Source of the DNA: Sulfurospirillum sp. UCH001
GTDB taxonomy: Bacteria; Campylobacterota; Campylobacteria; Campylobacterales; Sulfurospirillaceae
DNA length: 64,000 bases
Direction: 5' to 3'
Assembly: GCF_001548035.1 (NCBI RefSeq)
Contig: NZ_AP014723.1
Span: 1,054,001-1,118,000 of the forward strand
Below are positions 1-64,000 of the stretch, one piece after another. The stretch's first letter is position 1; the number at the start of each line of letters is the position of its first letter. A program made the position numbers and the translations under genes. Under the pieces are notes generated by a model. That model worked only from the letters and a program-made list of their open reading frames with translations. It did not search any database and was not told the origin of the DNA.

Positions 1-2
1 CA

Positions 3-638
3 GCTCGATTTTTTACTAAAAAAGACATTGGTGTATTCAAAGGATTTAACCTACATGATATGAATGAATACATGTATTCCAAAATACAAGTAATTGCTAA
101 TTCCTACATTAATCATTACAATCAAGAGTATATCCATCAAATCGATTCAAATACAATGAATTATCCATTTCAGATAGATCAAACGATTATCAATGGTAAA
201 CGCTTTTTTGAAATGGTTACTTACTATAAAAAGTTTAAAGAAAAAATGAAAGAGATTAAAAATGAGATTTTGATACTGCTGGATTCATACGAATCAAAAA
301 GTAGAACAGGTGATAAATATGTTCGTATTCTTTTTGATTGCGCTTTAATGTATTACATTGACAGATTTGGAGAAGTCGAGCTCGACAAAGCGATTGAAAA
401 ATTCTTCATTTGGGCATATTCATTAAGATTAAAACAACACTCTGTCCAAATAGCTTCAATGGATAATTATGCCTTAGCCTATATAGAAAATATCAATATT
501 TTTCAACACATAAGAGAAGCAATTAATCATAAAGAAATTATCAATTTACAATTAGAAATTGTAAGCCAAATAGTCGCAACTAAAGTTAAAGAAATAGTAG
601 AAAAATTTGAGGAGTTGGGTTATGTCACAAAACAATAA
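3..638 (+). CDS. DUF262-family protein, C-terminal part (partial at window edge)
   Basis: The reading frame is open to the left edge, so only the C-terminal part is visible. I recognise the C-terminal signature that accompanies DUF262 (GmrSD/ParB-like) proteins: YPFQIDQ, INGKRFFEM, then RTGDKYVRILFDCA and FFIWAYSLRLKQ. The ATG at 60 is probably internal, because coding continues upstream of it (GVFKGFNLHDMNEY). The gene overlaps the start of the next DUF262 gene by 17 nt, which indicates translational coupling and a two-protein system. The family includes type IV restriction enzymes that cut modified DNA. That role is inferred for this copy, since the N-terminal catalytic region is outside the window. 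Confidence 0.75.
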   Translation, partial: ARFFTKKDIGVFKGFNLHDMNEYMYSKIQVIANSYINHYNQEYIHQIDSNTMNYPFQIDQTIINGKRFFEMVTYYKKFKEKMKEIKNEILILLDSYESKSRTGDKYVRILFDCALMYYIDRFGEVELDKAIEKFFIWAYSLRLKQHSVQIASMDNYALAYIENINIFQHIREAINHKEIINLQLEIVSQIVATKVKEIVEKFEELGYVTKQ

Positions 639-2466
639 TATACCTAAAGTCTTTTCTATAGAAAAATTGTTTGAAAATGGAGACTACATTATTCCAGTAT
701 ATCAGCGAAATTATGCGTGGGGTGAAAAAGAGATAAATCAGCTGATAGATGATATTTATGATTATTGCGAAGAAAATGAAAAAAACAATGATAAAAAAAA
801 CTATTATATTGGGACTCTGATAGTTTTTAAAAGAGATAAAGCATTTGAAGTGATTGATGGACAACAACGACTTACAACATTATTTATATTGATGAGTGTC
901 TTAAATAAATTAAATGAATCATTTAGATTAAAATTTGAAAGTAGAGAAAGAGCAGAAAAAACGTTACAAGAGATTAGAAGACAAGAGTTTAAATTTGACA
1001 ATTATTTGAAAGAAGAATTAAATATAAACATTTTAAATGCCTATGTGCTTATTCAAAAAAGATTCAAAAAATTAAATGAAAAATTTATTGATTATTTTCT
1101 AGATAAAGTTCAAATATTAAGAATCGAAGTTCCAGAGGACACCGATTTGAATCATTATTTTGAAATTATGAATAATAGAGGTGAACAGCTAGAAAAGCAT
1201 GAAATTTTGAAATCACGGATGCTTGCAAAATTAAAAGATGACAAACAAGCAACAAGTATGTTCAATACAATTTGGGAAGCTTGTACTAACATGGAACGAT
1301 ATGTTCAGTATGGTTTTTCACATGAACAACGAAAAAATATTTTTGGTAATAATTGGAACGAATTTCAAAAGAAAAGTTTTGATGATCTGCTCAATCAATC
1401 AGATCAAATTCAAATGAGCGAAAATGCAAGTACTATAGCGGAACTTATCGGAATTAATGCAAAGAAAATGTCGTCACCTGAACTTGTAAAAGATGATGAT
1501 AATCCTGAAAGATTTAATGCGGTTATCAATTTTTCAAACTTTTTGTTGCATGTGTTAAGAATTCAAACAAATGAGGATATCCCTCTTGATGATAAGAGAT
1601 TGCTAGAAACATTTAATGGCAAATATGAGTCAATGGAAGATGTTAAATGTTTTGGATTTAACCTTCTAAAAATGAAGTTTTTATTCGATAACTATATCAT
1701 TAAAAGAGAATATACAGCTAAAGGCGATGAATGGAGCTTGAAACAATTAATCAAAAATGATCATCCAAGTAAAAATAATTCTGCTTATTATAAAAATAGA
1801 TTTAATGATGAAAGACAAAACAAAAACATCTTAATTCTTTTATCAATGTTTCATGTCTCAGCACCTACTCTAATATACAAACATTGGTTGAATGCTGCAC
1901 TAAAATATTTATTTGAAAATAGCGAAATTCAAGATAGTTGTTATATTTCTTATTTAGAAAAAATAGCTAAAACTTACATGAAAGATAGATTTTTAAGTAT
2001 ATCTCCAACTGATTATTACGAAATTATCTATTGTCATAATGGCGAAAGTAAAAATAGTGCAATTGATTGGAATAACTTAAACCAAGGGACAGATGTTGAA
2101 AATTATATTTTCAATTATCTTGATTATTTACTATGGAAAAATGAAAATTTTAATCAATTTAAAGAGAATTTTTCATTTTCATTTCGCTCATCTGTTGAAC
2201 ACTATTATCCACAAAAGACAATGAAAAATATAGACAAATTAGATGGTCCGATATTAAATAGCTTTGGTAATTTATGCTTAGTAACAAGTAGTGAAAACTC
2301 TAGACTAAGTAATTTTACGCCTAAGGCAAAAAAAGAGTTTTATTCAAAGCAATCCAACAATAGCATAAAGCAACGAATTATGATGGAAAGTGAGAACTGG
2401 ACTGAGTATGAAATAAAAAAACATCAATCTCAGATGATTGAATTATTAACTAATGAACTGTTGTAA
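622..2466 (+). CDS. DUF262/DUF1524 protein (GmrSD-like putative nuclease)
   Basis: A 614-residue protein. The N-terminal DUF262 domain shows IPVYQRNYAW near residue 24, YYIGTLIV near 68 and the DGQQRLTTL motif near 85, the ParB/Srx-like NTP-binding signature of the family. Near residue 530 it carries VEHYYPQ, the His motif of the DUF1524 HNH-like nuclease domain. GmrSD-type proteins are type IV restriction enzymes that attack modified phage DNA. I chose the ATG at 622 because GGAG lies 7 nt upstream; an in-frame TTG at 607 precedes that ribosome site. It overlaps the upstream DUF262 gene and is followed after 17 nt by an AddB-like gene on the same strand, so all four genes may be one operon. 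Restriction activity here is inferred. Confidence 0.82.
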   Translation: MSQNNNIPKVFSIEKLFENGDYIIPVYQRNYAWGEKEINQLIDDIYDYCEENEKNNDKKNYYIGTLIVFKRDKAFEVIDGQQRLTTLFILMSVLNKLNESFRLKFESRERAEKTLQEIRRQEFKFDNYLKEELNINILNAYVLIQKRFKKLNEKFIDYFLDKVQILRIEVPEDTDLNHYFEIMNNRGEQLEKHEILKSRMLAKLKDDKQATSMFNTIWEACTNMERYVQYGFSHEQRKNIFGNNWNEFQKKSFDDLLNQSDQIQMSENASTIAELIGINAKKMSSPELVKDDDNPERFNAVINFSNFLLHVLRIQTNEDIPLDDKRLLETFNGKYESMEDVKCFGFNLLKMKFLFDNYIIKREYTAKGDEWSLKQLIKNDHPSKNNSAYYKNRFNDERQNKNILILLSMFHVSAPTLIYKHWLNAALKYLFENSEIQDSCYISYLEKIAKTYMKDRFLSISPTDYYEIIYCHNGESKNSAIDWNNLNQGTDVENYIFNYLDYLLWKNENFNQFKENFSFSFRSSVEHYYPQKTMKNIDKLDGPILNSFGNLCLVTSSENSRLSNFTPKAKKEFYSKQSNNSIKQRIMMESENWTEYEIKKHQSQMIELLTNELL

Positions 2467-2483
2467 TGTAGAGGCGGAGATCA

Positions 2484-4946
2484 ATGATTAAATTCTTGCA
2501 AACCCTTTTTATCGCCCGATCCAACGATTCAGCTGACAAGTACCTCTCTAAGCATTCAGGGGCTATAAAAGTCATGACATTGGCTTCACTCCTCTCTTCA
2601 GAAGAATTAACACGATCAGTAGCTATGGATGCATTTATAGCAAAGATAATACTTCATCATGCTATTCAAACCCTGAAATTAGATCACTTTGATTATCTAT
2701 GTAATGCCGAAGCATCAGTCAATGAAGTATATACACATATCCTTGCGTGTAAACGAAACTGTATAGGGCTTGATGTCTTTGAGTATGAGACACAAAAACA
2801 TATTGAGTTACAACAGATCTGGAATGCATACGAAGAACTAAAAAACAGTTTTGGTCTTAAAGATAGTGCAGATGTTATGATGGAAGCGGTTGAGGCACTG
2901 CAACATACAAAGTATTTTACGCAATTTTCAAGCGTGGTGTTAGATGTATTTGAGGAGGAGGGGATTCGATTTTACGCTAATACCTTAGAACACAAAGCAC
3001 TTGAGATCATTAGGGCTATATCTCATGTGGAAGTTTTAACACCACAAATATCGGATTTAAAATCTATCGAAACATATACCTCTCAGCAGTCATATTTTGA
3101 TGAGGCACTGTTTGCTATCAAAGCTGCTCGAAAATTGATGGTAGATGGGGTGCAGGATGGTGACATCGCTATTGTCACTGGCAATCTGTTACGCTATCGT
3201 CGTATCTTAGAAAGTAATGCTTTTGAATATGGTATGAAGCTTCGCTTTAGCTCAGGAATACCGATACTACAAAGTTCTCTTTTTGCCAAATTTTTAAAGG
3301 CTAAGACCTTTGACAAATTTAAAGAAGACGTATCATTCAGAATTACCCAAGATTATCAGCGAGGGTTGATTGATGAGAGTAAATTAGAAGAGGTTAAACT
3401 TCATTTTACTCAAATTAAATCACTACATTACCGAACATTAACCATCATTGAAACAGCTAAAAAACTGTTTGATGAGGTACTTGAATATAAAAAAATCATC
3501 CTCTCTCTTGCAGAAGAGGCTTTTATTCCACCGTTGAAAGATCAAGAAGGCATTTGGGTCAGTGAACCAAACCAAATACCAAATCACCGTTTTAGGCACA
3601 TCATTTTTATTGGAACCGATCTTTCGCAATTTCCTCCAAAGATGAGAAGTAATTTCTTAGCAACGCCAGAGCAAAGAGAGCGCTATCTTGGGGTAGATAA
3701 TGCATACCGCCTTAGTCAATACTACTTTTCTCAAATGCTTAAAAATAGTGAATCACTGCATGTATGCACTGCAATGCAGGAGGGTAAGAAGAAACTATTT
3801 ATCTCTCCGGTCATCACTAATCTTCCTCACAAATCTTTTACAGACTATGAGTGTGCTTCAGTGCGTGAAGTACTACATGCAAAGTGTCGTTATAAACAAG
3901 ATGAGTTATTTGAAACATATGTTGAAGCAGCATTATCTCCAGCACGTACTCTTTATGATGGTTTGAGTCAAGATTTTACGTATAAAAGTGGTGTACTATC
4001 AGCGTCGAGTTTAAATGAATATGCTAAATGTCCCCTTCGTTATCAGCTTACGTTTCACTACAAGGCTGAAGCCTTAGCCGTCGAAAGAGATGATGATGAG
4101 CTTGAAGCAAGCGATATTGGAACTATTTTTCATTCAATAGCAGAACAGTTTGCCCAGGATGTTAAAGCGAATACAATAGCATTAGGCGCATTACCAACTT
4201 ATAATATCAAAGAACATCTTCACGCAATAGCAACACGTAAACATCAAGAGTATATTCAACAAAAGATTATTGATGAGGGGAAAATACCGACAGTATTTCA
4301 TGAAATTGTTCTGCATGATTTGACGAAAGGGTTATTTGAAGAGCACCATGAGAAGGGCTTACTGGTACGTTTTTTAGAGTATGTGTATCAAAATGGTAGG
4401 CTTGAAGATTTTGAACAAAGTGAACATCGTTTTATGCTTGATAGTGATTTTTGTATTACAACAGAGAAAGACAAAGCGATTATTAAGGGCTTTATCGATC
4501 GAATTGATCGCAATCACACCCATCAAACCGTAACGATCATTGACTATAAAACGGGCAAATATGCTAAAGAAAAAGAGATGAAACTCATTGAAGGGATGAA
4601 TAACTATCAACAATTTCAACTGCCTCTTTATCTTCTTTATGCATCCCAAGCATACGATGATTACACTATAAATTCGCATCTTTTATCGATGCGTTGTGAA
4701 CAAGGAACGAAAGAGTATGCACACATTAGTACCTCTGCTGAGAATGGGCTTTGTTTTGATGAAGCATATGAACAAGGACTCAAAGAGAAAATATACTCAT
4801 TTAAACAAGCCATCGAGTCAGGTGAGTTTGCAATGACCCCATCAGAAGAGAATTGTAGTTATTGTCCATATGAAAAAATTTGTCACAAAGAGATACTTGT
4901 TCATAAAGTATTAGAAGATGCAATGAGTGGAGATGACAATGAGTAA
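2484..4946 (+). CDS. addB: AddB-like PD-(D/E)XK nuclease with Fe-S cluster
   Basis: An 820-residue protein. The C-terminal third is a RecB-type PD-(D/E)XK nuclease: GFIDRID followed by IIDYKTGKY near residues 675-695, then a QLPLYLLYA helix. Four cysteines match the AddB 4Fe-4S staple: one in YAKCP near residue 515 and a C-x2-C-x5-C set near 790-799. The N-terminal half is the inactivated helicase-like part typical of AddB. AddAB resects double-strand ends for recombination and also degrades foreign linear DNA. The length is close to that of Campylobacterota AddB. The start has GGAG a few nt upstream. The gene overlaps the AddA gene by 8 nt. Whether this is the housekeeping AddAB or a second, defence-associated copy cannot be decided from the window. 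Confidence 0.8.
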   Translation: MIKFLQTLFIARSNDSADKYLSKHSGAIKVMTLASLLSSEELTRSVAMDAFIAKIILHHAIQTLKLDHFDYLCNAEASVNEVYTHILACKRNCIGLDVFEYETQKHIELQQIWNAYEELKNSFGLKDSADVMMEAVEALQHTKYFTQFSSVVLDVFEEEGIRFYANTLEHKALEIIRAISHVEVLTPQISDLKSIETYTSQQSYFDEALFAIKAARKLMVDGVQDGDIAIVTGNLLRYRRILESNAFEYGMKLRFSSGIPILQSSLFAKFLKAKTFDKFKEDVSFRITQDYQRGLIDESKLEEVKLHFTQIKSLHYRTLTIIETAKKLFDEVLEYKKIILSLAEEAFIPPLKDQEGIWVSEPNQIPNHRFRHIIFIGTDLSQFPPKMRSNFLATPEQRERYLGVDNAYRLSQYYFSQMLKNSESLHVCTAMQEGKKKLFISPVITNLPHKSFTDYECASVREVLHAKCRYKQDELFETYVEAALSPARTLYDGLSQDFTYKSGVLSASSLNEYAKCPLRYQLTFHYKAEALAVERDDDELEASDIGTIFHSIAEQFAQDVKANTIALGALPTYNIKEHLHAIATRKHQEYIQQKIIDEGKIPTVFHEIVLHDLTKGLFEEHHEKGLLVRFLEYVYQNGRLEDFEQSEHRFMLDSDFCITTEKDKAIIKGFIDRIDRNHTHQTVTIIDYKTGKYAKEKEMKLIEGMNNYQQFQLPLYLLYASQAYDDYTINSHLLSMRCEQGTKEYAHISTSAENGLCFDEAYEQGLKEKIYSFKQAIESGEFAMTPSEENCSYCPYEKICHKEILVHKVLEDAMSGDDNE

Positions 4947-7900
4947 TAAATTTGATATCTTTAACCATGTCTCCATCAGTGCCGGTGCAGGATCAGGAAA
5001 AACGTATACACTTTCAAGACGCTACATTAACATCCTCGTAGGATTCAATCTTTTTTTTGAAGGAACGGATAATAGGCCTTCATTTGAAACCTTAAAACCT
5101 TCGCGTCCAAGTGAGATTGTTACGATCACCTATACCGAAGCGGGTGCGTTGGAGATGAAAAGCCGTATATACGCCTTAATTCAAAATGTCATTGCTTATA
5201 CGGATGGGAATCTTGATGCTACGCATAATGATTATGCATCAATTAACGATGCTTTTAAAGCACTACCCCAAGATCCATGTTGGGTCAATCACATACGTCT
5301 TGTTCTTATAAACTCTCTTTCTGAGCTGTCATCTGCTACGATCAGCACGATTCACTCGTATTGTCTTGATTTAATTGAACAGTATGGTGATTATCTCAAA
5401 CTGGATGCAAAACCAAAAATTGTCAAAGACGATGAAAAAATGGTTGCTTATACGGATGCTTATCGCAATGTACTCAATAGCGAAGATCAAATCGTAAAAG
5501 AGATCAATCAAACCATCTCTTTATATCAATTATCTAAAATTGCTCAAAAATACAGCTTTAATGCACAATTTCGAGAAGCCTTTAATGCATATGCGATTCT
5601 ATGTGATGATAACAATTTTTCCTTGAGAGATACGTGGATGGCAACGCTACTCCCCGCGTATCAAGAGCGTATTGAAAAGGGGTTATATGCATTACAAGCA
5701 CTCAAAGAGCAAGATTCGTTAAAGAGTGATTTATGTGATGCCATACGCGTGAATTTAGAAAGTGTTTTAAAAGGTAAGGGTGAATGGATAGAATATACTG
5801 GGCAATTAAGAAAAAATAAGCAGATCGATTTTGAGACATTTGAAGCGGTTAAAGCATTGCGAGACAGTGTCAATAATTTGCGTTGGAGTATAGTCGATCC
5901 TGCTGCAGAGCAGCATTATTTACATACGCTAAAAGCGATTCACGCATTGTTTATAAAAGTATATGAGCGATTCCGAAAAATTCTTAGCGAGGATGGTTAT
6001 ACAGATTTTGAGACAATTTTACAACAAGCAAATACTTTATTAGAGCAAGATATTACAATTCTTACACGTTATTTTATGGTGGATGAATTTCAAGATACGA
6101 ATGGTTATCAATGGGGAATTATCACAAAAGCAGCTTCGAAAAATGATGCAAATCTATTTATCGTCGGAGATGAAAAACAATCAATCTTTTCATTCCAAGG
6201 TGCTGATGTTTCCGTTTTTGCTAAAGCGAGCCAATCTCTAGGTCTAGCAACACCAATTTCAATGGAAGTAAATCGTCGAAGTGATCGTGCTATCATCTCT
6301 CTTGTCAATGATGTTTTTGCATCTGCGATGATCGAAAAAGGAATGACTACTTTCAAACGAATTGAATGCTGTAATGATGAGAAGCTGAATCGCAGTATTG
6401 ATCTATTTAACCACTATGCCCAATTTACACCTATCAAAGTAGATTTTGAAGCTAAATATGATCCCCTTAGTGTACCAGCAAATAAGGAAGAGGGCACTTT
6501 GTCAATATTAGCGACACCTGTTGATCATACATTGCCTGATTGTGCAGAAGAATGCTCAGAAAGTATTCAAGAGCTCCGCCACATTGCTTCATTTATTAAT
6601 TCCATTATTCAAGGAGAGCATCCTCAGTATAGTGATGTTATGAACGCGTACAAACGTGGCGAAAAAGCAATAGCCATTTTATTTGATTCACGCAAATTTA
6701 TGTTGCCTTTGAAACAGTGTTTATTAGAACTTGGCATCCGAGCAAAAGTCAATGATAGTGGAAATTTCTTTGCTACCAAAGAGGTTAATGATATATTTAT
6801 TGTGCTCAAGCTGCTTTCACTGATGGATACATTGCGTTGGGAAAAGATTTCTGCGAAAATAAAATATGTTATTGTTGGAGCCTTACGATCAAATATCCTG
6901 CGATACAATGCTGATCAAATCGAATCTTTTATGCGTACTCAAACATTACCGGCCATACTTCAAAAGTGGCAACAACTCTCATTATATTGTCCCATTTATG
7001 AATTGATAGAACGTGTGGTTAAAGAGAGTCAATTACTTCATTTTTATCGTCATATTGCTGGGTATGAACAGCGAGAAGCAAATATTGAGCAACTTATGGA
7101 CATGGCGTATGACTACTCTTTAAACAAAGGATCAGATCTTAAGGGCTTTGTAGATGAACTCGAAACATTCATTTATAATGAGGATGTGAGCGAAGATGAA
7201 GCGTTTGTGATAGAAGAGGGCGTTGGCTCTGTTGAAATTTTAACGATGCATGGCTCTAAAGGCTTAGAATGGCCAATGGTCGTTGTTGGTAGTATGAATC
7301 GCTCTTTTTTAGGGATGTCTAAACAAGAAACACTCGTCTATGATCGATTTGATGGTAAAGAGATGATAGGGTTTAAAGTTGGTAATTATGAACCTTTAGT
7401 CTATAAATTTATCAAAGAACGTATTAACCAAAAGCATATTGCGGAACGTAAAAGGCTTTTGTATGTTGCTATGACACGTCCAGAGCATCATTTAGTACTT
7501 TCAACAGCAATCAATTACTATGGGAAAGAGCCTAAACTATGCCGTAACTGTGGAGATAATAACTACTTTACACTTGTCAATAATGCATTAGGTATTAACT
7601 ATACAGAACTGTATGAAGGAACTCTCCAAGAGGTGAATAACATAAAGGTGTTTTATCCATCGCCATGGAGAGGTAATAATGTTATTTTACCAACGATTGA
7701 AGCCATTGATCCTATTTTAATTCAAAGACAATCCTTTACACCTGTTTCAGTCATTCGGCCAAGTGGAAAAATAGACCCACTTGCGTTCTTAAAAGATGAT
7801 GTTTTCGATACTGCAAGTGCAGGTACAATTGTTCATAAAATTCTTGAAAAACATTGGCACGAGCTGGAAAGAGATGATATCTTCGAAAATTATTTTACCG

Positions 7901-8262
7901 CATATGCTGTACCTGAGAGCTTCAAACACAACATCATTCAAATGTCTCGCAATTTTTTAAGCACAACGCATTATAAAAAATTAAAAGAGGGTGCTGAAGC
8001 GTATTTTGAATATGATTTTTCAATAAACCATAAAGGGCAGCAAATCCAAGGTTGTATCGATCTCTTTTACTTTGACAAAGAAGCAAATGGATGGGTCATC
8101 GTAGATTTTAAAACGACATTGCTCAAAGGGAAAGATCCACAAACCGTTATACAAGAAAATGAATATGATGTACAGTTAGAACTTTATCACGTTTTTATTT
8201 CCACCGTAGTTGGTGCTGAAAATGTCATTTCAAAAGATATATGTTGGTTGAACTTTTCTTAA
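4939..8262 (+). CDS. addA: AddA-like UvrD/RecB helicase-nuclease
   Basis: An SF1A helicase of about 1107 residues. Motifs in order: Walker A AGAGSGKT near residue 18, motif II VDEFQDT near 380, motif III GDEKQSIFSFQGA near 410, motif V TMHGSKGLEW near 768 and motif VI LLYVAMTRP near 840. A C-terminal RecB-like nuclease ends with IVDFKTT near 1053 and a QLELYHVF helix. This is the layout of AddA, which with AddB forms a helicase-nuclease that processes broken DNA ends. I chose the ATG at 4939 because GGAG lies 6 nt upstream; GTG 4927 and ATG 4933 are alternatives. The start lies inside the end of addB, implying coupled translation. It is longer than most Campylobacterota AddA proteins that I know, which may point to an accessory copy. 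Confidence 0.82.
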   Translation: MSNKFDIFNHVSISAGAGSGKTYTLSRRYINILVGFNLFFEGTDNRPSFETLKPSRPSEIVTITYTEAGALEMKSRIYALIQNVIAYTDGNLDATHNDYASINDAFKALPQDPCWVNHIRLVLINSLSELSSATISTIHSYCLDLIEQYGDYLKLDAKPKIVKDDEKMVAYTDAYRNVLNSEDQIVKEINQTISLYQLSKIAQKYSFNAQFREAFNAYAILCDDNNFSLRDTWMATLLPAYQERIEKGLYALQALKEQDSLKSDLCDAIRVNLESVLKGKGEWIEYTGQLRKNKQIDFETFEAVKALRDSVNNLRWSIVDPAAEQHYLHTLKAIHALFIKVYERFRKILSEDGYTDFETILQQANTLLEQDITILTRYFMVDEFQDTNGYQWGIITKAASKNDANLFIVGDEKQSIFSFQGADVSVFAKASQSLGLATPISMEVNRRSDRAIISLVNDVFASAMIEKGMTTFKRIECCNDEKLNRSIDLFNHYAQFTPIKVDFEAKYDPLSVPANKEEGTLSILATPVDHTLPDCAEECSESIQELRHIASFINSIIQGEHPQYSDVMNAYKRGEKAIAILFDSRKFMLPLKQCLLELGIRAKVNDSGNFFATKEVNDIFIVLKLLSLMDTLRWEKISAKIKYVIVGALRSNILRYNADQIESFMRTQTLPAILQKWQQLSLYCPIYELIERVVKESQLLHFYRHIAGYEQREANIEQLMDMAYDYSLNKGSDLKGFVDELETFIYNEDVSEDEAFVIEEGVGSVEILTMHGSKGLEWPMVVVGSMNRSFLGMSKQETLVYDRFDGKEMIGFKVGNYEPLVYKFIKERINQKHIAERKRLLYVAMTRPEHHLVLSTAINYYGKEPKLCRNCGDNNYFTLVNNALGINYTELYEGTLQEVNNIKVFYPSPWRGNNVILPTIEAIDPILIQRQSFTPVSVIRPSGKIDPLAFLKDDVFDTASAGTIVHKILEKHWHELERDDIFENYFTAYAVPESFKHNIIQMSRNFLSTTHYKKLKEGAEAYFEYDFSINHKGQQIQGCIDLFYFDKEANGWVIVDFKTTLLKGKDPQTVIQENEYDVQLELYHVFISTVVGAENVISKDICWLNFS

Positions 8263-8377
8263 AAATTTAGTTTATTTATTAAATTATGTAAGAGGCTACA
8301 TTTTATAGCTAAAGATTTATTTGATATTGTATTAAATGTCAGGCAAAGGACAATTTTAGGAATAATGAATTCATTTA

Positions 8378-8397
8378 AATCCCTATATGAAGGGATT
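8378..8397. terminator. Possible bidirectional hairpin between convergent genes
   Basis: AATCCCT and AGGGATT flank a 6-nt loop. The hairpin lies between the end of the AddA-like gene and the end of the convergent gene on the minus strand. The stem is short and no strong T-run follows, so terminator function is uncertain. Confidence 0.35.
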
Positions 8398-8446
8398 AAC
8401 TTAAAAGAAACCTGCCTATTTCAACACTTCACCCGACAATAGAGAA

Positions 8447-9292
8447 CTATTCCAATTCAAATATACTCTTTTGTCCTTCGAAAACCTCCAAACAATCATA
8501 TTTTTTATAATTTATTTTTTCATTGAGAAAGTAAACTAAAGCTCGTTCTTTTTGATTATCTTCTTGCAAAATATCAATTTCACAACGTGTATAATGTTCA
8601 GGATAGCCTTCTAGCTCATCAATCTTTAATAGCGTTGGATAATCAATTTGATATAACTCTCCTTGAACCTGTAAGCCTTTTTTGGGTTTATTGATTAAAT
8701 AGGGAAAAGCTTTATGTTTTAAAATCATAGGATATGAAAGTGCTGTTTTGGCAGTACCTAACAATGTAGCAGTTTCAAGATAGTGATGATTTCCAAACCC
8801 TTGTTTTAAAGTTCCATAGACAAATAAGTTAAATTTTAAAGATTTGCTACTTGGTAAAAAAAGAACCATCGAATCTTTTAATAACCTCTCCATTGTGAGA
8901 TTGCCCTGTATGATGTGCAGTAAATCTATAGGTACATTAGCACTAAAACATGTTTGCATACCACGGGATGAACGTTTTTCAAGAATCTCTTGTAGTGTTA
9001 ATGGATCTTGCCATGCGTGTATATTTAGTAAGAAAAGAACGGGTGTCTCGGTTAGAAGTAATAAGTCTATTGTAGGATTATGGAGTTCTTTTAAAGTATC
9101 ATAGAGCATAAAATTTCTGTTTTGTTTTAAAAGCGTATAATGCATTTTCTCTAAAATTGAAGGGAACATAAGGTCGTCTGGGAGAACAAAATAAACCTGC
9201 TTATATGTAAAATAATTAGAGCAAAACATCGTTGCTGCCTTATAAGGCATCTCTAGTTCTTGGTGCCAAACGTAGGGCTGAAATGTTGTCAT
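8447..9292 (-). CDS. Protein with C-terminal gamma-glutamylcyclotransferase-like domain
   Basis: About 281 residues. The C-terminal half, from roughly residue 158, is a gamma-glutamylcyclotransferase (AIG2/GGCT-like) fold: the VYGTLKQG substrate-loop motif, then GELYQID, then IDELEGYPEHY supplying the expected acidic residue, then an ALVYF strand. The N-terminal 150 residues are not recognised. They contain a hydrophobic IDLLLLTETPVLFLL strand and a later TCFSANVP stretch that resemble a P-loop ATPase core, but no Walker A motif is present. The start at 9292 follows AAGGTGG; a longer frame upstream is untenable because it would include the promoter. The gene is preceded by the shared island palindrome with a perfect TATAAT 12 nt away. 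The substrate is unknown. Confidence 0.7.
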   Translation of the reverse strand: MTTFQPYVWHQELEMPYKAATMFCSNYFTYKQVYFVLPDDLMFPSILEKMHYTLLKQNRNFMLYDTLKELHNPTIDLLLLTETPVLFLLNIHAWQDPLTLQEILEKRSSRGMQTCFSANVPIDLLHIIQGNLTMERLLKDSMVLFLPSSKSLKFNLFVYGTLKQGFGNHHYLETATLLGTAKTALSYPMILKHKAFPYLINKPKKGLQVQGELYQIDYPTLLKIDELEGYPEHYTRCEIDILQEDNQKERALVYFLNEKINYKKYDCLEVFEGQKSIFELE

Positions 9293-9325
9293 GTGTCCAC
9301 CTTTTTTTATTGTTTTCGCATGAGA

Positions 9326-9375
9326 ATTATAAAAAGTTAAATGGACAAAAATTTGTCTTACTCTGACCGTATAAT
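9326..9375. promoter_or_regulatory. Island palindrome with divergent promoters (site 1)
   Basis: The palindrome GGACAAAAATTTGTCT is at 9343-9358. On the minus strand TATAAT (9331-9326) lies 12 nt past TGTC and serves the cyclotransferase-like gene. On the plus strand TATAAT (9370-9375) lies exactly 12 nt past the other TGTC and points to the decayed gene at 9595. There is no normal -35 hexamer; the palindrome occupies about -39 to -24. Seven further near-perfect copies occur in the island. Confidence 0.85.
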
Positions 9376-9594
9376 GTAATCCATATATCTTTTTATTAAA
9401 GTGGAATTTCAAATGCCTCATATAAAAACTTACATCTATTTTTTCACCTTACACTATCTTGATAGTAATGCAGTAATTTTTACTATGTTTTTTATAAAAA
9501 GTATTATAATTTTAAAAATTTTTAGAAGTCATGGTCCGCGATTCTGCAAGTGTAAAAGACATTATCATAACTTCTATAATAGTATTAAATCCTA

Positions 9595-10098
9595 GTGAAT
9601 ATATTTTATATAAACTTGGGGAAAAGACTATCGATCAAGTATGCAACGCGAATTGAAGATGCATGTGAAGTTGAAATTGAAGAATTCTATGATATTTCTG
9701 GAAAGGGTGGCGCTAGATTTCAAGCTAATGCTGAAAATATTAATTTTGATATGAAAGTAGAAGAACAAAAAAATAACAGTCGTGTTCTTATCGAAAAAAA
9801 CCAATGTTGGCCTTCTAAATGACTTTGAAAAAAAGGTATTAAAGAAGATATTGAGTGAATTTGCCAAATACTTATAGATCCTAAATAAAAAAGCTTAGAA
9901 TATGGTATTTCAGCGTTTATAGCCAATCGCTATGATGATAGCTTAAAAAATACACTAAATATTATTGAGATGAAGATAAAATCTATTGTTCAAACTCATG
10001 GACTTCATTTTTTTAAATATGAACAATTAATTCAACACTCTAACAAAGAATGGAAAGCCTTGGCTATCATTTATGGTGCACAATCATGTATGTTGTGA
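9595..10098 (+). pseudogene. Decayed unknown gene
   Basis: Coding-like sequence is broken by stops and frame changes. One frame reads about 75 codons from 9595 to the stop at 9822. A second frame then continues with LNDFEKKVLKKILSEFAKYL before a stop, and a third piece reads GISAFIANRYDD through to IYGAQSCML and a stop near 10098. The pieces look like one former gene of about 170 residues, with no family recognised. The plus-strand arm of palindrome site 1 points towards it across a 220-nt gap. A 60-residue basic, hydrophobic frame in that gap (from 9413) is not convincing as a gene. Confidence 0.5.
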
Positions 10099-10187
10099 TT
10101 TAAGTCGTGAATTAACTGTTTATTTTAAATATTATTGTAACATCCTAAAAGAGGCTAATAAATTTATTTTCAATTACAAGGTCAAAA

Positions 10188-10889
10188 ATGGATTATCAAA
10201 GAATTGCTAATTATAAATTAATGATTAATTCGCAGTTGCAAGATGGAATTGGCGTGAGAAATTTTAAAAAATTTTTTGAAATTTTTATAGAAAAATTTGC
10301 ACAAAAAAGTACAAAATATTTTGATATTACAGATGACTTATTATACATATATCGTGAAAAGCAACTAAATACAGTAATTGCACCTATTTTGGATGAGATT
10401 GCAACAGCTTTCTTATGCGAATATCCTACTGAACGTAAATTTAGTAAAAAAGAATCTGATAAAAGCCATGGATGGATAGATTATTGGGTGAAGGATAATA
10501 GTACAATATATTTAATTGAACTTAAACATTCATACAATGGATTACAAAATGATGATGTTTTAAAATCAAGTGCTATTCATAATTGGAAAACAGCGGTAGA
10601 TCAATTGATTCAAGTAAAAAACGATAAGAATTTTACATTGAACAATGAAAATGTTTTAAAAATTGCATTAATAGTTGTTGTGACAATAACTTCTTCGAAG
10701 AAAAAAATTGTTAATAATGAAGAAAAATGTGAAAAGATACAAGCGTTACTTGTCAAAGAACTTAACTTAAAAAATTCATTTATTGTTGCTAACTTAATTC
10801 CTTGTGATACAATGTGCAAACTATATAAATATGCTGATGGTGAATTTAGCTATCCATATATCCACATAGTAGCTCAAATTATTAAGTGA
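10188..10889 (+). CDS. Putative PD-(D/E)XK nuclease-like protein
   Basis: A 233-residue protein of no named family that I can assign. Around residues 98-115 it reads GWIDYWVKD, then YLIELKHSY. The Asp followed after about 13 residues by E-L-K is the catalytic signature of the PD-(D/E)XK fold, and an upstream glutamate-containing helix (FLCEYPTERKF) is compatible. A hydrophobic LKIALIVVVTI strand follows. The fold occurs in many restriction and repair nucleases. The gene is very A+T rich, and no palindrome lies directly upstream. It may have been co-transcribed with the decayed gene before it. The nuclease role is an inference from one motif. Confidence 0.55.
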   Translation: MDYQRIANYKLMINSQLQDGIGVRNFKKFFEIFIEKFAQKSTKYFDITDDLLYIYREKQLNTVIAPILDEIATAFLCEYPTERKFSKKESDKSHGWIDYWVKDNSTIYLIELKHSYNGLQNDDVLKSSAIHNWKTAVDQLIQVKNDKNFTLNNENVLKIALIVVVTITSSKKKIVNNEEKCEKIQALLVKELNLKNSFIVANLIPCDTMCKLYKYADGEFSYPYIHIVAQIIK

Positions 10890-10993
10890 TTTGCATAATA
10901 GAACGTATTGTAAATATCTATAGGTTGACCCTAAAATCTTATATAAAGAGCATAAGCTAAGAGTATTTTGTTTCTACTCCGCAAGCATAAGAT

Positions 10994-11371
10994 TTATTTA
11001 CTATTTTTCAGATGATACGCAATAGGAGAAATTTTCATACATGAAGAAGAGTGTTTTATAATCAAGCCTCGCTTTTCTGCAAACCGAAGATAAAGCATTA
11101 ATCGAAGTTGTTGTGAAAATTTCTTTTTTTCAATCTGAAGGATTTTACAAAGCTTTTGTAGTGTAATAGGTGCACCATAACGAAAACATGCCCTATGTAG
11201 CATTAAGTATGTAAAGCTTTCAAGGATAGAAATATTCCACTCTTGTGCCAATAGATTAATACAAGAATATTTAACTACTGTATTGCGCTCCAAAAAGTAA
11301 TGTTGCGTGGCTTTTTTGATCGTTCTTTTATCGAGTAAGAGTGCTTCACTAAAAATAGTCGAATGTTTCAA
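10994..11371 (-). CDS. Small winged-helix-like protein, candidate regulator
   Basis: A 125-residue basic protein. Residues 60-105 (APITLQKLCKILQI, KKKFSQQLRLMLYLRFAEKRGLI) read like a helix-turn-helix followed by a wing, as in MarR-like or replication-initiator winged helices. No named family was recognised. I chose the TTG start at 11371 because AAGGTG lies about 6 nt upstream. It sits 46 nt downstream of the IS-interrupted gene on the same strand. Before the insertion it would have been transcribed from the minus-strand arm of palindrome site 2, so it belongs to the palindrome regulon and could encode its regulator. That role is a guess. Confidence 0.55.
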   Translation of the reverse strand: MKHSTIFSEALLLDKRTIKKATQHYFLERNTVVKYSCINLLAQEWNISILESFTYLMLHRACFRYGAPITLQKLCKILQIEKKKFSQQLRLMLYLRFAEKRGLIIKHSSSCMKISPIAYHLKNSK

Positions 11372-11417
11372 CTAACACACCTTTTTTATAAACTTTTGAA
11401 CGAAATTTCTCTCTTTA

Positions 11418-11765
11418 TTATTTATAAACGACAACAACAATCATGTCCATTTCGCAAACTTCCGAAATATCACAGGTATTAGAGCTAAAAAACATATCAG
11501 CATCTTCATATGTAGCGTCAATAATTTGCTGCGTTATAGAACTAATTAATGGCAACATTGAAAAATCATTGTTATTATTACTCATAATCTTAAAATGAAC
11601 CAATACTACTTTCTGTTTTTCTTTTAAATTATTCTCAAAACAAAATTCTTCTACTATTTGAACTATCATTGATGGATCGCTGTTTTGATTGATTTTTAAA
11701 TGCGTTATATATAATTCTTTGCCTTCCTCTAATATGGTATTAATATCTTCATGGTCAAAACCAAT
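11418..11765 (-). pseudogene. 3' part of unknown gene split by the IS
   Basis: The frame stays open from the stop at 11418 up to the IS border at 11766, well beyond the ATG near 11669. It reads IGFDHEDINTILEEGKELY into the shorter visible frame, which ends MDMIVVVVYK. Removing the IS and one copy of its 3-bp duplication joins it perfectly in frame to the 5' part at 13055-13180. No family is recognised. Translation of this fragment alone is unlikely without a new start. Confidence 0.7.
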
Positions 11766-11805
11766 TGATCTGTCAACACTTTATGATACACAGAAATAAA
11801 TATGT

Positions 11806-12675
11806 CTAGGCACTCATATCGTTTTGTAACAGTTTATTTTCAAAATCCACTGGTGACAAATAACCATTACTAGAGTGCAACCTCTGTCTATTATAAAACA
11901 CTTCGATATATTCAAATATAGCTTGATTTGCTTGGCTCCTTGTTTCAAATTTCATATGGTGCGTAAGTTCTGTTTTTAAAGAATGAAAGAAACTCTCGGC
12001 AACAGCATTATCATAACAATTTCCCTTAGCACTCATACTTTGGACGATGCCATATTCTTTAAGCATGGCTTTATGGGCATCGGAAGCATATTGACTGCCA
12101 CGATCGGTATGCCAGATGACACCCTGCGGAGGATTGCGTTTTTTAAGCGCCATAAAAAGCGCATCGTTGACAAGTGTTGCACTCATATGTGCATCCATAG
12201 ACCAACCAATAACTCTTCTTGAATATAAATCAATGACGACAGCTAAATAGAGCCATCCTTCTTGTGTCGGGATATAGGTTATATCACCTACATACATTTG
12301 ATTAGGAACTGAGGCATAAAAATCTTGTTGAATTCGATTAGGGGCAATAGCATAGGTATGATTGGAGTTGGTGGTAAGAACTCTAAAACGACGTTTATTG
12401 CGACAACTTAGCCCAAGTTTTTTCATAATCCTTGCAATACGTCTACGAGAGACGATCAATCCATAGAGTTGTTCAAGTCTCTTTTTCATTCGGCGTGTGC
12501 CGTACGTTTGATAAGTGCTAAGAAAAATATCTTGAATCATGGTGTTTAATACCATATCTTCTTGCCTCTCTATTCGAAGCCATCGATAATAACAGTTACG
12601 AGAAACCTCTAATAAATGGCACATGTGCGCAATATTGAATTCATTACGATGCTCTTTAATCCAGGCGTACTTCAA
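11806..12675 (-). CDS. IS3-family transposase OrfB (DDE integrase)
   Basis: A 289-residue catalytic subunit. It has an N-terminal HTH_21-like region (YGTRRMKKRLEQLYG) and an rve integrase core. The catalytic triad is visible: D in VGDITYIP, D in HTDRGSQYAS, and E in NAVAESFFHSLK. The visible frame starts with a TTG that overlaps the orfA stop. The physiological product is probably the OrfAB fusion made by -1 frameshifting on the A-AAA-AAG heptamer at 12711-12705 (minus strand), after which the frame continues directly into OrfB. Confidence 0.93.
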   Translation of the reverse strand: MKYAWIKEHRNEFNIAHMCHLLEVSRNCYYRWLRIERQEDMVLNTMIQDIFLSTYQTYGTRRMKKRLEQLYGLIVSRRRIARIMKKLGLSCRNKRRFRVLTTNSNHTYAIAPNRIQQDFYASVPNQMYVGDITYIPTQEGWLYLAVVIDLYSRRVIGWSMDAHMSATLVNDALFMALKKRNPPQGVIWHTDRGSQYASDAHKAMLKEYGIVQSMSAKGNCYDNAVAESFFHSLKTELTHHMKFETRSQANQAIFEYIEVFYNRQRLHSSNGYLSPVDFENKLLQNDMSA

Positions 12676-12986
12676 TGAGCTTCTTTCGCGAAGAACGCCG
12701 CTGCCTTTTTTAAAATATCTCTCTCTATCTTCAACTTTGAGTTCTCTTTACGCAGTCGTCGATTCTCCTCTTCAAGACTTTCTTTGGGTGAACTATTGGT
12801 AGTTCGGTTCGGTAATTCAGAAATTAAGTGATGCTTTTTCCTATAGTCTCGTAGCCACGCATACAGTGTTTTATCACTCATCCCTAAATCTTGTGCTATT
12901 TGATAGGCTGATTTTTCACTATTGAGGGCTAATTGTATTGTTGAGTTTTTAAACTCTTGAGTATATTTCTGAGCTTTGTTGACCAT
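12672..12986 (-). CDS. IS3-family transposase OrfA
   Basis: A 104-residue protein. The N-terminal helix-turn-helix (SAYQIAQDLGMSDKTLYAWLRDY) is of the transposase_8 type, followed by a leucine-zipper-like coiled coil (LEEENRRLRKENSKLKIERDILKKA). The slippery heptamer A-AAA-AAG lies in frame near the end of the coil. A -1 shift there yields the OrfAB transposase, and without the shift OrfA ends after KEAH. Confidence 0.93.
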   Translation of the reverse strand: MVNKAQKYTQEFKNSTIQLALNSEKSAYQIAQDLGMSDKTLYAWLRDYRKKHHLISELPNRTTNSSPKESLEEENRRLRKENSKLKIERDILKKAAAFFAKEAH

Positions 12987-13054
12987 ATTATCAATCCTTC
13001 CTTATTATGTAGAAATCTTATCATTTCTGTGTCCTAATAAGTGTAGCCAGATCA

Positions 13055-13180
13055 AATAGCCAATAGCCAATTACCGAAAATAGAATGTTTATAAATTATT
13101 TTTTTATGTTTTGCATTTTGAATTAATATTTTTTTCTTTCGCACATCTATTTTGTTAACGCTCGTCTTGTTGTCTTCCAT
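13055..13180 (-). pseudogene. 5' part of unknown gene split by the IS
   Basis: The ATG at 13180 is preceded by AAAAGAG and opens a frame beginning MEDNKTSVNKIDVRKKK and ending FGNWLLAI at the IS border. Joined to 11418-11765 it gives an intact frame of about 158 codons. The TAGAAT -10 of palindrome site 2 (minus arm) lies 27 nt upstream of the ATG, so this is the true first gene of that leftward operon. No family is recognised. Confidence 0.7.
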
Positions 13181-13206
13181 GGATACTCTTTTATTAAATT
13201 TGACAA

Positions 13207-13256
13207 ATTCTATCAATACAAATAGACAAATATATGTCCAGATTACTTTGTAACAT
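13207..13256. promoter_or_regulatory. Island palindrome with divergent promoters (site 2)
   Basis: The palindrome AGACAAATATATGTCC is at 13224-13239. On the plus strand TAACAT (13251-13256) is 12 nt past TGTC and serves the WG-repeat gene. On the minus strand TAGAAT (13212-13207) is also exactly 12 nt past TGTC and serves the gene now split by the IS. Both flanking genes begin within about 30 nt of their -10. Confidence 0.88.
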
Positions 13257-13281
13257 GCGACTTATAGTTCAAGGAGTTTGC

Positions 13282-13815
13282 ATGTCAAATAAGCAGTACA
13301 GCACAATAGCCCCATTTTATGATGATATAGCCATTGTTAGTGTTAATATTGCAGATCCGAAAAGTCCTGATAAACCACGTACTTTTTACGGAGCAATCAA
13401 CAAAGAAGGTATTGAAGTCGTTCCACCTATCTATAATATTTTATGGTTATTTAATGAAAAAAAAGCGGGTGTTTGTAAAAATGATAAGTGGGGATTCATC
13501 GATGCTGATGGTAAGATAATTGCCGAATGCAAATACAATGAGATATGGCATTTTTCAAATGGCATGGCCCGTGTAAAAGTCAAAAGTAAATGGGGCTATA
13601 TAAACGCTGAAGGAGAAGAAGTTATTTCTTCAAAATACGACACCGCTTTTGATTTTAAAAATGGCACTGCCATTGTAAAGCAAAATAATTACTATGGGTT
13701 AATTGATAAACAAGGCAATGTACTTCTGCCATTTGAATATGAAATGATTGAGCCAAGCATTAATGGAGTGAGAAAAGTAAAAAAAGATGGCAAATATTTA
13801 TTGCTTCATTGTTGA
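13282..13815 (+). CDS. WG-repeat protein
   Basis: About 177 residues made largely of WG repeats: YGAINKEG, WGFIDADG, WGYINAEGEE and YGLIDKQGN, each followed by a hydrophobic strand and a K-Y-D/E motif. WG repeats build beta-rich scaffolds found in secreted, periplasmic or cytoplasmic proteins; no signal peptide is seen here. The start at 13282 has AAGGAG 5 nt upstream. A longer in-frame start at 13234 would run through the palindrome and is rejected. It is the first gene to the right of palindrome site 2. Function is unknown. Confidence 0.85.
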   Translation: MSNKQYSTIAPFYDDIAIVSVNIADPKSPDKPRTFYGAINKEGIEVVPPIYNILWLFNEKKAGVCKNDKWGFIDADGKIIAECKYNEIWHFSNGMARVKVKSKWGYINAEGEEVISSKYDTAFDFKNGTAIVKQNNYYGLIDKQGNVLLPFEYEMIEPSINGVRKVKKDGKYLLLHC

Positions 13816-13936
13816 CAATCCCCCATCTAAGAGTAGGGATACGTTAAAATAGCCATTTATCCGTCCATAGTTAACACCATAATAGTATTTTTTATATACA
13901 AAAGTAGGTCATTTTTATAATAATCCAGTCTATTCA

Positions 13937-14037
13937 TGTCAGACGAAGTACAAATTTAGCCATAGAAAATTCTTTTAAATGCCTAAAATAGAGCTTATCT
14001 TTAAAAATACCTGACCATTTTAGCACTTCGTCTGACA
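13937..14037. repeat. 101-bp inverted-repeat element (IS-derived, MITE-like)
   Basis: TGTCAGACGAAGT at 13937-13949 is the exact inverted partner of ACTTCGTCTGACA at 14025-14037. The interior is non-coding. The right end closely matches ACTTTGTCTGACA at 24341-24353, next to an istB remnant, so this is probably an internally deleted IS21-family element. It abuts an ftsE fragment. Confidence 0.65.
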
Positions 14038-14040
14038 CAT

Positions 14041-14250
14041 AATCCATTATTCATTATTGCAGATGAACCAACAGGAAATTTAGATACATATTCAACAGAG
14101 GTTATTTGGAATCTTTTGCAAGGTATCAATAAAAATTTAGGTACTACAATTCTTCTTGCGACACATCAAGTTCCAAATTTATCGCAGCTTAGTTTTAAAC
14201 ATTACAATCTCCATGAGGGACAATGCAAGAATGCTTCTTACAGGACATGA
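14041..14250 (+). pseudogene. ftsE: 3' fragment of an ftsE-like ABC ATPase gene
   Basis: The frame reads LFIIADEPTGNLD (Walker B and D-loop), then VIWNLLQGINK, then TTILLATHQVP (H-loop), and ends after about 68 codons. These are the C-terminal motifs of FtsE/LolD-type ABC ATPases. Walker A and the signature motif are missing. The fragment starts right at the end of the 101-bp inverted-repeat element, so it was truncated or carried there by transposition. Its last codons overlap palindrome site 3. Confidence 0.75.
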
Positions 14251-14275
14251 ATATGTCCATATAAAGTTTTAGAAT
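14243..14275 (+). promoter_or_regulatory. Island palindrome and promoter (site 3)
   Basis: The palindrome GGACATGAATATGTCC is at 14243-14258, with TAGAAT at 14270-14275, 12 nt past TGTC. In the opposite direction the same position reads TTCTTG, which is not a -10, and no gene leaves leftward there. It drives the gene at 14311 and probably the operon to 18136. Confidence 0.85.
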
Positions 14276-14310
14276 TTCATTGTTCAAACATTACTCTTTA
14301 AAGGTTTATC

Positions 14311-14679
14311 ATGACACATTTAACTCTCTTATCTTCTTTACCTGCTTCTGCATCTTTATTTTTTATTGGAGCAATAGAACAAAAACAAACTTTATTTGTA
14401 AAACATTTTTTAGATACTTATTTACCAAATATTCAATACGAACATATAGAAAATTTTAATACGTGGAATCATCATCTCACTAATGTAAGAGATGGTTTTT
14501 TTATCCCTGCACCCGAAGCTTCTTTAGCGTATCAATTGATTGTTCAACATATTGGAGACATTGGATCAATGGGTTTTGAAGGAGATTTTGTAGTGGGATA
14601 TAACACTAAGGAGTACTTTATCAGTCTTCTTGATGCCATGCAGTCTTATGCTGCACAAAATGAGATACCACAGGCCTAA
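14311..14679 (+). CDS. Hypothetical protein, first gene behind palindrome site 3
   Basis: A 122-residue protein that I do not recognise. It is acidic and soluble, with a hydrophobic start (LTLLSSLPASASLFFIGAIE) that is not a clear signal peptide and a glycine-rich middle (HIGDIGSMGFEGDFVVGYN). The ATG has AAAGG 6 nt upstream. It is followed after 26 nt by a member of a duplicated island family. Confidence 0.65.
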   Translation: MTHLTLLSSLPASASLFFIGAIEQKQTLFVKHFLDTYLPNIQYEHIENFNTWNHHLTNVRDGFFIPAPEASLAYQLIVQHIGDIGSMGFEGDFVVGYNTKEYFISLLDAMQSYAAQNEIPQA

Positions 14680-14705
14680 ATAAATCTATAAAATAAAAAG
14701 GACAC

Positions 14706-15332
14706 ATGATGTTAAAAGATGTCATTAAATTAACTACAAGAATTTATAATGAAATACTCAATGAGTCTCATGTCCCATTATCCGCTATCTCTTTGTACGA
14801 TTCTTATCGTAAGCTAGGAGAAGTGATAGAAAATACACATTTAGTTGCCAACCATTATTTAGCATTACGTTTTGATGAAGGTTTTTTGCAAAACTCCTCG
14901 TTTGGAGAGCCTATTGATAAATGGCACTATTTTTTCAATCAAGACTTAGAACGTCTTAATAGTGCTGTTAAAAGTCATTTAATTCAATTGCAAGGGTTAG
15001 GCATTCAAGACCCGCAAAATCCAGATGATAGAATTTTCATTCTTGATACGCTTTTTTATGTTAAAAGTTATTATGGTTTTGTTCGAAATCATTACAATGT
15101 AGGGTATTTAAACCGCAAAGGAACACACATTAGTTGCTATGTTTTAATTACCAAGTATGATCATCAAACAGTGTATGTTTCAGAAGGTAAAAACATTGAT
15201 GTATCTACTTATGAAAAGCGTTGTGAACTCAAGGCATCATTGTTAGTCAAACTTGAGAAATTGCGCAGTTTACATCAAAGATTAGGTTTATATCTTAAAG
15301 AACATTACACGATCAATGATCTTATTCGGTAA
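14706..15332 (+). CDS. Island paralogous family A, member 1
   Basis: A 208-residue, mostly helical protein that I do not recognise from any named family. It is clearly homologous to the protein at 28554-29234. Shared blocks are a D-x-[IL]-KLT start, YDSYRKL/YDLYRAL near residue 27, HYLALRFDEGFL near 48, KW-x(6)-DLERLNSAVKSHLIQLQ near 75, and the near-identical STYEKRCELK near 170 followed by a terminal INDLI. The start is ATG 14706 or 14709; AAAAGG is spaced better for 14709. It follows the 14311 gene by 26 nt. Confidence 0.72.
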   Translation: MMLKDVIKLTTRIYNEILNESHVPLSAISLYDSYRKLGEVIENTHLVANHYLALRFDEGFLQNSSFGEPIDKWHYFFNQDLERLNSAVKSHLIQLQGLGIQDPQNPDDRIFILDTLFYVKSYYGFVRNHYNVGYLNRKGTHISCYVLITKYDHQTVYVSEGKNIDVSTYEKRCELKASLLVKLEKLRSLHQRLGLYLKEHYTINDLIR

Positions 15333-15446
15333 AGAGGTGTTCATCATGATCCTTTTATTCGTGATACCAGTTTTATAAAAATAGAGATTATGAAAAGATT
15401 ATTGTTTAAAGCTTAATACATTGAGTATTTTTAAAGGACAACTCTT

Positions 15447-15935
15447 ATGATAATTAAACCACTGAGTTTTGATAGGCTAGAAGAATCAAATACTCTTAGA
15501 AATAGGGTATTTAAGTATCTTTCATTAGAGGAAAAACAAACACTAAATGCCAGTCTAGATGCTCAAAACTATTCTTCTATTTTGGCTAAATTAGCGTTAA
15601 TGTCATTAGAATATTGGGTTGCAATCTATGAAAATAAGGTTGTCGGACTTATTGGTTTATATGAAGAGACATCAGACCATGAAGATTCCATTTGGCTTGG
15701 ATGGTATTGTGTAGATGAAAAATATCGAGGTCTAACCATTGGTAAAAAACTGATTAGTTTTGCGATTGAAGAAGCCAAGAAAAAAAATAAATATTTTTTG
15801 AAACTCTATACAACCCTTCATGACGAATATGCGGTAGCAAGGGACTTATATGAAAAATTAGGTTTTTTCGTCACATTCCATAAAGGAAAAACACTTCATT
15901 ATCATTTAAACTTAGGAAATAAAGATGCTCGCTAA
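15447..15935 (+). CDS. GNAT-family N-acetyltransferase
   Basis: A 162-residue GNAT protein. Strand WVAIYENKVVGLIGLYEE is followed by motif A WYCVDEKYRGLTIGKKLI near residues 85-107, the acetyl-CoA pyrophosphate loop, and then the C-terminal ARDLYEKLGFFVTFHKG. It transfers an acyl group from CoA to an unknown amine. It lies 114 nt downstream of the previous gene, and that gap has no palindrome. AAAGGA lies upstream of the ATG. Its end overlaps the start of the ADP-ribosylglycohydrolase fusion by 11 nt, which couples the two. Confidence 0.85.
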   Translation: MIIKPLSFDRLEESNTLRNRVFKYLSLEEKQTLNASLDAQNYSSILAKLALMSLEYWVAIYENKVVGLIGLYEETSDHEDSIWLGWYCVDEKYRGLTIGKKLISFAIEEAKKKNKYFLKLYTTLHDEYAVARDLYEKLGFFVTFHKGKTLHYHLNLGNKDAR

Positions 15936-17226
15936 TACGTTTCGCACACTTTTAGGGCTTAGCATCGGTGACGCCTATGGCATACATTTTGAGTTTATGA
16001 GCCAAGAAGATATTGCAGATAATTATCTTGAGAAACCTCAAACAAGCCTTGGCGGTGGGCCATTTCAATTTTTACCCGGTGATTTTAGCGATGATACGGA
16101 AATGGCTCTTTTAACCCTTTACTCTTTAATGCAAAACGGGTGTGTGGATACCCAGCATATCAAAGCACTTTATACGTTATGGTCGTATCATGCTAAAGAT
16201 ATAGGTGTTCAGACACAAAGAGCATTGCAGCAAGGGATTATCGATCCTAAAGGCGAGGGTAATGGTGCCTTGATGAGGATTTTACCAAGCATTGTCTATA
16301 TGCATGATGTATTACATTGGGATAACGAAAAGATTAAAACCTCTGTTCATGCAATTAGTAGTATCACGCATGATTCTCTCAATATTCATCGCATTAATAA
16401 TTTCTTTGTTGACCTTATATTGAGAAAAAATATTCTACAGCATGCTCATGCTTCCCTTATAGTAGATTTGTTACGAGCCACTGGTAATAGCGGTTGGGTT
16501 ATCAATACTGCACGCATTGTTTGGTTTAGATTGATGGAAAGGCATCTTAGCTTATTGGATGGGATGTGGAAGATAATATCTTATGGCGGTGATACCGATA
16601 CCGCATGTGCCATTTACGGTGCTATCAAAGCGTATAAAGACCCTGAATCACTTCAATCTCTTCAACTGGATGTTCTTTTAAATCGCAAAAGTCAAAAGGT
16701 CTTGGAAACATTTTTACAAACACGTCTACATTACTACCAGCCAGACAATCAATTGTTTCCTACATTATTTGCAGGGCAATATCCTGGTTCAAAAAATGCG
16801 GCTTTGCATGCTATAAAACTCTATGACCTAGAAATGTTGAATATTGACTGTATAGTTTCCTTGATGGAAGTTTCAGAGAGTAAACGGTTTACTCCTTATC
16901 AGCAAACACTCATGCAACAAAATCCTACAATAGAATTTTTTAGCTATCCAATAGTTGATATGGGTATTCCAACACCAGAACAATTGAATATGATAATTCA
17001 ACATATTCAAACATTGCTTATATCCAAAAAACGTGTTTATATTCATTGTTGGGGTGGGCATGGTAGAACAGGCGTGATTGTGGGAGCGTTATTAATCTAT
17101 AATGGGTATACTCCTCAAAATGCATTAGTAAAAATCAAAGAAGAACGAATGAACACTCTCTTTGGGGAAGAACCTTCTCCGCAGACGGAAGAGCAAGTAA
17201 ATTTTATCTATAAGATGTTACAATGA
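15925..17226 (+). CDS. ADP-ribosylglycohydrolase fused to tyrosine/dual-specificity phosphatase
   Basis: A 433-residue two-domain enzyme. Residues 1-250 form a DraG/ARH-type ADP-ribosylglycohydrolase: LSIGDAYG, the DDTEM metal-binding motif near 57, and GGDTDT near 222 supplying the second metal site. Residues 270-433 form a cysteine phosphatase domain with the P-loop HCWGGHGRTG (CX5R) near 375 and a Gln-rich end (SPQTEEQVNFI). Such enzymes could remove ADP-ribose and phosphate from a modified substrate. The phosphatase part might act on phospho-proteins or phospho-sugars. Both active sites look intact. The gene overlaps the upstream acetyltransferase gene, suggesting a modification-handling unit. 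The substrate is unknown. Confidence 0.88.
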   Translation: MLANTFRTLLGLSIGDAYGIHFEFMSQEDIADNYLEKPQTSLGGGPFQFLPGDFSDDTEMALLTLYSLMQNGCVDTQHIKALYTLWSYHAKDIGVQTQRALQQGIIDPKGEGNGALMRILPSIVYMHDVLHWDNEKIKTSVHAISSITHDSLNIHRINNFFVDLILRKNILQHAHASLIVDLLRATGNSGWVINTARIVWFRLMERHLSLLDGMWKIISYGGDTDTACAIYGAIKAYKDPESLQSLQLDVLLNRKSQKVLETFLQTRLHYYQPDNQLFPTLFAGQYPGSKNAALHAIKLYDLEMLNIDCIVSLMEVSESKRFTPYQQTLMQQNPTIEFFSYPIVDMGIPTPEQLNMIIQHIQTLLISKKRVYIHCWGGHGRTGVIVGALLIYNGYTPQNALVKIKEERMNTLFGEEPSPQTEEQVNFIYKMLQ

Positions 17227-17272
17227 AATATTAAGAAATGACAGATGACAAACACAAAAAAGGTTGCTAAAT

Positions 17273-18136
17273 ATGAAAAAAATTATGATTGATAGTATAG
17301 ATTGGCACTATGAATTATCATTATCAGACGATTCCACCCAACTCTGTATTCAATTTTGCACTCCTGTTTTATTTCCTTGTCAAAAATCCACTGACCAACA
17401 AATTATCAATCGTTTTCACAAAAATGACACATTAAAGGATTGGGTAGAAAATAGGCTAAATGCTGCATTTCAATCAAAATACAATAGTAAAATAATGGAT
17501 AGTTTTGAAACTGTTTGGAGAACGGCCGTATTTGGGTTGTTTAATCAAGATGAAGATCCTACACCAGAGTCATTAAGTAATATAGACTTGAACGGTGTTG
17601 ATGATGAAGTTGCAAGATTATATGCTGGGAGGTATTTTCAGTATCATAATAGTTATGAGAAGAAGAGAAAAAATATTGATAACTGGCTCTATAGAAGAGC
17701 CGATGGGTCACAAGAGATTTTTAATTCCCTAAAGAAACAGTATAAAAATATTATGCTTGAAAGATTTAAATTGGTAGATTTTAAAAAGATGCTATTAACG
17801 CAAAAGTGCGCATATTGTGGCATTACACTTGAGCAGTTAAATAAACTCCGAGCTGATACCAAAATTTATTCAAAAAGTGGTAGAGGTTTTAGTTTAGAAA
17901 TTGATAGAAAAAAACCAAATCAAGAATATACCGAAGAAAATTGTTGCATGATTTGTTACTGGTGCAATAATGCTAAAACAGATGAATTTTCCCCAAAAGA
18001 GTTCAAAGAAATCGCACGAGGTATCAATGCCACTTGGAAAGCAAGACTTAGCACTGTAAGCCATAACGAAAAAATTGATTTTGATGGAAATGCAAAAATT
18101 TGGGATGTTGACCACGACTCACAATTAGAAAAATAA
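17273..18136 (+). CDS. HNH endonuclease domain protein
   Basis: About 287 residues. The C-terminal part carries an HNH/zinc module: CAYC near residue 179, then SLEIDRKKPNQEY with the EIDRK block in the catalytic place, then CMICYWCNNAK near 224-233, giving two CxxC knuckles. The N-terminal 170 residues are not recognised. HNH proteins of this kind are often restriction or homing-type nucleases. The ATG at 17273 is preferred over a TTG at 17264; AAGG lies upstream. It is the last gene of the site-3 cluster and is followed by a clear hairpin. Confidence 0.75.
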   Translation: MKKIMIDSIDWHYELSLSDDSTQLCIQFCTPVLFPCQKSTDQQIINRFHKNDTLKDWVENRLNAAFQSKYNSKIMDSFETVWRTAVFGLFNQDEDPTPESLSNIDLNGVDDEVARLYAGRYFQYHNSYEKKRKNIDNWLYRRADGSQEIFNSLKKQYKNIMLERFKLVDFKKMLLTQKCAYCGITLEQLNKLRADTKIYSKSGRGFSLEIDRKKPNQEYTEENCCMICYWCNNAKTDEFSPKEFKEIARGINATWKARLSTVSHNEKIDFDGNAKIWDVDHDSQLEK

Positions 18137-18169
18137 TATATTTTACACAATTTTTTGAAAACTCTCGAA

Positions 18170-18190
18170 CAAAGGGTTATTAACCCTTTG
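18170..18190. terminator. Bidirectional hairpin terminator
   Basis: CAAAGGGTT and AACCCTTTG pair perfectly around a 3-nt loop. The hairpin sits between the convergent HNH gene and the bPH gene on the minus strand. T-rich sequence flanks it. Confidence 0.65.
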
Positions 18191-18193
18191 CCT

Positions 18194-18577
18194 TTATAAA
18201 TTGCTCTCAATGCAACGCTTCACAAAAATAGGATTATCAATCATCGTAAACTCAAATAAATTACCACCGCGACCGGTAATTTTGACTTTGCCATAACCAA
18301 AAATTCTGCCTAAAATTCCCTGCCTTATTTCAACGGTTTCTAGCGCTTTTAAGCTCATTTCTTCACTATTTCGGCTAATGATGCCTTTTTTGACAATAAC
18401 TCGTTTATTTGTTAAACCAAATTCGGTTGTCTTTAACACAAAAATGTCGTAAATCCCAAAAGGTATCAAAATAATTGTGATCATTTTGATAGCGATAGGA
18501 ACCCATATGAGCCAATGGTAAAAAAATAGAGCCTGAATCTCTTCATCTTTAGAAAGTGAATCAACAATATACGACAT
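18194..18577 (-). CDS. bPH-domain membrane protein (YdbS/DUF304-like)
   Basis: A 127-residue protein. One or two hydrophobic segments lie at residues 18-45 (FYHWLIWVPIAIKMITIILIP). A bacterial pleckstrin-homology (bPH_2) domain follows, with FGLTNKRVIVKKGIISR, LETVEIRQGILGRIFGYGKVKITG and a final MIDNP. Membrane-bound bPH proteins are widespread, and their ligands are mostly unknown. AAGGAGG lies 4 nt before the ATG. It has its own palindrome (site 4) with a perfect TATAAT. Confidence 0.85.
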   Translation of the reverse strand: MSYIVDSLSKDEEIQALFFYHWLIWVPIAIKMITIILIPFGIYDIFVLKTTEFGLTNKRVIVKKGIISRNSEEMSLKALETVEIRQGILGRIFGYGKVKITGRGGNLFEFTMIDNPIFVKRCIESNL

Positions 18578-18600
18578 AGTGCCTCCTTAATTTGAATGAC

Positions 18601-18633
18601 ATTATAAAAGGAGAATTGGACATTAATTTGTCT
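18601..18633 (-). promoter_or_regulatory. Island palindrome and promoter (site 4)
   Basis: The palindrome reads GGACATTAATTTGTCT at 18618-18633 on the plus strand. On the minus strand TATAAT (18606-18601) is 12 nt past TGTC and 24 nt before the bPH start. In the plus direction the matching position reads TTCTGG, not a -10; the divergent gene uses its own site 5 instead. Confidence 0.88.
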
Positions 18634-18663
18634 AAATAAAAGTATTCTGGAATTCATAAAAAG

Positions 18664-18696
18664 AGACATATTACTGTCCAACTTTGCTGCTAATCT
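18664..18696 (+). promoter_or_regulatory. Island palindrome and promoter (site 5)
   Basis: The palindrome AGACATATTACTGTCC is at 18664-18679, with TAATCT at 18691-18696, 12 nt past TGTC. The minus-direction position reads TTCCAG, not a -10. It drives the AAA ATPase gene. Confidence 0.85.
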
Positions 18697-18725
18697 TTCA
18701 CGGTAAGTTTATACAAGGAGTTTTC

Positions 18726-20363
18726 ATGTCAACATCTATTTTATATAGCCAACTTATCAAAGAAGTTCCCGATAAAGCTTTTTTATTAAAACCAAAACAA
18801 TCTAAAGAGTTAAAAAAGCTTATGCAACAATATGACTTGAGCTTGCATGAAGCGACTCTATTTACCTATATTCTGAAACTGTATGTTCAAAAAGGACGTA
18901 ATGTCTCTTTAGATGAATTAGAAGATAATGAACTTGATATTACAGTTGGCAACGATAACTATTTGAAATTAGTAAAGATCGTTCATACTTTGATTAAAAA
19001 AGATCTTTTGATTGTTGAGAATAGAAGGAACAGAAGCAATCTTGTAAATCCTGATGTATGCGTTGATGAAACTATTTTTTCTAAAATCGTTTTGGGTATT
19101 GACATGCATAGTCAAATAGATTTTACAAATTTCTATTCTATTGCTCAAGCCGTCCAAGATCTTTTAGAAAAAAGAGACGAAAAAAAATTGAGTGAAGATC
19201 GATTTTTTAAAGAATTTGAAATGCTTATTAAAAAAATTGATTCATCTTTGAAGCTGGGAGATTTATTAAAACCATATACACCTATTGAACAAGTTATGTT
19301 TTTTGCAATATGTGTTAAAGCGATACAAGGTCATACATCGTTAGAATGTAATCGGTTTGCAACAGATATTTACGATGATCTTTCTAGTGTCGCTTGGTTT
19401 ATGGAACATATTTTTCAAAACAAATTTCAGATTTTTAAAGATGATATTTTAGAATTAACGGATGAAGATAATTTTAGAATTGATCCTGATTTTAAATTGA
19501 GTGCTAAAGTACATCGTGCTATTTTTGGATCATCTCTAAAAAGCAAACAGTGTTTCGAAGCACATTTAACTAAGCATATTTCTTATAAAACATGTAAACA
19601 AACACTTTTCCTAGATGAGACTATTGCTAATATCACACATACACTTGCCACTGCTATCTCCAAGGAACACTATAAACGTATTGTAAAAGAACTAAAAGAT
19701 GCTCAATTACCTAGTGGATTAGTGACGCTTCTGTATGGCTATCCTGGAACTGGAAAAACTGCTACTGTCTATGAAATTAGCAAGCTAACAAAACGAGATA
19801 TTTTACAAGTTGATATTGCTTCGATTCGTGATAAATATGTTGGAGAGAGCGAAAAAAAACTCAAAGGTATTTTCAAAGAGTATGCAAGAGCTAAAGAAGA
19901 ATTAAAACATGTTCCAATTTTATTGTTTAATGAGGCTGATGCGCTTTTTGGGCAGAGAATGGATACTAATGATAGTGTAGATGTTATGAACAATTCCATG
20001 CAAAATATTTTACTTGAAGAGCTTGAAAAGTTTGAAGGGATTTTTTTTGCTACAACTAATCTTATTAATAATATGGACAATGCATTTGATCGCCGTTTCC
20101 TCTACAAAGTAGAGTTTACAAAGCCATCACAACAAACCAGAGCAAAAATTTGGCAATCTAAACTACCTCAATTAGATGCTAAAACATCCCAAATCATTGC
20201 GGAATATGATTTGACTGGTGGACAAATTGAAAATGTAACACGTAAATATATGGTTGATAAGATTTTAAATCTCAAAGGTTTTAATCTTGAAGAATTAAAG
20301 CAATTATGTCGCAATGAACTTCATTTTAAACAAGAAAACAAACAACTAGTTGGGTTCCGATAA
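18726..20363 (+). CDS. AAA-family ATPase
   Basis: About 545 residues. The C-terminal AAA module has Walker A GYPGTGKT near residue 338, a pore-loop-like region (IRDKYVGESEKKLK) near 365, Walker B LLFNEAD near 398, sensor 1 FFATTNL near 440 and arginine-finger-like DRRF near 453. Walker B has Asn where most AAA proteins have Asp; I know this NEAD variant from a subgroup of bacterial AAA proteins. The N-terminal 300 residues are helical and unrecognised. I chose the ATG at 18726 (AAGGAG upstream) because the frame further up runs across the palindrome. It probably acts as a remodelling ATPase. Confidence 0.85.
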   Translation: MSTSILYSQLIKEVPDKAFLLKPKQSKELKKLMQQYDLSLHEATLFTYILKLYVQKGRNVSLDELEDNELDITVGNDNYLKLVKIVHTLIKKDLLIVENRRNRSNLVNPDVCVDETIFSKIVLGIDMHSQIDFTNFYSIAQAVQDLLEKRDEKKLSEDRFFKEFEMLIKKIDSSLKLGDLLKPYTPIEQVMFFAICVKAIQGHTSLECNRFATDIYDDLSSVAWFMEHIFQNKFQIFKDDILELTDEDNFRIDPDFKLSAKVHRAIFGSSLKSKQCFEAHLTKHISYKTCKQTLFLDETIANITHTLATAISKEHYKRIVKELKDAQLPSGLVTLLYGYPGTGKTATVYEISKLTKRDILQVDIASIRDKYVGESEKKLKGIFKEYARAKEELKHVPILLFNEADALFGQRMDTNDSVDVMNNSMQNILLEELEKFEGIFFATTNLINNMDNAFDRRFLYKVEFTKPSQQTRAKIWQSKLPQLDAKTSQIIAEYDLTGGQIENVTRKYMVDKILNLKGFNLEELKQLCRNELHFKQENKQLVGFR

Positions 20364-20461
20364 CTCAGCATTAAAGAGAAGATGTGTTTCTAAGATAAAA
20401 AAACGCTTGTTGCTGTGTAAGCTCATAAATTGATTGATAATACTTTAATGGTGAGATAAAA

Positions 20462-21034
20462 ATGTTGACACGTAGAGATTTTTTTAAGGTACTAACGGTT
20501 TGCTCATTACCTGATGAAAAGAGTACCGCCTCAAATAATATACTAGAATATGTTGATTGTGAAATATCATTTCCCTTTGCCAAAGAAGATGATATCTATT
20601 CACTTCAGATTTATCAGCATACTATGACCATGATTCAAAGCATGGTAGAGAACCCAAAAGAAACAGTACTGATACAGATGGGAACTCATGATAATACATT
20701 GTATGATCATCGAATTGATGAGTTATTGTGCCAATTAAACATATGCGGTATTTACGATTATCTTACTTATCCAAAAATTAAATTTTTTTATAAAGAACAA
20801 GAAATAAAAACGCCAAATATCTCTCTTGTATGTTCCTTTGAAAACCCTATTTTTTATTTTACTCGGAATCAACAATTATCTATCAAACCGAGTCTTGATA
20901 AACTCTTTACACATTATCTTAACAATCCATGTTATCCTTTAGATGAATTAATCATTCATATGACTGTGGATTTGCACTATTATGATATTGCAAGACCCAA
21001 TAAAGTATTTGATATCAGATCTTTAGCACAATAA
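20462..21034 (+). CDS. Island paralogous family B, member 1 (TRRDFFK start)
   Basis: A 190-residue protein that I do not recognise. It begins MLTRRDFFKVLTVC, a textbook twin-arginine (Tat) consensus, but the hydrophobic part is only about eight residues, so export is doubtful. It is homologous to the protein at 31235-31783. Both have R-R-x-F-F-K, a Cys soon after, NNILE/KNILE, then an I-x-F/L-PF strand, a D-x-T-M/L-Y region (DNTLYDHRIDELLC), YPKIKFF/YPTIKLF and a PN/PS-[IM]-SL strand. It lies 98 nt after the AAA gene with no palindrome in the gap, so it is probably in the same operon. Confidence 0.72.
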   Translation: MLTRRDFFKVLTVCSLPDEKSTASNNILEYVDCEISFPFAKEDDIYSLQIYQHTMTMIQSMVENPKETVLIQMGTHDNTLYDHRIDELLCQLNICGIYDYLTYPKIKFFYKEQEIKTPNISLVCSFENPIFYFTRNQQLSIKPSLDKLFTHYLNNPCYPLDELIIHMTVDLHYYDIARPNKVFDIRSLAQ

Positions 21035-21039
21035 ATAAT

Positions 21040-21072
21040 AGACACAAAGTTGTCTTTTTTAGTAGTTAAAAT
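21040..21072 (+). promoter_or_regulatory. Island palindrome and promoter (site 6)
   Basis: The palindrome AGACACAAAGTTGTCT is at 21040-21055, with TAAAAT at 21067-21072, 12 nt past TGTC. The minus direction has no -10 at the same distance. It drives the genes 21151 to 23927. Confidence 0.83.
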
Positions 21073-21150
21073 AATATTTATTCATTAAAAAAAATGTGCT
21101 TAGTGAAATTTTAATGATGTAGTAAATATAATGATACAAAGGATAATACT

Positions 21151-21615
21151 ATGCCTCAAGTACTTTTTACCATTGAAGAATATATTGTTAAACACCGTAA
21201 AAAAGATACCATTTGGATGGTGTTTAATACTCGTTATAATGAAATTCATGCACTTCATCAAATCATTGATGTAGAAGATGAATTTGGTTACTATGACAAA
21301 CGATTTACAGATGAAAAAGCACGTGAGAATTTCTTAGAGTATATGAAAAATACTTTTCCAGAGACTCCTTTATTAGAAGTTTTTGATTTAGTAGGTCGTG
21401 GATGGTTACAATGGCCTTATCTTGGTAGTATTGCTATCGATACGGATATTGGCAGTGACGTTTATAAGGCATTGTGTGAAAAATATGGCGATGCCTATGA
21501 AGATCCAAAAGAGACTCATCAAGCATTGTGGGTTATGCGCTATGAAGATGCAAAAGTTTTTCATAATGAGCGTGAAAAGTATATTGATAGTTTTGATGAT
21601 GAATTAGGAGACTAA
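21151..21615 (+). CDS. Hypothetical acidic protein
   Basis: A 154-residue acidic protein, not recognised. It has no signal peptide or membrane segment. It contains LVGRGWLQWPYLGSIAIDTD in the middle and an acidic end. AAGGA lies 7 nt before the ATG. It is the first gene behind palindrome site 6 and is separated by 3 nt from the DUF2779 nuclease gene, so the two are probably translated from one message. Confidence 0.7.
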   Translation: MPQVLFTIEEYIVKHRKKDTIWMVFNTRYNEIHALHQIIDVEDEFGYYDKRFTDEKARENFLEYMKNTFPETPLLEVFDLVGRGWLQWPYLGSIAIDTDIGSDVYKALCEKYGDAYEDPKETHQALWVMRYEDAKVFHNEREKYIDSFDDELGD

Positions 21616-21618
21616 AGC

Positions 21619-23103
21619 GTGCATTTATCCAAATCCCTCTACACCAGAGGACTTCAATGTGTTAAATCTTTATGGCTTAAAAAATATAAAAAAGAGCTTT
21701 TAACACCTCCTGATGCATCGGCTCAAGCTATCTTTGAAACAGGTAATAGCGTGGGCGATTATGCCTGTAAACTTTTTCCTAACGGCGTTAAGATTCCTTT
21801 TGAAGGCACAAGCTTTGAAGATAAAATCATCCTAACTCAAGATTTAATTAATCAAGGGCAGAGTGTTATCTACGAAGCGACTTTTCAATATGAAGGTATT
21901 TTAGTGATGGTGGATATCCTAACCATTCATGATGATGTAATGGCTATTTATGAAGTAAAAAGCTCCACCGAAGTCAAAGAGGTTTATCTCGATGACGCTT
22001 CTATCCAATACTATGTGCTTAATGGTCTTGGATATGATGTCAAAAAAGTCAATATCATTCACATCAATAACGCCTATGTAAGAGGTGATGAACTTGAAAT
22101 TCATAAGCTCTTTAATATTGTGAATGTCACACAAGCTGTCTTAGAAAAACAATGTAATATCCCTTTTTATCTTAAAGAATTTGAGCGTTGTTTAGCCAAT
22201 AAAGAACATGAACCAGATATTGACATTGGACTGCATTGTAGTAGCCCTTATGAGTGTGATGCATGGCAGTACTGTTGGTATGAACAAAGACAGATACCAG
22301 AGTATAGTATTTTTAATATATCTAGATTGAATGCTAAAAAAAAGTTTGAGTACTATCAAGAAGGTATTGTGCATTTTCATCAGTTAAGTGACATCTCTTC
22401 TTTCTCCTTATCTCAACAAATTCAAATCACCTCAGAGTTAGACCAAAAAGAAATTATTCATAAAGAAGCGATTCAAGCTTTCTTTCAAACATTAACATAT
22501 CCCGTGTATCATCTAGACTTTGAGACATTTCAACAATCCATACCCCTATGGAAAGGAATAAATCCTTATTGTCAAATACCGTTTCAATACTCTATTCACA
22601 TTGACTATGGCGATGGAAGATTGGAGCATAAAGAGTTTTTAGGTGATGAAAACAGCGACCCACGAGAAGCCTTAGCAAAACAGCTTATCAACGATATCCC
22701 TACTAATGTCACCGTACTTGCTTACAATATGGGATTTGAAAAAGGGGTGATTCGAAAACTGGCTCAAAGCTATCCTGATTTAGCTCCAATGCTTATGGGT
22801 ATTCATGACAATATCAAAGACCTTATGACACCGTTTCAAAATAAAGACTATTACCATCCTAATATGAAAGGAAGTTACTCTATCAAGCGAGTCCTTCCTT
22901 CTTTGGTTCCTGAAATGGCAAAAGCCTATAAAGACTTAAACTTAGTCCATCATGGAGGTGAAGCCATGCAAACTTTTGCAAATTTGCCACACATGGATGA
23001 TGAAACTAGACAAGCGTATCGAAATGCCTTGTTGGAGTATTGTAAATTGGATACTTTGGCGATGGTGAAAGTGTTGGAAATATTGAAAGGAACTGTACAA
23101 TGA
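21619..23103 (+). CDS. DUF2779 protein: Cas4-like nuclease plus RNase H-fold exonuclease
   Basis: A 494-residue protein with two nuclease-like parts. The N-terminal part resembles Cas4/RecB nucleases: a Cys near residue 14, VMVDILTI followed by AIYEVKSST near 109 (D...E-x-K), and a Cys cluster near 207-219 (CSSPYECDAWQYC) that could hold an Fe-S cluster. The C-terminal DUF2779 domain looks like a DEDD 3'-5' exonuclease: HLDFETF near 297, AYNMGFEKGVI near 369, YCKLDTLAM near 473. It starts with GTG (GGAG upstream) and overlaps the next gene by 4 nt. It probably acts on nucleic acid. Confidence 0.8.
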   Translation: MHLSKSLYTRGLQCVKSLWLKKYKKELLTPPDASAQAIFETGNSVGDYACKLFPNGVKIPFEGTSFEDKIILTQDLINQGQSVIYEATFQYEGILVMVDILTIHDDVMAIYEVKSSTEVKEVYLDDASIQYYVLNGLGYDVKKVNIIHINNAYVRGDELEIHKLFNIVNVTQAVLEKQCNIPFYLKEFERCLANKEHEPDIDIGLHCSSPYECDAWQYCWYEQRQIPEYSIFNISRLNAKKKFEYYQEGIVHFHQLSDISSFSLSQQIQITSELDQKEIIHKEAIQAFFQTLTYPVYHLDFETFQQSIPLWKGINPYCQIPFQYSIHIDYGDGRLEHKEFLGDENSDPREALAKQLINDIPTNVTVLAYNMGFEKGVIRKLAQSYPDLAPMLMGIHDNIKDLMTPFQNKDYYHPNMKGSYSIKRVLPSLVPEMAKAYKDLNLVHHGGEAMQTFANLPHMDDETRQAYRNALLEYCKLDTLAMVKVLEILKGTVQ

Positions 23104-23927
23104 GTACAATGATCCCTAATCTAATTGAGTATATTGTAACCGAATTAAACAGATTAACCAATTCTGAACCATTGAATTATCTGTCTCTAAACAGAACAAT
23201 ATGGCTAAACGAGCGCGTAACAAAAGAATTGTTAGACATTATACAAGCTTTTGATTTATCAAATACCAATATATCCCCATTTGAAAAAGATGTGCTTTTG
23301 AAATTTGAACTTAATAACCAAATCAAAAACTTAAACGACACAACAAGGCGTCGACAATTAGATAAATGGATTGTATGTTCTTGGGGTGGAATTTCAACAC
23401 ATAGGGATTTTGAATCGATATATGATCTAAAAACCCAAAGATTATATGATCGAATCTCAAGTTGGTCTAAAATACTTTCGTTTGAAAACATCGAAACAGA
23501 CATAATCTACGACTCCCGTGTAATTTATTCGCTTAATTGGCTGATTTATAAATATAATAAACTTCATGGCACTAATAAAAAATTTTTGTTTCAGCCAGAT
23601 GGTAGAAATAAAAAACTCAATCTTTTACCGGTCGAGGCAATCATAAATTTTGAGTATTCATCACATTACGACTTGGATAAACGAGGGGATAAGGTATTTT
23701 GTGAGTATTTTTGTGATAAAAATGAATGTTATGAATATGCTAGGAAATTAATTTTTGAGATAAATCAAAAACTTTTTGAAAATGTAAAATCAACTCATAT
23801 TGGAGATAGGGCTATTCTGCACAAAAATTTTCCATTTTTTAGTGAGATGATTTTGTTTGAAATTGCCAATAAAGAGATATTTGAAGATATTAGAAAATTG
23901 ATTACCGTATCTATAAACGAGATTTAA
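23100..23927 (+). CDS. Hypothetical protein coupled to the DUF2779 gene
   Basis: A 275-residue protein that I cannot assign. Notable blocks are KWIVCSWGGI near residue 89 and IIYDSRVIYSLNWL near 137, followed by a basic region and LLPVEAIINFEYSSH. The ATGA overlap with the DUF2779 stop implies coupled translation, and the pair may be a functional unit. The stop is followed at once by a 14-mer that is repeated after the integrase gene at 38735. Confidence 0.65.
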   Translation: MSTMIPNLIEYIVTELNRLTNSEPLNYLSLNRTIWLNERVTKELLDIIQAFDLSNTNISPFEKDVLLKFELNNQIKNLNDTTRRRQLDKWIVCSWGGISTHRDFESIYDLKTQRLYDRISSWSKILSFENIETDIIYDSRVIYSLNWLIYKYNKLHGTNKKFLFQPDGRNKKLNLLPVEAIINFEYSSHYDLDKRGDKVFCEYFCDKNECYEYARKLIFEINQKLFENVKSTHIGDRAILHKNFPFFSEMILFEIANKEIFEDIRKLITVSINEI

Positions 23928-23941
23928 TTAAATACCTAAAA
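23928..23941. repeat. 14-mer repeat TTAAATACCTAAAA, copy 1
   Basis: The 14-mer begins directly after the TAA stop of the 23100 gene. An identical 14-mer begins directly after the integrase stop (38735-38748), and a 13/14 match is inside the 101-bp element (13975-13988). It could be an att remnant or an IS-end segment. Confidence 0.4.
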
Positions 23942-23963
23942 TGGCAGTTGTAACGATTTTATC

Positions 23964-24123
<160 letters not shown>

Positions 24124-24340
24124 TAATATCTAAAAATATCCATGAAATCGACTCTTTATTCAATAATTTTCAAGAAAAATATTGTAAACTAAAAAAAATC
24201 AAGAATTTGATATTGATATATTTATTCGAGAGCTAGTCTTGTAAGTTTGTGTTAGACGCAGTAGCAGAATAATCATCTTAATATTTTAAAAATATTCTTT
24301 GTTTAGGCTTTTTAATCAACTTAAACATGCTTAAAACTAC

Positions 24341-24353
24341 ACTTTGTCTGACA
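24341..24353. repeat. IS21-family-like terminal repeat
   Basis: ACTTTGTCTGACA differs at one base from the right end of the 101-bp element (ACTTCGTCTGACA). It probably marks the end of the decayed istB-bearing element. Sequence between it and the istB fragment is non-coding debris. Confidence 0.5.
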
Positions 24354-24361
24354 TTGATTAG

Positions 24362-24610
24362 TTGTCACAAGTAGAAAGCGAGAAAAAAGTTATTAATTCT
24401 TATACTTCTTCATTTTATTATATATTTATTGTATGGTATATTATACCACTTTTTACAATAATGTATTATACAAGAATATGTGATGATGACTATTTTGACG
24501 ATTACGATGGATATTTTTTATTTGTTTGTTCTATTCCTATATTTAATATTTTTGTCGCGTTTGTCATTCTTGTTAGGTTGTTTTTTTATTATATAAAAAA
24601 AGTTTTTTAA
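24362..24610 (+). CDS. Small membrane protein, doubtful
   Basis: An 82-residue frame with two predicted membrane segments (YYIFIVWYIIPLFTIMYY and FVCSIPIFNIFVAFVILVRLFFYY) separated by an acidic loop. The only early start is TTG and no ribosome site is evident. It begins right at the end of the IS remnant, so it may be a truncated gene. Confidence 0.35.
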   Translation: MSQVESEKKVINSYTSSFYYIFIVWYIIPLFTIMYYTRICDDDYFDDYDGYFLFVCSIPIFNIFVAFVILVRLFFYYIKKVF

Positions 24611-24623
24611 TAAGAATTTATAA

Positions 24624-24809
24624 CTTAATCCAAATCGCTCTATTACTGAAATAAGAATACCTCGTAGTTGTAAAAAAGACCAATGGTATCTGATTGGAAT
24701 AGAATCACATTTTAGTACTCGAACAGGAAGAGTGAATCGATTTATCCTCTCAGATGATGCAATCTTGTTTCTGAGTAATCAACTCTATGCAATGCAGTTA
24801 GAACTTTAG
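24624..24809 (+). pseudogene. C-terminal remnant of an unknown gene
   Basis: An open frame without a start codon reads RIPRSCKKDQWYLIGIES and HFSTRTGRVNRFILSDDA, ending LYAMQLEL and a stop. Composition is protein-like. It lies just before the XRE regulator of the small-protein cassette and could be the tail of that cassette's lost upstream gene. Confidence 0.4.
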
Positions 24810-24834
24810 TCTTATTTTCCAAGGAGGAGCGCCT

Positions 24835-25059
24835 CTACTTCTCCTCCAACATTCTGCCTAACTCCATCATCTTATCAAACATTCTAGCCTTAGCATAATT
24901 CTCCAACCAACTCCATGCCCAATAAGGAGCTGCTTGTGTAGATTCCCAAGCATTGACACTTTGGTAATTCATATTTAGCATAGTGGCAAACTCTTTTTTA
25001 GTAAGACCAGCTTGTTTAAATAAACGATTGAGTTTTTCTCTCTGATAGATCGTTTCCAC
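24835..25059 (-). CDS. XRE-like HTH regulator of the small-protein cassette
   Basis: A 74-residue protein. The helix-turn-helix spans residues 10-40 (LNRLFKQAGLTKKEFATMLNMNYQSVNAWE), and a tryptophan-rich turn (PYWAWSWLENY) follows. It starts with GTG, with AAGGA about 9 nt upstream. It is divergent from a run of small genes, and the 138-bp gap holds a strong rightward promoter. It probably regulates the cassette. Confidence 0.75.
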   Translation of the reverse strand: METIYQREKLNRLFKQAGLTKKEFATMLNMNYQSVNAWESTQAAPYWAWSWLENYAKARMFDKMMELGRMLEEK

Positions 25060-25137
25060 TTGACTTTTTCCTTGTATTATGTATTTATATAAATATATTT
25101 AATTATATATAGATATGTTTTAAAATATTCTTTTGTA

Positions 25138-25166
25138 TTGATTTTATTATGTGATTTTTCTATAAT
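25138..25166 (+). promoter_or_regulatory. Sigma-70-type promoter of the small-protein cassette
   Basis: TTGATT at 25138-25143, a 17-nt spacer, and TATAAT at 25161-25166. A small hairpin (TTGTATT/AATACAA) lies at the likely transcript start just before the first ribosome site. An A+T-rich region with TATAT repeats lies upstream. Confidence 0.65.
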
Positions 25167-25198
25167 GCTTGTATTCAAAAATACAAAGGAGAACGATC

Positions 25199-25303
25199 AT
25201 GCGACACAGAAACATTGAACAAAAACTCATCTATAGAGAACACTTTTTTGCCCTAACTCTTACAAGTCTAGAGCTTATGAATGTTGTTATGCATTGGAGC
25301 TAA
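25199..25303 (+). CDS. 34-residue small protein
   Basis: A short frame (MRHRNIEQKL to VVMHW) with an excellent ribosome site, AAGGAG, 7 nt before the ATG, and a sigma-70 promoter directly upstream. It is the first gene of the cassette. It has a charged N-terminus and a hydrophobic C-terminus. Unknown. Confidence 0.55.
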   Translation: MRHRNIEQKLIYREHFFALTLTSLELMNVVMHWS

Positions 25304-25436
25304 TAGTACAAGCTTCTTCTAAACATTTACATTATCAGATCCCCTAGATAACCATTTTTAGATTATGTGCCTCTTTTTTAAAAGAGGAAAAATAAGCCCT
25401 AGTAGAGCTATGCCTAAAAAAAGGAGTGTTATAGCC

Positions 25437-25772
25437 ATGTCAGCCAATTACTTACTCTTAAAAGAAAACAAACAAGAGATGAATACCTCTATGAATCAAA
25501 CTATTCTCAAAGAAGATGCCAATACCTCTTCTAATCGTTCTACGTTTGAAACCATGGAACTTAGTTTTAGTATCTTTATCATGCTAACCCTGATCTTTCT
25601 TAGTATCACTGTCTTTTTTAAACTTATTGGAAAGCTATTGGATTACCTTAGAAAGAAACTACATACCTATTGTTCTAAGACAAGCACTGCTTGTGATAAA
25701 GCTAAAGAGAATAACAGCTCTTCATCAAACAACATTCAAAGTGATCTTGAATCTTCAAAGGATTTCCAATGA
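25437..25772 (+). CDS. Single-pass membrane protein of the cassette
   Basis: About 111 residues. One membrane segment lies at residues 45-68 (FSIFIMLTLIFLSITVFFKLIG), with a Ser/Thr/Asn-rich N-terminal tail and a Lys/Ser-rich C-terminal tail. ATG 25437 is chosen (AAGGAG upstream). Its stop overlaps the ATG of the next small gene. Unrecognised; the shape resembles small structural or assembly proteins of filamentous phages or plasmids, but I cannot confirm this. Confidence 0.6.
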   Translation: MSANYLLLKENKQEMNTSMNQTILKEDANTSSNRSTFETMELSFSIFIMLTLIFLSITVFFKLIGKLLDYLRKKLHTYCSKTSTACDKAKENNSSSSNNIQSDLESSKDFQ

Positions 25773-25948
25773 GTAATAGTCATTATCCAACCCTGTTTAT
25801 TGCACTTTTAATGATGGTCTTACTCTTTGCATTTCCTCTGATCTATCCAAAAAGAAGCTTTAGATTATCCATACTGTTTCAGGTCTTTACATTAGGTATG
25901 GCGCTTTTACTTCTTATCATTGAACTTTACCAAGCACTCATGGAATAG
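25769..25948 (+). CDS. 59-residue two-segment membrane protein
   Basis: The ATG overlaps the previous stop (ATGA). Two hydrophobic segments (TLFIALLMMVLLFAFPLIY and VFTLGMALLLLIIELYQAL) are linked by a basic turn (PKRSFR). It is part of the small-protein cassette. Unrecognised. Confidence 0.6.
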   Translation: MSNSHYPTLFIALLMMVLLFAFPLIYPKRSFRLSILFQVFTLGMALLLLIIELYQALME

Positions 25949-25960
25949 GAGAAGAAGATT

Positions 25961-26167
25961 ATGAAATACGCTTATTCACTTTGTTTAGTATTAGGAGCCT
26001 ATCTTCTCTATAACTCTGGTATGGATAGTAATGCTCTTAGGATGTTATACCTTTTTTTAATCTTTGCATCACTTAGTGTGCTCTTTGAATATGTAAGTGC
26101 GTATGCTTTTTTTAGAGCATGGCTGATCTGTCAACACTTTATGATACACAGAAATAAATATGTCTAG
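25961..26167 (+). CDS. Small membrane protein with IS-altered C-terminus
   Basis: The original gene encodes two hydrophobic segments (YSLCLVLGAYLLYNSG and MLYLFLIFASLSVLFEYV). The IS inserted at 26124 after FFRAW. Removing the IS and one GGC copy restores the end LHRWF and a stop at 27430-27432. The frame now continues 14 codons into the IS end, so only the last five residues are replaced and the protein may still be made. Downstream cassette genes are separated from their promoter. Confidence 0.6.
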   Translation: MKYAYSLCLVLGAYLLYNSGMDSNALRMLYLFLIFASLSVLFEYVSAYAFFRAWLICQHFMIHRNKYV

Positions 26168-27033
26168 GCACTCATATCGTTTTGTAACAGTTTATTTTCA
26201 AAATCCACTGGTGACAAATAACCATTACTAGAGTGCAACCTCTGTCTATTATAAAACACTTCGATATATTCAAATATAGCTTGATTTGCTTGGCTCCTTG
26301 TTTCAAATTTCATATGGTGCGTAAGTTCTGTTTTTAAAGAATGAAAGAAACTCTCGGCAACAGCATTATCATAACAATTTCCCTTAGCACTCATACTTTG
26401 GACGATGCCATATTCTTTAAGCATGGCTTTATGGGCATCGGAAGCATATTGACTGCCACGATCGGTATGCCAGATGACACCCTGCGGAGGATTGCGTTTT
26501 TTAAGCGCCATAAAAAGCGCATCGTTGACAAGTGTTGCACTCATATGTGCATCCATAGACCAACCAATAACTCTTCTTGAATATAAATCAATGACGACAG
26601 CTAAATAGAGCCATCCTTCTTGTGTCGGGATATAGGTTATATCACCTACATACATTTGATTAGGAACTGAGGCATAAAAATCTTGTTGAATTCGATTAGG
26701 GGCAATAGCATAGGTATGATTGGAGTTGGTGGTAAGAACTCTAAAACGACGTTTATTGCGACAACTTAGCCCAAGTTTTTTCATAATCCTTGCAATACGT
26801 CTACGAGAGACGATCAATCCATAGAGTTGTTCAAGTCTCTTTTTCATTCGGCGTGTGCCGTACGTTTGATAAGTGCTAAGAAAAATATCTTGAATCATGG
26901 TGTTTAATACCATATCTTCTTGCCTCTCTATTCGAAGCCATCGATAATAACAGTTACGAGAAACCTCTAATAAATGGCACATGTGCGCAATATTGAATTC
27001 ATTACGATGCTCTTTAATCCAGGCGTACTTCAA
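26164..27033 (-). CDS. IS3-family transposase OrfB, copy 2
   Basis: Identical at the protein level to the OrfB of copy 1, with the same DDE residues (GDITYIP, HTDRGSQ, NAVAESF). It is produced as an OrfAB fusion by -1 frameshifting at the A-AAA-AAG site at 27069-27063 (minus strand). Confidence 0.93.
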   Translation of the reverse strand: MKYAWIKEHRNEFNIAHMCHLLEVSRNCYYRWLRIERQEDMVLNTMIQDIFLSTYQTYGTRRMKKRLEQLYGLIVSRRRIARIMKKLGLSCRNKRRFRVLTTNSNHTYAIAPNRIQQDFYASVPNQMYVGDITYIPTQEGWLYLAVVIDLYSRRVIGWSMDAHMSATLVNDALFMALKKRNPPQGVIWHTDRGSQYASDAHKAMLKEYGIVQSMSAKGNCYDNAVAESFFHSLKTELTHHMKFETRSQANQAIFEYIEVFYNRQRLHSSNGYLSPVDFENKLLQNDMSA

Positions 27034-27344
27034 TGAGCTTCTTTCGCGAAGAACGCCGCTGCCTTTTTTAAAATATCTCTCTCTATCTTCAACTTTGAGT
27101 TCTCTTTACGCAGTCGTCGATTCTCCTCTTCAAGACTTTCTTTGGGTGAACTATTGGTAGTTCGGTTCGGTAATTCAGAAATTAAGTGATGCTTTTTCCT
27201 ATAGTCTCGTAGCCACGCATACAGTGTTTTATCACTCATCCCTAAATCTTGTGCTATTTGATAGGCTGATTTTTCACTATTGAGGGCTAATTGTATTGTT
27301 GAGTTTTTAAACTCTTGAGTATATTTCTGAGCTTTGTTGACCAT
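27030..27344 (-). CDS. IS3-family transposase OrfA, copy 2
   Basis: Identical to the OrfA of copy 1: a helix-turn-helix that binds the terminal repeats, and a coiled coil for multimerisation. It includes the slippery heptamer near its end. Confidence 0.93.
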   Translation of the reverse strand: MVNKAQKYTQEFKNSTIQLALNSEKSAYQIAQDLGMSDKTLYAWLRDYRKKHHLISELPNRTTNSSPKESLEEENRRLRKENSKLKIERDILKKAAAFFAKEAH

Positions 27345-27441
27345 ATTATCAATCCTTCCTTATTATGTAGAAATCTTATCATTTCTGTGTCCTAATAAGT
27401 GTAGCCAGATCAGGCTTCATCGCTGGTTTTAGGAGAGAGTC

Positions 27442-27576
27442 ATGATACATACCTATACCCTTAAAACACAAAGTCTACGTTCATCTTGGTATCGTATACA
27501 TCTAAGAGAAGAGATGCGAGTAACACTCTTTAAAGCACTGCGTGCTTATGTACTTCAAAGGAGTCATCATGCCTAA
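27442..27576 (+). CDS. 44-residue basic small protein of the cassette
   Basis: The frame MIHTYTLKTQSLRSSWYRIHLREEMRV and onward has GGAG 7 nt before the ATG. Its stop overlaps the start of the next gene. It is basic, soluble and unrecognised. It lies just downstream of the second IS and belonged to the same small-gene operon. Confidence 0.5.
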   Translation: MIHTYTLKTQSLRSSWYRIHLREEMRVTLFKALRAYVLQRSHHA

Positions 27577-27859
27577 AGAGATCATCACTGCTTCTTTGAA
27601 TAAAAAGAAGAAACAAACTAAAAGGCAAAAGCTCTCATCAACCAAAGAGAAGAAGACTTCTGTTGATGTCATGGAGAGTATGGAGAAAACAATTACCGAC
27701 AATGCTTCAAAAGGTAAACACAATACGTTGGATGAAAGTACTCTCAATCCAAAAGCTAAAGCACTCTTAGAAGAGCTAAGCAGTGAACTTGGTGTATCCA
27801 AAGAGGTGATAGCAGAACTGGCTATCACACTCTATAGATTTTACAAGGATAAAGTATGA
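27569..27859 (+). CDS. Lysine-rich small protein of the cassette
   Basis: A 96-residue protein. The N-terminal half is very basic (LNKKKKQTKRQK) and probably disordered. The C-terminal half (LNPKAKALLEELSSELGVSKEVIAELAITLYRFYKDK) looks like a small helical, ribbon-helix-helix-like or dimerising domain. ATG 27569 is chosen because AAAGGAG lies just upstream. It may bind nucleic acid. Unrecognised. Confidence 0.6.
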   Translation: MPKEIITASLNKKKKQTKRQKLSSTKEKKTSVDVMESMEKTITDNASKGKHNTLDESTLNPKAKALLEELSSELGVSKEVIAELAITLYRFYKDKV

Positions 27860-27934
27860 AACACGATCAACAATTATGAATCAATTTCTTTTGAAAAAGA
27901 TATTCTATCTTGGATTATAAAATGTCAACATGAA

Positions 27935-28498
27935 GTGCATAATATTACAAATCTTAATCAAGCCTTTGAAAACTACAAATGGATTGTACAAAAAATTACA
28001 AAGAAATACAGGAGTCATGTGATGTCTTTTGAAGAATTTTTAGAAAACAATAAGGGGCAAATTAATGAAGAAACCATTAAAAATGTTTTGAATGAAATTG
28101 ATGCATTGCAAGAATATACTAATCAGAATTTTATTAATGAACTCGCTAAAATTTGTATACCAAAAGGTTTTCACAAAATTGAGTCTCAACCACATGCCAT
28201 ACAAAAAGACTATGATTATTTTTCTATAAAAGTATTGACCAATTTAGCTAAGAAGGAATGTTGTATTCAAATATTTTCTAAGAAAAAATTGGAAGAAACA
28301 GAAAAAAATAACTATTTAAAGAAAATTCAAGAAAAAATAAAAGATAGAATATTAAAGAACAATAATTCTGACTATCCTCGCGATTTATTATATGGTATTA
28401 TACAGTTTGACTATAATAAAAAAATCAACTTTCAGAATAAAGACTTACTTCTGACATCTATTGAAAAAGATTTAGAAATACTTGAAGAAATTTTATAG
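27935..28498 (+). CDS. Hypothetical protein, start uncertain
   Basis: A 187-residue helical protein with no family recognised. The GTG at 27935 has no ribosome site and the frame is open upstream to 27860 (NNYESISFEKDILSWIIKCQHEV). An ATG at 27856 with AAGGA upstream overlaps the preceding stop, but its frame ends after seven codons, so a one-base frameshift near 27880 may have removed the natural start. The current product may be shortened or absent. Confidence 0.5.
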   Translation: MHNITNLNQAFENYKWIVQKITKKYRSHVMSFEEFLENNKGQINEETIKNVLNEIDALQEYTNQNFINELAKICIPKGFHKIESQPHAIQKDYDYFSIKVLTNLAKKECCIQIFSKKKLEETEKNNYLKKIQEKIKDRILKNNNSDYPRDLLYGIIQFDYNKKINFQNKDLLLTSIEKDLEILEEIL

Positions 28499-28537
28499 GT
28501 ATACCCTCTTTCAATTTTTAGTAAAATCAACCAATAC

Positions 28538-28568
28538 AAGAGAGATATTTTATTCAGATATTTCTCTT
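28538..28568. terminator. Bidirectional hairpin between convergent genes
   Basis: AAGAGA-G-ATAT pairs with ATAT-T-TCTCTT (one G-T pair) around a 9-nt loop. It overlaps the end of the minus-strand gene at 28554. Moderately convincing. Confidence 0.45.
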
Positions 28569-29234
28569 TGCTACTCTCAGTTCCTGCACTTCTAAAACAA
28601 GATCATTAATCGAAACATTAGCAATTAAATAGGCTTTTACTTCTTCTTCAATCACGATCAATTGCTTCAAAACAGCTAACCCTTCTTTTTTTACATCTAA
28701 TCGTTTTTCATAGGTCGAAAGATCAATCAAAATAGTCTCAATTGGATTATTTTTAAATTCCTGAAAGTTAATAACTGTTTTTTGCAATGTGCAGGAATTC
28801 TCTAGTATCAATCCACAAGAATAATGAGCTAGAAGAGCACCATAAAAGTTTTTATGATTAATATACTCATCCAGAGGTCCTTTTTGCATTACCTGAAATT
28901 CTAAATTATCATCTTCATCATCGTAACTTAGATATTGCAATTGAAATAAATAGGATTGAACTTTAGAATTAGCTCGTGTTAAATCTCTATTGAGCACGTC
29001 TCTCCATTTTTCTTCTGCTGAATTATACGACGTTGTTTGGACTAAAAATTCCTCTTCAAATGTTAATGTTAAATAATGCTCCAATACGACATGAAACTCA
29101 CAATTCATAGCATGTAGAGCACGATAAAGATCATAATAAAGTATTTTGCGAATTGATAGTCTTGAATTTTTAATCTCATCAAACGTCATTTGGGTCAGCT
29201 TCAAAATATCATCAAATATACCTTGAGTCTTCAT
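28554..29234 (-). CDS. Island paralogous family A, member 2
   Basis: A 226-residue helical protein, homologous over its whole length to the 14706-15332 product. Shared blocks are ILKLTQMTFDEI, YYDLYRAL, HYLTLTFEEEFL, KWRDVLNRDLTRANSKVQSYLFQLQYL, DLSTYEKRLDVKK and INDLV. It has a 15-residue C-terminal extension. AAGGAG lies 8 nt before the ATG. Its promoter is the minus arm of palindrome site 7 with a perfect TATAAT, at 13 rather than 12 nt. No known family is recognised. Confidence 0.72.
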   Translation of the reverse strand: MKTQGIFDDILKLTQMTFDEIKNSRLSIRKILYYDLYRALHAMNCEFHVVLEHYLTLTFEEEFLVQTTSYNSAEEKWRDVLNRDLTRANSKVQSYLFQLQYLSYDDEDDNLEFQVMQKGPLDEYINHKNFYGALLAHYSCGLILENSCTLQKTVINFQEFKNNPIETILIDLSTYEKRLDVKKEGLAVLKQLIVIEEEVKAYLIANVSINDLVLEVQELRVAKRNI

Positions 29235-29263
29235 CTTGCATTCTCCTTATCTTCTTTTATTGA

Positions 29264-29314
29264 ATTATATCAACAATTAATAGACAGTATCTTGTCCAAA
29301 TTTTATTATAAACT
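29264..29314. promoter_or_regulatory. Island palindrome with divergent promoters (site 7)
   Basis: The palindrome AGACAGTATCTTGTCC is at 29282-29297. On the plus strand TAAACT (29309-29314) is 12 nt past TGTC and serves the PcfJ-like gene. On the minus strand TATAAT (29269-29264) is 13 nt past TGTC and serves the family A gene. This is the only direction in the window that departs from 12 nt. Confidence 0.8.
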
Positions 29315-29343
29315 TTATGATATTTAAAAATAAAGGAGTTAGT

Positions 29344-30270
29344 GTGAATCTCATTATTGATGATCAACATAAAGCAATGATGCAATTTTTATCAGTTAAT
29401 CAAAATTTTCATGATACAAACTTTTATTTTTTTAGAGATTATCCATATCTCTCATCTTTTGAAGGGATGACCTTTAATGAGGCAGTATGTCATATCCTTG
29501 GTATTAGCCCAAAAAAGGGGAATAAGGCACTCAAAAAAGCTTTTTATACATCATTAAATACTCTTACACACTCTAATACTTCGTATTCTCCTTATGTTGA
29601 TTTTTTATTAACTTCAATGTTTAGTGATCATAACTATCTTATACCTCTTATTAAATTACCATTTGAGCAAAAAAAGAGACTTATTGATCTTCCTTTGGCT
29701 TCAGAGGAACAGATAACCCAATTGTGGTTTTTTCTCAAAAATCGACTTTCAAAAAAAGCACTTTTTACTTTAATACTTGATTTTTATTCGCAAGAAAATA
29801 TGCACGACATATACAAAAATATTGTATCACTTTATTGTCAATATCAACTTCTATTAGAGGAGAAATTCATTACATGTAAAGCTTCAATGAATGATCTTCT
29901 TAGAATATTTACGTTTCTTATTCAAAATCATTATGTTCAAAAAATAACATATTATTATCAAGCACATGCAGTGATGCAAGAGATGGTTGTTGGAGATTTA
30001 GAGTTTAGACTTCCTTGCAACTCGCATGAACTTTGTTTATGGGCACAAATACTTCAAAATTGCCTTCTTACGTATATGGAAAAAATTCCTCAGTACTCCA
30101 TTGTATATGGTGTTTTTAAAAAGGGACATTTATTGTATGCCGTCGAAATCTATAAAAATAGAATGATACAAATGAGTGGGATTCAGAATATGGAAATTCC
30201 ACCAATGGATGCTAAGTCAATTTATCAGTGGATTGACCAAGGTTATTCAAATAGCCTCTATTTGACATAA
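29344..30270 (+). CDS. PcfJ-like protein
   Basis: About 308 residues. The C-terminal part, from roughly residue 215, resembles the PcfJ domain: LCLWAQILQNCLLTYMEKI, then LLYAVEIYKNRMIQMSGIQN. PcfJ-like proteins occur on conjugative plasmids, phages and chromosomal islands, and their biochemical role is unknown. The start is GTG 29344 (AAGGAG 6 nt upstream). An ATG at 29317 would lie at the expected transcription start and is rejected. It is served by the plus arm of palindrome site 7 and ends in a 12-bp hairpin. Confidence 0.65.
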   Translation: MNLIIDDQHKAMMQFLSVNQNFHDTNFYFFRDYPYLSSFEGMTFNEAVCHILGISPKKGNKALKKAFYTSLNTLTHSNTSYSPYVDFLLTSMFSDHNYLIPLIKLPFEQKKRLIDLPLASEEQITQLWFFLKNRLSKKALFTLILDFYSQENMHDIYKNIVSLYCQYQLLLEEKFITCKASMNDLLRIFTFLIQNHYVQKITYYYQAHAVMQEMVVGDLEFRLPCNSHELCLWAQILQNCLLTYMEKIPQYSIVYGVFKKGHLLYAVEIYKNRMIQMSGIQNMEIPPMDAKSIYQWIDQGYSNSLYLT

Positions 30271-30281
30271 GAGGCTATTTG
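30248..30281. terminator. Bidirectional terminator hairpin
   Basis: CAAATAGCCTCT and AGAGGCTATTTG pair perfectly over 12 bp around a 10-nt loop. The left arm is inside the end of the PcfJ-like gene. It separates convergent genes. Confidence 0.75.
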
Positions 30282-30294
30282 AAATAATAGTAAC

Positions 30295-31068
30295 TTATTC
30301 TTCTAAATTCAAAAGAATTTCTTTGGTAATTTTTCCCTGCTTAACTAAATGTTGATAAAGCTCTGCAGCTCGATTATACCCCATGTGTAAATTTCTTTGT
30401 AAAAAGAAAACAAATAAATCTTGGTTATTGGATAACAAATCTAGCGCTTGTTTTTCCAATAGTATAGTGTCTTTTTGAACTATGAAATTTAAAATAACCT
30501 CTTGTCTGGAAATATCATCATGTGTATACATCCAAAATATATCGTTTGGACTATCACTAGTTTTTTTAGTATTAATATCAGGGATGTCATCGTATAAATA
30601 TATGTCTTTGTGGTAACCTTCACGTTGTATCATTGTATCGATAAATAGGTATCGTTCGGATGTCTGTTTGTAATTATTTAGAGGACCTCTAATGATAATT
30701 GGAGGTTGAAAACGTCTCATGTACTTTTTTACACTATGAAAAACAAATTGCTTGAGGATTGCTCTCACTTTTTTGGATTTCACATATTTTTTAGTCGATA
30801 ATCCATCGTATTCTTTGTGATTATGTATGTATTGATAGCGAAGCTCTTTTTTATTCCATTGTGATAACTCAATAGAGTAGCCGAAATTTATAATCGGCAA
30901 GTACAAATATTTGCTATATGCTTCTACACTAAAATGCGATTCTAAAATAATATTCAAATCTTGGTAGAGGAATGAATAACAGAATTTTCGCTCTAGTTCT
31001 AAATTACTATTGTATCTATCTTCTTCATAACATCGCACTAATTTTAGGCCATCTGCCAATTGAAACAT
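30295..31068 (-). CDS. Unknown protein with FtsK-gamma-like C-terminal domain
   Basis: About 257 residues. The last 45 residues (FFLQRNLHMGYNRAAELYQHL, then VKQGKIT) match the FtsK gamma winged helix, whose hallmark is L-x-I/M-GYNRAA-x-L; in FtsK it binds oriented KOPS DNA. The N-terminal 200 residues are not recognised and contain no ATPase motif. The ATG at 31068 has AAAGGAGGG directly upstream; a longer frame runs into the palindrome. The minus arm of site 8 (TATACT) drives it. DNA binding is inferred from the domain. Confidence 0.68.
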   Translation of the reverse strand: MFQLADGLKLVRCYEEDRYNSNLELERKFCYSFLYQDLNIILESHFSVEAYSKYLYLPIINFGYSIELSQWNKKELRYQYIHNHKEYDGLSTKKYVKSKKVRAILKQFVFHSVKKYMRRFQPPIIIRGPLNNYKQTSERYLFIDTMIQREGYHKDIYLYDDIPDINTKKTSDSPNDIFWMYTHDDISRQEVILNFIVQKDTILLEKQALDLLSNNQDLFVFFLQRNLHMGYNRAAELYQHLVKQGKITKEILLNLEE

Positions 31069-31093
31069 TTTCCCTCCTTTTGATGAAAAAGAA

Positions 31094-31143
31094 AGTATAA
31101 AATTAAATATGGACATTAATATGTCCTCATTATAGTCTAAAGT
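31094..31143. promoter_or_regulatory. Island palindrome with divergent promoters (site 8)
   Basis: The perfect palindrome GGACATTAATATGTCC is at 31111-31126. On the minus strand TATACT (31099-31094) is 12 nt past TGTC. On the plus strand TAAAGT (31138-31143) is also at 12 nt and would serve the family B gene at 31235; that -10 is weaker. Confidence 0.85.
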
Positions 31144-31234
31144 TCTATCTAACAAACACAAAATAGAGAAATGGATGAAGCAAGAAGTATCTCTATTTTT
31201 GAATTAATTCTAATATTAAAATGAAGGAGTTTAC

Positions 31235-31783
31235 ATGCGAAGAAGAAGTTTCTTTAAAAATCTTGCAATTTTTCCACTTGCATGCCTAGGTGAAAACAAA
31301 AAAGACAACGAAAAAAATATTTTAGAAAATGCTACCATCCAAATCTTGCTACCTTTTTCATTAAACTCTTCCCAGAAAAACAAAATAGGTTTATTCGCTA
31401 TAGATAAGCCAATGCGTGAACTTAGATCAAGATATTTAAACAGTATTTTAGAATCACTGAGACAATGGGAGAATCAAGGGATTATGCTTCATTTTCATGA
31501 AGATGAATCTACTATGTATAATGTTGCAGTAGATAAAATGCTTTGCAATGAAAAACTAGCCTCTCAGTTTTTATACTATCCTACTATAAAGTTATTTGAT
31601 GATCAAGAAGAGTTGTTTTTGCCATCAATGAGTCTTTTTACCACAATGAAATACCCATCGTTTACTAGCACTGATTCAATGATTATAGTTAATGGTGATT
31701 TAGAATATTTAGATATGGATAAAATTGGAAAAATAGTGAATTTAAAAAAATATAAACAACCAAAAGAACCAAATTTTCCTTAA
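31235..31783 (+). CDS. Island paralogous family B, member 2 (RRSFFK start)
   Basis: A 182-residue protein, homologous to the 20462-21034 product. It begins MRRRSFFKNLAIFPLACLG, again a twin-arginine-like R-R-x-F-F-K followed by a short hydrophobic run and a Cys. Shared later blocks are KNILE, ILLPF, an ESTMYNVAVDKMLC region, YPTIKLF and LPSMSLF. Whether the N-terminus directs export, membrane anchoring or neither is open. AAGGAG lies 6 nt before the ATG. Its promoter is the plus arm of palindrome site 8. Confidence 0.72.
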   Translation: MRRRSFFKNLAIFPLACLGENKKDNEKNILENATIQILLPFSLNSSQKNKIGLFAIDKPMRELRSRYLNSILESLRQWENQGIMLHFHEDESTMYNVAVDKMLCNEKLASQFLYYPTIKLFDDQEELFLPSMSLFTTMKYPSFTSTDSMIIVNGDLEYLDMDKIGKIVNLKKYKQPKEPNFP

Positions 31784-31786
31784 ATA

Positions 31787-31819
31787 AGACAGGATGTTGT
31801 TGTTTTTTGATTTTATAAT
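31787..31819 (+). promoter_or_regulatory. Degenerate island palindrome and promoter (site 9)
   Basis: AGACA-GGATGT-TGTTG at 31787-31802 has one mismatch in the right half-site (TGTT for TGTC). TATAAT at 31814-31819 is exactly 12 nt further and 27 nt before the next ATG. The preserved spacing supports a real, weakened site. Confidence 0.65.
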
Positions 31820-31846
31820 ACTCTAATTTAAGAATTGAGGTATTAC

Positions 31847-32941
31847 ATGGAAATCTATACAGACACTATTATCGAACATACAATCTTCATTCCTTATGAT
31901 GAGCAGTTAATTATCAGAGATTGCACTGTAAAAATTGAACGTAATGCACATATCATTTGTTTAGGGAAATTTGAAGCCTCAAATGTTAATTTTGAACCAA
32001 TAGAAGATACTTTTGGTGCTATTGCAATTATGAGTTATAACAAAGAATCTAAAATTTCTCAATGCATTTTTAAAAAAGGCTCTGGTATCCCGCGAAAACA
32101 TTTTCAAAAATTACCCATTTTTTGGGAAATATTCCCTTTGGAAGATTGGGAATATAATGATAATGAAGAAACTCGTCACACTATTCTTAAGACAAAAATA
32201 GCAGGAGCTCTTATCTGCATTGATACTAAAATAGATCACTGTACTTTTGAGGATTGTCACAGTGAGGATTGTGGTGGAAGTCTTTATGCTGTTCGATCCA
32301 CAATTAAAAATTCAAATTTTATTAATTCACATTCTAAAGGTGATTGTGGAGCAATTTGCGGAAAGGAAAGCAATATTATAAGATGCTCTTTCATAGACTG
32401 TATAGCAGATGATTCAGGTGGTGCTCTGGGGCGCTATGATCTTAAAATAGATGATTGTTTCTTTATTCGGTGTCATGCAAAAGAGGATGGTGGCGCTATT
32501 TTTTGCTCAGAACAAGGATCAATTCACCATTCTAAATTTATTAATTGTACTGCACGAAGCGGTGGAGCTATTGCTGGTACAAGTCATGTGAGCCATTGTA
32601 TTTTTAAAAATTGTAGTGTTAAGGATAGAGGTGGAGCAATAGAGTTGTATTCACGTGTTGCTTGTATTAGTGATTCAAAATTTATGAATTGTTATGTAAT
32701 AAATAAAGATGCACCTTCAGATGTTATTTTTTGTTGTTGTGGTGTAACATTTATTATGGATTGTATGTTTAAAAATACTCAAGAGAGTTGCAAAGTATTT
32801 ATTTATGGCTGCAGTTTTAAAGTTTTTTGGTCAAAATTTACTTCTAAATGCCAACTTCAAAAACCCATTGATGGCTGTTGTGAAATTAAAGTTATGGCAT
32901 GTTCTTATAATAGTAAGAATGTAATTTGGAAAAATATTTAA
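31847..32941 (+). CDS. Right-handed parallel beta-helix protein
   Basis: About 364 residues. From residue 130 onward there are repeating coils of roughly 23 residues with an S/C-x-F-x-x-C-x-A ... GGAI pattern (CTFEDCHSEDCGGSL, CSFIDCIADDSGGAL, CFFIRCHAKEDGGAI, SKFINCTARSGGAI). This is the pattern of polymorphic-membrane-protein and pectate-lyase-like beta-helices, unusually rich in Cys. There is no signal peptide, so it is probably cytoplasmic. ATG 31847 is chosen (GAGG upstream) over TTG 31835. It has its own promoter with a degenerate palindrome. Function is unknown. Confidence 0.78.
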   Translation: MEIYTDTIIEHTIFIPYDEQLIIRDCTVKIERNAHIICLGKFEASNVNFEPIEDTFGAIAIMSYNKESKISQCIFKKGSGIPRKHFQKLPIFWEIFPLEDWEYNDNEETRHTILKTKIAGALICIDTKIDHCTFEDCHSEDCGGSLYAVRSTIKNSNFINSHSKGDCGAICGKESNIIRCSFIDCIADDSGGALGRYDLKIDDCFFIRCHAKEDGGAIFCSEQGSIHHSKFINCTARSGGAIAGTSHVSHCIFKNCSVKDRGGAIELYSRVACISDSKFMNCYVINKDAPSDVIFCCCGVTFIMDCMFKNTQESCKVFIYGCSFKVFWSKFTSKCQLQKPIDGCCEIKVMACSYNSKNVIWKNI

Positions 32942-32967
32942 AAGAATTTAGCAGCTTATCTTAGTGT

Positions 32968-33033
32968 ACAGGAAAGTGTGGAAGCACTCTCCTGTATTGA
33001 TAGAGTTGCAAAAGACGCATAGGTAGTCTTTTG
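32968..33033 (+). terminator. Two adjacent hairpins after the beta-helix gene
   Basis: ACAGGA-A-AGTG pairs with CACT-C-TCCTGT (32968-32995). CAAAAGAC pairs perfectly with GTCTTTTG (33009-33033), followed by T-rich sequence. They probably end the beta-helix transcript. Confidence 0.5.
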
Positions 33034-33037
33034 TAAT

Positions 33038-33409
33038 TTGAATTATAATTTTATTACTTCACTCAAGAATTGTCAAATGAATATAGCATTCGAGCACTTA
33101 GCGTTATTGCCTGAAATCTTAGAAAAATTAACATTGATTGAAAAAAATATGTCTAATTTTGAATCAAAGCGTTGGATGAATGTGAAAGAAGTTGGAAAAT
33201 ATTTAGGATACTCAACGGATCATATCTACAAACTACGTGACGAAGAATTCACTGAAGGGATTCATTTTCATAAAAAAGGCAAATTACTATTTGACCGTCT
33301 TGAAATAGATAGATGGGTAATAGGAGGTTCTAATAATTTACATCAAGCAACGAAAGATAGAGTAAATGAAATTATAGAATCAGTGCTTGAAAATCATAAA
33401 AAGCGATAA
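33038..33409 (+). CDS. Excisionase-like HTH protein
   Basis: Up to 123 residues. Residues 46-95 (RWMNVKEVGKYLGYSTDHIYKLRDE, then LLFDRLEIDRWV) form a MerR/AlpA-type winged helix as in excisionases (HTH_17). The N-terminal part is a short coiled coil. The start is uncertain: TTG 33038 overlaps the end of a hairpin, and ATG 33077 would be safer, but neither has a clear ribosome site. It resembles the HTH protein at 37234. A role in excision or regulation of an integrated element is inferred. Confidence 0.68.
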   Translation: MNYNFITSLKNCQMNIAFEHLALLPEILEKLTLIEKNMSNFESKRWMNVKEVGKYLGYSTDHIYKLRDEEFTEGIHFHKKGKLLFDRLEIDRWVIGGSNNLHQATKDRVNEIIESVLENHKKR

Positions 33410-33881
33410 TTCTCATAGATAGAATTTGTTACACTCTCTGGCTGTAACGACCAAGTATTTCGTTGAATATAATCTGCACTTTTATAGCATTGCATCTTGC
33501 TTGATAAGTTAGTTTCTTATCCCCTTTTTTAACGAAGGTTAGCGTTTTATATGCAGCTCGTGTGCATAAAAGAGTTGGCGTATGCTCTGCGCATTACAAC
33601 CCATAGCTTAGTAGCTATATAACAAGAATCTCTAAATTAGAAGATAACGAAAGTATAGCACCAAAAAAAGATACTCTTGCCTTTTTACCCGTTTTGGTAT
33701 GAAGAGAAAAGAGCAGTTTGTAGTGCCAAAAAATACCACTCTATCGAGCTTCTAAAAAACAGTGTCCGTTGAATTTCATTTTTTAATTCAATGGCTAAAT
33801 TCAACACTTTTTTCAACGTTTTTTATTTCATTTCAAAACAAAAACGAATAGTAGTATCTCACATTAAAAAAGGATACCGCT
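33410..33881. other. 472-bp non-coding region with several hairpins
   Basis: No convincing gene. GATAAG/CTTATC (33503-33521) is followed by CCCCTTTTTT and looks like a terminator. ATAGCT/AGCTAT lies at about 33603-33618, and TTGAATT/AATTCAA near 33768-33791 is followed by further TTCAAC copies. Near the right end AACGAATAGTA precedes the 33882 gene; AACGAATAGTA also precedes the 34471 gene near 34404. It could hold an untranslated RNA, an origin or attachment DNA; none is proven. Confidence 0.4.
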
Positions 33882-34388
33882 ATGAAACCAATTTCTTCTA
33901 AACAGTTGTTGCATCTGCTTGCCAGAATGCCAGAGCCTCTCCAGCAAGAAGTCATTGAAAAAACATTTGAACGTTTTTATACTTTGAAAAGTAGAAATAC
34001 TGAAGGTCTTAATCGATCCATACTTTATCATCAAGCATTACTTTTCGTTCTTCAAAACTATCATGATACTTTGACAATGGGTTCAGCTAAAAAGCATTCT
34101 AAGGAACTTTATAGCCTGAATGAAAAAACCAAACTGCAACTTAAAATGTTCGATACATCCAAAAAAAGAATTCCCAAAAAACGCGCCAAACTACTTGATC
34201 AATATGCTCCACTGATTTATCAGCTAAAAGAGGAAAAGGGACAAAGCTATTCTCAGATCTGCACATATCTTGCAAAATTTAAGAAATTAAAAATTGATAA
34301 GACGTATATCTGCAAAATTTACCCAAAAATAAAACAAACGGTTGAAGATATTAAAGCCTTTTCTTCGAAAGAAAATAGCATTTTATGA
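33882..34388 (+). CDS. Hypothetical basic protein of the recombinase module
   Basis: A 168-residue basic protein. The C-terminal half (IPKKRAKLLDQYAPLIYQLKEEKGQSYSQI, then IDKTYICKIYPKIKQ) looks like a helix-turn-helix that could read DNA. The N-terminal half is helical. No family is recognised. AAAGGA lies upstream of the ATG. It is followed by the 34471 gene and a divergent tyrosine recombinase, all on one strand, so it may be an accessory factor of that recombinase. Confidence 0.6.
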   Translation: MKPISSKQLLHLLARMPEPLQQEVIEKTFERFYTLKSRNTEGLNRSILYHQALLFVLQNYHDTLTMGSAKKHSKELYSLNEKTKLQLKMFDTSKKRIPKKRAKLLDQYAPLIYQLKEEKGQSYSQICTYLAKFKKLKIDKTYICKIYPKIKQTVEDIKAFSSKENSIL

Positions 34389-34470
34389 AATTGGACCATT
34401 TCAAAACGAATAGTATATATAAAGCATTATGTTTTATACCAAATTTTATTTATCCAAAAAGGAGTGAAGT

Positions 34471-34998
34471 ATGGATACCGTTATGATTCCTCTTATACAC
34501 GAGTTATATCTGGAAGCAGAAAAAATTGAAATTCCAGAAAATAGAGTTGTTCCAATATCGATTAGTGATTCTGGGAAAATTCTAAAGGCTCAATTGCTTG
34601 TAAAATCTCGAGATCATTTTATTCTTGAGTCTATTTCTTGGGGGCAAACACGCCTTGTAACGGGAATTTTCATCCACCATTTTCATGAAATTATCATGGC
34701 ATTTGTGCACAATCGTTTACGTAAAGAGCAAGAGCATTTCATTTTCAATAAAAAATATGGATATGGGGTCAATCTATTCTACGGTAAATCGAAAGAGCCT
34801 GATCTTCAAATGAAAGTGTATGATAGAAAAACAAATAGCTTTATCTTAGTGCAAAGCTTTTCTAAAATTGAATGTTGCCTCATTGTACGAGTTTTGAATA
34901 ACTATCTGTATAAAGGTGAAATCAAAGAGGAGTATATGGAAGGTGATGTTAAATGCAACTATAGTGGTAAGAGCTTTACACCAAAGACATTATCATGA
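34471..34998 (+). CDS. Hypothetical protein coupled to tyrosine recombinase
   Basis: A 175-residue protein with no family recognised. It is a mixed alpha/beta sequence with SWGQTRLVTGIFIHHFHEIIMAFVHNRL in the middle and a glycine-rich KYGYGVNLFYGKSK. AAAGGAG lies about 6 nt before the ATG. Its end overlaps the recombinase start by 4 nt (ATGA), so the two are translationally coupled. Confidence 0.6.
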   Translation: MDTVMIPLIHELYLEAEKIEIPENRVVPISISDSGKILKAQLLVKSRDHFILESISWGQTRLVTGIFIHHFHEIIMAFVHNRLRKEQEHFIFNKKYGYGVNLFYGKSKEPDLQMKVYDRKTNSFILVQSFSKIECCLIVRVLNNYLYKGEIKEEYMEGDVKCNYSGKSFTPKTLS

Positions 34999-36026
34999 GA
35001 GGATCCATACATTATCAAACAGGAGAACTTGCGAAAGTTCTCTTTAAGTCTGGTATGTCAAAGTCTGAACAAAAAAGATCTGGCTTCATTGCCAATGCAA
35101 AAACACTTGAAACGTATCGTGAAGTTTGGAATGAACTGGGAATATATGTCAAAGAAAATTTTGCACTCAAAGATCTACAGGAATTGAACGAGAAGCATAT
35201 TGTGCACTATATGTATTATAAAGTGTACCAACAGATTAGCGAACAGCGCTTAGAACTCATCTCAAGTGCTTTGCATAAGCTAGAAATTGCCTTGCGGAAG
35301 CTCAATGCAAAATACTCTCTTGAGAGTTCACGCTACAACTTAAACATAGATAGAGAATATGATTTTTCAGTTCGTCATGAAATCCTTAATGAAGCACGTA
35401 AAAATCTACTGGTAGCAGAAACCAGTGATGAGCCAACATTTCGTAGAGCCTATGATGATCCGAAGGCTCTAATAGATGCAATTACTGATCCTAGCTTCAA
35501 ACTTGCTGCAAAAATTCAGTATGAAAGCGGTGCTAGACTCGAAGGAATTGAGCGTATTGATCATTACCTTAGTATCAAAACACAAAAGCTACACGATAAT
35601 CGGCTGAGTGACAGTATTGACTACATAAGAATAGATGATATCAATAGCAAAGTAGAACAACTCCAAGGGATTGAATATGATAGCTTAGAAGCTATGCAAA
35701 AAGGTCGAATATTTGACATTGAAAAAGGTGGAAAGCCGGGAATCTTACTTGTTCATGTCGATACCTACAAACAGCTAAAAGCTCACTTATTAAAACATGA
35801 TGTTTTTCATATTGATATTAACAAATACAGGACCGCTCTTAAAAAAGCTGCACAAATCACCAACCAGGAATATCAAGGCAGTCATGGCTTAAGATGGAAT
35901 TTTGCAAGAGAACGTTTTTCAAAGATTCAAATAATTGGCGGGTTGACTTATGATCAAGCACTACAGCAAGTGAGTTGGGAGATGAAGCATGAGAGGGCGA
36001 GTATCACAGAGCATTACTTAAGGTAA
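34995..36026 (+). CDS. Divergent tyrosine recombinase
   Basis: A 343-residue protein with tyrosine recombinase active-site landmarks: the first Arg in ESGARLEGIERI near residue 182, the HxLR block in SHGLRWNFARERF near 295, and the final MKHERASITEHYL near 335 with the nucleophilic Tyr. The N-terminal 120 residues would be the core-binding helices. It is unlike the integrase at 37556, so the window has two distinct recombinases. A perfect hairpin overlaps its stop. The target site is unknown. Confidence 0.72.
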   Translation: MRGSIHYQTGELAKVLFKSGMSKSEQKRSGFIANAKTLETYREVWNELGIYVKENFALKDLQELNEKHIVHYMYYKVYQQISEQRLELISSALHKLEIALRKLNAKYSLESSRYNLNIDREYDFSVRHEILNEARKNLLVAETSDEPTFRRAYDDPKALIDAITDPSFKLAAKIQYESGARLEGIERIDHYLSIKTQKLHDNRLSDSIDYIRIDDINSKVEQLQGIEYDSLEAMQKGRIFDIEKGGKPGILLVHVDTYKQLKAHLLKHDVFHIDINKYRTALKKAAQITNQEYQGSHGLRWNFARERFSKIQIIGGLTYDQALQQVSWEMKHERASITEHYLR

Positions 36027-36035
36027 TGCTCTGTG
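36005..36035. terminator. 13-bp perfect hairpin terminator
   Basis: CACAGAGCATTAC pairs with GTAATGCTCTGTG around a 5-nt loop, followed by AAAAGTTTTTGC. The left arm encodes the end of the recombinase. It separates convergent genes. Confidence 0.75.
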
Positions 36036-36056
36036 AAAAGTTTTTGCTAGTTAATT

Positions 36057-36743
36057 CTAGTTTTTTGTATTAAGATCATTTAAGTGAATTGATTTTAAAA
36101 AAGGAGATAATGCTTCAAAAATCATTTTAGAATTTTTAAGAATTATGTAACATCCCATGTCATCTATTTTTTCTATTGCATTTATGACTTCATCTTTTGA
36201 TAAATAGACAAATTTAAAGTGGTCATATAAAGTAACAATGTGTTCGTTTATTGCATTGAGTAATAAATTTCGAGCATTCTCATAAGTTATATTTTCATTA
36301 TTATTGATATTTTGCAAAGAACGTAAAAGATAAAAAATAGCACCTATACGGTCTCTGTGACCATTTATTATTTTACGCCATAATGGTTTTTCATCCCCCA
36401 AATCTCGAAACACAGGTAAGATGTTTTTTTCAATATATGTGAAATAAAGAGATTCCGCAATTTCGCTTTTTGATAAAGATTCTAAAATGACTTCATGTTG
36501 TTCAAATGATAATTTGTTAATATTATTCATTAAAAATATAGGTTCTATATTATTAATTAACCAATTTGCCGAGATATGAAGCTTCGAAGAAAGATTATAA
36601 ATAATAGATAGAGGTAAATCTCTTTTTTTTTGTAAATAGTTCTGATAGGCAGGTTCACTAACTTCAATAATTTTACAAAAATCTTTTTTTGATAATTTTA
36701 AATCACTACGTACATTCTCAACACGAAAAATAATAGTTTCCAC
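36057..36743 (-). CDS. CI/XRE-type phage-like repressor
   Basis: A 228-residue protein. The N-terminal helix-turn-helix (VRSDLKLSKKDFCKIIEVSEPAYQNYLQKKRDL) is of the XRE/CI class. It is followed by helical sequence without the S24 protease motif, so RecA-type self-cleavage is not evident. It is divergent from genes leading to the integrase, with palindromic A+T-rich sequence between. It probably represses the element's excision/integration genes and itself. Confidence 0.78.
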   Translation of the reverse strand: METIIFRVENVRSDLKLSKKDFCKIIEVSEPAYQNYLQKKRDLPLSIIYNLSSKLHISANWLINNIEPIFLMNNINKLSFEQHEVILESLSKSEIAESLYFTYIEKNILPVFRDLGDEKPLWRKIINGHRDRIGAIFYLLRSLQNINNNENITYENARNLLLNAINEHIVTLYDHFKFVYLSKDEVINAIEKIDDMGCYIILKNSKMIFEALSPFLKSIHLNDLNTKN

Positions 36744-36830
36744 TAATGCCCCCCCTTTGACAATTAATAATTGTTTTGATAAAGTGTTTAAAACAAAACA
36801 ATTGTTAATTTTAATAACTTGGATTATTTA
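36744..36830. promoter_or_regulatory. Probable repressor operator region
   Basis: The 87-bp divergent gap contains ACAATTAATAATTGT near 36760 and AACAATTGTTAATT near 36799, both built from ACAATT/AATTGT half-sites. This is the layout expected for CI-like operators overlapping two divergent promoters. Confidence 0.5.
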
Positions 36831-37241
36831 ATGTATAATAACTATTTGAATTATAACACAAAAGAAACTATTATTGAGAAAGATACAACAAATGATAGAT
36901 TAGAAATATTAAAAGTACTTTTATTTATAACTAATTATCAAGAGTTATCTAAGTGGGTATCTATAGTTTCATTAGGAAAAAGATTTATGCCTTTCCCAAA
37001 ATATTCAAATCAAATCGATCGTGAAATTTGTCTCTTTGCAATTCAGAAAATTATTTTTTTAGCGTTGCAAGATATAAAAAAACGACGTAAAAATGGTCGT
37101 GATGTTAAGCTTCTTGAAGCTGTAAAAAACAATAATTATTTTGATATTGCTAATATATTAGCTAGTGCTGCTAGGACATTTTGGTTAGACCATGGATTCT
37201 CGTATTCTAATAAATATGAAGGTAATAATTATAATGTTTAA
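36831..37241 (+). CDS. Hypothetical early gene of the integrase module
   Basis: About 136 residues, no family recognised. It is helical and basic (LFAIQKIIFLALQDIKKRRKNGRDVKLLEAVKNNNYFDIANIL). ATG 36831 is preferred to TTG 36819; no strong ribosome site is visible. It overlaps the next gene by 8 nt and lies directly downstream of the repressor operator region. Confidence 0.55.
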   Translation: MYNNYLNYNTKETIIEKDTTNDRLEILKVLLFITNYQELSKWVSIVSLGKRFMPFPKYSNQIDREICLFAIQKIIFLALQDIKKRRKNGRDVKLLEAVKNNNYFDIANILASAARTFWLDHGFSYSNKYEGNNYNV

Positions 37242-37563
37242 AGAATTAGAAAATACACTCAAAGATATAAAAAATGAACTTATTTTATATCGAGAACTTT
37301 TTGCACTAAGTTTAGATTCACTTACTACACAAAAACAAGTTGCGAAGTTTCTTGGAATATCACAAAAGACTCTATGTACATACATTAAAAATGGAGTTTT
37401 GATTGAAGGAATTCATTTCATTAAAAATAAGAAAAATGAATTTATACCTTACAAGATTATAGAATTCAAACAACAAAATAGTTCTAAAAAATTTATTGTC
37501 AATAAAGTTGATCATTGTATCAACCCACTTGTAGCTAAATTTTTGAAACAAAAACATGGCTAA
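37234..37563 (+). CDS. Excisionase-like HTH protein next to integrase
   Basis: About 109 residues. Residues 27-65 (LTTQKQVAKFLGISQKTLCTYIKNGVLIEGIHFIK) are an AlpA/MerR-type helix-turn-helix like that at 33038. It overlaps the integrase by 8 nt. Position and domain suggest a recombination directionality factor (Xis). ATG 37234 is chosen for the AAGGT upstream; two earlier in-frame ATGs exist. Confidence 0.68.
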   Translation: MFKELENTLKDIKNELILYRELFALSLDSLTTQKQVAKFLGISQKTLCTYIKNGVLIEGIHFIKNKKNEFIPYKIIEFKQQNSSKKFIVNKVDHCINPLVAKFLKQKHG

Positions 37564-38734
37564 ATTTAAATCTATTAAATATATTTATGCAGATATAAAA
37601 TTCACAATTAAAGATCAGTTTGGATATTTGTACCTTGATTTTTATTTACCAGATGGTAGGCGTAGTCGCGGTAGCACTAGGCTAAAAGTAACAGACGAGA
37701 ATCTTAAAGTATTGAAAAAAACAATAATCCCAGATATTGTTTTAGGTTTGGGCAAAGAAGCACCACAAATTGATGTAGCTAAAGAATGGACATTGGATGA
37801 TTTTGCAAGTGAGTATTTTGAATTACAAAAAACACAAATTAGGGCACATACACTTCATAAAAATATCTTAAATTATAATAAACATATTTCTCCTTATTTT
37901 GGGTATAAATTGATAAATACACTTACCCCTATGCAATTTGAAAAATGGCAAAATAAATTACTGTTAAATTATAAATATTTAACAGTACAACGATATCGTT
38001 CCATACTTTATTCAATTCTTGAAAAAGCATATAAAAATGATATTATTGTTAAAAATCCACTTGTAAAAGTGAATGCTCCAAAGATGCAGCAAAAGGCATT
38101 GTTAGAACAAGAAGAGTCACAAGATCCTTTTACTCAGGATGAAATCAACACTATCATGAGTCACGCTACAGGTTACATGGCTAATTTTATTAAAATTATG
38201 CTTTCAACAGGTATGCGACCTGGAGAGATTATTGCTCTTAAATGGTCGGATATTGATTTCAATCGTAAGATTATCAGCGTTACAAAAACAAGACTTCGTT
38301 CGCCAAGAAAAAACGAAGTAGCTATTGATGGTCCTGTCAAAACTAATGCAGGCAAGCGCAGCATAGATCTTTTCCCTGCTACTGAACAAGCCTTTTTAAA
38401 ACAAAAAGAGTTAACCGGTTGGCAAGAGTATATTTTTATAAATCCTTCAAAAAGACCATTTTATAATCACGATGTTATTGGTGTTAATTTTAAAAATTTA
38501 CTTTTAAAAAGTGGTGTAAAAGTTAGAGTAATGTACAATCTTAGGCATACTTTTGCGTCACAATTGATATCCAATGGAGCAGATATTGTGTATGTAAGTA
38601 AAACTTTAGGTCATAAAGATGTGTCTATTACACTTAAAATTTACACAAAATTCATAAAAGAAGAAGATACTGTAAGATTAGAGAAAATGAAAATAATAGA
38701 CAAGTTTATGGTCAAGTTTGAAAATGATGATTGA
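37556..38734 (+). CDS. int: Phage-type tyrosine integrase
   Basis: A 392-residue integrase. The N-terminal arm-binding region is AT-rich (YLDFYLPDGRRSRGSTRLK). The SAM-like core-binding domain is around residues 80-165. The catalytic domain has R in STGMRPGEIIALKWSDID near 222, LRHTFASQLISNGADI near 328 and LGHKDVSITLKIYTKF near 351, which includes the Tyr nucleophile. It catalyses integration and excision of an island. It is the last accessory gene, 27 bp before ybgC, and so marks the right border of the element. Confidence 0.92.
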   Translation: MAKFKSIKYIYADIKFTIKDQFGYLYLDFYLPDGRRSRGSTRLKVTDENLKVLKKTIIPDIVLGLGKEAPQIDVAKEWTLDDFASEYFELQKTQIRAHTLHKNILNYNKHISPYFGYKLINTLTPMQFEKWQNKLLLNYKYLTVQRYRSILYSILEKAYKNDIIVKNPLVKVNAPKMQQKALLEQEESQDPFTQDEINTIMSHATGYMANFIKIMLSTGMRPGEIIALKWSDIDFNRKIISVTKTRLRSPRKNEVAIDGPVKTNAGKRSIDLFPATEQAFLKQKELTGWQEYIFINPSKRPFYNHDVIGVNFKNLLLKSGVKVRVMYNLRHTFASQLISNGADIVYVSKTLGHKDVSITLKIYTKFIKEEDTVRLEKMKIIDKFMVKFENDD

Positions 38735-38748
38735 TTAAATACCTAAAA
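38735..38748. repeat. 14-mer repeat TTAAATACCTAAAA, copy 2
   Basis: The 14-mer directly follows the integrase stop and is identical to 23928-23941. Its location at the int-proximal border makes it a candidate att core, but the IS-derived copy at 13975-13988 (one mismatch) offers another explanation. Confidence 0.4.
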
Positions 38749-38761
38749 CAGGGGCTTTGAG

Positions 38762-39136
38762 ATGAAAACACGAGTTTATTATGATGATACGGATGCGGGT
38801 GGTGTGGTTTACCATGCCAATTATCTGAAATTTTGCGAACGCGCACGAAGCGATATTTTTTACGAAAATGGTAGAAGTCCTGCCGTAAATGGTGGGCATT
38901 TTGTGGTGCGTCATCTTGAAGCGGATTTTATAAAATCTGCAAAATTAGGTGATTTGATCGAAGTGAAAAGTGAGATGATAGAGCTTAAAAATGCTTCGCT
39001 TATTTTAAAGCAAGAAGTGTGGAGAGATGATGTAAAACTTTTTGCGATGACTTCCACTCTTGCGTATGTTAAAGAGGGAAAGCCATGCAAAATCGATGAA
39101 GAGACAAAAGCCTTTTTTAAAAGCGCTATTTATTAG
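38762..39136 (+). CDS. ybgC: YbgC-family acyl-CoA thioesterase
   Basis: A 124-residue hot-dog-fold thioesterase. The active-site motif D-T-D-A-G-G-V-V-Y-H-A-N-Y lies at residues 9-21, with the catalytic Asp, followed by the usual ARSDIFYENG. It hydrolyses acyl-CoA or acyl-ACP in the cytoplasm, and the family is often linked to the Tol-Pal envelope system. It is the first core gene after the island. It converges with the lipoprotein gene, overlapping by 4 bp. Confidence 0.9.
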   Translation: MKTRVYYDDTDAGGVVYHANYLKFCERARSDIFYENGRSPAVNGGHFVVRHLEADFIKSAKLGDLIEVKSEMIELKNASLILKQEVWRDDVKLFAMTSTLAYVKEGKPCKIDEETKAFFKSAIY

Positions 39137-40464
39137 TTTCCGCGAATAAATTCATTGCGACCAGGTTGGTATAACGAGGTGTTATAGATAACTTGGTTGC
39201 CTGAGATACCTTCTTTAAATGATCGAGAGATTTTGCCATCAAAGAACTGCTGACACAAATAATCTGCACCGATAGATGTCGAGTAGTTGACCCAGTCATA
39301 AACAATGTCATGTCCAAACATGGTATTGATCTCTTCCAATGCTGGAGGTGCTTTTTGGATAGAGTTTGCGATATACATTTTATCTCTATCTTCATATTGT
39401 GTTAATGTTAACAGCAATGGATTGTAGTTGACTTGTGTTGAAAGCAATGCGTAAGGATGAATGTCATTGGCTCGAAGCTGAGACGCTATAAGGCTCGCTG
39501 TAACAAGTTGTGTATTGAGATAGAGTGATGCATTGTTCAGTGAGCTATTGCCTTTGAACATCTGTTTAAAGTTTGCTTTTGGACTCTCTACACGTTTTTC
39601 ATAAAAAACACGGTTATTATTTTTTTTGACATATCCATTGAGTTGGTAACTAAGACTGCTGCCATCTTCAAATGTTCCAACACGCTCATTAGCTTTTTCT
39701 GCAAGCATAGCGATTTGCTGGTCATAGTCTATACCACCAAAGATGATGTTTGAATTTGTACTTCGTACGCTAGAACGGTGAAGTGTTGGAATAAAGACAA
39801 GGGTGTCTGTAACACGACTAGCAATGATGTTTGCACCATCAGCAGTTACAGGTGCTATGATGTAGTGATAGCCTCCTGCTTGAATGTCAGAAAGGGCTTT
39901 GGCAATAGACTCTTCTCTCTCATCTCCTGAATTAAAGACATTGAGATCAAAGTAGTAGTTTTTATACAAAAGATAAGAAATAACAGAGTTTACAGAAGTA
40001 ATGGCATATTTTTTGATAGTTTTTTGTGGTACTAAAACAGCGATTTTGATCATTGTGCTGTCATCATTGAGTGGTTTTGGCATTGGCGCTGCAAGAACAG
40101 GTGTCACAAGTGTTTCTTGTGAGGCAGATGCATCTGATGGCGCTGATGATGGTGTTGTTAGCTCAACGGTTGTGCTTGGCGTTGGTGTTGCCATTGCAAG
40201 TGTTGTTGATTTGATCGTTGTGTCTTCTATAACCACAGGAGGTGTTTCAACACTTTGGCTGGTTGTAGCACTTGGTGTTTTTGTACTTACCTGTTTTTCA
40301 GAACCAGGATAGCTTGCAGTACTTTTTTGATTAACGGTTGCGCCTTTTTTAGCGCTTGCTGAAAGGTTATACGTGCTTGGTTTGTAGGGTTCTGGGCTTT
40401 GGCTGGTGGTCGTACAGCCTGTAAAAATCAAGAAACTGATGGCTAGGGGCAACCAAAATTTCAT
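39133..40464 (-). CDS. Envelope lipoprotein with periplasmic-binding-like domain
   Basis: A 443-residue protein. Signal peptide with lipobox FTGC at residues 14-17 (acylated Cys17), then a long Ser/Thr/Pro-rich linker to about residue 130. The C-terminal 300 residues begin IKIAVLVPQKTIKKYAITSVNSV and look like a periplasmic-binding/LpoA-like fold. LpoA-type lipoproteins activate penicillin-binding proteins from the outer membrane; that assignment is tentative. Its ATG overlaps the stop of the upstream glycosylase gene. Confidence 0.72.
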   Translation of the reverse strand: MKFWLPLAISFLIFTGCTTTSQSPEPYKPSTYNLSASAKKGATVNQKSTASYPGSEKQVSTKTPSATTSQSVETPPVVIEDTTIKSTTLAMATPTPSTTVELTTPSSAPSDASASQETLVTPVLAAPMPKPLNDDSTMIKIAVLVPQKTIKKYAITSVNSVISYLLYKNYYFDLNVFNSGDEREESIAKALSDIQAGGYHYIIAPVTADGANIIASRVTDTLVFIPTLHRSSVRSTNSNIIFGGIDYDQQIAMLAEKANERVGTFEDGSSLSYQLNGYVKKNNNRVFYEKRVESPKANFKQMFKGNSSLNNASLYLNTQLVTASLIASQLRANDIHPYALLSTQVNYNPLLLTLTQYEDRDKMYIANSIQKAPPALEEINTMFGHDIVYDWVNYSTSIGADYLCQQFFDGKISRSFKEGISGNQVIYNTSLYQPGRNEFIRGN

Positions 40465-41123
40465 AACATGCTCCTTACTTTTAGCATATCTGCAAAAACC
40501 TCTTTTTTAGCGCTTGGGTTTCGCAGTAAAAAACTAGGGTGAAACGTTGGAATCAATTTGGCTTCACCAAAATTGAGGACGCTTCCTCGTATTTTATCGA
40601 TAGGTGTATCATACTCTCCTGTGAGATGATGAAAACTGGTTGATCCAAGAGCAACGATGATTTGTGGTCGAATCGTTTGGATCTGCTGCATGACATACGG
40701 CTTACAACATGCAACTTCTTCTGGTGTTGGTACACGATTATCGGGTGTTTTACATTTCAAAATGGTCGTAACATAGACCTCTTCTTTGGAGAGAAGAAGG
40801 ACTTTTTCGATCATGTTGGCAAGCATTTCACCGCTCTTACCTGTAAAAAGCATTCCTGATTCGTCTTCGCTGACTCCAGGATTATCTCCTATGAACATCA
40901 CTTTGGCTTTCAGGTTTCCAGCACCAAAAATGACATTTTTACGACTCTTCGCAAGTGCACAAAGATGACACTGTGCGACACTGGTTTTTAGCTCTTCTAA
41001 GTTGTGCGAGAGTGCGGGTTGTTTGCTCAAAGAGAGCGGTCTGTACTCCTGAAAGTACTCAAATCCCATCGCTCTATACTGGTATAAAAGTTTTAAAAGT
41101 CGTATTTTTTCAATGTGAGTCAT
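40461..41123 (-). CDS. Family-4-type uracil-DNA glycosylase
   Basis: A 220-residue Fe-S uracil-DNA glycosylase. Cys residues in CHLCALAKSR near residue 53 and in TTILKCKTP and EEVACCKPY are the expected cluster ligands. Motif A is FIGDNPGVSEDESG (most relatives have GEAPG or GEGPG) and motif B is HPSFLL near 195. It removes uracil from DNA in base-excision repair. The Asp-Asn in motif A is a departure from the usual sequence. It forms an operon with the following lipoprotein gene. Confidence 0.85.
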   Translation of the reverse strand: MTHIEKIRLLKLLYQYRAMGFEYFQEYRPLSLSKQPALSHNLEELKTSVAQCHLCALAKSRKNVIFGAGNLKAKVMFIGDNPGVSEDESGMLFTGKSGEMLANMIEKVLLLSKEEVYVTTILKCKTPDNRVPTPEEVACCKPYVMQQIQTIRPQIIVALGSTSFHHLTGEYDTPIDKIRGSVLNFGEAKLIPTFHPSFLLRNPSAKKEVFADMLKVRSML

Positions 41124-41158
41124 TCTTATATGGTAGCCTAGTGGGAGTTAAAGTATCC

Positions 41159-42154
41159 TTATTTGATATCGCAGTACTCTAAAGAGGGGAGGTTTGGCTT
41201 TTGTAGATTGTGGTTATTGGCAATGAAAAGATTTTTAAGATGAACAAGGTTTTTTAGGGAATTTGGAAGCGAGCTTAAGCAGTTTTCTTCTACATCAAGC
41301 TCATACAAGTTGTTTAGATTTCCAATGCAATCAGGAAGCGTTTTGAGCTTATTGGCACTGACATCAAGTGAAGTCAGTTTAGTAAGCTTGCATAGGCTAG
41401 AAGGGAGAGTTTCAAGTAAATTATTTTCTAGAGAGAGAATTTGCAAATCTTCAAGTTTGGAGAGATCAAAATCGATAGAGCGAAGATGGTTGGACGCAAG
41501 ATTGAGTTTTATAAGCATATCGTGTGCTTCTAGGGAAGGAAGATTTTGCAGTAAATTGCCCTCCAGAATGAGCGTTTCAAGTTCTTGTATCTCGCTTAGT
41601 GAGTCTGGGAGCGTTGTTAATTTATTGAAAGAGAGGTCAAGATAATAAAGCGATTGCATTGTGCTAAAAACATCTGGCAGATGCTCAAAATAATTGGTGT
41701 CAAGACTAAGATGAAGCAGTTTTTTAAGGTTTTTAAAGGCTGTATCTAAGTGGCTAAGGCGATTCACTGCAAGAGTTAAACGTGTGAGATTTGTTAAGGT
41801 GTAAAAGCTTTGTGGTAGTGTACTTAGTTTATTACCATTAAGGTTTAAAATTACTAACGATGATAGTTCACCAAAATGCTCGGGAAGGCTTTGTAAAAGA
41901 TTGTTTTCGCACTGTAAATTCCGAAGATTTTTGAGTAAACATATGTTGCTAGGAAGCTCTCTCAAACGATTTCCTGAAATTTTAAGCACGCTGAGATTTT
42001 GAAGTGCACCAATGCTTTCAGGCAAACTTTTAAGTTTTTTGCGGCTTAAATCAAGGCTAGTAAGATTTTCAAGTTTGGAGAGTTCACGAGGAAGTGTGTG
42101 CTCTAAGCCTTGAGATTTTATCCATTGTGCAAAATCGCGAATACTCTCACTCAT
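41159..42154 (-). CDS. Leucine-rich-repeat protein in the nif operon
   Basis: About 331 residues. Roughly twelve 23-residue LRRs of the L-x-x-L-P-x-x-[IF]-x-x-L type (LSVLKISGNRLRELPSNI and similar) start near residue 30, after a short helical cap. There is no signal peptide, so it is a cytoplasmic interaction scaffold. ATG 42154 has AAGGAG 7 nt upstream. The start overlaps the preceding small Cys-rich gene, placing it at the end of a nifB-nifV operon. Its role in nitrogen fixation is inferred only from position. Confidence 0.8.
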   Translation of the reverse strand: MSESIRDFAQWIKSQGLEHTLPRELSKLENLTSLDLSRKKLKSLPESIGALQNLSVLKISGNRLRELPSNICLLKNLRNLQCENNLLQSLPEHFGELSSLVILNLNGNKLSTLPQSFYTLTNLTRLTLAVNRLSHLDTAFKNLKKLLHLSLDTNYFEHLPDVFSTMQSLYYLDLSFNKLTTLPDSLSEIQELETLILEGNLLQNLPSLEAHDMLIKLNLASNHLRSIDFDLSKLEDLQILSLENNLLETLPSSLCKLTKLTSLDVSANKLKTLPDCIGNLNNLYELDVEENCLSSLPNSLKNLVHLKNLFIANNHNLQKPNLPSLEYCDIK

Positions 42155-42410
42155 CACTCTCTCCTTGGTCTTCAAAACGACTATTTTTTTGATCAATCAA
42201 AAAAGCAATCTCTTCGTAGTCAATTTCTCCAAATTCCACCATGTTAAAGAGTGCCATCAATGGGCGCCTGCAACAGGTTTGATTGCATTGCGTAACGAGT
42301 TTTTTAGCTTTTTTATAGGGTAGGGTTGTGGCTTTGAAAATCTCTATAGCATCTTGAATGGTTTTTTGTCCGCATTCACAGATGATTTTAGAGGCATACT
42401 CATGCATCAT
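42147..42410 (-). CDS. Small Cys-rich (Bfd-like) protein in the nif operon
   Basis: About 87 residues. CECGQ near residue 12 and CNQTCC near 44 are spaced by about 30 residues, like the C-x-C...C-x-x-C ligands of BFD-like [2Fe-2S] domains. It starts just past the nifV stop and overlaps the LRR gene. It may be a small electron carrier or Fe-S scaffold for nitrogenase maturation. The family assignment is tentative. Confidence 0.6.
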   Translation of the reverse strand: MMHEYASKIICECGQKTIQDAIEIFKATTLPYKKAKKLVTQCNQTCCRRPLMALFNMVEFGEIDYEEIAFLIDQKNSRFEDQGESDE

Positions 42411-42411
42411 T

Positions 42412-43524
42412 TTATCCTGCTTTGGAAGCAATATAGAGGGCTTCTAGCTCCTTTTTATTGAGCACTTTTTTACGTTTTGTGACCATCTCACGCACATGAG
42501 GAAGCATTTTGTTGATGACCTCATTTTCAGGCTCATACCCCATAGCACGAAGATGAAATAAAAGAGTGGAACTGCCTGAATGTTTGCCGATAGGGTAACT
42601 TCGCTTCATTCCTACACTGTGAGGGGGAAACGCTTCATAGGCTTTTTCATGCTTGATCATGCCATTAACATGAATACCTGATTCGTGAGAGAAGATGTGT
42701 TTTCCAATAATCGGCATCGTGGCAGAAATGCTCTGTTTTGAGGCTTTTTCCACCAGCGAAACTACATGTTTAAGGGCATCTGCATGAATGAGGCGTTCTT
42801 CACCAAAGAGATGTACAAGGCTCATTAAGACCTGTTCAAAACTTGCATTTCCAGCACGTTCTCCAAGACCGATAACCGTAGTATTGACACTGATTGCTCC
42901 CGCTTCTAGACCACTAATGGCATTTGCGGTTGCCATTCCAAAGTCATTGTGAGTATGCATTTCGATCTCTAAGAGTTTGAGGTTTGAAAGATACGCTATA
43001 TGCTCATAAATCTGATGTGGTCGCATAATGCCTACGGTATCGCAATAACGAAAACGATGTGCTCCTACACTTTTTCCTAACTCCATCACCTCTTTTAAAA
43101 ATCCTAGATTCGAACGAGAACTATCTTCTCCTCCAATGCATATAAAAAGTCCTTCATGATAGGCTGTGCATAAAACTTCTTCAAGGTTTTTTAACAGATG
43201 TGTTTTATTGCCTTTAAATTTCGCTTCGATGAGAATATCCGATACAGGGATGGAAAGATCAACCGCTTTTAATCCACATTTCAAAGAAGCTTCAAGGTCA
43301 CTCACGGTGGCACGATTCCAGCTCATAATGCGAAGAGGCAGATCAAGGGCTAATATCTCTTTGATGTCAGCTTGTTCTCTCTCTCCCATTGCGGGTATTC
43401 CCACTTCTAGCTCATCTGCTCCTGCTAAGTAGAGTGCAGAGGCAATGGCAAGCTTTTCTTGCGTGTTAAACGCAACATACGGTGCTTGTTCGCCATCTCT
43501 AAGCGTTGTATCGTTGATAATCAT
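42412..43524 (-). CDS. nifV: Homocitrate synthase NifV
   Basis: A 370-residue protein of the HMGL-like family. NDTTLRDGEQAP at residues 4-15 carries the metal-binding Asp and Arg, and HTHNDFGMA near 188-196 supplies the His pair. It condenses acetyl-CoA with 2-oxoglutarate to homocitrate, the organic ligand of FeMo-co. The family also includes isopropylmalate synthase, but the length and the position 10 nt behind nifB support NifV. Confidence 0.92.
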   Translation of the reverse strand: MIINDTTLRDGEQAPYVAFNTQEKLAIASALYLAGADELEVGIPAMGEREQADIKEILALDLPLRIMSWNRATVSDLEASLKCGLKAVDLSIPVSDILIEAKFKGNKTHLLKNLEEVLCTAYHEGLFICIGGEDSSRSNLGFLKEVMELGKSVGAHRFRYCDTVGIMRPHQIYEHIAYLSNLKLLEIEMHTHNDFGMATANAISGLEAGAISVNTTVIGLGERAGNASFEQVLMSLVHLFGEERLIHADALKHVVSLVEKASKQSISATMPIIGKHIFSHESGIHVNGMIKHEKAYEAFPPHSVGMKRSYPIGKHSGSSTLLFHLRAMGYEPENEVINKMLPHVREMVTKRKKVLNKKELEALYIASKAG

Positions 43525-43534
43525 TTTATGCTCC

Positions 43535-44965
43535 TTATGAAGCGGATGGAAAAAAGTGCTTTCGCACGCCTTTTAGGACAGATATCTCAATCGGCTCATC
43601 CGCAAAACTCTCATCACAGGTTAAATGAATGCTCTCTAACTCTTTTTGCGGGCATTCGCCGATTTTTTGAGTCAGTAAAAGGTTGCAATCAGAGAGAGCA
43701 TTTTTGATCTCATCGATAGGGTAAGAGCCATCGCATCCCTCTTTACCCATGCAGTACGATTTTTCGACTTTTCGGTGCATGATAAATTTGATCGCTTTAT
43801 CGCCCGCTTCGTAGATGAGAAACTCTTTGGCGCTTCCGAAATGGTCGTTAATGAGTCCATTGCCACGCGTTGTAACAGCCACTAGCATGGTATTGCCATT
43901 GGAGCTTAGTTCTTCTTTGTTGGCGGCTTCTTGGCTGATTTTACCATTTGCCGCTCTAAGAGCTCTTCTCCATGTTTCAATGCTCTCATGCGTTTTCATA
44001 CGTTGGTTAAGGTTGTAATGATGAGAGAGTTCTTCAAAACTTTTTTCAGCAAAGCTTTCTTTGAAAAACTCATCGCTCCTGTCTTCACCCAACAGTCCTA
44101 CGGCATCAGCACGACATTGACGGCAGTGTCGCATCATCTTCACGTTGACATCACACGCTTCTTGCGCCTTCATAAGTTGTTTATGGCTGGCACTTGGCAC
44201 ACCATCAAGTCCAAATTTGGTTCCAAATTCGGGCTTTGACATCAGTGGCATTACGTTGAAGATAAAAACACCTAACTCTTTGACTTTGCGCGCAACAAAC
44301 GGTAGATGTTCTTCATTGACTCCTGGAATAAGGACAGAGTTGACTTTGACCAAAATGCCTCGCTCAACGAGCATCTTAATGCCTAAAAGCTGTTTTTCAA
44401 GCAGAAGTTTTGCCCCTTCAACGCCACGATGTTTTTTGTGTTCGTAAAAGACCCATGGGTAGATTTTAGAGCCGATTTCACCACTTTCATCAACGCTGTT
44501 AAGCGTTACCGTGACGTGTTCGATGTTGTATTTTGCGATCTCATCAATGTGCTTGTGAATCATCAAACCATTGGTGGAGAGGCAGAGTTTAATATCAGGG
44601 GCATATTTTTTAAGAAGAGCAAACGTTTTAAAGGTTTGCTTAGGGTTGGCTAGTCCATCGCCCGGTCCTGCGATGCCCACAACACTAAGTTGCTGTATGA
44701 GTCCCCCGACGTGTAAAACCTTCTTTACGGCTTCTTCTGGGCTTAGTTTATAGCTCGTAACCCCTGGACGGCTCTCATTTGAGCAGTCGTATTTTCGGTT
44801 ACAGTAGTTGCATTGGATGTTACATGCTGGAGCAACCGCTACATGGATACGCGCATAATGTTGATGAGCATCTTGGCTATAACAAGGGTGGTTGTTAATC
44901 TTTTGCAAGATGCTGGCATGAAGTTCATTTTGGGTGTTAGTGGATGATGTACAAGAACAACTCAT
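43535..44965 (-). CDS. nifB: Nitrogenase cofactor biosynthesis protein NifB
   Basis: A 476-residue radical SAM protein. Cysteines C48-x3-C52-x2-C55 (ACNIQCNYCNRKYDC) bind the SAM cluster. Other conserved cysteines lie in HCRQCRADAVG near residue 280. A NifX-like domain follows from about residue 355 (TRGNGLINDHFGSAKEF). It makes NifB-co, the Fe-S-C core of FeMo-co. It is the first gene of a leftward operon (nifB, nifV, Bfd-like, LRR) behind a well-matched sigma-54 site. AAAGGA precedes the ATG. Confidence 0.95.
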   Translation of the reverse strand: MSCSCTSSTNTQNELHASILQKINNHPCYSQDAHQHYARIHVAVAPACNIQCNYCNRKYDCSNESRPGVTSYKLSPEEAVKKVLHVGGLIQQLSVVGIAGPGDGLANPKQTFKTFALLKKYAPDIKLCLSTNGLMIHKHIDEIAKYNIEHVTVTLNSVDESGEIGSKIYPWVFYEHKKHRGVEGAKLLLEKQLLGIKMLVERGILVKVNSVLIPGVNEEHLPFVARKVKELGVFIFNVMPLMSKPEFGTKFGLDGVPSASHKQLMKAQEACDVNVKMMRHCRQCRADAVGLLGEDRSDEFFKESFAEKSFEELSHHYNLNQRMKTHESIETWRRALRAANGKISQEAANKEELSSNGNTMLVAVTTRGNGLINDHFGSAKEFLIYEAGDKAIKFIMHRKVEKSYCMGKEGCDGSYPIDEIKNALSDCNLLLTQKIGECPQKELESIHLTCDESFADEPIEISVLKGVRKHFFPSAS

Positions 44966-44998
44966 GTGCGATCCTTTAGAATTTCGTTATCCTAAAGT

Positions 44999-45016
44999 TT
45001 GCACAAAGTGTTCCCC
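44999..45016 (-). promoter_or_regulatory. Sigma-54 promoter of nifB
   Basis: On the minus strand GGGGAACACTTTGTGCAAAC has GG and GC separated by 10 nt. The GGAAC form of the -24 element is the one usual in Campylobacterota. It sits about 35 nt before the nifB ATG. Confidence 0.75.
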
Positions 45017-45025
45017 TGAAAAGGG

Positions 45026-46117
45026 TTAGTCTTTTAGCTCCTGATAAATGGTACGAATTTTTTCAATGTTTTCATTAAAAAGGGCAATGAGTGCAGGGTC
45101 AAAATGGGTACCACTATTTTCATTGAGAAGGGTATGCGCTTTTTCAAAACTCCACGGTTCTTTGTACGGGCGCACTGAGATAAGCGCATCAAAGACATCG
45201 GCGATAGCAACAATACGACCAAAAATCGAGATTTCTTCTCCTTTTTTACCGTGTGGGTAACCTGTTCCATCCCATTTTTCATGGTGTTCAAGTGCAATCA
45301 GTGCTGCTGCTTTGAGGTATTCGTTTTCTTCGTCAAAGAGAAGATCGTGTCCTAACTGAGTGTGTGTTTTCATCATCTCAAACTCATTTTTACTCAGTTT
45401 GTCGGGTTTGAGTAAGATTTTATCGGCAATACCAATTTTCCCAGCATCATGCATCGGAGCTGCCAACTCTATTTTGGCGATATCTTCTTGACTAAGCCCG
45501 TATTTTTCTGCCAAAAGTGCACTATAAAGTCCAACACGTTTGGTGTGTTTTGATGTTTCTTGGTCTTTAAATTCTGCAGCGGAGGCAAGTTTGTTAATGA
45601 TTTTGGTTTGAGTGTCACGCAATTTGTCGTACAAAATAGCATTTTCTATAGCAGAAGCAGCATAATTGGAAATTAACAGTAAAAGTTCGGCATCGACGTT
45701 GGTAAAAATGCCTTGCTTTTTATTGAGTGCTTGAAACACACCAATCGTATTTTCTTGGTTATCTAAAAGTGGTACAGAGAGAATCGTGTGAGTGAGATAC
45801 CCCGTAGCTTTATCAACTTCACGATTAAAGCGATAGTCATTGTATGCATCCACAACGATTTGAGTCTCTTTAGAAAGTGCCGCATAGCCTGCGAGACCTC
45901 TTTTGGCAGTAATACGGATAGGATGAACTTCATGAGCGACTTTTGACCACAGTTCATCTTTGTTTTTATCGTAAATAAAAATAGAACAGCGATCCGCTTG
46001 TAAAATGTCTCGTGCAAAATTTGCCATAGACTCTAAAACATCATCCAAGCTTTTGGTTTTGTTGATAACTTTACCAAATTCCAATAAAATAGCAAGCTGT
46101 TTTTCTGCTGAGTTCAT
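45026..46117 (-). CDS. GAF and HD-GYP domain protein
   Basis: A 363-residue protein. An N-terminal GAF sensor domain lies at about residues 20-165 (DRCSIFIYDK, GLAGYAALS, SVPLLD). A C-terminal HD-GYP follows, with HTKRVG near 190, MHDAGKIG near 215 and HHEKWDGTGYP near 275. HD-GYP proteins hydrolyse cyclic di-GMP to lower its level. No membrane segment is seen, so it senses a cytoplasmic ligand or redox signal. It ends close to the nifB promoter. The target process is unknown. Confidence 0.9.
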   Translation of the reverse strand: MNSAEKQLAILLEFGKVINKTKSLDDVLESMANFARDILQADRCSIFIYDKNKDELWSKVAHEVHPIRITAKRGLAGYAALSKETQIVVDAYNDYRFNREVDKATGYLTHTILSVPLLDNQENTIGVFQALNKKQGIFTNVDAELLLLISNYAASAIENAILYDKLRDTQTKIINKLASAAEFKDQETSKHTKRVGLYSALLAEKYGLSQEDIAKIELAAPMHDAGKIGIADKILLKPDKLSKNEFEMMKTHTQLGHDLLFDEENEYLKAAALIALEHHEKWDGTGYPHGKKGEEISIFGRIVAIADVFDALISVRPYKEPWSFEKAHTLLNENSGTHFDPALIALFNENIEKIRTIYQELKD

Positions 46118-46234
46118 GGTCGTCTCTTAAATGGAAGATGTATGTGTATTATAACAAAGTTTTAAATTCTTATATGCAAAACTATCTCCTTTATGTATAA
46201 TACAAAATAATAAATTTTTGGAGTGGTTATCAAA

Positions 46235-46903
46235 ATGCAAAAGAAAATTAAAGTCCTCTTAATAGAAGATGACTACACTGCTGCAAGTCAAGTTGCACAA
46301 TACCTCGAGAGCGTAGGGTTTGAACTTGATATTTCAGAAACAGCAGTCGATGGTCTTTTAAAACTTTCAGCACAACATTATGATATTTTATTGCTCGACC
46401 TTAGTCTTCCTGATTTTAGTGGTTTTGAAGTCATTAAACAGATTAACAACCAAAGTAACATTCCAATTATCGTTTTAAGCTGCCATTCTAATCTTGAAGC
46501 CAAAGTGCAAGCATTTCGCTTTGGTGTGGATGATTATTTGTGCAAACCGTTTATGCTTGAAGAGCTTGAAGTGCGTATTTGGGCAATTTTAAAACGTTGC
46601 TCAATGATTAAAATGGAATTTAATAAAAACAATCTTGTCATTGATTATAACAATCAAACGATTTTGCTTAACCAAAAACCACTTTCTCTAACAGCAATTG
46701 AACATAAAATCCTTTCTTTCCTCATAGAAAACAAAAATAGGGTTGTTTATCGTAATGTTTTAGCCATTCATCTCTCATCTTTAAGCTCGCCACAGTCTTT
46801 GAATTATCATATTCAAAATATTCGTAAAAAGCTTGGCGATGACCCAAAAAAGCCACGATACATCGTAACAGAGTATGGAACAGGATACCGTTTAGTGTTA
46901 TAA
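46235..46903 (+). CDS. OmpR-family response regulator
   Basis: About 222 residues. The receiver has the acidic pair EDD near residue 11, the phospho-acceptor Asp in LLLDLSLPDFSG near 54 and Lys in CKPF near 104. A C-terminal winged helix (LTAIEHKILSFLIENKNRVVYR, YGTGYRLVL) follows. It is a DNA-binding transcription regulator. No cognate kinase lies next to it in an operon. ATG 46235 is preferred over GTG 46223, which overlaps the ribosome site. Confidence 0.9.
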   Translation: MQKKIKVLLIEDDYTAASQVAQYLESVGFELDISETAVDGLLKLSAQHYDILLLDLSLPDFSGFEVIKQINNQSNIPIIVLSCHSNLEAKVQAFRFGVDDYLCKPFMLEELEVRIWAILKRCSMIKMEFNKNNLVIDYNNQTILLNQKPLSLTAIEHKILSFLIENKNRVVYRNVLAIHLSSLSSPQSLNYHIQNIRKKLGDDPKKPRYIVTEYGTGYRLVL

Positions 46904-46999
46904 AAGCGTTACATTTCTTATAATCCTCATAAAAAACTGATAATGAGCCATATTTTTGGAGTATAATGAAAATATTGATCCAAGAATATGAGGAAAATG

Positions 47000-48781
47000 A
47001 TGGACACATCAGCGATGGAGCGTCTGAAATCTCGTTGTAAAAATATACGCATTTTATACATTGAAGATGATGAAGTTACGAGGAAATATACGCATTCGAT
47101 TTTAAGTGAATTTTTTGATACTGTTGATGTTGCCAGTGATGGGCAAAGTGGTTATGATATGTTTGTTGATGCAGAGATTGCCATTCCTCATTTAGGACTT
47201 TCACCCGTACTCAATATCCAAAAATACAATCTTATTATTACCGATATTAAGATGCCCAAGATGGATGGCATCTCTCTTATCTCTAAAATCCGTAAAATCT
47301 GCAAAGAAACAGCGATTATTGTGACGTCAGCACATAATGATATTGAATATTTGATCGAGACGATTCGTTTAGGTGTTGATAGTTACATATTAAAGCCAAT
47401 CGAGCTTGACCAGCTTTTGGATTCGCTTTCATCAACGATTGAAACAATTTTGTTAAAAGAAGAGAGTCACGCTTATACCAATTCTTTAAAACAAACGATT
47501 GAATTGCAACAATCTGCCCTAGATGAACAGCTCCATACCGATGCACTTACAAAACTTCCTAATAAAAATACACTCGATAATATCTTATCGCAAATTCAAC
47601 CCGTAGAAGTTCCCTCACTTTTCCTCATAAACATTGATAATTTCAAAAATTACAATAAGCTTTATGGTCTTGATGCTGGCAATCAGATCTTGCAAGAGTT
47701 CGCACACCACTTAAAAGCGATTGCAAGCTCGTTGTGTTACGATGTTTTTCGCATCTCATCGAACGAATTTGTCATGCTTCGCCTTGATACGCACCTTGAC
47801 CCTGATAAGATTTATGATGACATTACCAAAACACTTGAAGTGCTTAATGGTATTGAAATTAAAATCAAAGGACTGAATGAAAAAATCTTAGTCAACATCT
47901 CCATGGGTGTGACGTTTGATCAAGAAAATCTTTTCAATAAAGCCTTTACAGCGCTCGATTTTGCCAAACAAACAGGTAAAACATTTGTCGTGTATACAAG
48001 CAACCTCGATGAAACAGAGTCCCTTGCCAATGATTTTTATTGGCAAGATGTCATTGCTGATACACTTGATAAAGACAATGTTGTACCTTTCTTCCAACCG
48101 ATTTGTGACAAAAGTGGTCAGATCATTAAATATGAAGCGCTTATTCGTATTAAGACAAAAGATAAGCAAGAACAAGAACAATACGTTTCTCCATATTACT
48201 TCTTAGATATCGCACGACGTACCAGACAGTACGATAGCCTCAGTCATAGAATGATAGAAAAAGTGCTAGAAATGATGACATTATACCCAACGGTAACATT
48301 TTCAATCAATTTTAGTTTTAGAGATATGCTCAATAAAGAGATCAGAGATATGGTTCGCTCTAAAATTGTTGAAATGCGTGAAGAAAATAAGGCAATCAAC
48401 CTTATTTTTGAAGTGGTTGAGAGCGAAAAGATGACTGATATCAATGCCATTAAAAACTTTTTAAAATACATCAAATACGATGATGCGCCTATTGCTATTG
48501 ATGACTTTGGAACAGGGTATTCTAACTTTTCTCATTTGATGCAGATGGAGCCTTCTTATCTGAAAATTGATGGTAGCCTCATTAATGAAATTGATACCAA
48601 CAAAAAGACACTTTTGCTCGTCAAAGGTATTGTCTCATTTGCTAAAGCGTTACAGATCAAAACGATTGCAGAATATGTACATAACAAAGCGATTTTTGAC
48701 CTACTGGTTGAAATAGGTGTGGATGAATTTCAGGGTTACTACATAGGTGAACCATGTTTGGAGCTACAATGTCAACTATAA
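47000..48781 (+). CDS. Receiver - degenerate GGDEF - EAL protein
   Basis: About 593 residues. A receiver lies at 10-140 (Asp in LIITDIKMPKMDG). A GGDEF-like domain around 180-330 has SSNEF in place of GGDEF, so it cannot make c-di-GMP. An EAL domain spans 350-590 with YEALIRI, FEVVESEK and IDDFGTGYSNF, which retain the metal-binding acids. It is probably a phosphorylation-controlled c-di-GMP phosphodiesterase. It overlaps the next histidine kinase gene, so the kinase, this protein and the following receiver may be one system. The start is ATG 46997 or 47000. Confidence 0.88.
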   Translation: MDTSAMERLKSRCKNIRILYIEDDEVTRKYTHSILSEFFDTVDVASDGQSGYDMFVDAEIAIPHLGLSPVLNIQKYNLIITDIKMPKMDGISLISKIRKICKETAIIVTSAHNDIEYLIETIRLGVDSYILKPIELDQLLDSLSSTIETILLKEESHAYTNSLKQTIELQQSALDEQLHTDALTKLPNKNTLDNILSQIQPVEVPSLFLINIDNFKNYNKLYGLDAGNQILQEFAHHLKAIASSLCYDVFRISSNEFVMLRLDTHLDPDKIYDDITKTLEVLNGIEIKIKGLNEKILVNISMGVTFDQENLFNKAFTALDFAKQTGKTFVVYTSNLDETESLANDFYWQDVIADTLDKDNVVPFFQPICDKSGQIIKYEALIRIKTKDKQEQEQYVSPYYFLDIARRTRQYDSLSHRMIEKVLEMMTLYPTVTFSINFSFRDMLNKEIRDMVRSKIVEMREENKAINLIFEVVESEKMTDINAIKNFLKYIKYDDAPIAIDDFGTGYSNFSHLMQMEPSYLKIDGSLINEIDTNKKTLLLVKGIVSFAKALQIKTIAEYVHNKAIFDLLVEIGVDEFQGYYIGEPCLELQCQL

Positions 48782-49983
48782 CCTTCGATACAATGCTTAT
48801 TATTTTAGGTGGTGTTCTACTCTTAGGCATATTGTGGATTTATCTGCTGACCAAACAACGTCAGAAATTCAAACAGTTGATTGATTTTGCGATTGAAGGC
48901 TTGATTATTTCTCATAAAGGGTGTGTCGTTGAAATTAATGCACAAGCCTTAAAACTTTTTGGTGGGACGGATAAAGAAGAGATTTTGGGTAAGTCTATGT
49001 TTAAGTTTATTGCTCCAGAGTCTAAAGAGCTTGTGCAACAGCAGTCTGAGAAGAGTCATACCGAAATGTATGAGTGTATGCTTTTACGCAAAAATGGAAC
49101 TAGTTTCCCAGCATTGGTACGTGGCTCTGATATGATAAGTTTTGGCAAGAAAATGCGTGTTTCAGCTGTTATCGATTTGAGTGAACTCAAAGAAGCTCAA
49201 TACGCATTGCAAGCACTAAATGACAATTTAGAGATGCAGGTACAAACGCAAATTGAAAAAAATCGTCAACAAGAAATGATGCTCTTCCAACAATCACGTC
49301 ACGCTCAAATGGGCGAAATGATCAGTATGATTGCGCATCAATGGCGTCAACCGCTAAATGTCCTTTCACTTCTAGCGCAAAATATTGTTTTCAAATACAA
49401 ACTTCATAAATTGGATGATACCGTTCTTGATGAATTCAAAGAGGACTCTATGCGCCAGATTTTACAGATGTCTAAAACGATTGATGATTTTAGAGACTTT
49501 TTTAAACCCGATAAAGCTATAAAAATTTTCGATGTCAAACAGCAACTTTTTCATGCGGTTGAGATGGTAAAGCCTATTGTAGCAAGTCATGGAATTGAAC
49601 TCACTTTTAATGCAGAAGATAATTTAAAAATAGAGAGTTTCCCTAACGAGTTTGGTCAATCCATCATCAACATCTTGAATAATGCGAAAGATGTGCTTTT
49701 AGAGAGTTGTGGCGATCATACAAAGCAAATTATCGTTGAGGCGAAACGTGGAGAAAATTTGGATATTGTTGTAAGTATTGAAGATAATGGTGGTGGCATT
49801 GATGAGATTGTTATGCCTTATATTTTTGAGCCGTATTTTTCTACAAAAGGTGCACAACATGGCACAGGATTGGGGCTTTATATGACGAAGATTATTGTTG
49901 AAGAGCATATGCATGGGCGTATTAGTGTAGAAAATACGCCTGAGGGTGCGAGATTTCAAATTGTTTTGCGAGGGTTGGAGTAA
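48769..49983 (+). CDS. PAS-domain sensor histidine kinase
   Basis: About 404 residues. One N-terminal membrane segment (MLIILGGVLLLGILWIYLL), then a PAS domain (about 45-145), a coiled coil, HisKA with the phospho-acceptor His in IAHQWRQPLNVLS near 190, and HATPase_c with NILNNAKD, DNGGGI and GTGLGLYMTKIIVEEH. ATG 48769 has GGAG upstream. It abuts the receiver gene at 49983 with a one-base overlap, its likely partner. Confidence 0.9.
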   Translation: MSTITFDTMLIILGGVLLLGILWIYLLTKQRQKFKQLIDFAIEGLIISHKGCVVEINAQALKLFGGTDKEEILGKSMFKFIAPESKELVQQQSEKSHTEMYECMLLRKNGTSFPALVRGSDMISFGKKMRVSAVIDLSELKEAQYALQALNDNLEMQVQTQIEKNRQQEMMLFQQSRHAQMGEMISMIAHQWRQPLNVLSLLAQNIVFKYKLHKLDDTVLDEFKEDSMRQILQMSKTIDDFRDFFKPDKAIKIFDVKQQLFHAVEMVKPIVASHGIELTFNAEDNLKIESFPNEFGQSIINILNNAKDVLLESCGDHTKQIIVEAKRGENLDIVVSIEDNGGGIDEIVMPYIFEPYFSTKGAQHGTGLGLYMTKIIVEEHMHGRISVENTPEGARFQIVLRGLE

Positions 49984-50402
49984 TGGATTTAAGTTTACTA
50001 AGGGACATCCGTCCTTTGATTATCGAAGATGAATCTGATGCAATGAATTCAATGTTTTCCATTTTTGATACCGTTTTTGATATTTTTTATACGGCGCGCA
50101 ATGGTGAAGAAGGGTTATACCGTTTTTACAAAGACACTCCCGATGTTATCATCACCGATTTGCAAATGCCTTTTATGAGTGGCTTTCGTATGTTAGACCG
50201 TATTCGCATGGAAAATAAAAATATCCCTATCATTGTAACATCCGCTCATGGGCATAAAGAGCACGTTGAAAAAGCAGATGATCTAAATGTCAATGCATAT
50301 CTGATAAAGCCTTATGATATGAACATATTGTTTGAAAAAATTTATGAGTGTTGTTATATTAATACTCTAAGCAAGATCGATCTCGACCAATTTACCGTTT
50401 AA
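49983..50402 (+). CDS. Single-domain response regulator
   Basis: A 139-residue stand-alone receiver: ED pair near residue 15, phospho-acceptor Asp in VIITDLQMPFMSG near 58, Thr in IVTSAHG near 84 and Lys in LIKPYD near 108. It has no output domain. It is coupled to the upstream kinase gene. Its 3' end overlaps the convergent flavodiiron gene by 36 bp. Confidence 0.88.
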   Translation: MDLSLLRDIRPLIIEDESDAMNSMFSIFDTVFDIFYTARNGEEGLYRFYKDTPDVIITDLQMPFMSGFRMLDRIRMENKNIPIIVTSAHGHKEHVEKADDLNVNAYLIKPYDMNILFEKIYECCYINTLSKIDLDQFTV

Positions 50403-51599
50403 AATTTCTGCAAACTCAACCCCATAGCTATAACAGCTTTTTAGTTCCTGCTCACTAGGGATCAGTTTGATCTTTAGTGGTGTCAGTGGTGGTACGCGAA
50501 GCTTCAGTGATTTGAGTCGCGCTAATATATGATCCACCGCTTCGCCACTCCAACCGTATGAGCCAAAAGCACCAGCACACTTTCCCTGCTTGTCTAAAAA
50601 CATGAGACATGAAAGCAAGTCCCAGACTGGTTTTGGTGCATCGGCATTGATGGTTGGTGTGCCAATTAAGAAGCCATCGCTCTCCTCAAGAATAGCTATC
50701 ATGTTTTGTGCTTCGATGGAAGCTAAGTCATACATGTTGGCAACGACACCCTCCACACTTTCGCATCCTTCAAAAATGGCTTGTGCCATCTCTTGTGTGT
50801 TTTTATAACTGGTAAGATAAAAGATGGAGAGAATCTTTTTCCCCGCTTTATGCTGTTCTATCTTGTGACTCCATTGGCGGTACAACTCAATGTACTGCTC
50901 TGGTTTTTCACGCAAAATAGGTCCATGCAGAGGTGCAATGAGTTCAATCTCAAAGCGTTCGTAGAGCTTTAATGCACTTTTAACATAGCTTTGAAAGGGG
51001 CGCATGATGTGGTCGTAGTAGTAAGCAAAGGCATAGGAAAAATCGCCCACTTTATCGTTGAAAAGGCGTTTGTCATAGTAGTGTGAGCCAAAGACATCAC
51101 CACTAAAAAGGAGTCTGTCTTCATGTACATAGCTGCTCATCGTCTCAGGCCAGTGCAGGTAGGGAGTCGTCAAGAAAGTGATGGTTTTACCACCTAGCGT
51201 TAATTGTTTGTTCGTCCAAATGGCCTCAAAGTTGATCTCTTCGCAGTTTGTGAGTGCTTTGAGCATCATGGTCGCTTGTGGCGAGATAAGCACTTTAGCG
51301 TGTGGTGCTCTTTGAATCAGCTCTGGCAAAGCTCCCGAATGGTCAGGCTCGATGTGATGGATGATGACGTAACGTATCTCATCGTAAGAACAGAGCGTTT
51401 CAATAGACTTGAAAAAGCTTTCTTGAAACTCTTTTTTGACCGTATCAACGATGATGACACCATCGTCTGTTTTGATAAGATAAGCATTGTAGCTTGAGCC
51501 ATTGGCAGTTCGCATCACGATGTCAAAGGTACGAATATCTGGGTCAAAAACGCCTATATAGTATATGTCACCAGCGATTTTAGGAGGTAGTTGGCGCAT
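50367..51599 (-). CDS. Flavodiiron protein (FprA family)
   Basis: A 410-residue protein. A metallo-beta-lactamase-like domain carries HHIEPDHSG near residue 80, the H-x-E-x-D-H diiron ligand set, followed by LHWPETM and SGDVFGSH. A C-terminal flavodoxin domain starts near residue 260 (ILSIFYLTSYKNTQEMAQAI). It reduces O2 to water, or NO to N2O, in the cytoplasm. It lies in an operon with a ferredoxin and a NifX-like gene behind a sigma-54 promoter, which suggests oxygen protection of nitrogenase. Confidence 0.92.
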   Translation of the reverse strand: MRQLPPKIAGDIYYIGVFDPDIRTFDIVMRTANGSSYNAYLIKTDDGVIIVDTVKKEFQESFFKSIETLCSYDEIRYVIIHHIEPDHSGALPELIQRAPHAKVLISPQATMMLKALTNCEEINFEAIWTNKQLTLGGKTITFLTTPYLHWPETMSSYVHEDRLLFSGDVFGSHYYDKRLFNDKVGDFSYAFAYYYDHIMRPFQSYVKSALKLYERFEIELIAPLHGPILREKPEQYIELYRQWSHKIEQHKAGKKILSIFYLTSYKNTQEMAQAIFEGCESVEGVVANMYDLASIEAQNMIAILEESDGFLIGTPTINADAPKPVWDLLSCLMFLDKQGKCAGAFGSYGWSGEAVDHILARLKSLKLRVPPLTPLKIKLIPSEQELKSCYSYGVEFAEILNGKLVEIDLA

Positions 51600-51954
51600 G
51601 GAGAAACCTTTGCATCCACAAAGGTGGATTGCTGTTTTTTAAGGCTATCAGCGTGTTTAAAAGCGTCTCTATAGGCTCATCTTCTTTCTCTGTTTTGAGC
51701 ACAAAGATGCCTGAGCTCTTCACCATCAAAGAAGCCCTCGGTCCAATGTGTGAGGCACACACGATGTTCGCATCTTCTAAGCATTGGATTTTATAAGAGA
51801 GTTTATCGCCTTCTTCTACTATCTCATTGGGTGAGAAAAGGGCTTTTAAAAACGTAAAGGTATCGTCTTTTATTTCATAGAGATAAAAGCATTTGCACCA
51901 GCCAAAATGGTCGTTCACATGAATGTTATCAGTGGATGCAAATGCTATTTTCAT
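51580..51954 (-). CDS. NifX/NafY-like cofactor-binding protein
   Basis: A 124-residue protein of the dinitrogenase iron-molybdenum cofactor family. It begins MKIAFASTDNIHVNDHFGWCKCFYLYE, with the typical H-F-G motif near residue 17. It could carry NifB-co or FeMo-co intermediates. It overlaps the flavodiiron gene by 20 nt and follows the ferredoxin gene by 4 nt. Other NifX-like domains lie in NifB and at 62200. Confidence 0.85.
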   Translation of the reverse strand: MKIAFASTDNIHVNDHFGWCKCFYLYEIKDDTFTFLKALFSPNEIVEEGDKLSYKIQCLEDANIVCASHIGPRASLMVKSSGIFVLKTEKEDEPIETLLNTLIALKNSNPPLWMQRFLHAPTTS

Positions 51955-51958
51955 CTTC

Positions 51959-52336
51959 TTACTCCGCTACTGGAGTATGGGCTTGACGTGCAGCGATAGA
52001 GATAGCTTCACGGTAAGGTTTTGGAGACACCGCAGGAAACATGATGCCATTTTTTTTGTGTTCACGAATGTTGTAGATGCCACTCTCATGTCCCGCCACA
52101 TAATAGGCATTGTATTCAGCCGTATATGGCATATCCCAGACGATAGCACCTTCTGTTGGACAGGCATCTGCACATTTTGGCATCGTGCCATCAGAACACT
52201 CGATACATTTTTCTGGTTTGACATAAGTTGTCTCACCATTTACGGGTGAATCAGAAGCGCTGACAATCGCGGTTGCTGGGCACTCATCGATACAACTGTC
52301 GCAGTTGATGCAAAGGTCTGTAATTTTTACTGCCAT
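51959..52336 (-). CDS. nif-associated 2[4Fe-4S] ferredoxin
   Basis: About 125 residues. Two cluster motifs are present: CINCDSCIDECP near residue 9, and CIECSDGTMPKCADACP near 45, where one loop is extended as in Fdx-type nif ferredoxins. A C-terminal tail of about 60 residues follows. It probably carries electrons to nitrogenase or to cofactor assembly. ATG 52336 has AAGGA upstream; the longer frame to 52468 lies in the leader. It is the first gene of a three-gene operon. Confidence 0.88.
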   Translation of the reverse strand: MAVKITDLCINCDSCIDECPATAIVSASDSPVNGETTYVKPEKCIECSDGTMPKCADACPTEGAIVWDMPYTAEYNAYYVAGHESGIYNIREHKKNGIMFPAVSPKPYREAISIAARQAHTPVAE

Positions 52337-52391
52337 GATAAATCCTTTTTGAACAAGAAGTTGTTGTCTCTCAAAAAACCTTTGAGAAGAA

Positions 52392-52423
52392 CCACGATGC
52401 ACAAAGGGCTTTACACATCGTGG
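52392..52423. promoter_or_regulatory. Leader hairpin upstream of the ferredoxin operon
   Basis: CCACGATG and CATCGTGG pair perfectly, with further AAAG/CTTT pairing inside the loop. It lies in the roughly 118-nt leader between the sigma-54 site and the ferredoxin start. It could affect message stability or translation. Confidence 0.45.
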
Positions 52424-52462
52424 CAGTTGAGTAAGGGTTTTTAAAGGTACACGCTTCTTTCT

Positions 52463-52480
52463 TTGCAAGAGGTGTTCCGT
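52463..52480 (-). promoter_or_regulatory. Sigma-54 promoter of the ferredoxin-nifX-flavodiiron operon
   Basis: The minus strand reads CGGAACACCTCTTGCAAAG, with GG and GC separated by 10 nt. It is nearly identical to the site before the 62200 gene and similar to the nifB site. Confidence 0.78.
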
Positions 52481-52537
52481 AGAAAAACGAAAGGCTCTTT
52501 TTCGTACATTTGCTTACAAAATAGGAGTTATATTTAT

Positions 52538-52555
52538 ATGGAATAGATTATGCAA
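52538..52555 (+). promoter_or_regulatory. Candidate sigma-54 promoter of nifE
   Basis: ATGGAATAGATTATGCAAAT has GG (52540-52541) and GC (52552-52553) 10 nt apart. The predicted transcript start, near 52564, is only a few nt before the nifE ATG, which is unusual. Confidence 0.5.
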
Positions 52556-52565
52556 ATTTATCTGC

Positions 52566-53912
52566 ATGGTAAATACAAAACTCATCAAAGATTTGTTAAA
52601 CGAGAGTGCTTGTTCTCATAACAAAACGAAAAAGAGTAGCTGTGACAAACCAAAGCCTGGAGCAACAAGCGGAGGGTGTGCGTTCGAGGGGGCGCAAATA
52701 TCACTTTTTCCTTATGCGGACGCTGTGCACTTGGTGCATGGCCCCGACACGTGTCTTGGTGCTTCTTGGGAGACTCGCGCTACACTGACAAGCTATGAAG
52801 GTGAAAACAACACGCCACTTGGCTATTGTACCAATGTCACCACGCAAGACATCATCTTTGGTGGGGATAAAAAGCTAGGCGATGCTTTGGCGTACATCGT
52901 AGAGCACAAAAAGCCTAAGGCGATTTTTGTCTATGAAACCTGTGTGACCGCCATGATAGGTGATAACATCGACTACACCTGTAAATGTGCCGAAGAGCAG
53001 TTTGGCATCCCCATCGTTGTGGTGCATTCTCCAGGGTTCGTGGGCAGTAAAAACTTAGGCTCAAGGCTGGCAGGTGAAGCCGTTTTGGATGCACTCATTG
53101 GGAAAAAAGAACCAGAAGAGATTCATCCTTTTGGCATGAATCTCATTGGGGATTACAACGTCACGGGCGATATGTGGCAGTATAAGCCTATCTTAGAGCG
53201 CATTGGTATCAAAGTCGTCGCTACCCTCTCGGGCGATGGCAGAATAGAAGATATACAGCAAGCGCACACTGCCAAGCTCAATGTCATCGTTTGTGCAAAA
53301 TCCTTAGTGACGTTATGCCGTAAGATGCAAGAACGCTTCAACATCCCTTATGTCAGCGTCTCATTCTATGGCAAGCGTGACACATCCAATGCCATTCGCT
53401 CTATTGTCAATGCCTTTGGTGATGCGGAGCTTATCGCTAAAGCCGAAGCGATTATCGCCGAAGAAGAGGCGAAGTTAGAAGAGCGTTTGCGCCCGTACCA
53501 TCTGATGCTCAAAGGCAAAAAAGCCATTTTGAATACGGGTGGCAATAAATCGTGGTCGATTGCATCTGCACTTCAAGACATTGGCATCGAAGTGGTGGCA
53601 ACCTCCATCCAAAAAGCCACCGAAGAGGACATCGCCATCGCACAAACTTACGTGCCTATCGTCTTTAAAAGTCCTGCCACTGAGCAGCCACGTCTCATTG
53701 ATGAGCATAAGGTGGACATTTTGCTAGCAGGCGGGCGCAGTCTTTACACCGCTATCAAAAAGCGCATCGCTTTTGTCGATGTCAACCAAGAGAAAAAGGT
53801 CAGTTACGGCGCGTACGGTGGGCTTGAAAACCTTGCCATCGATGTGTGTGCCGCTTTGGCAAACCCTGTGTTTAAACTGGTCGGAAGGAGTGTCCCATGG
53901 GAGCAAGCGTAA
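52566..53912 (+). CDS. nifE: FeMo-co scaffold subunit NifE
   Basis: A 448-residue protein. The N-terminal KPKPGATSGGCAFEGAQI (Cys38) and HGPDTCLGASW (Cys63) are typical of NifE, as is the Cys in YETCVTAMIGD near residue 120. With NifN it forms the NifEN complex on which NifB-co matures to FeMo-co. No ribosome site is visible directly before the ATG, although the N-terminal sequence fits the family well. It overlaps nifN by 16 nt. Confidence 0.94.
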   Translation: MVNTKLIKDLLNESACSHNKTKKSSCDKPKPGATSGGCAFEGAQISLFPYADAVHLVHGPDTCLGASWETRATLTSYEGENNTPLGYCTNVTTQDIIFGGDKKLGDALAYIVEHKKPKAIFVYETCVTAMIGDNIDYTCKCAEEQFGIPIVVVHSPGFVGSKNLGSRLAGEAVLDALIGKKEPEEIHPFGMNLIGDYNVTGDMWQYKPILERIGIKVVATLSGDGRIEDIQQAHTAKLNVIVCAKSLVTLCRKMQERFNIPYVSVSFYGKRDTSNAIRSIVNAFGDAELIAKAEAIIAEEEAKLEERLRPYHLMLKGKKAILNTGGNKSWSIASALQDIGIEVVATSIQKATEEDIAIAQTYVPIVFKSPATEQPRLIDEHKVDILLAGGRSLYTAIKKRIAFVDVNQEKKVSYGAYGGLENLAIDVCAALANPVFKLVGRSVPWEQA

Positions 53913-55189
53913 ATCTCAAATCCTTTAAAGCAACGACGCTAAAACCGTTGCACATCAACCCCTTAAAACTTTCCCAACCGATGGGCGCAACCTTGGTATT
54001 TTTGGGCATCAAAAATTGTATGCCGTTGATGCACGGTGCGCAAGGGTGTGCTTCTTTTACCAAGGTGCTTTTTACACGCCATTTTAACGACCCTATCGCT
54101 ATTCAAACCACCGCGGTCAATGACATCACCGCGGTCATCGATGGTGGCGATAAAGGCATTTCTGAAGCGGTTGAGAACATCACCAAAAAAGTGATACCTG
54201 ATTTGGTGGGGCTTTTTACCACAGGCATGACCGAAACCAAAGGTGATGACATCAAAGGTGCAACCTTGCTTTTAAAAGAGAAGCAAAAAATGGTTTATGT
54301 GCATACGCCTGATTTTGAGGGTGGATTGGAGAGTGGTTGGAGTTTGAGTGTACAAGCCATCATCTCCCAACTCATCGCTCCTACCGCAGAGTGTAAGCAT
54401 GACAAGGTACTGCTTATCCCCAATATCAATCTAAGCCCGATAGAAGTCGAAAAACTCAAAGAAGCTTTGGAGTTGTTTGACTTTGATGTGCTGGCACTAC
54501 CAGATTTAAGTGATTCGCTTGATGGGCATTTGGGTGTCAAACAAGGAGCCCTTAGTAGTGGGGGCATTAGCGTTGCGGATATTGAAAAGCTAGGCAATGC
54601 AGGGCTTGTCATTAGCATCGGGCATTCGGTGAAAAAATGCGGCGAACTGTTTAAAGAGAAATTTGCTCAAAGCACGCATTTGCATTTTGACAGTCTCATG
54701 GGACTAGAGGCATGCGATGCGTTTTATGCAAAACTGCTTGAATACACGGGCTCAAAAAGTGTACCAAGCTCAGTAAAACGCTGGCGCGCACGGTTGCAGG
54801 ACGTGCTTTTAGACACACATTTTGTCATTGGGAAATCCAACATCGTGATTGCTGATGAGCCAGATAGTGTGTATGCGATGAGCAAAGCCTTGCAAGAAGT
54901 AGGGGCGAACATCAAAGCGTTTATTGCTCAAAGAAGCCCTATTCAAGAGCACTTTACGTGTGATATTGCCGTAGGCGACTTTGAAGATGTGGAGTATGCC
55001 CTAGATGGCGCACAGATGCTCATTGCGAACTTTCACGGTGAACGCATCGCACATAAGCACCATAAAGCACTGATTATTCGAGGGTTCCCAAACTATGAGC
55101 AGGTCGGAATTGGGCTACGTCACAACATTTTGTACGAGGGAAGTTGTCATTTTTTATGCGAGGTCAACAACCTTTTAGGACATCATTAA
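53897..55189 (+). CDS. nifN: FeMo-co scaffold subunit NifN
   Basis: A 430-residue protein of the NifD/K/E/N family. PLKLSQPMGATLVFLGIKNCMPLMHGAQGC has Cys41 and Cys51 and the canonical NifN N-terminus. VPDLVG-like and ETKGDDI blocks follow. It is the partner of NifE in the scaffold complex. AAGGAG lies 6 nt before the ATG inside the end of nifE, so the two are translated together. Confidence 0.94.
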   Translation: MGASVNLKSFKATTLKPLHINPLKLSQPMGATLVFLGIKNCMPLMHGAQGCASFTKVLFTRHFNDPIAIQTTAVNDITAVIDGGDKGISEAVENITKKVIPDLVGLFTTGMTETKGDDIKGATLLLKEKQKMVYVHTPDFEGGLESGWSLSVQAIISQLIAPTAECKHDKVLLIPNINLSPIEVEKLKEALELFDFDVLALPDLSDSLDGHLGVKQGALSSGGISVADIEKLGNAGLVISIGHSVKKCGELFKEKFAQSTHLHFDSLMGLEACDAFYAKLLEYTGSKSVPSSVKRWRARLQDVLLDTHFVIGKSNIVIADEPDSVYAMSKALQEVGANIKAFIAQRSPIQEHFTCDIAVGDFEDVEYALDGAQMLIANFHGERIAHKHHKALIIRGFPNYEQVGIGLRHNILYEGSCHFLCEVNNLLGHH

Positions 55190-55231
55190 ATGAGAAATGA
55201 TAGTATTTTCTAAAAAGAGGGAGTATAAACA

Positions 55232-56170
55232 TTGAACCCTATAGAGAAAATACTTTCAACACAAAAAGTTCTCATTTTAGATGGTGCCTTTGGTACCGAG
55301 CTTGAGCGTAAAGGGTATGACATCAATGACTCCCTTTGGTCAGCGAAGTTCCTCATGGAAAAGCCTGAGGCGATTGCTGAGGTGCATAAAGACTACCTTG
55401 AAGCAGGTAGTGATTGTGTGACAACAGCGAGTTACCAAGCGACATATGAGGGTTTTATGAAGCGAGGTATGAGTGAAGAAGAAGCCAAAGCACTCATCCA
55501 GTCTTCAGTGAAAATCGCTCAAAAGGTACGTGATGATTTTTGGAGTGAACCCAAAAACCATACCAACCGACAAAAGCCTCTAGTTGCAGCTTCCATTGGT
55601 CCTTATGGAGCGTATTTGGCGGATGGATCAGAGTTTAGAGGTGATTACGGGTTAAGCCTTGAAGATTTAAAAGCGTTTCATACCAAACGTCTTGCTACAC
55701 TTATTGAAACCAAGCCTGATTTACTCGCGTGTGAAACAATTCCTTGTCTGATTGAAGCACAAGCATTGTGCGAACTTCTCAAAGCCTATCCAGATGTTTA
55801 TGCGTGGGTGAGCTTTAGTGCTAAAGATGGTAAGCATATTAATAGTGGTGAGAGTATCAAAACGTGTGCGGCTTACTTAGACGCAGTGCCTAATGTTGTC
55901 GCTATTGGTATTAATTGCACCGCACCACAGTATATTGAATCTCTTATTGATGAAATAAAAACAGCCTCAAGTAAGCCTATTATCGTCTATCCTAATGGTG
56001 GAGCAACCTATAACGCCCTTACCAAAACATGGGATGGCATTTCAAAAAGTTCATCGTATGGGAAAATGGCACAGATGTGGTATGAAAAAGGTGCGAAGCT
56101 GATAGGAGGATGTTGCCAAACAACCCCTATGGATATTGCTCAAGTCGCAAAATGGGTTAGGACTGTTTAA
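55232..56170 (+). CDS. mmuM: Homocysteine S-methyltransferase family protein
   Basis: A 312-residue protein. DGAFGTELERKG near residue 20 is followed by zinc-binding Cys residues: GINCTAP near 227 and IGGCCQTTP near 291. It transfers a methyl group, usually from S-methylmethionine or SAM, to homocysteine. The start is TTG 55232 with GAGGGAG upstream. It lies 43 bp behind nifN and may be co-transcribed with it. It converges with an EamA transporter gene, overlapping by 14 bp. Confidence 0.88.
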   Translation: MNPIEKILSTQKVLILDGAFGTELERKGYDINDSLWSAKFLMEKPEAIAEVHKDYLEAGSDCVTTASYQATYEGFMKRGMSEEEAKALIQSSVKIAQKVRDDFWSEPKNHTNRQKPLVAASIGPYGAYLADGSEFRGDYGLSLEDLKAFHTKRLATLIETKPDLLACETIPCLIEAQALCELLKAYPDVYAWVSFSAKDGKHINSGESIKTCAAYLDAVPNVVAIGINCTAPQYIESLIDEIKTASSKPIIVYPNGGATYNALTKTWDGISKSSSYGKMAQMWYEKGAKLIGGCCQTTPMDIAQVAKWVRTV

Positions 56171-57011
56171 ACGTACTCCCTGCAATAGCAATGACAATAA
56201 GAAAAATCGCAATCCATTGATGCAGTAACAACGCTTCTCCTAAAATAGCCCAACCACACAGTGCGGCAATCACAGGAGAAGCACTGACGATAATGCTAAA
56301 AATGTGTGTAGGTAAGCGTTTTAGCGCGATCATTTCTAAAGGAAAGGGAAGGGCGCTTGAAAAGAGAGCAACCATAAGCCCCATAAACAAAATAGAAGGC
56401 GAAAATAAGGCACTTCCCGCTTCAATGATGCCAAAAGGTGCTGCAACACAGGCTGCTATGAACATACCAATCGCAACAGTGTTTAGTGTCGAATCTGTCG
56501 AAAGCTTTTTACCTACCAAAATATAACACGCCCATGCAATTGCTGCTCCAATGGCAAATAAGATACCTACGCCATCTAACGCAGCATCGTGTGTTTGCAA
56601 AGGAAGAAAAAGGCTCAGTCCCACTAACGCCAAAATAAACCACACAAAATCAATCACGCGTCTGGCACTGGCTAAAACCACGCCTAAAGGTCCTAAAATT
56701 TCAATGGCAATCGCAATACCAATAGGAATACGCGCAAATGCTTGGTAAATGAGCAGGTTCATCAGGCCTAATATAACGCCATAGATAGCGATAATTTTGA
56801 GGTTTTGAGCGTTGGGAAATTTTCTCCATGGACGACAAATCAACAGTAAAATAACTGCAGCAAAACCGATACGTAAAGAGGTCATACCAAAAGCTCCAAT
56901 GAGTGGAAAGAGATGCTTTGCAAAAGCTGCACCTGCATTGACACTAATGCTTGAGGTTAAAATGGCAAGTATGCCTAAACCGGTTTGTTGATGTATTTGT
57001 GGAGTGTTCAT
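56157..57011 (-). CDS. EamA/DMT-family transporter (RhtA-like)
   Basis: A 284-residue membrane protein with about ten hydrophobic segments in two EamA repeats. It begins with GLGILAILTSSISVNAGAAFAKHLFP, like RhtA-type exporters of threonine and homoserine. It probably exports amino acids or related metabolites across the inner membrane. It converges with the methyltransferase gene. A hairpin and the bacterioferritin gene lie upstream. Confidence 0.85.
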   Translation of the reverse strand: MNTPQIHQQTGLGILAILTSSISVNAGAAFAKHLFPLIGAFGMTSLRIGFAAVILLLICRPWRKFPNAQNLKIIAIYGVILGLMNLLIYQAFARIPIGIAIAIEILGPLGVVLASARRVIDFVWFILALVGLSLFLPLQTHDAALDGVGILFAIGAAIAWACYILVGKKLSTDSTLNTVAIGMFIAACVAAPFGIIEAGSALFSPSILFMGLMVALFSSALPFPLEMIALKRLPTHIFSIIVSASPVIAALCGWAILGEALLLHQWIAIFLIVIAIAGSTFKQS

Positions 57012-57102
57012 GGGAAAGAAGTATATCTTCTCAAAGCGGTAAGTTGCCTTAACATATTTTTATGAGTGTTTTTCGCTGAGAAGCTTTTATGTTTGGGTGT
57101 GG

Positions 57103-57132
57103 ATTACCTGTAAGGAAAACCTTACAGGTAAT
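57103..57132. terminator. 13-bp perfect hairpin terminator
   Basis: ATTACCTGTAAGG pairs with CCTTACAGGTAAT around a 4-nt AAAA loop. It lies directly after the stop of the bacterioferritin-like gene (minus strand). Confidence 0.8.
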
Positions 57133-57135
57133 AGT

Positions 57136-57657
57136 TTATGCCATTTCTCCTGTAGGAGCAGCGGCTGCAGCCATCGTTGCTTTTTTCTTGCTGCGTTCCA
57201 TAGATTGAAGGACTAAATATTGTTCTCCAAACTTGAGCATATTTTCCATCTCATCATCAAATTCTGCGAAGTGTCCTTCTTCTTCAAGGACAAGTTCTTC
57301 GAACAGTTTTTTAGAGACGCTATCAGCATGCGTTCCGCACTCTATTGCAAAGTTGTTGTACATGACAATGGCGTCTTCTTCACTTTGACGTGCAAACTCA
57401 AGCATCGCTTTGACATCGGTAATTTGTTTGACCTCTTCAGAAGCTTTCATCTCAATGGTTCCTTTTAAGAAAAGAACTCTGTCTGCAAGGCGTTCTATAT
57501 GAAGCATCTCTGCAATGGCGGTACGTTTAAAAAGGGTGGAAAGCAGATCATAACCTTGGTCATCACAATGAAAATGTAAGAACATATATTGGTGTACGGC
57601 AGAAAGTTCATCTGCAATAGCACGATTGAGCAACTCGATACTTTTATCTCTTTTCAT
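57136..57657 (-). CDS. bfr: Bacterioferritin-like diiron protein
   Basis: A 173-residue four-helix ferritin-like protein. Diiron ligands are visible: E in ADELSAVHQY near residue 18, E-x-x-H in AEMLHIE near 51-54, E in RQSEEDAI near 94, and E-x-x-H in LEEEGHFAE near 127-130. It stores or detoxifies iron and may feed Fe-S cluster synthesis. It has an Ala-rich C-terminal tail. It sits alone between terminators. Confidence 0.85.
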   Translation of the reverse strand: MKRDKSIELLNRAIADELSAVHQYMFLHFHCDDQGYDLLSTLFKRTAIAEMLHIERLADRVLFLKGTIEMKASEEVKQITDVKAMLEFARQSEEDAIVMYNNFAIECGTHADSVSKKLFEELVLEEEGHFAEFDDEMENMLKFGEQYLVLQSMERSKKKATMAAAAAPTGEMA

Positions 57658-57776
57658 AGAACACTCCTTTAAGATTTCTTTGAATCAATACTACCATAAA
57701 ATAGGCTTTTAAACGATTATTTTTTACTATTTTAATGGAGAGTTTCATGCTTTTTTAAAAAGCGATTAGTCAGAGT

Positions 57777-60700
57777 TTAATGAATTTTTTGTGCCAATGT
57801 TTTCATGATTTTTGGATAATCATGCAAGAGCGTTTCTATCTGAGCAATATCGAATGTGTCGATTTTGTCTAGCAATGTTTGGCTATAGTGTTGCAGATAA
57901 GAGATATTGTATCGTGTTGATAATTCTAGTAACGTTGACGCGAATTTTGCCATCAGTTGAAGATCATTTTGCGTAATGGCTGCTTGATATAATGGCTCTA
58001 CATTTAGTTCGTGCAAGAAGTTTTTTAAATCTTCTACATTTTCTACTGAAATGTTCTCTTCATGATGTATTTCTGGTGCTCTTTGTGTATATTTGAGAAA
58101 TTTTGCAAGCTCATTCATGAGCTCATTTTTTGAAACAGGTTTACGCAAGTAGCCATCAAAGCGTTGCTCTTTGATCTTGGTTAAATCTTCTATCATAATA
58201 GACGCAGTCAGCGCAATGATAGGAATGTCAAAAGATTCTTTGATGATTCTTGTTGCACTGTAACCGTCCAACAGTGGCATTCTAATATCCATTAAAATGA
58301 GATCAATAGGATGCGTTTTTACTTTTTCAATGGCTTCTTGTCCATTGACAGCTTCAATAATCTCAATAGCGGTATTATCAAAACTCTCTTTAATAAGGTT
58401 TCTGTTTTGTTCGACATCATCTGCAACTAAGATAACGGCTTTTTCAAAATCTATTGCACCATAATGCATCATTTGCTCATTTTGAGCATTGATCGCTTGA
58501 AGGGAAGCAATATCTAAATTATTGAGTTTGAGGATAAAGATGGAACCTTTACCTACATCACTTTCGACTTCCAATGAGCCACCCATCAGTGTTGCTAATT
58601 TTTTGCTTATGGCTAAGCCAAGCCCTGTACCACCGTATTTTCTTGCATCTTGGTTGTCTTGTTGCTCAAACATGTTGAAAATCTTACTTTGGGCTTCTTT
58701 AGGTATGCCAATGCCACTATCTTGCACTCTGATAACGATGTCAATTTTACTAAGATGTTTATGGACACGATGCACTTCTACAATGACTTTGATGAACCCC
58801 TCATCGGTAAACTTTATAGCGTTACCAATAAGATTCGTAATGATTTCTTTAAGTCTAAAAGCGTCCACAAAAATCACTTTTGGGATTTTTTTATCAATAC
58901 TCAGCTCTAAATCAATACCTTTTTGCTCTGCTTGCAGGGTAAATGTTGCAATCGTCTCTTCCAATAATTTTTTGATAGGAGTTGCTTTGTTGATAATCTC
59001 AAATTTCCCTGATTCGATTTTTGAGAGATCTAAAATATCATTGATGAGCATGAGTAAGCTTTCGCCAGAACTGCGAATAGTTTTAATGAACGATTTGAGT
59101 TTTTTATCTTCTATCTTCTCATCTAAAAGTTCGGCAAAGCCTAAGATGGAGTTCATTGGTGTTCGTATTTCATGGCTCATATTTGATAGAAAGTTAGATT
59201 TTGCGTTTGTAGCGCTTTGTGCTTCTTGTGTTGCGATAACCAGCTTTTTGTTTAATTCTTGCAAAGCCAATTCAACGGCTCTTCTTTTTTCTATCTCTGC
59301 GGAGAGCTTTCGATTCCAAAAGAGTGTGCCTATGAGAATGAGCAACATGATACCTATAATCTCAAAAACGATGGTATAATCGATACTTTTATCGTATTTG
59401 ACCTGTACCCATTGGTTGTAGATATTGTTTTTTTCATCTTCAGTAATAGAGTCTATTGCTTTATTGAGGACGGATATACCCTCATTCTCCCAGTCATTGC
59501 GCAGAGCCATATGAAAGTTTGACTCATATTTGCTAATACCAGAAATTTTTAGATTTGAAAATCCATTTTTTTGGATATAGCTACTTGCTACGGGTAAAAG
59601 TTCTACATAGGCATAAGCATCACCTTCTACGACTGCTTTAAACGCCTCTACAATGTCTTTGACGATAAGCGCATGGATTTGGGGATGCTCATTTTGAATG
59701 ATTTCACTTTGTGCATAGCCTTCCACTAAAGCAACTTTTTTCCCATATAACTCTTTAATGTCCGTTATAAATTTAACATCGTTTCGCGTGATGAAGACTT
59801 GAGGCATAGTGATGTAAGGTTGTGTAAAATTGAGAATTTGATCTCTTTGCGGTGTACGTGTGATACAGGTATACATGTCTGCTTCATGCGCATTGAATTT
59901 TTCAACACTCTGTGACCATACTTGTGTTGGTACTTTAACAAAGTTTATGCCCGTCTTTTGAGCGATAAGTGCCAAATAACTACTTGCAATACCTCCATGT
60001 GTTTTGCCATCTTTTGTGAGGTATTCTATAGGGTCAAACTGGTTGTCAATGACATAACGAATCTCTTTATGTTTATTGATCCAAGCTTGTTCTGCTTCTG
60101 TAAAATTCATAAGTCCTTTAGATGCTTCGAGTGTTTTACTCCATTTGCTGTTAATGACTTGTGACTCTTTAGGCGAGATATCTTTGAGTGTTTTTTGAAT
60201 GATGCTAAAGAGTAGAGGGTTGTCTTTGTCGATAGCAAGGCTAATTGATGTTTGAAATTCTTCTAATTTAGCAACGATTTTGACGTTATTGAGTAAGTAC
60301 TGATTCATAATATATGCGGTAACGGCTAGATTACCTACATAGGCATCTACTTTACCTAATGAGAGCATTTCTAATGAATCTTCGTTGGATGTAGAAGGCA
60401 GAAGTTTGATAGAAGGGTATTTTTCTTGTAACCATTCATGGATGTACGAGCCTTTGTTGATCGAAACAACTTTGCCTTTGAGATCATCCAGTGTTTTGAT
60501 GTCGGTATTGTTAATATTGGCTACAATGACCATAGGAACGGTAAGATAGGGATCGGTAAAGTTAAGGTATTTCTCTCGCTCATCTGTTTTAACAGCACAG
60601 GTTAGTCCATCATACTTTTTATCTTGCATATTTTTGATGGTTTCTGCCCAAACAGCTGGGTAAATATCAAATTTTAGACCACTTTTTTGAGAAATAAGCT

Positions 60701-60896
60701 GTATGTAGTCATAGGAAAGACCTGTTGGTACACCATTTTTATCGACAAAATCAAAAGGGGGCCATTTATAATCAGAACCTAACGTGACAACAGGATGATT
60801 GTCGATATAAGCTTGTTCTTCCGCCGTAAATGTAGGCGTAGCATACAGTGTAGAAATAAGAATAAAAAAGATGGCTAAAAAGCGCATCATCATCAT
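57777..60896 (-). CDS. Hybrid sensor kinase with two periplasmic-binding domains (EvgS/BvgS-like)
   Basis: A 1039-residue protein. Signal peptide (residues 1-19), then two tandem SBP_bac_3 solute-binding domains (about 25-250 and 270-500), one membrane segment (IIGIMLLILIGTLFW near 515), HisKA with His in SNMSHEIRTPMNS near 575, HATPase_c (NAIKFTDEG, GTGLGLAISKK), and a receiver with Asp in LILMDIRMPLLDG near 875. A C-terminal HPt-like helical tail lacks an obvious His. It senses a periplasmic ligand. It starts 1 nt after the stop of the HD-GYP regulator gene, its probable partner. Confidence 0.9.
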   Translation of the reverse strand: MMMMRFLAIFFILISTLYATPTFTAEEQAYIDNHPVVTLGSDYKWPPFDFVDKNGVPTGLSYDYIQLISQKSGLKFDIYPAVWAETIKNMQDKKYDGLTCAVKTDEREKYLNFTDPYLTVPMVIVANINNTDIKTLDDLKGKVVSINKGSYIHEWLQEKYPSIKLLPSTSNEDSLEMLSLGKVDAYVGNLAVTAYIMNQYLLNNVKIVAKLEEFQTSISLAIDKDNPLLFSIIQKTLKDISPKESQVINSKWSKTLEASKGLMNFTEAEQAWINKHKEIRYVIDNQFDPIEYLTKDGKTHGGIASSYLALIAQKTGINFVKVPTQVWSQSVEKFNAHEADMYTCITRTPQRDQILNFTQPYITMPQVFITRNDVKFITDIKELYGKKVALVEGYAQSEIIQNEHPQIHALIVKDIVEAFKAVVEGDAYAYVELLPVASSYIQKNGFSNLKISGISKYESNFHMALRNDWENEGISVLNKAIDSITEDEKNNIYNQWVQVKYDKSIDYTIVFEIIGIMLLILIGTLFWNRKLSAEIEKRRAVELALQELNKKLVIATQEAQSATNAKSNFLSNMSHEIRTPMNSILGFAELLDEKIEDKKLKSFIKTIRSSGESLLMLINDILDLSKIESGKFEIINKATPIKKLLEETIATFTLQAEQKGIDLELSIDKKIPKVIFVDAFRLKEIITNLIGNAIKFTDEGFIKVIVEVHRVHKHLSKIDIVIRVQDSGIGIPKEAQSKIFNMFEQQDNQDARKYGGTGLGLAISKKLATLMGGSLEVESDVGKGSIFILKLNNLDIASLQAINAQNEQMMHYGAIDFEKAVILVADDVEQNRNLIKESFDNTAIEIIEAVNGQEAIEKVKTHPIDLILMDIRMPLLDGYSATRIIKESFDIPIIALTASIMIEDLTKIKEQRFDGYLRKPVSKNELMNELAKFLKYTQRAPEIHHEENISVENVEDLKNFLHELNVEPLYQAAITQNDLQLMAKFASTLLELSTRYNISYLQHYSQTLLDKIDTFDIAQIETLLHDYPKIMKTLAQKIH

Positions 60897-60897
60897 T

Positions 60898-61950
60898 CTA
60901 ATTCTTCTCTTCTATGATTTTTCTAAAGCTTTCTAAATTTTCTTCAAAAAGCTTTACAAGATATGGATCAAACTGTGTCCCTTTACGCTCTATAATATAA
61001 TGTGAAGCCGCATCAAAATCCCATGGCTCTTTATAGACTCTTACATGAGTCAATGCATCTAAAACATCAGCAATGGCTACAATGCGTGCATAGATATGAA
61101 TTTCTTCTGCTTTGAGTCCTTGAGGATACCCTGAACCATCCCATTTTTCATGGTGTTGGTAAGCGATGATGTCACCTGCTTTCATAAGCCTTCGGCTTGA
61201 TTTTTTCAGTAAATTATGTGCATTAGTGGTATGTGCTTGCATCACATAAAACTCTTCTTGTGTGAGTTTTCCATGTTTGTGGAGAATCTCATAAGGGATG
61301 GTAATTTTGCCTATATCGTGCAGTGGTGCGGCAAAAAAGATATCGTCTATCTCCATGTCAGATAAACTGTGGTGCAGTGTTGCTAATAACTTTGAAATTT
61401 CCGCTACGCGTTTAATATGCTTGCCTGTTTCATCAGAGGTGTCTTCCATCAGTTCGGTCAACACGTAAATGATCTCTTTTTGACTATTTTCTAATTCAGA
61501 TAAAAATCTCTTTTCACTTTGAAGAATTTTGACATGCAAGTCTAAATTATTTTGCTGTAGTACTTTTTTCGCTCTATACAGCTCAATATGAGTTTTAACA
61601 CGTGAGATGAGTTCATCCGCATAAAAAGGCTTTGTAATATAATCAACTGCTCCCACTTTAAAGCCCTTTGCAAGAGAGTCTAAGTCCGCTTTTGCTGTGA
61701 GAAATATAACAGGAATGTCCTGCGTCTGAGGGTCTCTTTTGAGATACTCACAGACTTCAAAACCGTTCATGTGTGGCATCATGATGTCAAGTAACACAAT
61801 ATCAAAGGATTTCGTTTTGATGATTTCTAACGCTTGTTTGCCATTGAGTGCAAAAGAAAAGTTGTAGTTGTTTTCTTTGAGGATATTCATTGCAATTTTG
61901 ATGTTATCGCTCACATCATCGACAATCAAAACATTATAATCAGCACTCAT
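60898..61950 (-). CDS. Receiver and HD-GYP response regulator
   Basis: A 350-residue protein. The receiver (residues 5-120) has DD near 11, phospho-acceptor Asp in IVLLDIMMPHMNG near 54 and Lys in ITKPF. The HD-GYP domain (150-350) has HIKRVAEIS, LHDIGKITIP and HHEKWDGSGYP. It is a phosphorylation-controlled c-di-GMP phosphodiesterase. It is the first gene of a two-gene operon with the hybrid kinase. Confidence 0.9.
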   Translation of the reverse strand: MSADYNVLIVDDVSDNIKIAMNILKENNYNFSFALNGKQALEIIKTKSFDIVLLDIMMPHMNGFEVCEYLKRDPQTQDIPVIFLTAKADLDSLAKGFKVGAVDYITKPFYADELISRVKTHIELYRAKKVLQQNNLDLHVKILQSEKRFLSELENSQKEIIYVLTELMEDTSDETGKHIKRVAEISKLLATLHHSLSDMEIDDIFFAAPLHDIGKITIPYEILHKHGKLTQEEFYVMQAHTTNAHNLLKKSSRRLMKAGDIIAYQHHEKWDGSGYPQGLKAEEIHIYARIVAIADVLDALTHVRVYKEPWDFDAASHYIIERKGTQFDPYLVKLFEENLESFRKIIEEKN

Positions 61951-62144
61951 CCTTAATCCTTCTGCAAAATGTTTTATTCTTGAAATACGCTTTTCACTTT
62001 AAATCATTTATAGGATCATGTATGCAAACAATGACTCTTTAAATTCTAGCACAAATTTTTAAAGCTTGGCATACTTTGTACAAAATACTTTTTTGATAAA
62101 GCTATAAAATAGGCTCTGATGCGATTTAAAAGTAACCATACCCA

Positions 62145-62162
62145 ACGGAACACTTCTTGTAA
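62145..62162 (+). promoter_or_regulatory. Sigma-54-type promoter of the 62200 nif operon
   Basis: CGGAACACTTCTTGTAAATG matches the site at 52463-52480 almost base for base, except that the -12 dinucleotide is GT instead of GC. The predicted start is near 62171, and AGGAGG precedes the ATG at 62200. Confidence 0.65.
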
Positions 62163-62199
62163 ATGTATGAATAACGTTTAGCATAGGAGGATACAAAAG

Positions 62200-62556
62200 A
62201 TGGTCAAGGTAGCGTTTTTTACGAACGATCTTAAAAACATAGATGCCCATTTTGGCTCAGGTGAACAGTTTGCTGTCTACGACGTGAATGGAGCAGGGTA
62301 CAACCTCCTTGACGTCGTTCAAACAGGTGAAGAGCGAACAGAAGGCAGGGTTGAGATGTTACAACATGAACACATTGACATTGTCTATTGTGTTGAGATT
62401 GGACCAGCAGCCGCCGCAAAAGTGGTCAATAGCAAAATTTTTCCTATCAAATACAAAGAAGTCGTGAGCATAGAAGCAGAGCTGGATAAGCTTCAAAGTA
62501 TGATCGCAACCAATCCTCCTCCTTTTATCAAAAAAATCATAGAAGCTAGAGGATAG
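62200..62556 (+). CDS. nifX: NifX-like protein
   Basis: A 118-residue protein: MVKVAFFTNDLKNIDAHFGSGEQFAVYDV has the family H-F-G motif, followed by VYCVEIGPAAAAKVV and NPPPFIKKI. It binds NifB-co or FeMo-co precursors during transfer to NifEN. It is followed by the DUF269 gene, its usual neighbour. A strong ribosome site (AGGAGG) is present. Confidence 0.9.
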   Translation: MVKVAFFTNDLKNIDAHFGSGEQFAVYDVNGAGYNLLDVVQTGEERTEGRVEMLQHEHIDIVYCVEIGPAAAAKVVNSKIFPIKYKEVVSIEAELDKLQSMIATNPPPFIKKIIEARG

Positions 62557-62560
62557 GGCG

Positions 62561-63001
62561 ATGAGCGAACTTGAAACACTGTTCATTGAAACATTAACAT
62601 CGCAAATTAGAGCACTCGATCAATTTGGTGTTTGGGCAAAAAAGAGCAATGAAGAGGTGCTCTGTGAGAAGTATGTTAAGAGTAAAGAGCAACTCAAAAA
62701 CATCCCTATTATTGCCGACATTGATGAGATGCAAATCAAAGACATACGTTTGATTTTTCAATCTATCGCTTTAGCGTTTGAGCTTAAAACAGGAGTCATG
62801 TGCTCTGTTGTGATGGAAATGAGTCATGAGGGATTTGGACGAGCGGTGGTGTTAGCAGAAAAAATTGCCATCACGAATAAATTTTTTAAAGACGCGCATC
62901 GTTACAGTTTTAGAACATATGAAGATCTCATCAAAGAGGGTGGCAAGATGTTAAAAGATGCCATTGAAATTTATGAGATGCATCAACAAAAGGCAGGATA
63001 G
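62561..63001 (+). CDS. NifX-associated protein (DUF269)
   Basis: A 146-residue DUF269 protein, almost always found beside nifX. Blocks are LTSQIRALDQFGVW near residue 12, MEMSHEGFGRAVVL near 84 and LIKEGGKMLKDAIEIYEMH near the end. The precise biochemical role is unsettled. It lies in operon with nifX (4-nt gap) and the flavodoxin gene (3-nt gap). Confidence 0.9.
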   Translation: MSELETLFIETLTSQIRALDQFGVWAKKSNEEVLCEKYVKSKEQLKNIPIIADIDEMQIKDIRLIFQSIALAFELKTGVMCSVVMEMSHEGFGRAVVLAEKIAITNKFFKDAHRYSFRTYEDLIKEGGKMLKDAIEIYEMHQQKAG

Positions 63002-63004
63002 AAC

Positions 63005-63523
63005 ATGTCAAAAGTAGGGATTTTTTACGCAAGTGCGGGTGGTAATACAACCTTGGTGGCAGAAGCTCTCAAAGAAGCGTATGAGCTAGAAGATGAAGAT
63101 TGTGTCTTGATGGAAGATGATTTTGACAGTATTGAGCAGTTTGAAAACTACGATGTGCTTTTCTTTGGAAGTTCAACCTGGGGACAGGGCGATGTTCATT
63201 TTAGTTGGGTTGACGCACTTTTGGAGATCAACTCGGAAAAGATGAGTTTTGAAGGCAAGACCATGGCATTTTTTGGGGCGGGTGATAGCAAAACACATGG
63301 AGAGCATTTTTGCAGCGCACTAGGGAAATTTTACCAACAATTCTCAAAAGCAGGTGCGAAGGTCGTTGGTTTTGTGGATAAAGAGGACTACACCTATGAG
63401 GCATCTTTGGCAGAAGTCAATGATAAGCTCTGTGGTTTAGCGATTGATAACATCAATGAAAAAGAAAAAACAAGCGAGCGCATTGAAAACTGGATAGAGC
63501 AGTTACAAAGCGAGCTTGCCTAA
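63005..63523 (+). CDS. nifF: Nitrogenase-type flavodoxin NifF
   Basis: A 172-residue long-chain flavodoxin. The FMN phosphate loop is YASAGGNTTLVAEAL (residues 8-22), a variant of the usual T-G-N-T motif. STWGQGDV near 57 and GAGDS near 95 complete the flavin site. It delivers low-potential electrons to nitrogenase reductase. The nif operon context supports NifF rather than FldA. Confidence 0.85.
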   Translation: MSKVGIFYASAGGNTTLVAEALKEAYELEDEDCVLMEDDFDSIEQFENYDVLFFGSSTWGQGDVHFSWVDALLEINSEKMSFEGKTMAFFGAGDSKTHGEHFCSALGKFYQQFSKAGAKVVGFVDKEDYTYEASLAEVNDKLCGLAIDNINEKEKTSERIENWIEQLQSELA

Positions 63524-63542
63524 ATCAACGAAAGGATAATGC

Positions 63543-63875
63543 ATGAAAACGCTGAATGATTTTTATCAACAAAAAGATGCGGAAGATTATTTTCATTTTT
63601 TTGGCATCGACTATGATGAGCATATTGTCTCAGTGAAGCGTTTTCATATGATGAAAGAGTATGGCGCACTCGTTAAAAAGGGTTTTGAAAATTATAACGG
63701 TGATGAAAAGTACTTGATGGATTTTTTAAAATTTGCGCTTATTCGTGTCTATATGGATTATAAAAATGGACATTCTCCTAGTGCTGCTGAGGTTTGGGGA
63801 CTGATCCAAGATGGTAAAGCAAAAGGGTGTTTAGCGTGTGCTATGTCATCACAAGGAGGAAACTGTGCTTGCTAG
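63543..63875 (+). CDS. nifW: Nitrogenase-stabilising protein NifW
   Basis: A 110-residue protein. DAEDYFHFFGIDYDEHIVSV followed by KRFHMMKEYGALV matches the NifW signature (SAEDF-x-FF-x-V-x-YD...RLHI). It protects MoFe protein from oxygen or aids its maturation. The C-terminus is Cys-rich (CLACAM, GGNCAC), which is less usual. It overlaps the nifZ start by 11 nt. Confidence 0.85.
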   Translation: MKTLNDFYQQKDAEDYFHFFGIDYDEHIVSVKRFHMMKEYGALVKKGFENYNGDEKYLMDFLKFALIRVYMDYKNGHSPSAAEVWGLIQDGKAKGCLACAMSSQGGNCAC

Positions 63876-64000
63876 TGAAGAAGTGGTGTTACATAACACC
63901 GTAATGGCAAAACTCTCAGGTAAAGACGAAGCAAAAGCGAAATTTTTCCTTGGTCAAAAAGTGAAATTGTTGGAAGATGTCAAAAATGATGGAACATACC
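63865..64000 (+). CDS. nifZ: NifZ, N-terminal part (cut by window edge)
   Basis: GTG start with AGGAGG 5 nt upstream, inside the end of nifW. The visible 45 residues end FFLGQKVKLLEDVKNDGTY, the NifZ opening (G-x-x-V-x-L-x-x-x-V-x-NDGTYP). NifZ assists P-cluster formation. The rest lies outside the window. Confidence 0.82.
   Translation, partial: MLASEEVVLHNTVMAKLSGKDEAKAKFFLGQKVKLLEDVKNDGTY

Follow-up and report, generated by a model that had tools for sequence, protein, structure and literature searches.

What does a single polypeptide made of an ADP-ribosylhydrolase (ARH) of the DraG type and a cysteine phosphatase act upon, and does the acetyltransferase whose gene overlaps its own take part in the reaction? 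These questions are raised by a locus of Sulfurospirillum sp. UCH001, located in the stretch of 64,000 nucleotides that was analysed (hereafter the window), which comes from a complete chromosome of 2.6 Mb. The features of the locus are as follows.

15447..15935, plus strand: ORF of a GNAT-family N-acetyltransferase, 162 aa (PF00583, 58.2 bits; PF13508, 55.6 bits)
15914..15917, plus strand: AGGA, Shine-Dalgarno-like, inside the GNAT gene and 7 nt ahead of the ATG of the fusion gene (from the sequence)
15925..17226, plus strand: ARH-DSP fusion gene, 433 aa (Pfam; model with pLDDT 90.1 and pTM 0.79)
15925..16704, plus strand: ADP-ribosylhydrolase domain, DraG type, residues 1-260 (PF03747, 119.6 bits; 2woc)
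15991..15993, plus strand: codon of Glu23, equivalent to the flap glutamate of DraG, Glu28 (alignments)
16090..16098, plus strand: Asp56-Asp57-Thr58, first half of the dimetal site (both Asp invariant in 34 relatives)
16198..16200, plus strand: Asp92, aligned with the DraG-specific catalytic Asp97 (alignment; Asp in 32 of 34 relatives)
16585..16602, plus strand: Gly-Gly-Asp-Thr-Asp-Thr, residues 221-226, second half of the dimetal site (sequence and conservation)
16720..17223, plus strand: DSP-type (PTP-SAK-like) phosphatase domain, residues 266-433 (PF22784, 54 bits; 1fpz, 5z5a)
16957..16959, plus strand: Asp345, candidate general acid, in a PIVD motif (Asp in 50 of 50 relatives)
17047..17067, plus strand: CX5R phosphate-binding loop, Cys375 to Arg381, CWGGHGR (Arg in 50 and Cys in 48 of 50 relatives)

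Domains and active sites of the fusion protein

The curated cut-offs of Pfam were exceeded by all three domains of the locus (GNAT, ARH and DSP). In the fusion ORF, PF03747 was recognised at residues 8-234 with 119.6 bits against a curated cut-off of 26.2, and PF22784 (PTP-SAK) at residues 303-408 with 54 bits. The motifs SDDTEM (residues 55-60), GGDTDT (221-226) and HCWGGHGRTG (374-383) are present, and the dimetal ligands and flap glutamate of ARH enzymes are found as D56, D57, T58, D223, D225, T226 and E23. Nearly all of 34 ARH relatives keep D56, D57, D223, D225, T226, E23, T148 and H149, the flap position being Glu in 33 of them, and nearly all of 50 DSP relatives keep C375, R381 and D345, that is, the CX5R loop and upstream Asp of a DSP-type cysteine phosphatase. 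By analogy with the PTP/DSP family, Asp345 is a candidate general acid. Judged from these residues, both active sites are intact.

The structure of the fusion protein was predicted with AlphaFold2 from 80 aligned sequences, with a mean pLDDT of 90.1 and a pTM of 0.79, the weakest part being the linker at about residues 250-270. In comparisons with VIA-align, modelled residues 1-259 matched Rhodospirillum rubrum DraG (2woc) with Z 28.8 and an rmsd of 2.7 over 251 residues, as expected of the all-helical ARH fold, and modelled residues 266-433 matched KAP (1fpz, Z 21.3) and Tk-PTP (5z5a, Z 20.4), consistent with a PTP/DSP fold. With full-length domains, a pLDDT of 90 and Z scores of 28.8 and 21.3, the domain assignment is far beyond chance. 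The original prediction, that one polypeptide combines an intact DraG/ARH site with an intact CX5R loop, was thus borne out by the positions of the motifs, Pfam, the model and conservation; the collapse of one of the sites, which by its own terms would have refuted it, was not seen in the predicted structure.

The phosphatase domain shares with PTP-SAK, Tk-PTP and human KAP the fold (Z about 20-21), the CX5R loop and the upstream conserved Asp, but it is part of a fusion and belongs to a subgroup with the motif HCWGGxGRTG. The ARH domain shares with DraG the fold, the dimetal residues and a further Asp: in phmmer alignments, residue 92 lies opposite the Asp of 2woc that is Asn in the D97N entry 2woe. 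This Asp97 is DraG-specific, having no counterpart in ARH1 or ARH3, and activity depends critically on it (PMC7050489); the marker of the DraG subclass, an extra conserved Asp, is therefore present as D92. The fusion protein differs from DraG in its additional C-terminal phosphatase, its shorter ARH domain and its location in an island where DraT was not detected.

That the protein regulates nitrogenase, as does DraG by taking ADP-ribose off the Fe protein, is very improbable. Its closest structure is R. rubrum DraG, the DraG-specific Asp is present, and nif-type genes (names read from translations) lie about 25-45 kb from the fusion, in the part of the window with 40% G+C. However, the fusion gene lies in an accessory island with 32% G+C that occupies bases 1 to 38.7 kb, and it is absent from the other genomes of the genus that were searched. 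Besides, DraG itself has no phosphatase domain, and DraT gave no match in the genome, in a search that gave no match in control genomes either.

The overlapping acetyltransferase gene

The GNAT ORF (15447-15935) and the fusion ORF (15925-17226) share 11 bp (ATGCTCGCTAA), in agreement with the overlap originally reported, and because of it the two genes are probably translated together. Additionally, the acetyltransferase had been proposed to share its substrate with the other two activities, so that GNAT, ARH and phosphatase would act in turn on one molecule. Homologues of this GNAT, 40-48% identical, were found in seven other Campylobacterota genomes, in none of them beside an ARH gene in the stretches examined. 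In one of these genomes (G052) the GNAT gene is followed by a protein of no assigned family, a macrodomain protein and a WYL regulator, the macrodomain lying two genes from the GNAT, and in another (G388) a Sir2 gene is found two genes downstream. These two neighbourhoods and the overlap, with its probable joint translation, speak for a cascade of three enzymes. On the other hand, the remaining homologues have no ADP-ribose gene nearby in the stretches examined, their contexts being unrelated or, for several, their contigs short, and none of the 30 other ARH-phosphatase pairs (13 fused and 17 adjacent) was found to have a homologous GNAT as a neighbour. A list of Pfam families around the coupled loci covered 25 of 105, so that rare GNAT neighbours of another subfamily could escape it. 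The G+C content also differs, being 0.39 in the coding part of ARH and 0.35 in that of DSP, against 0.315 in GNAT and 0.32 in the island; since its two parts are richer in G+C, the fusion gene may have a history different from that of its neighbours. We consider the cascade improbable.

The search for the domain fusion and its neighbours had a divided result: ARH-DSP pairs recur (30 of the 80 best loci), but no recurring linkage with GNAT was found. A conserved partnership with GNAT was supported neither at the 30 coupled loci nor in the seven further GNAT genomes, and no match to the GNAT was obtained on plasmids. The overlap suggests joint translation in this genome, not a conserved partnership, and the GNAT beside the fusion is probably a chance companion. 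A related proposal, that the three enzymes make up a unit devoted to a substrate bearing two or three modifications (e.g. an ADP-ribosylated, phosphorylated nucleic-acid end), and that Campylobacterota islands keep the GNAT while exchanging the ADP-ribose step (ARH-DSP, macrodomain or Sir2), is more doubtful still.

In a further genome of the Campylobacterota (G058, L099:342-3824), an ARH gene is accompanied by an agmatine-deiminase-like gene, an uncharacterised protein and a gene resembling the WYL regulator of G052. The uncharacterised protein is 37% identical to that encoded at L097:7581-8297, beside the GNAT and macrodomain genes of G052, and a similar protein is encoded at L113:280-1128.

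Genomic island and genome context

The island carries genes for a GmrSD-type protein, an AddAB-like pair (PD-(D/E)XK and UvrD domains), an IetA-like AAA ATPase, a DUF2779 protein and a phage-type integrase, as well as many small orphan genes. Neither the GNAT nor the fusion matched a known defence family in PADLOC. Among the island ORFs scanned with Pfam no ART or sirtuin was found, several small ORFs being unmatched, so that a divergent ART is possible. Macrodomain, KptA and DarT were not detected in the genome, each of these searches being positive in control genomes, so that the genome showed no source of its own for these modifications.

The possibility that the fusion is an immunity protein against a specific ADP-ribosylating toxin of competitors, like the ARH immunity of ART-ARH effector pairs, was also considered. 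The many small orphan genes agree with it, as do structural matches to the ART toxin/immunity entries 6dre (Z 24.9) and 8za7 (Z 25.3) and the name of a close DSP family in Pfam, Tc-R-P, which comes from polymorphic toxin systems. However, 6dre and 8za7 are matched by all ARH enzymes and DraG scores higher, and neither a toxin gene nor a secretion locus was recognised next to the fusion. We regard such a role as unlikely, although it is the most probable of the rival readings.

Somewhat less probable is a role in house-cleaning of NAD-derived small molecules, such as ADP-ribose 1''-phosphate or O-acetyl-ADP-ribose, with no part in conflict. Such metabolites would be fitting substrates for a phosphatase combined with an enzyme that acts at C1'' of ADP-ribose, and one KptA gene was found near an ARH-DSP pair in another genome; against this, KptA was undetected in the genome studied here, and the fusion gene is in a mobile island and was not found in the 23 same-genus genomes searched.

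The AddA-like gene gave no strong match in the 40 relatives searched and is 67% identical to a gene of G388, a more distant genome of the same order, at about 8 kb from the GNAT homologue. The whole AddAB-like pair (2484-8262) is 60-67% identical to that at L103:10194-15948 of G388, and the pair of the island is apparently a mobile AddAB. Two copies of an IS3-like insertion sequence, each with two ORFs and with translations identical between the copies, flank the region of the fusion (11806-12986 and 26164-27344); the copies and the genes that they enclose could make up a composite element. The island also contains two paralogous pairs of orphan genes with no Pfam match, 14706-15332 with 28554-29234 (35% identity) and 20462-21034 with 31235-31783 (22% identity).

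Recurrence and proposed function of the ARH-phosphatase pair

A DSP profile was run against 84,980 species genomes and gave 402 relatives, of which the best 80 loci were read. In these 80 loci the DSP gene was fused to ARH in 13 cases, adjacent to an ARH ORF in 17 and at the same locus in 2; the other 48 had no ARH in the available DNA, some stretches being short, which suggests that the DSP family also works alone. Fusions with ARH first were found in Planctomycetota, Actinomycetota and Thermodesulfobacteriota, and those with DSP first in Chloroflexota, Planctomycetota, Gemmatimonadota and Thermodesulfobacteriota. In other Campylobacterota (60 relatives and 397 genomes of the phylum searched) the fusion was absent and separate ARH or DSP matches only were obtained; in plasmids, phages and viral contigs no match covered 80% of the query.

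The ARH-DSP fusions of planctomycetes, actinobacteria and desulfobacteria (L020, L022, L051, L053 and L081) have the same domain order and invariant residues as the fusion of the window but are 28-29% identical to it. In the ARH tree, the ARH domain of the window grouped with ARH-only proteins of two other genomes of the same order (support 100/98), apart from all ARH domains of other ARH-DSP pairs. A single origin of all ARH-first fusions was rejected (AU p = 2e-5, at a cost of 86 log units), also when the longest other branches were left out, as was a single origin with subsets of the planctomycete, actinobacterial and desulfobacterial fusions (AU p = 5e-4 and 0.0015). In the DSP tree the position of the window was unreliable. 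Because the branches of the window are long, an independent origin of its fusion is regarded as likely rather than proven. Since it comes from another ARH lineage, the same pair has probably been joined more than once, and such repeated joining argues for a joint function. The repeated and apparently independent joining of ARH and DSP, in several phyla and with either domain first, speaks strongly for one reaction sequence of de-ADP-ribosylation and dephosphorylation.

The architecture and its interpretation in terms of conflict are already published. In the ARG-centred systems of Iyer et al. 2022 (PMC9503650, section 3.8), ARG is coupled with a phosphatase in a little over 55% of the neighbourhoods, either within a single polypeptide or through an adjacent gene, and this phosphatase belongs most often to the rhodanese-phosphatase superfamily; actinobacteria, planctomycetes and proteobacteria are named as hosts, and the system is predicted to counter viral ADP-ribosylation. 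The idea of toxin or phage-defence chemistry put forward in the original prediction agrees with that proposal and with the context of the island. The fusion described here resembles those systems in having ARH and a DSP/rhodanese-type phosphatase in a single ORF, no ART found beside it and a variable, conflict-type neighbourhood. In contrast, no Nudix, WYL regulator or ARPP was found among the island ORFs scanned; a Nudix or WYL regulator occurs in over 42% of ARG-centred systems and is thus not obligatory (PMC9503650). New here are the separate ARH lineage, shared with Campylobacterota ARH-only proteins, the apparently independent fusion and its being the only one among the 397 Campylobacterota genomes searched.

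We favour, at about even confidence, a bifunctional clean-up enzyme for foreign ADP-ribosylation encoded on a mobile conflict island. An ADP-ribosyltransferase of a phage or rival, presumably from outside the cell, would modify a macromolecule; the DraG-type dimetal domain would hydrolyse the C1'' bond of the ADP-ribosylated macromolecule, and the CX5R phosphatase could then strip a phosphate from the product. This phosphate may be exposed on the target, e.g. at a nucleic-acid end, or be carried by the released ADP-ribose derivative. RNA that carries ADP-ribose on a terminal phosphate is freed of it by macrodomains and by an ARH-like enzyme (PMC11833690), and a fusion acting in the same way would leave a phosphate for its own phosphatase. 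A clean-up enzyme is supported by the presence of both domains with intact sites, by their coupling, fused or adjacent, across many phyla, by the mobile island, and by the macrodomain, KptA and DarT undetected in the genome and the ART unseen among the island ORFs scanned; against it stand the Nudix and WYL regulator unseen in the scanned island ORFs, the G+C mismatch and the DSP relatives without ARH. Experimental work or measured activity for any ARH-DSP fusion was not found in the literature searched. With macrodomain, DarT and KptA undetected in its genome, this compact fusion of 433 residues lends itself to substrate discovery.

Two further observations concern other ARH-DSP pairs. In a member of the Acidimicrobiia, a SMODS-type nucleotidyltransferase (L048:3181-4227) is encoded two genes from an adjacent pair, which fits a conflict setting. 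Three Roseiflexaceae carry two DSP-ARH fusions in tandem (L017:3863-5335, L065:3805-5310 and L026:1-1467); the upstream copy has GMxGA in place of the ARH metal motif in all three, and its phosphatase loop reads HSWRGISR, with Ser in place of Cys, in two of the three, the downstream copy being intact. Since both sites of one copy decay together, the tandem fusions suggest a pair of catalytic and non-catalytic subunits.
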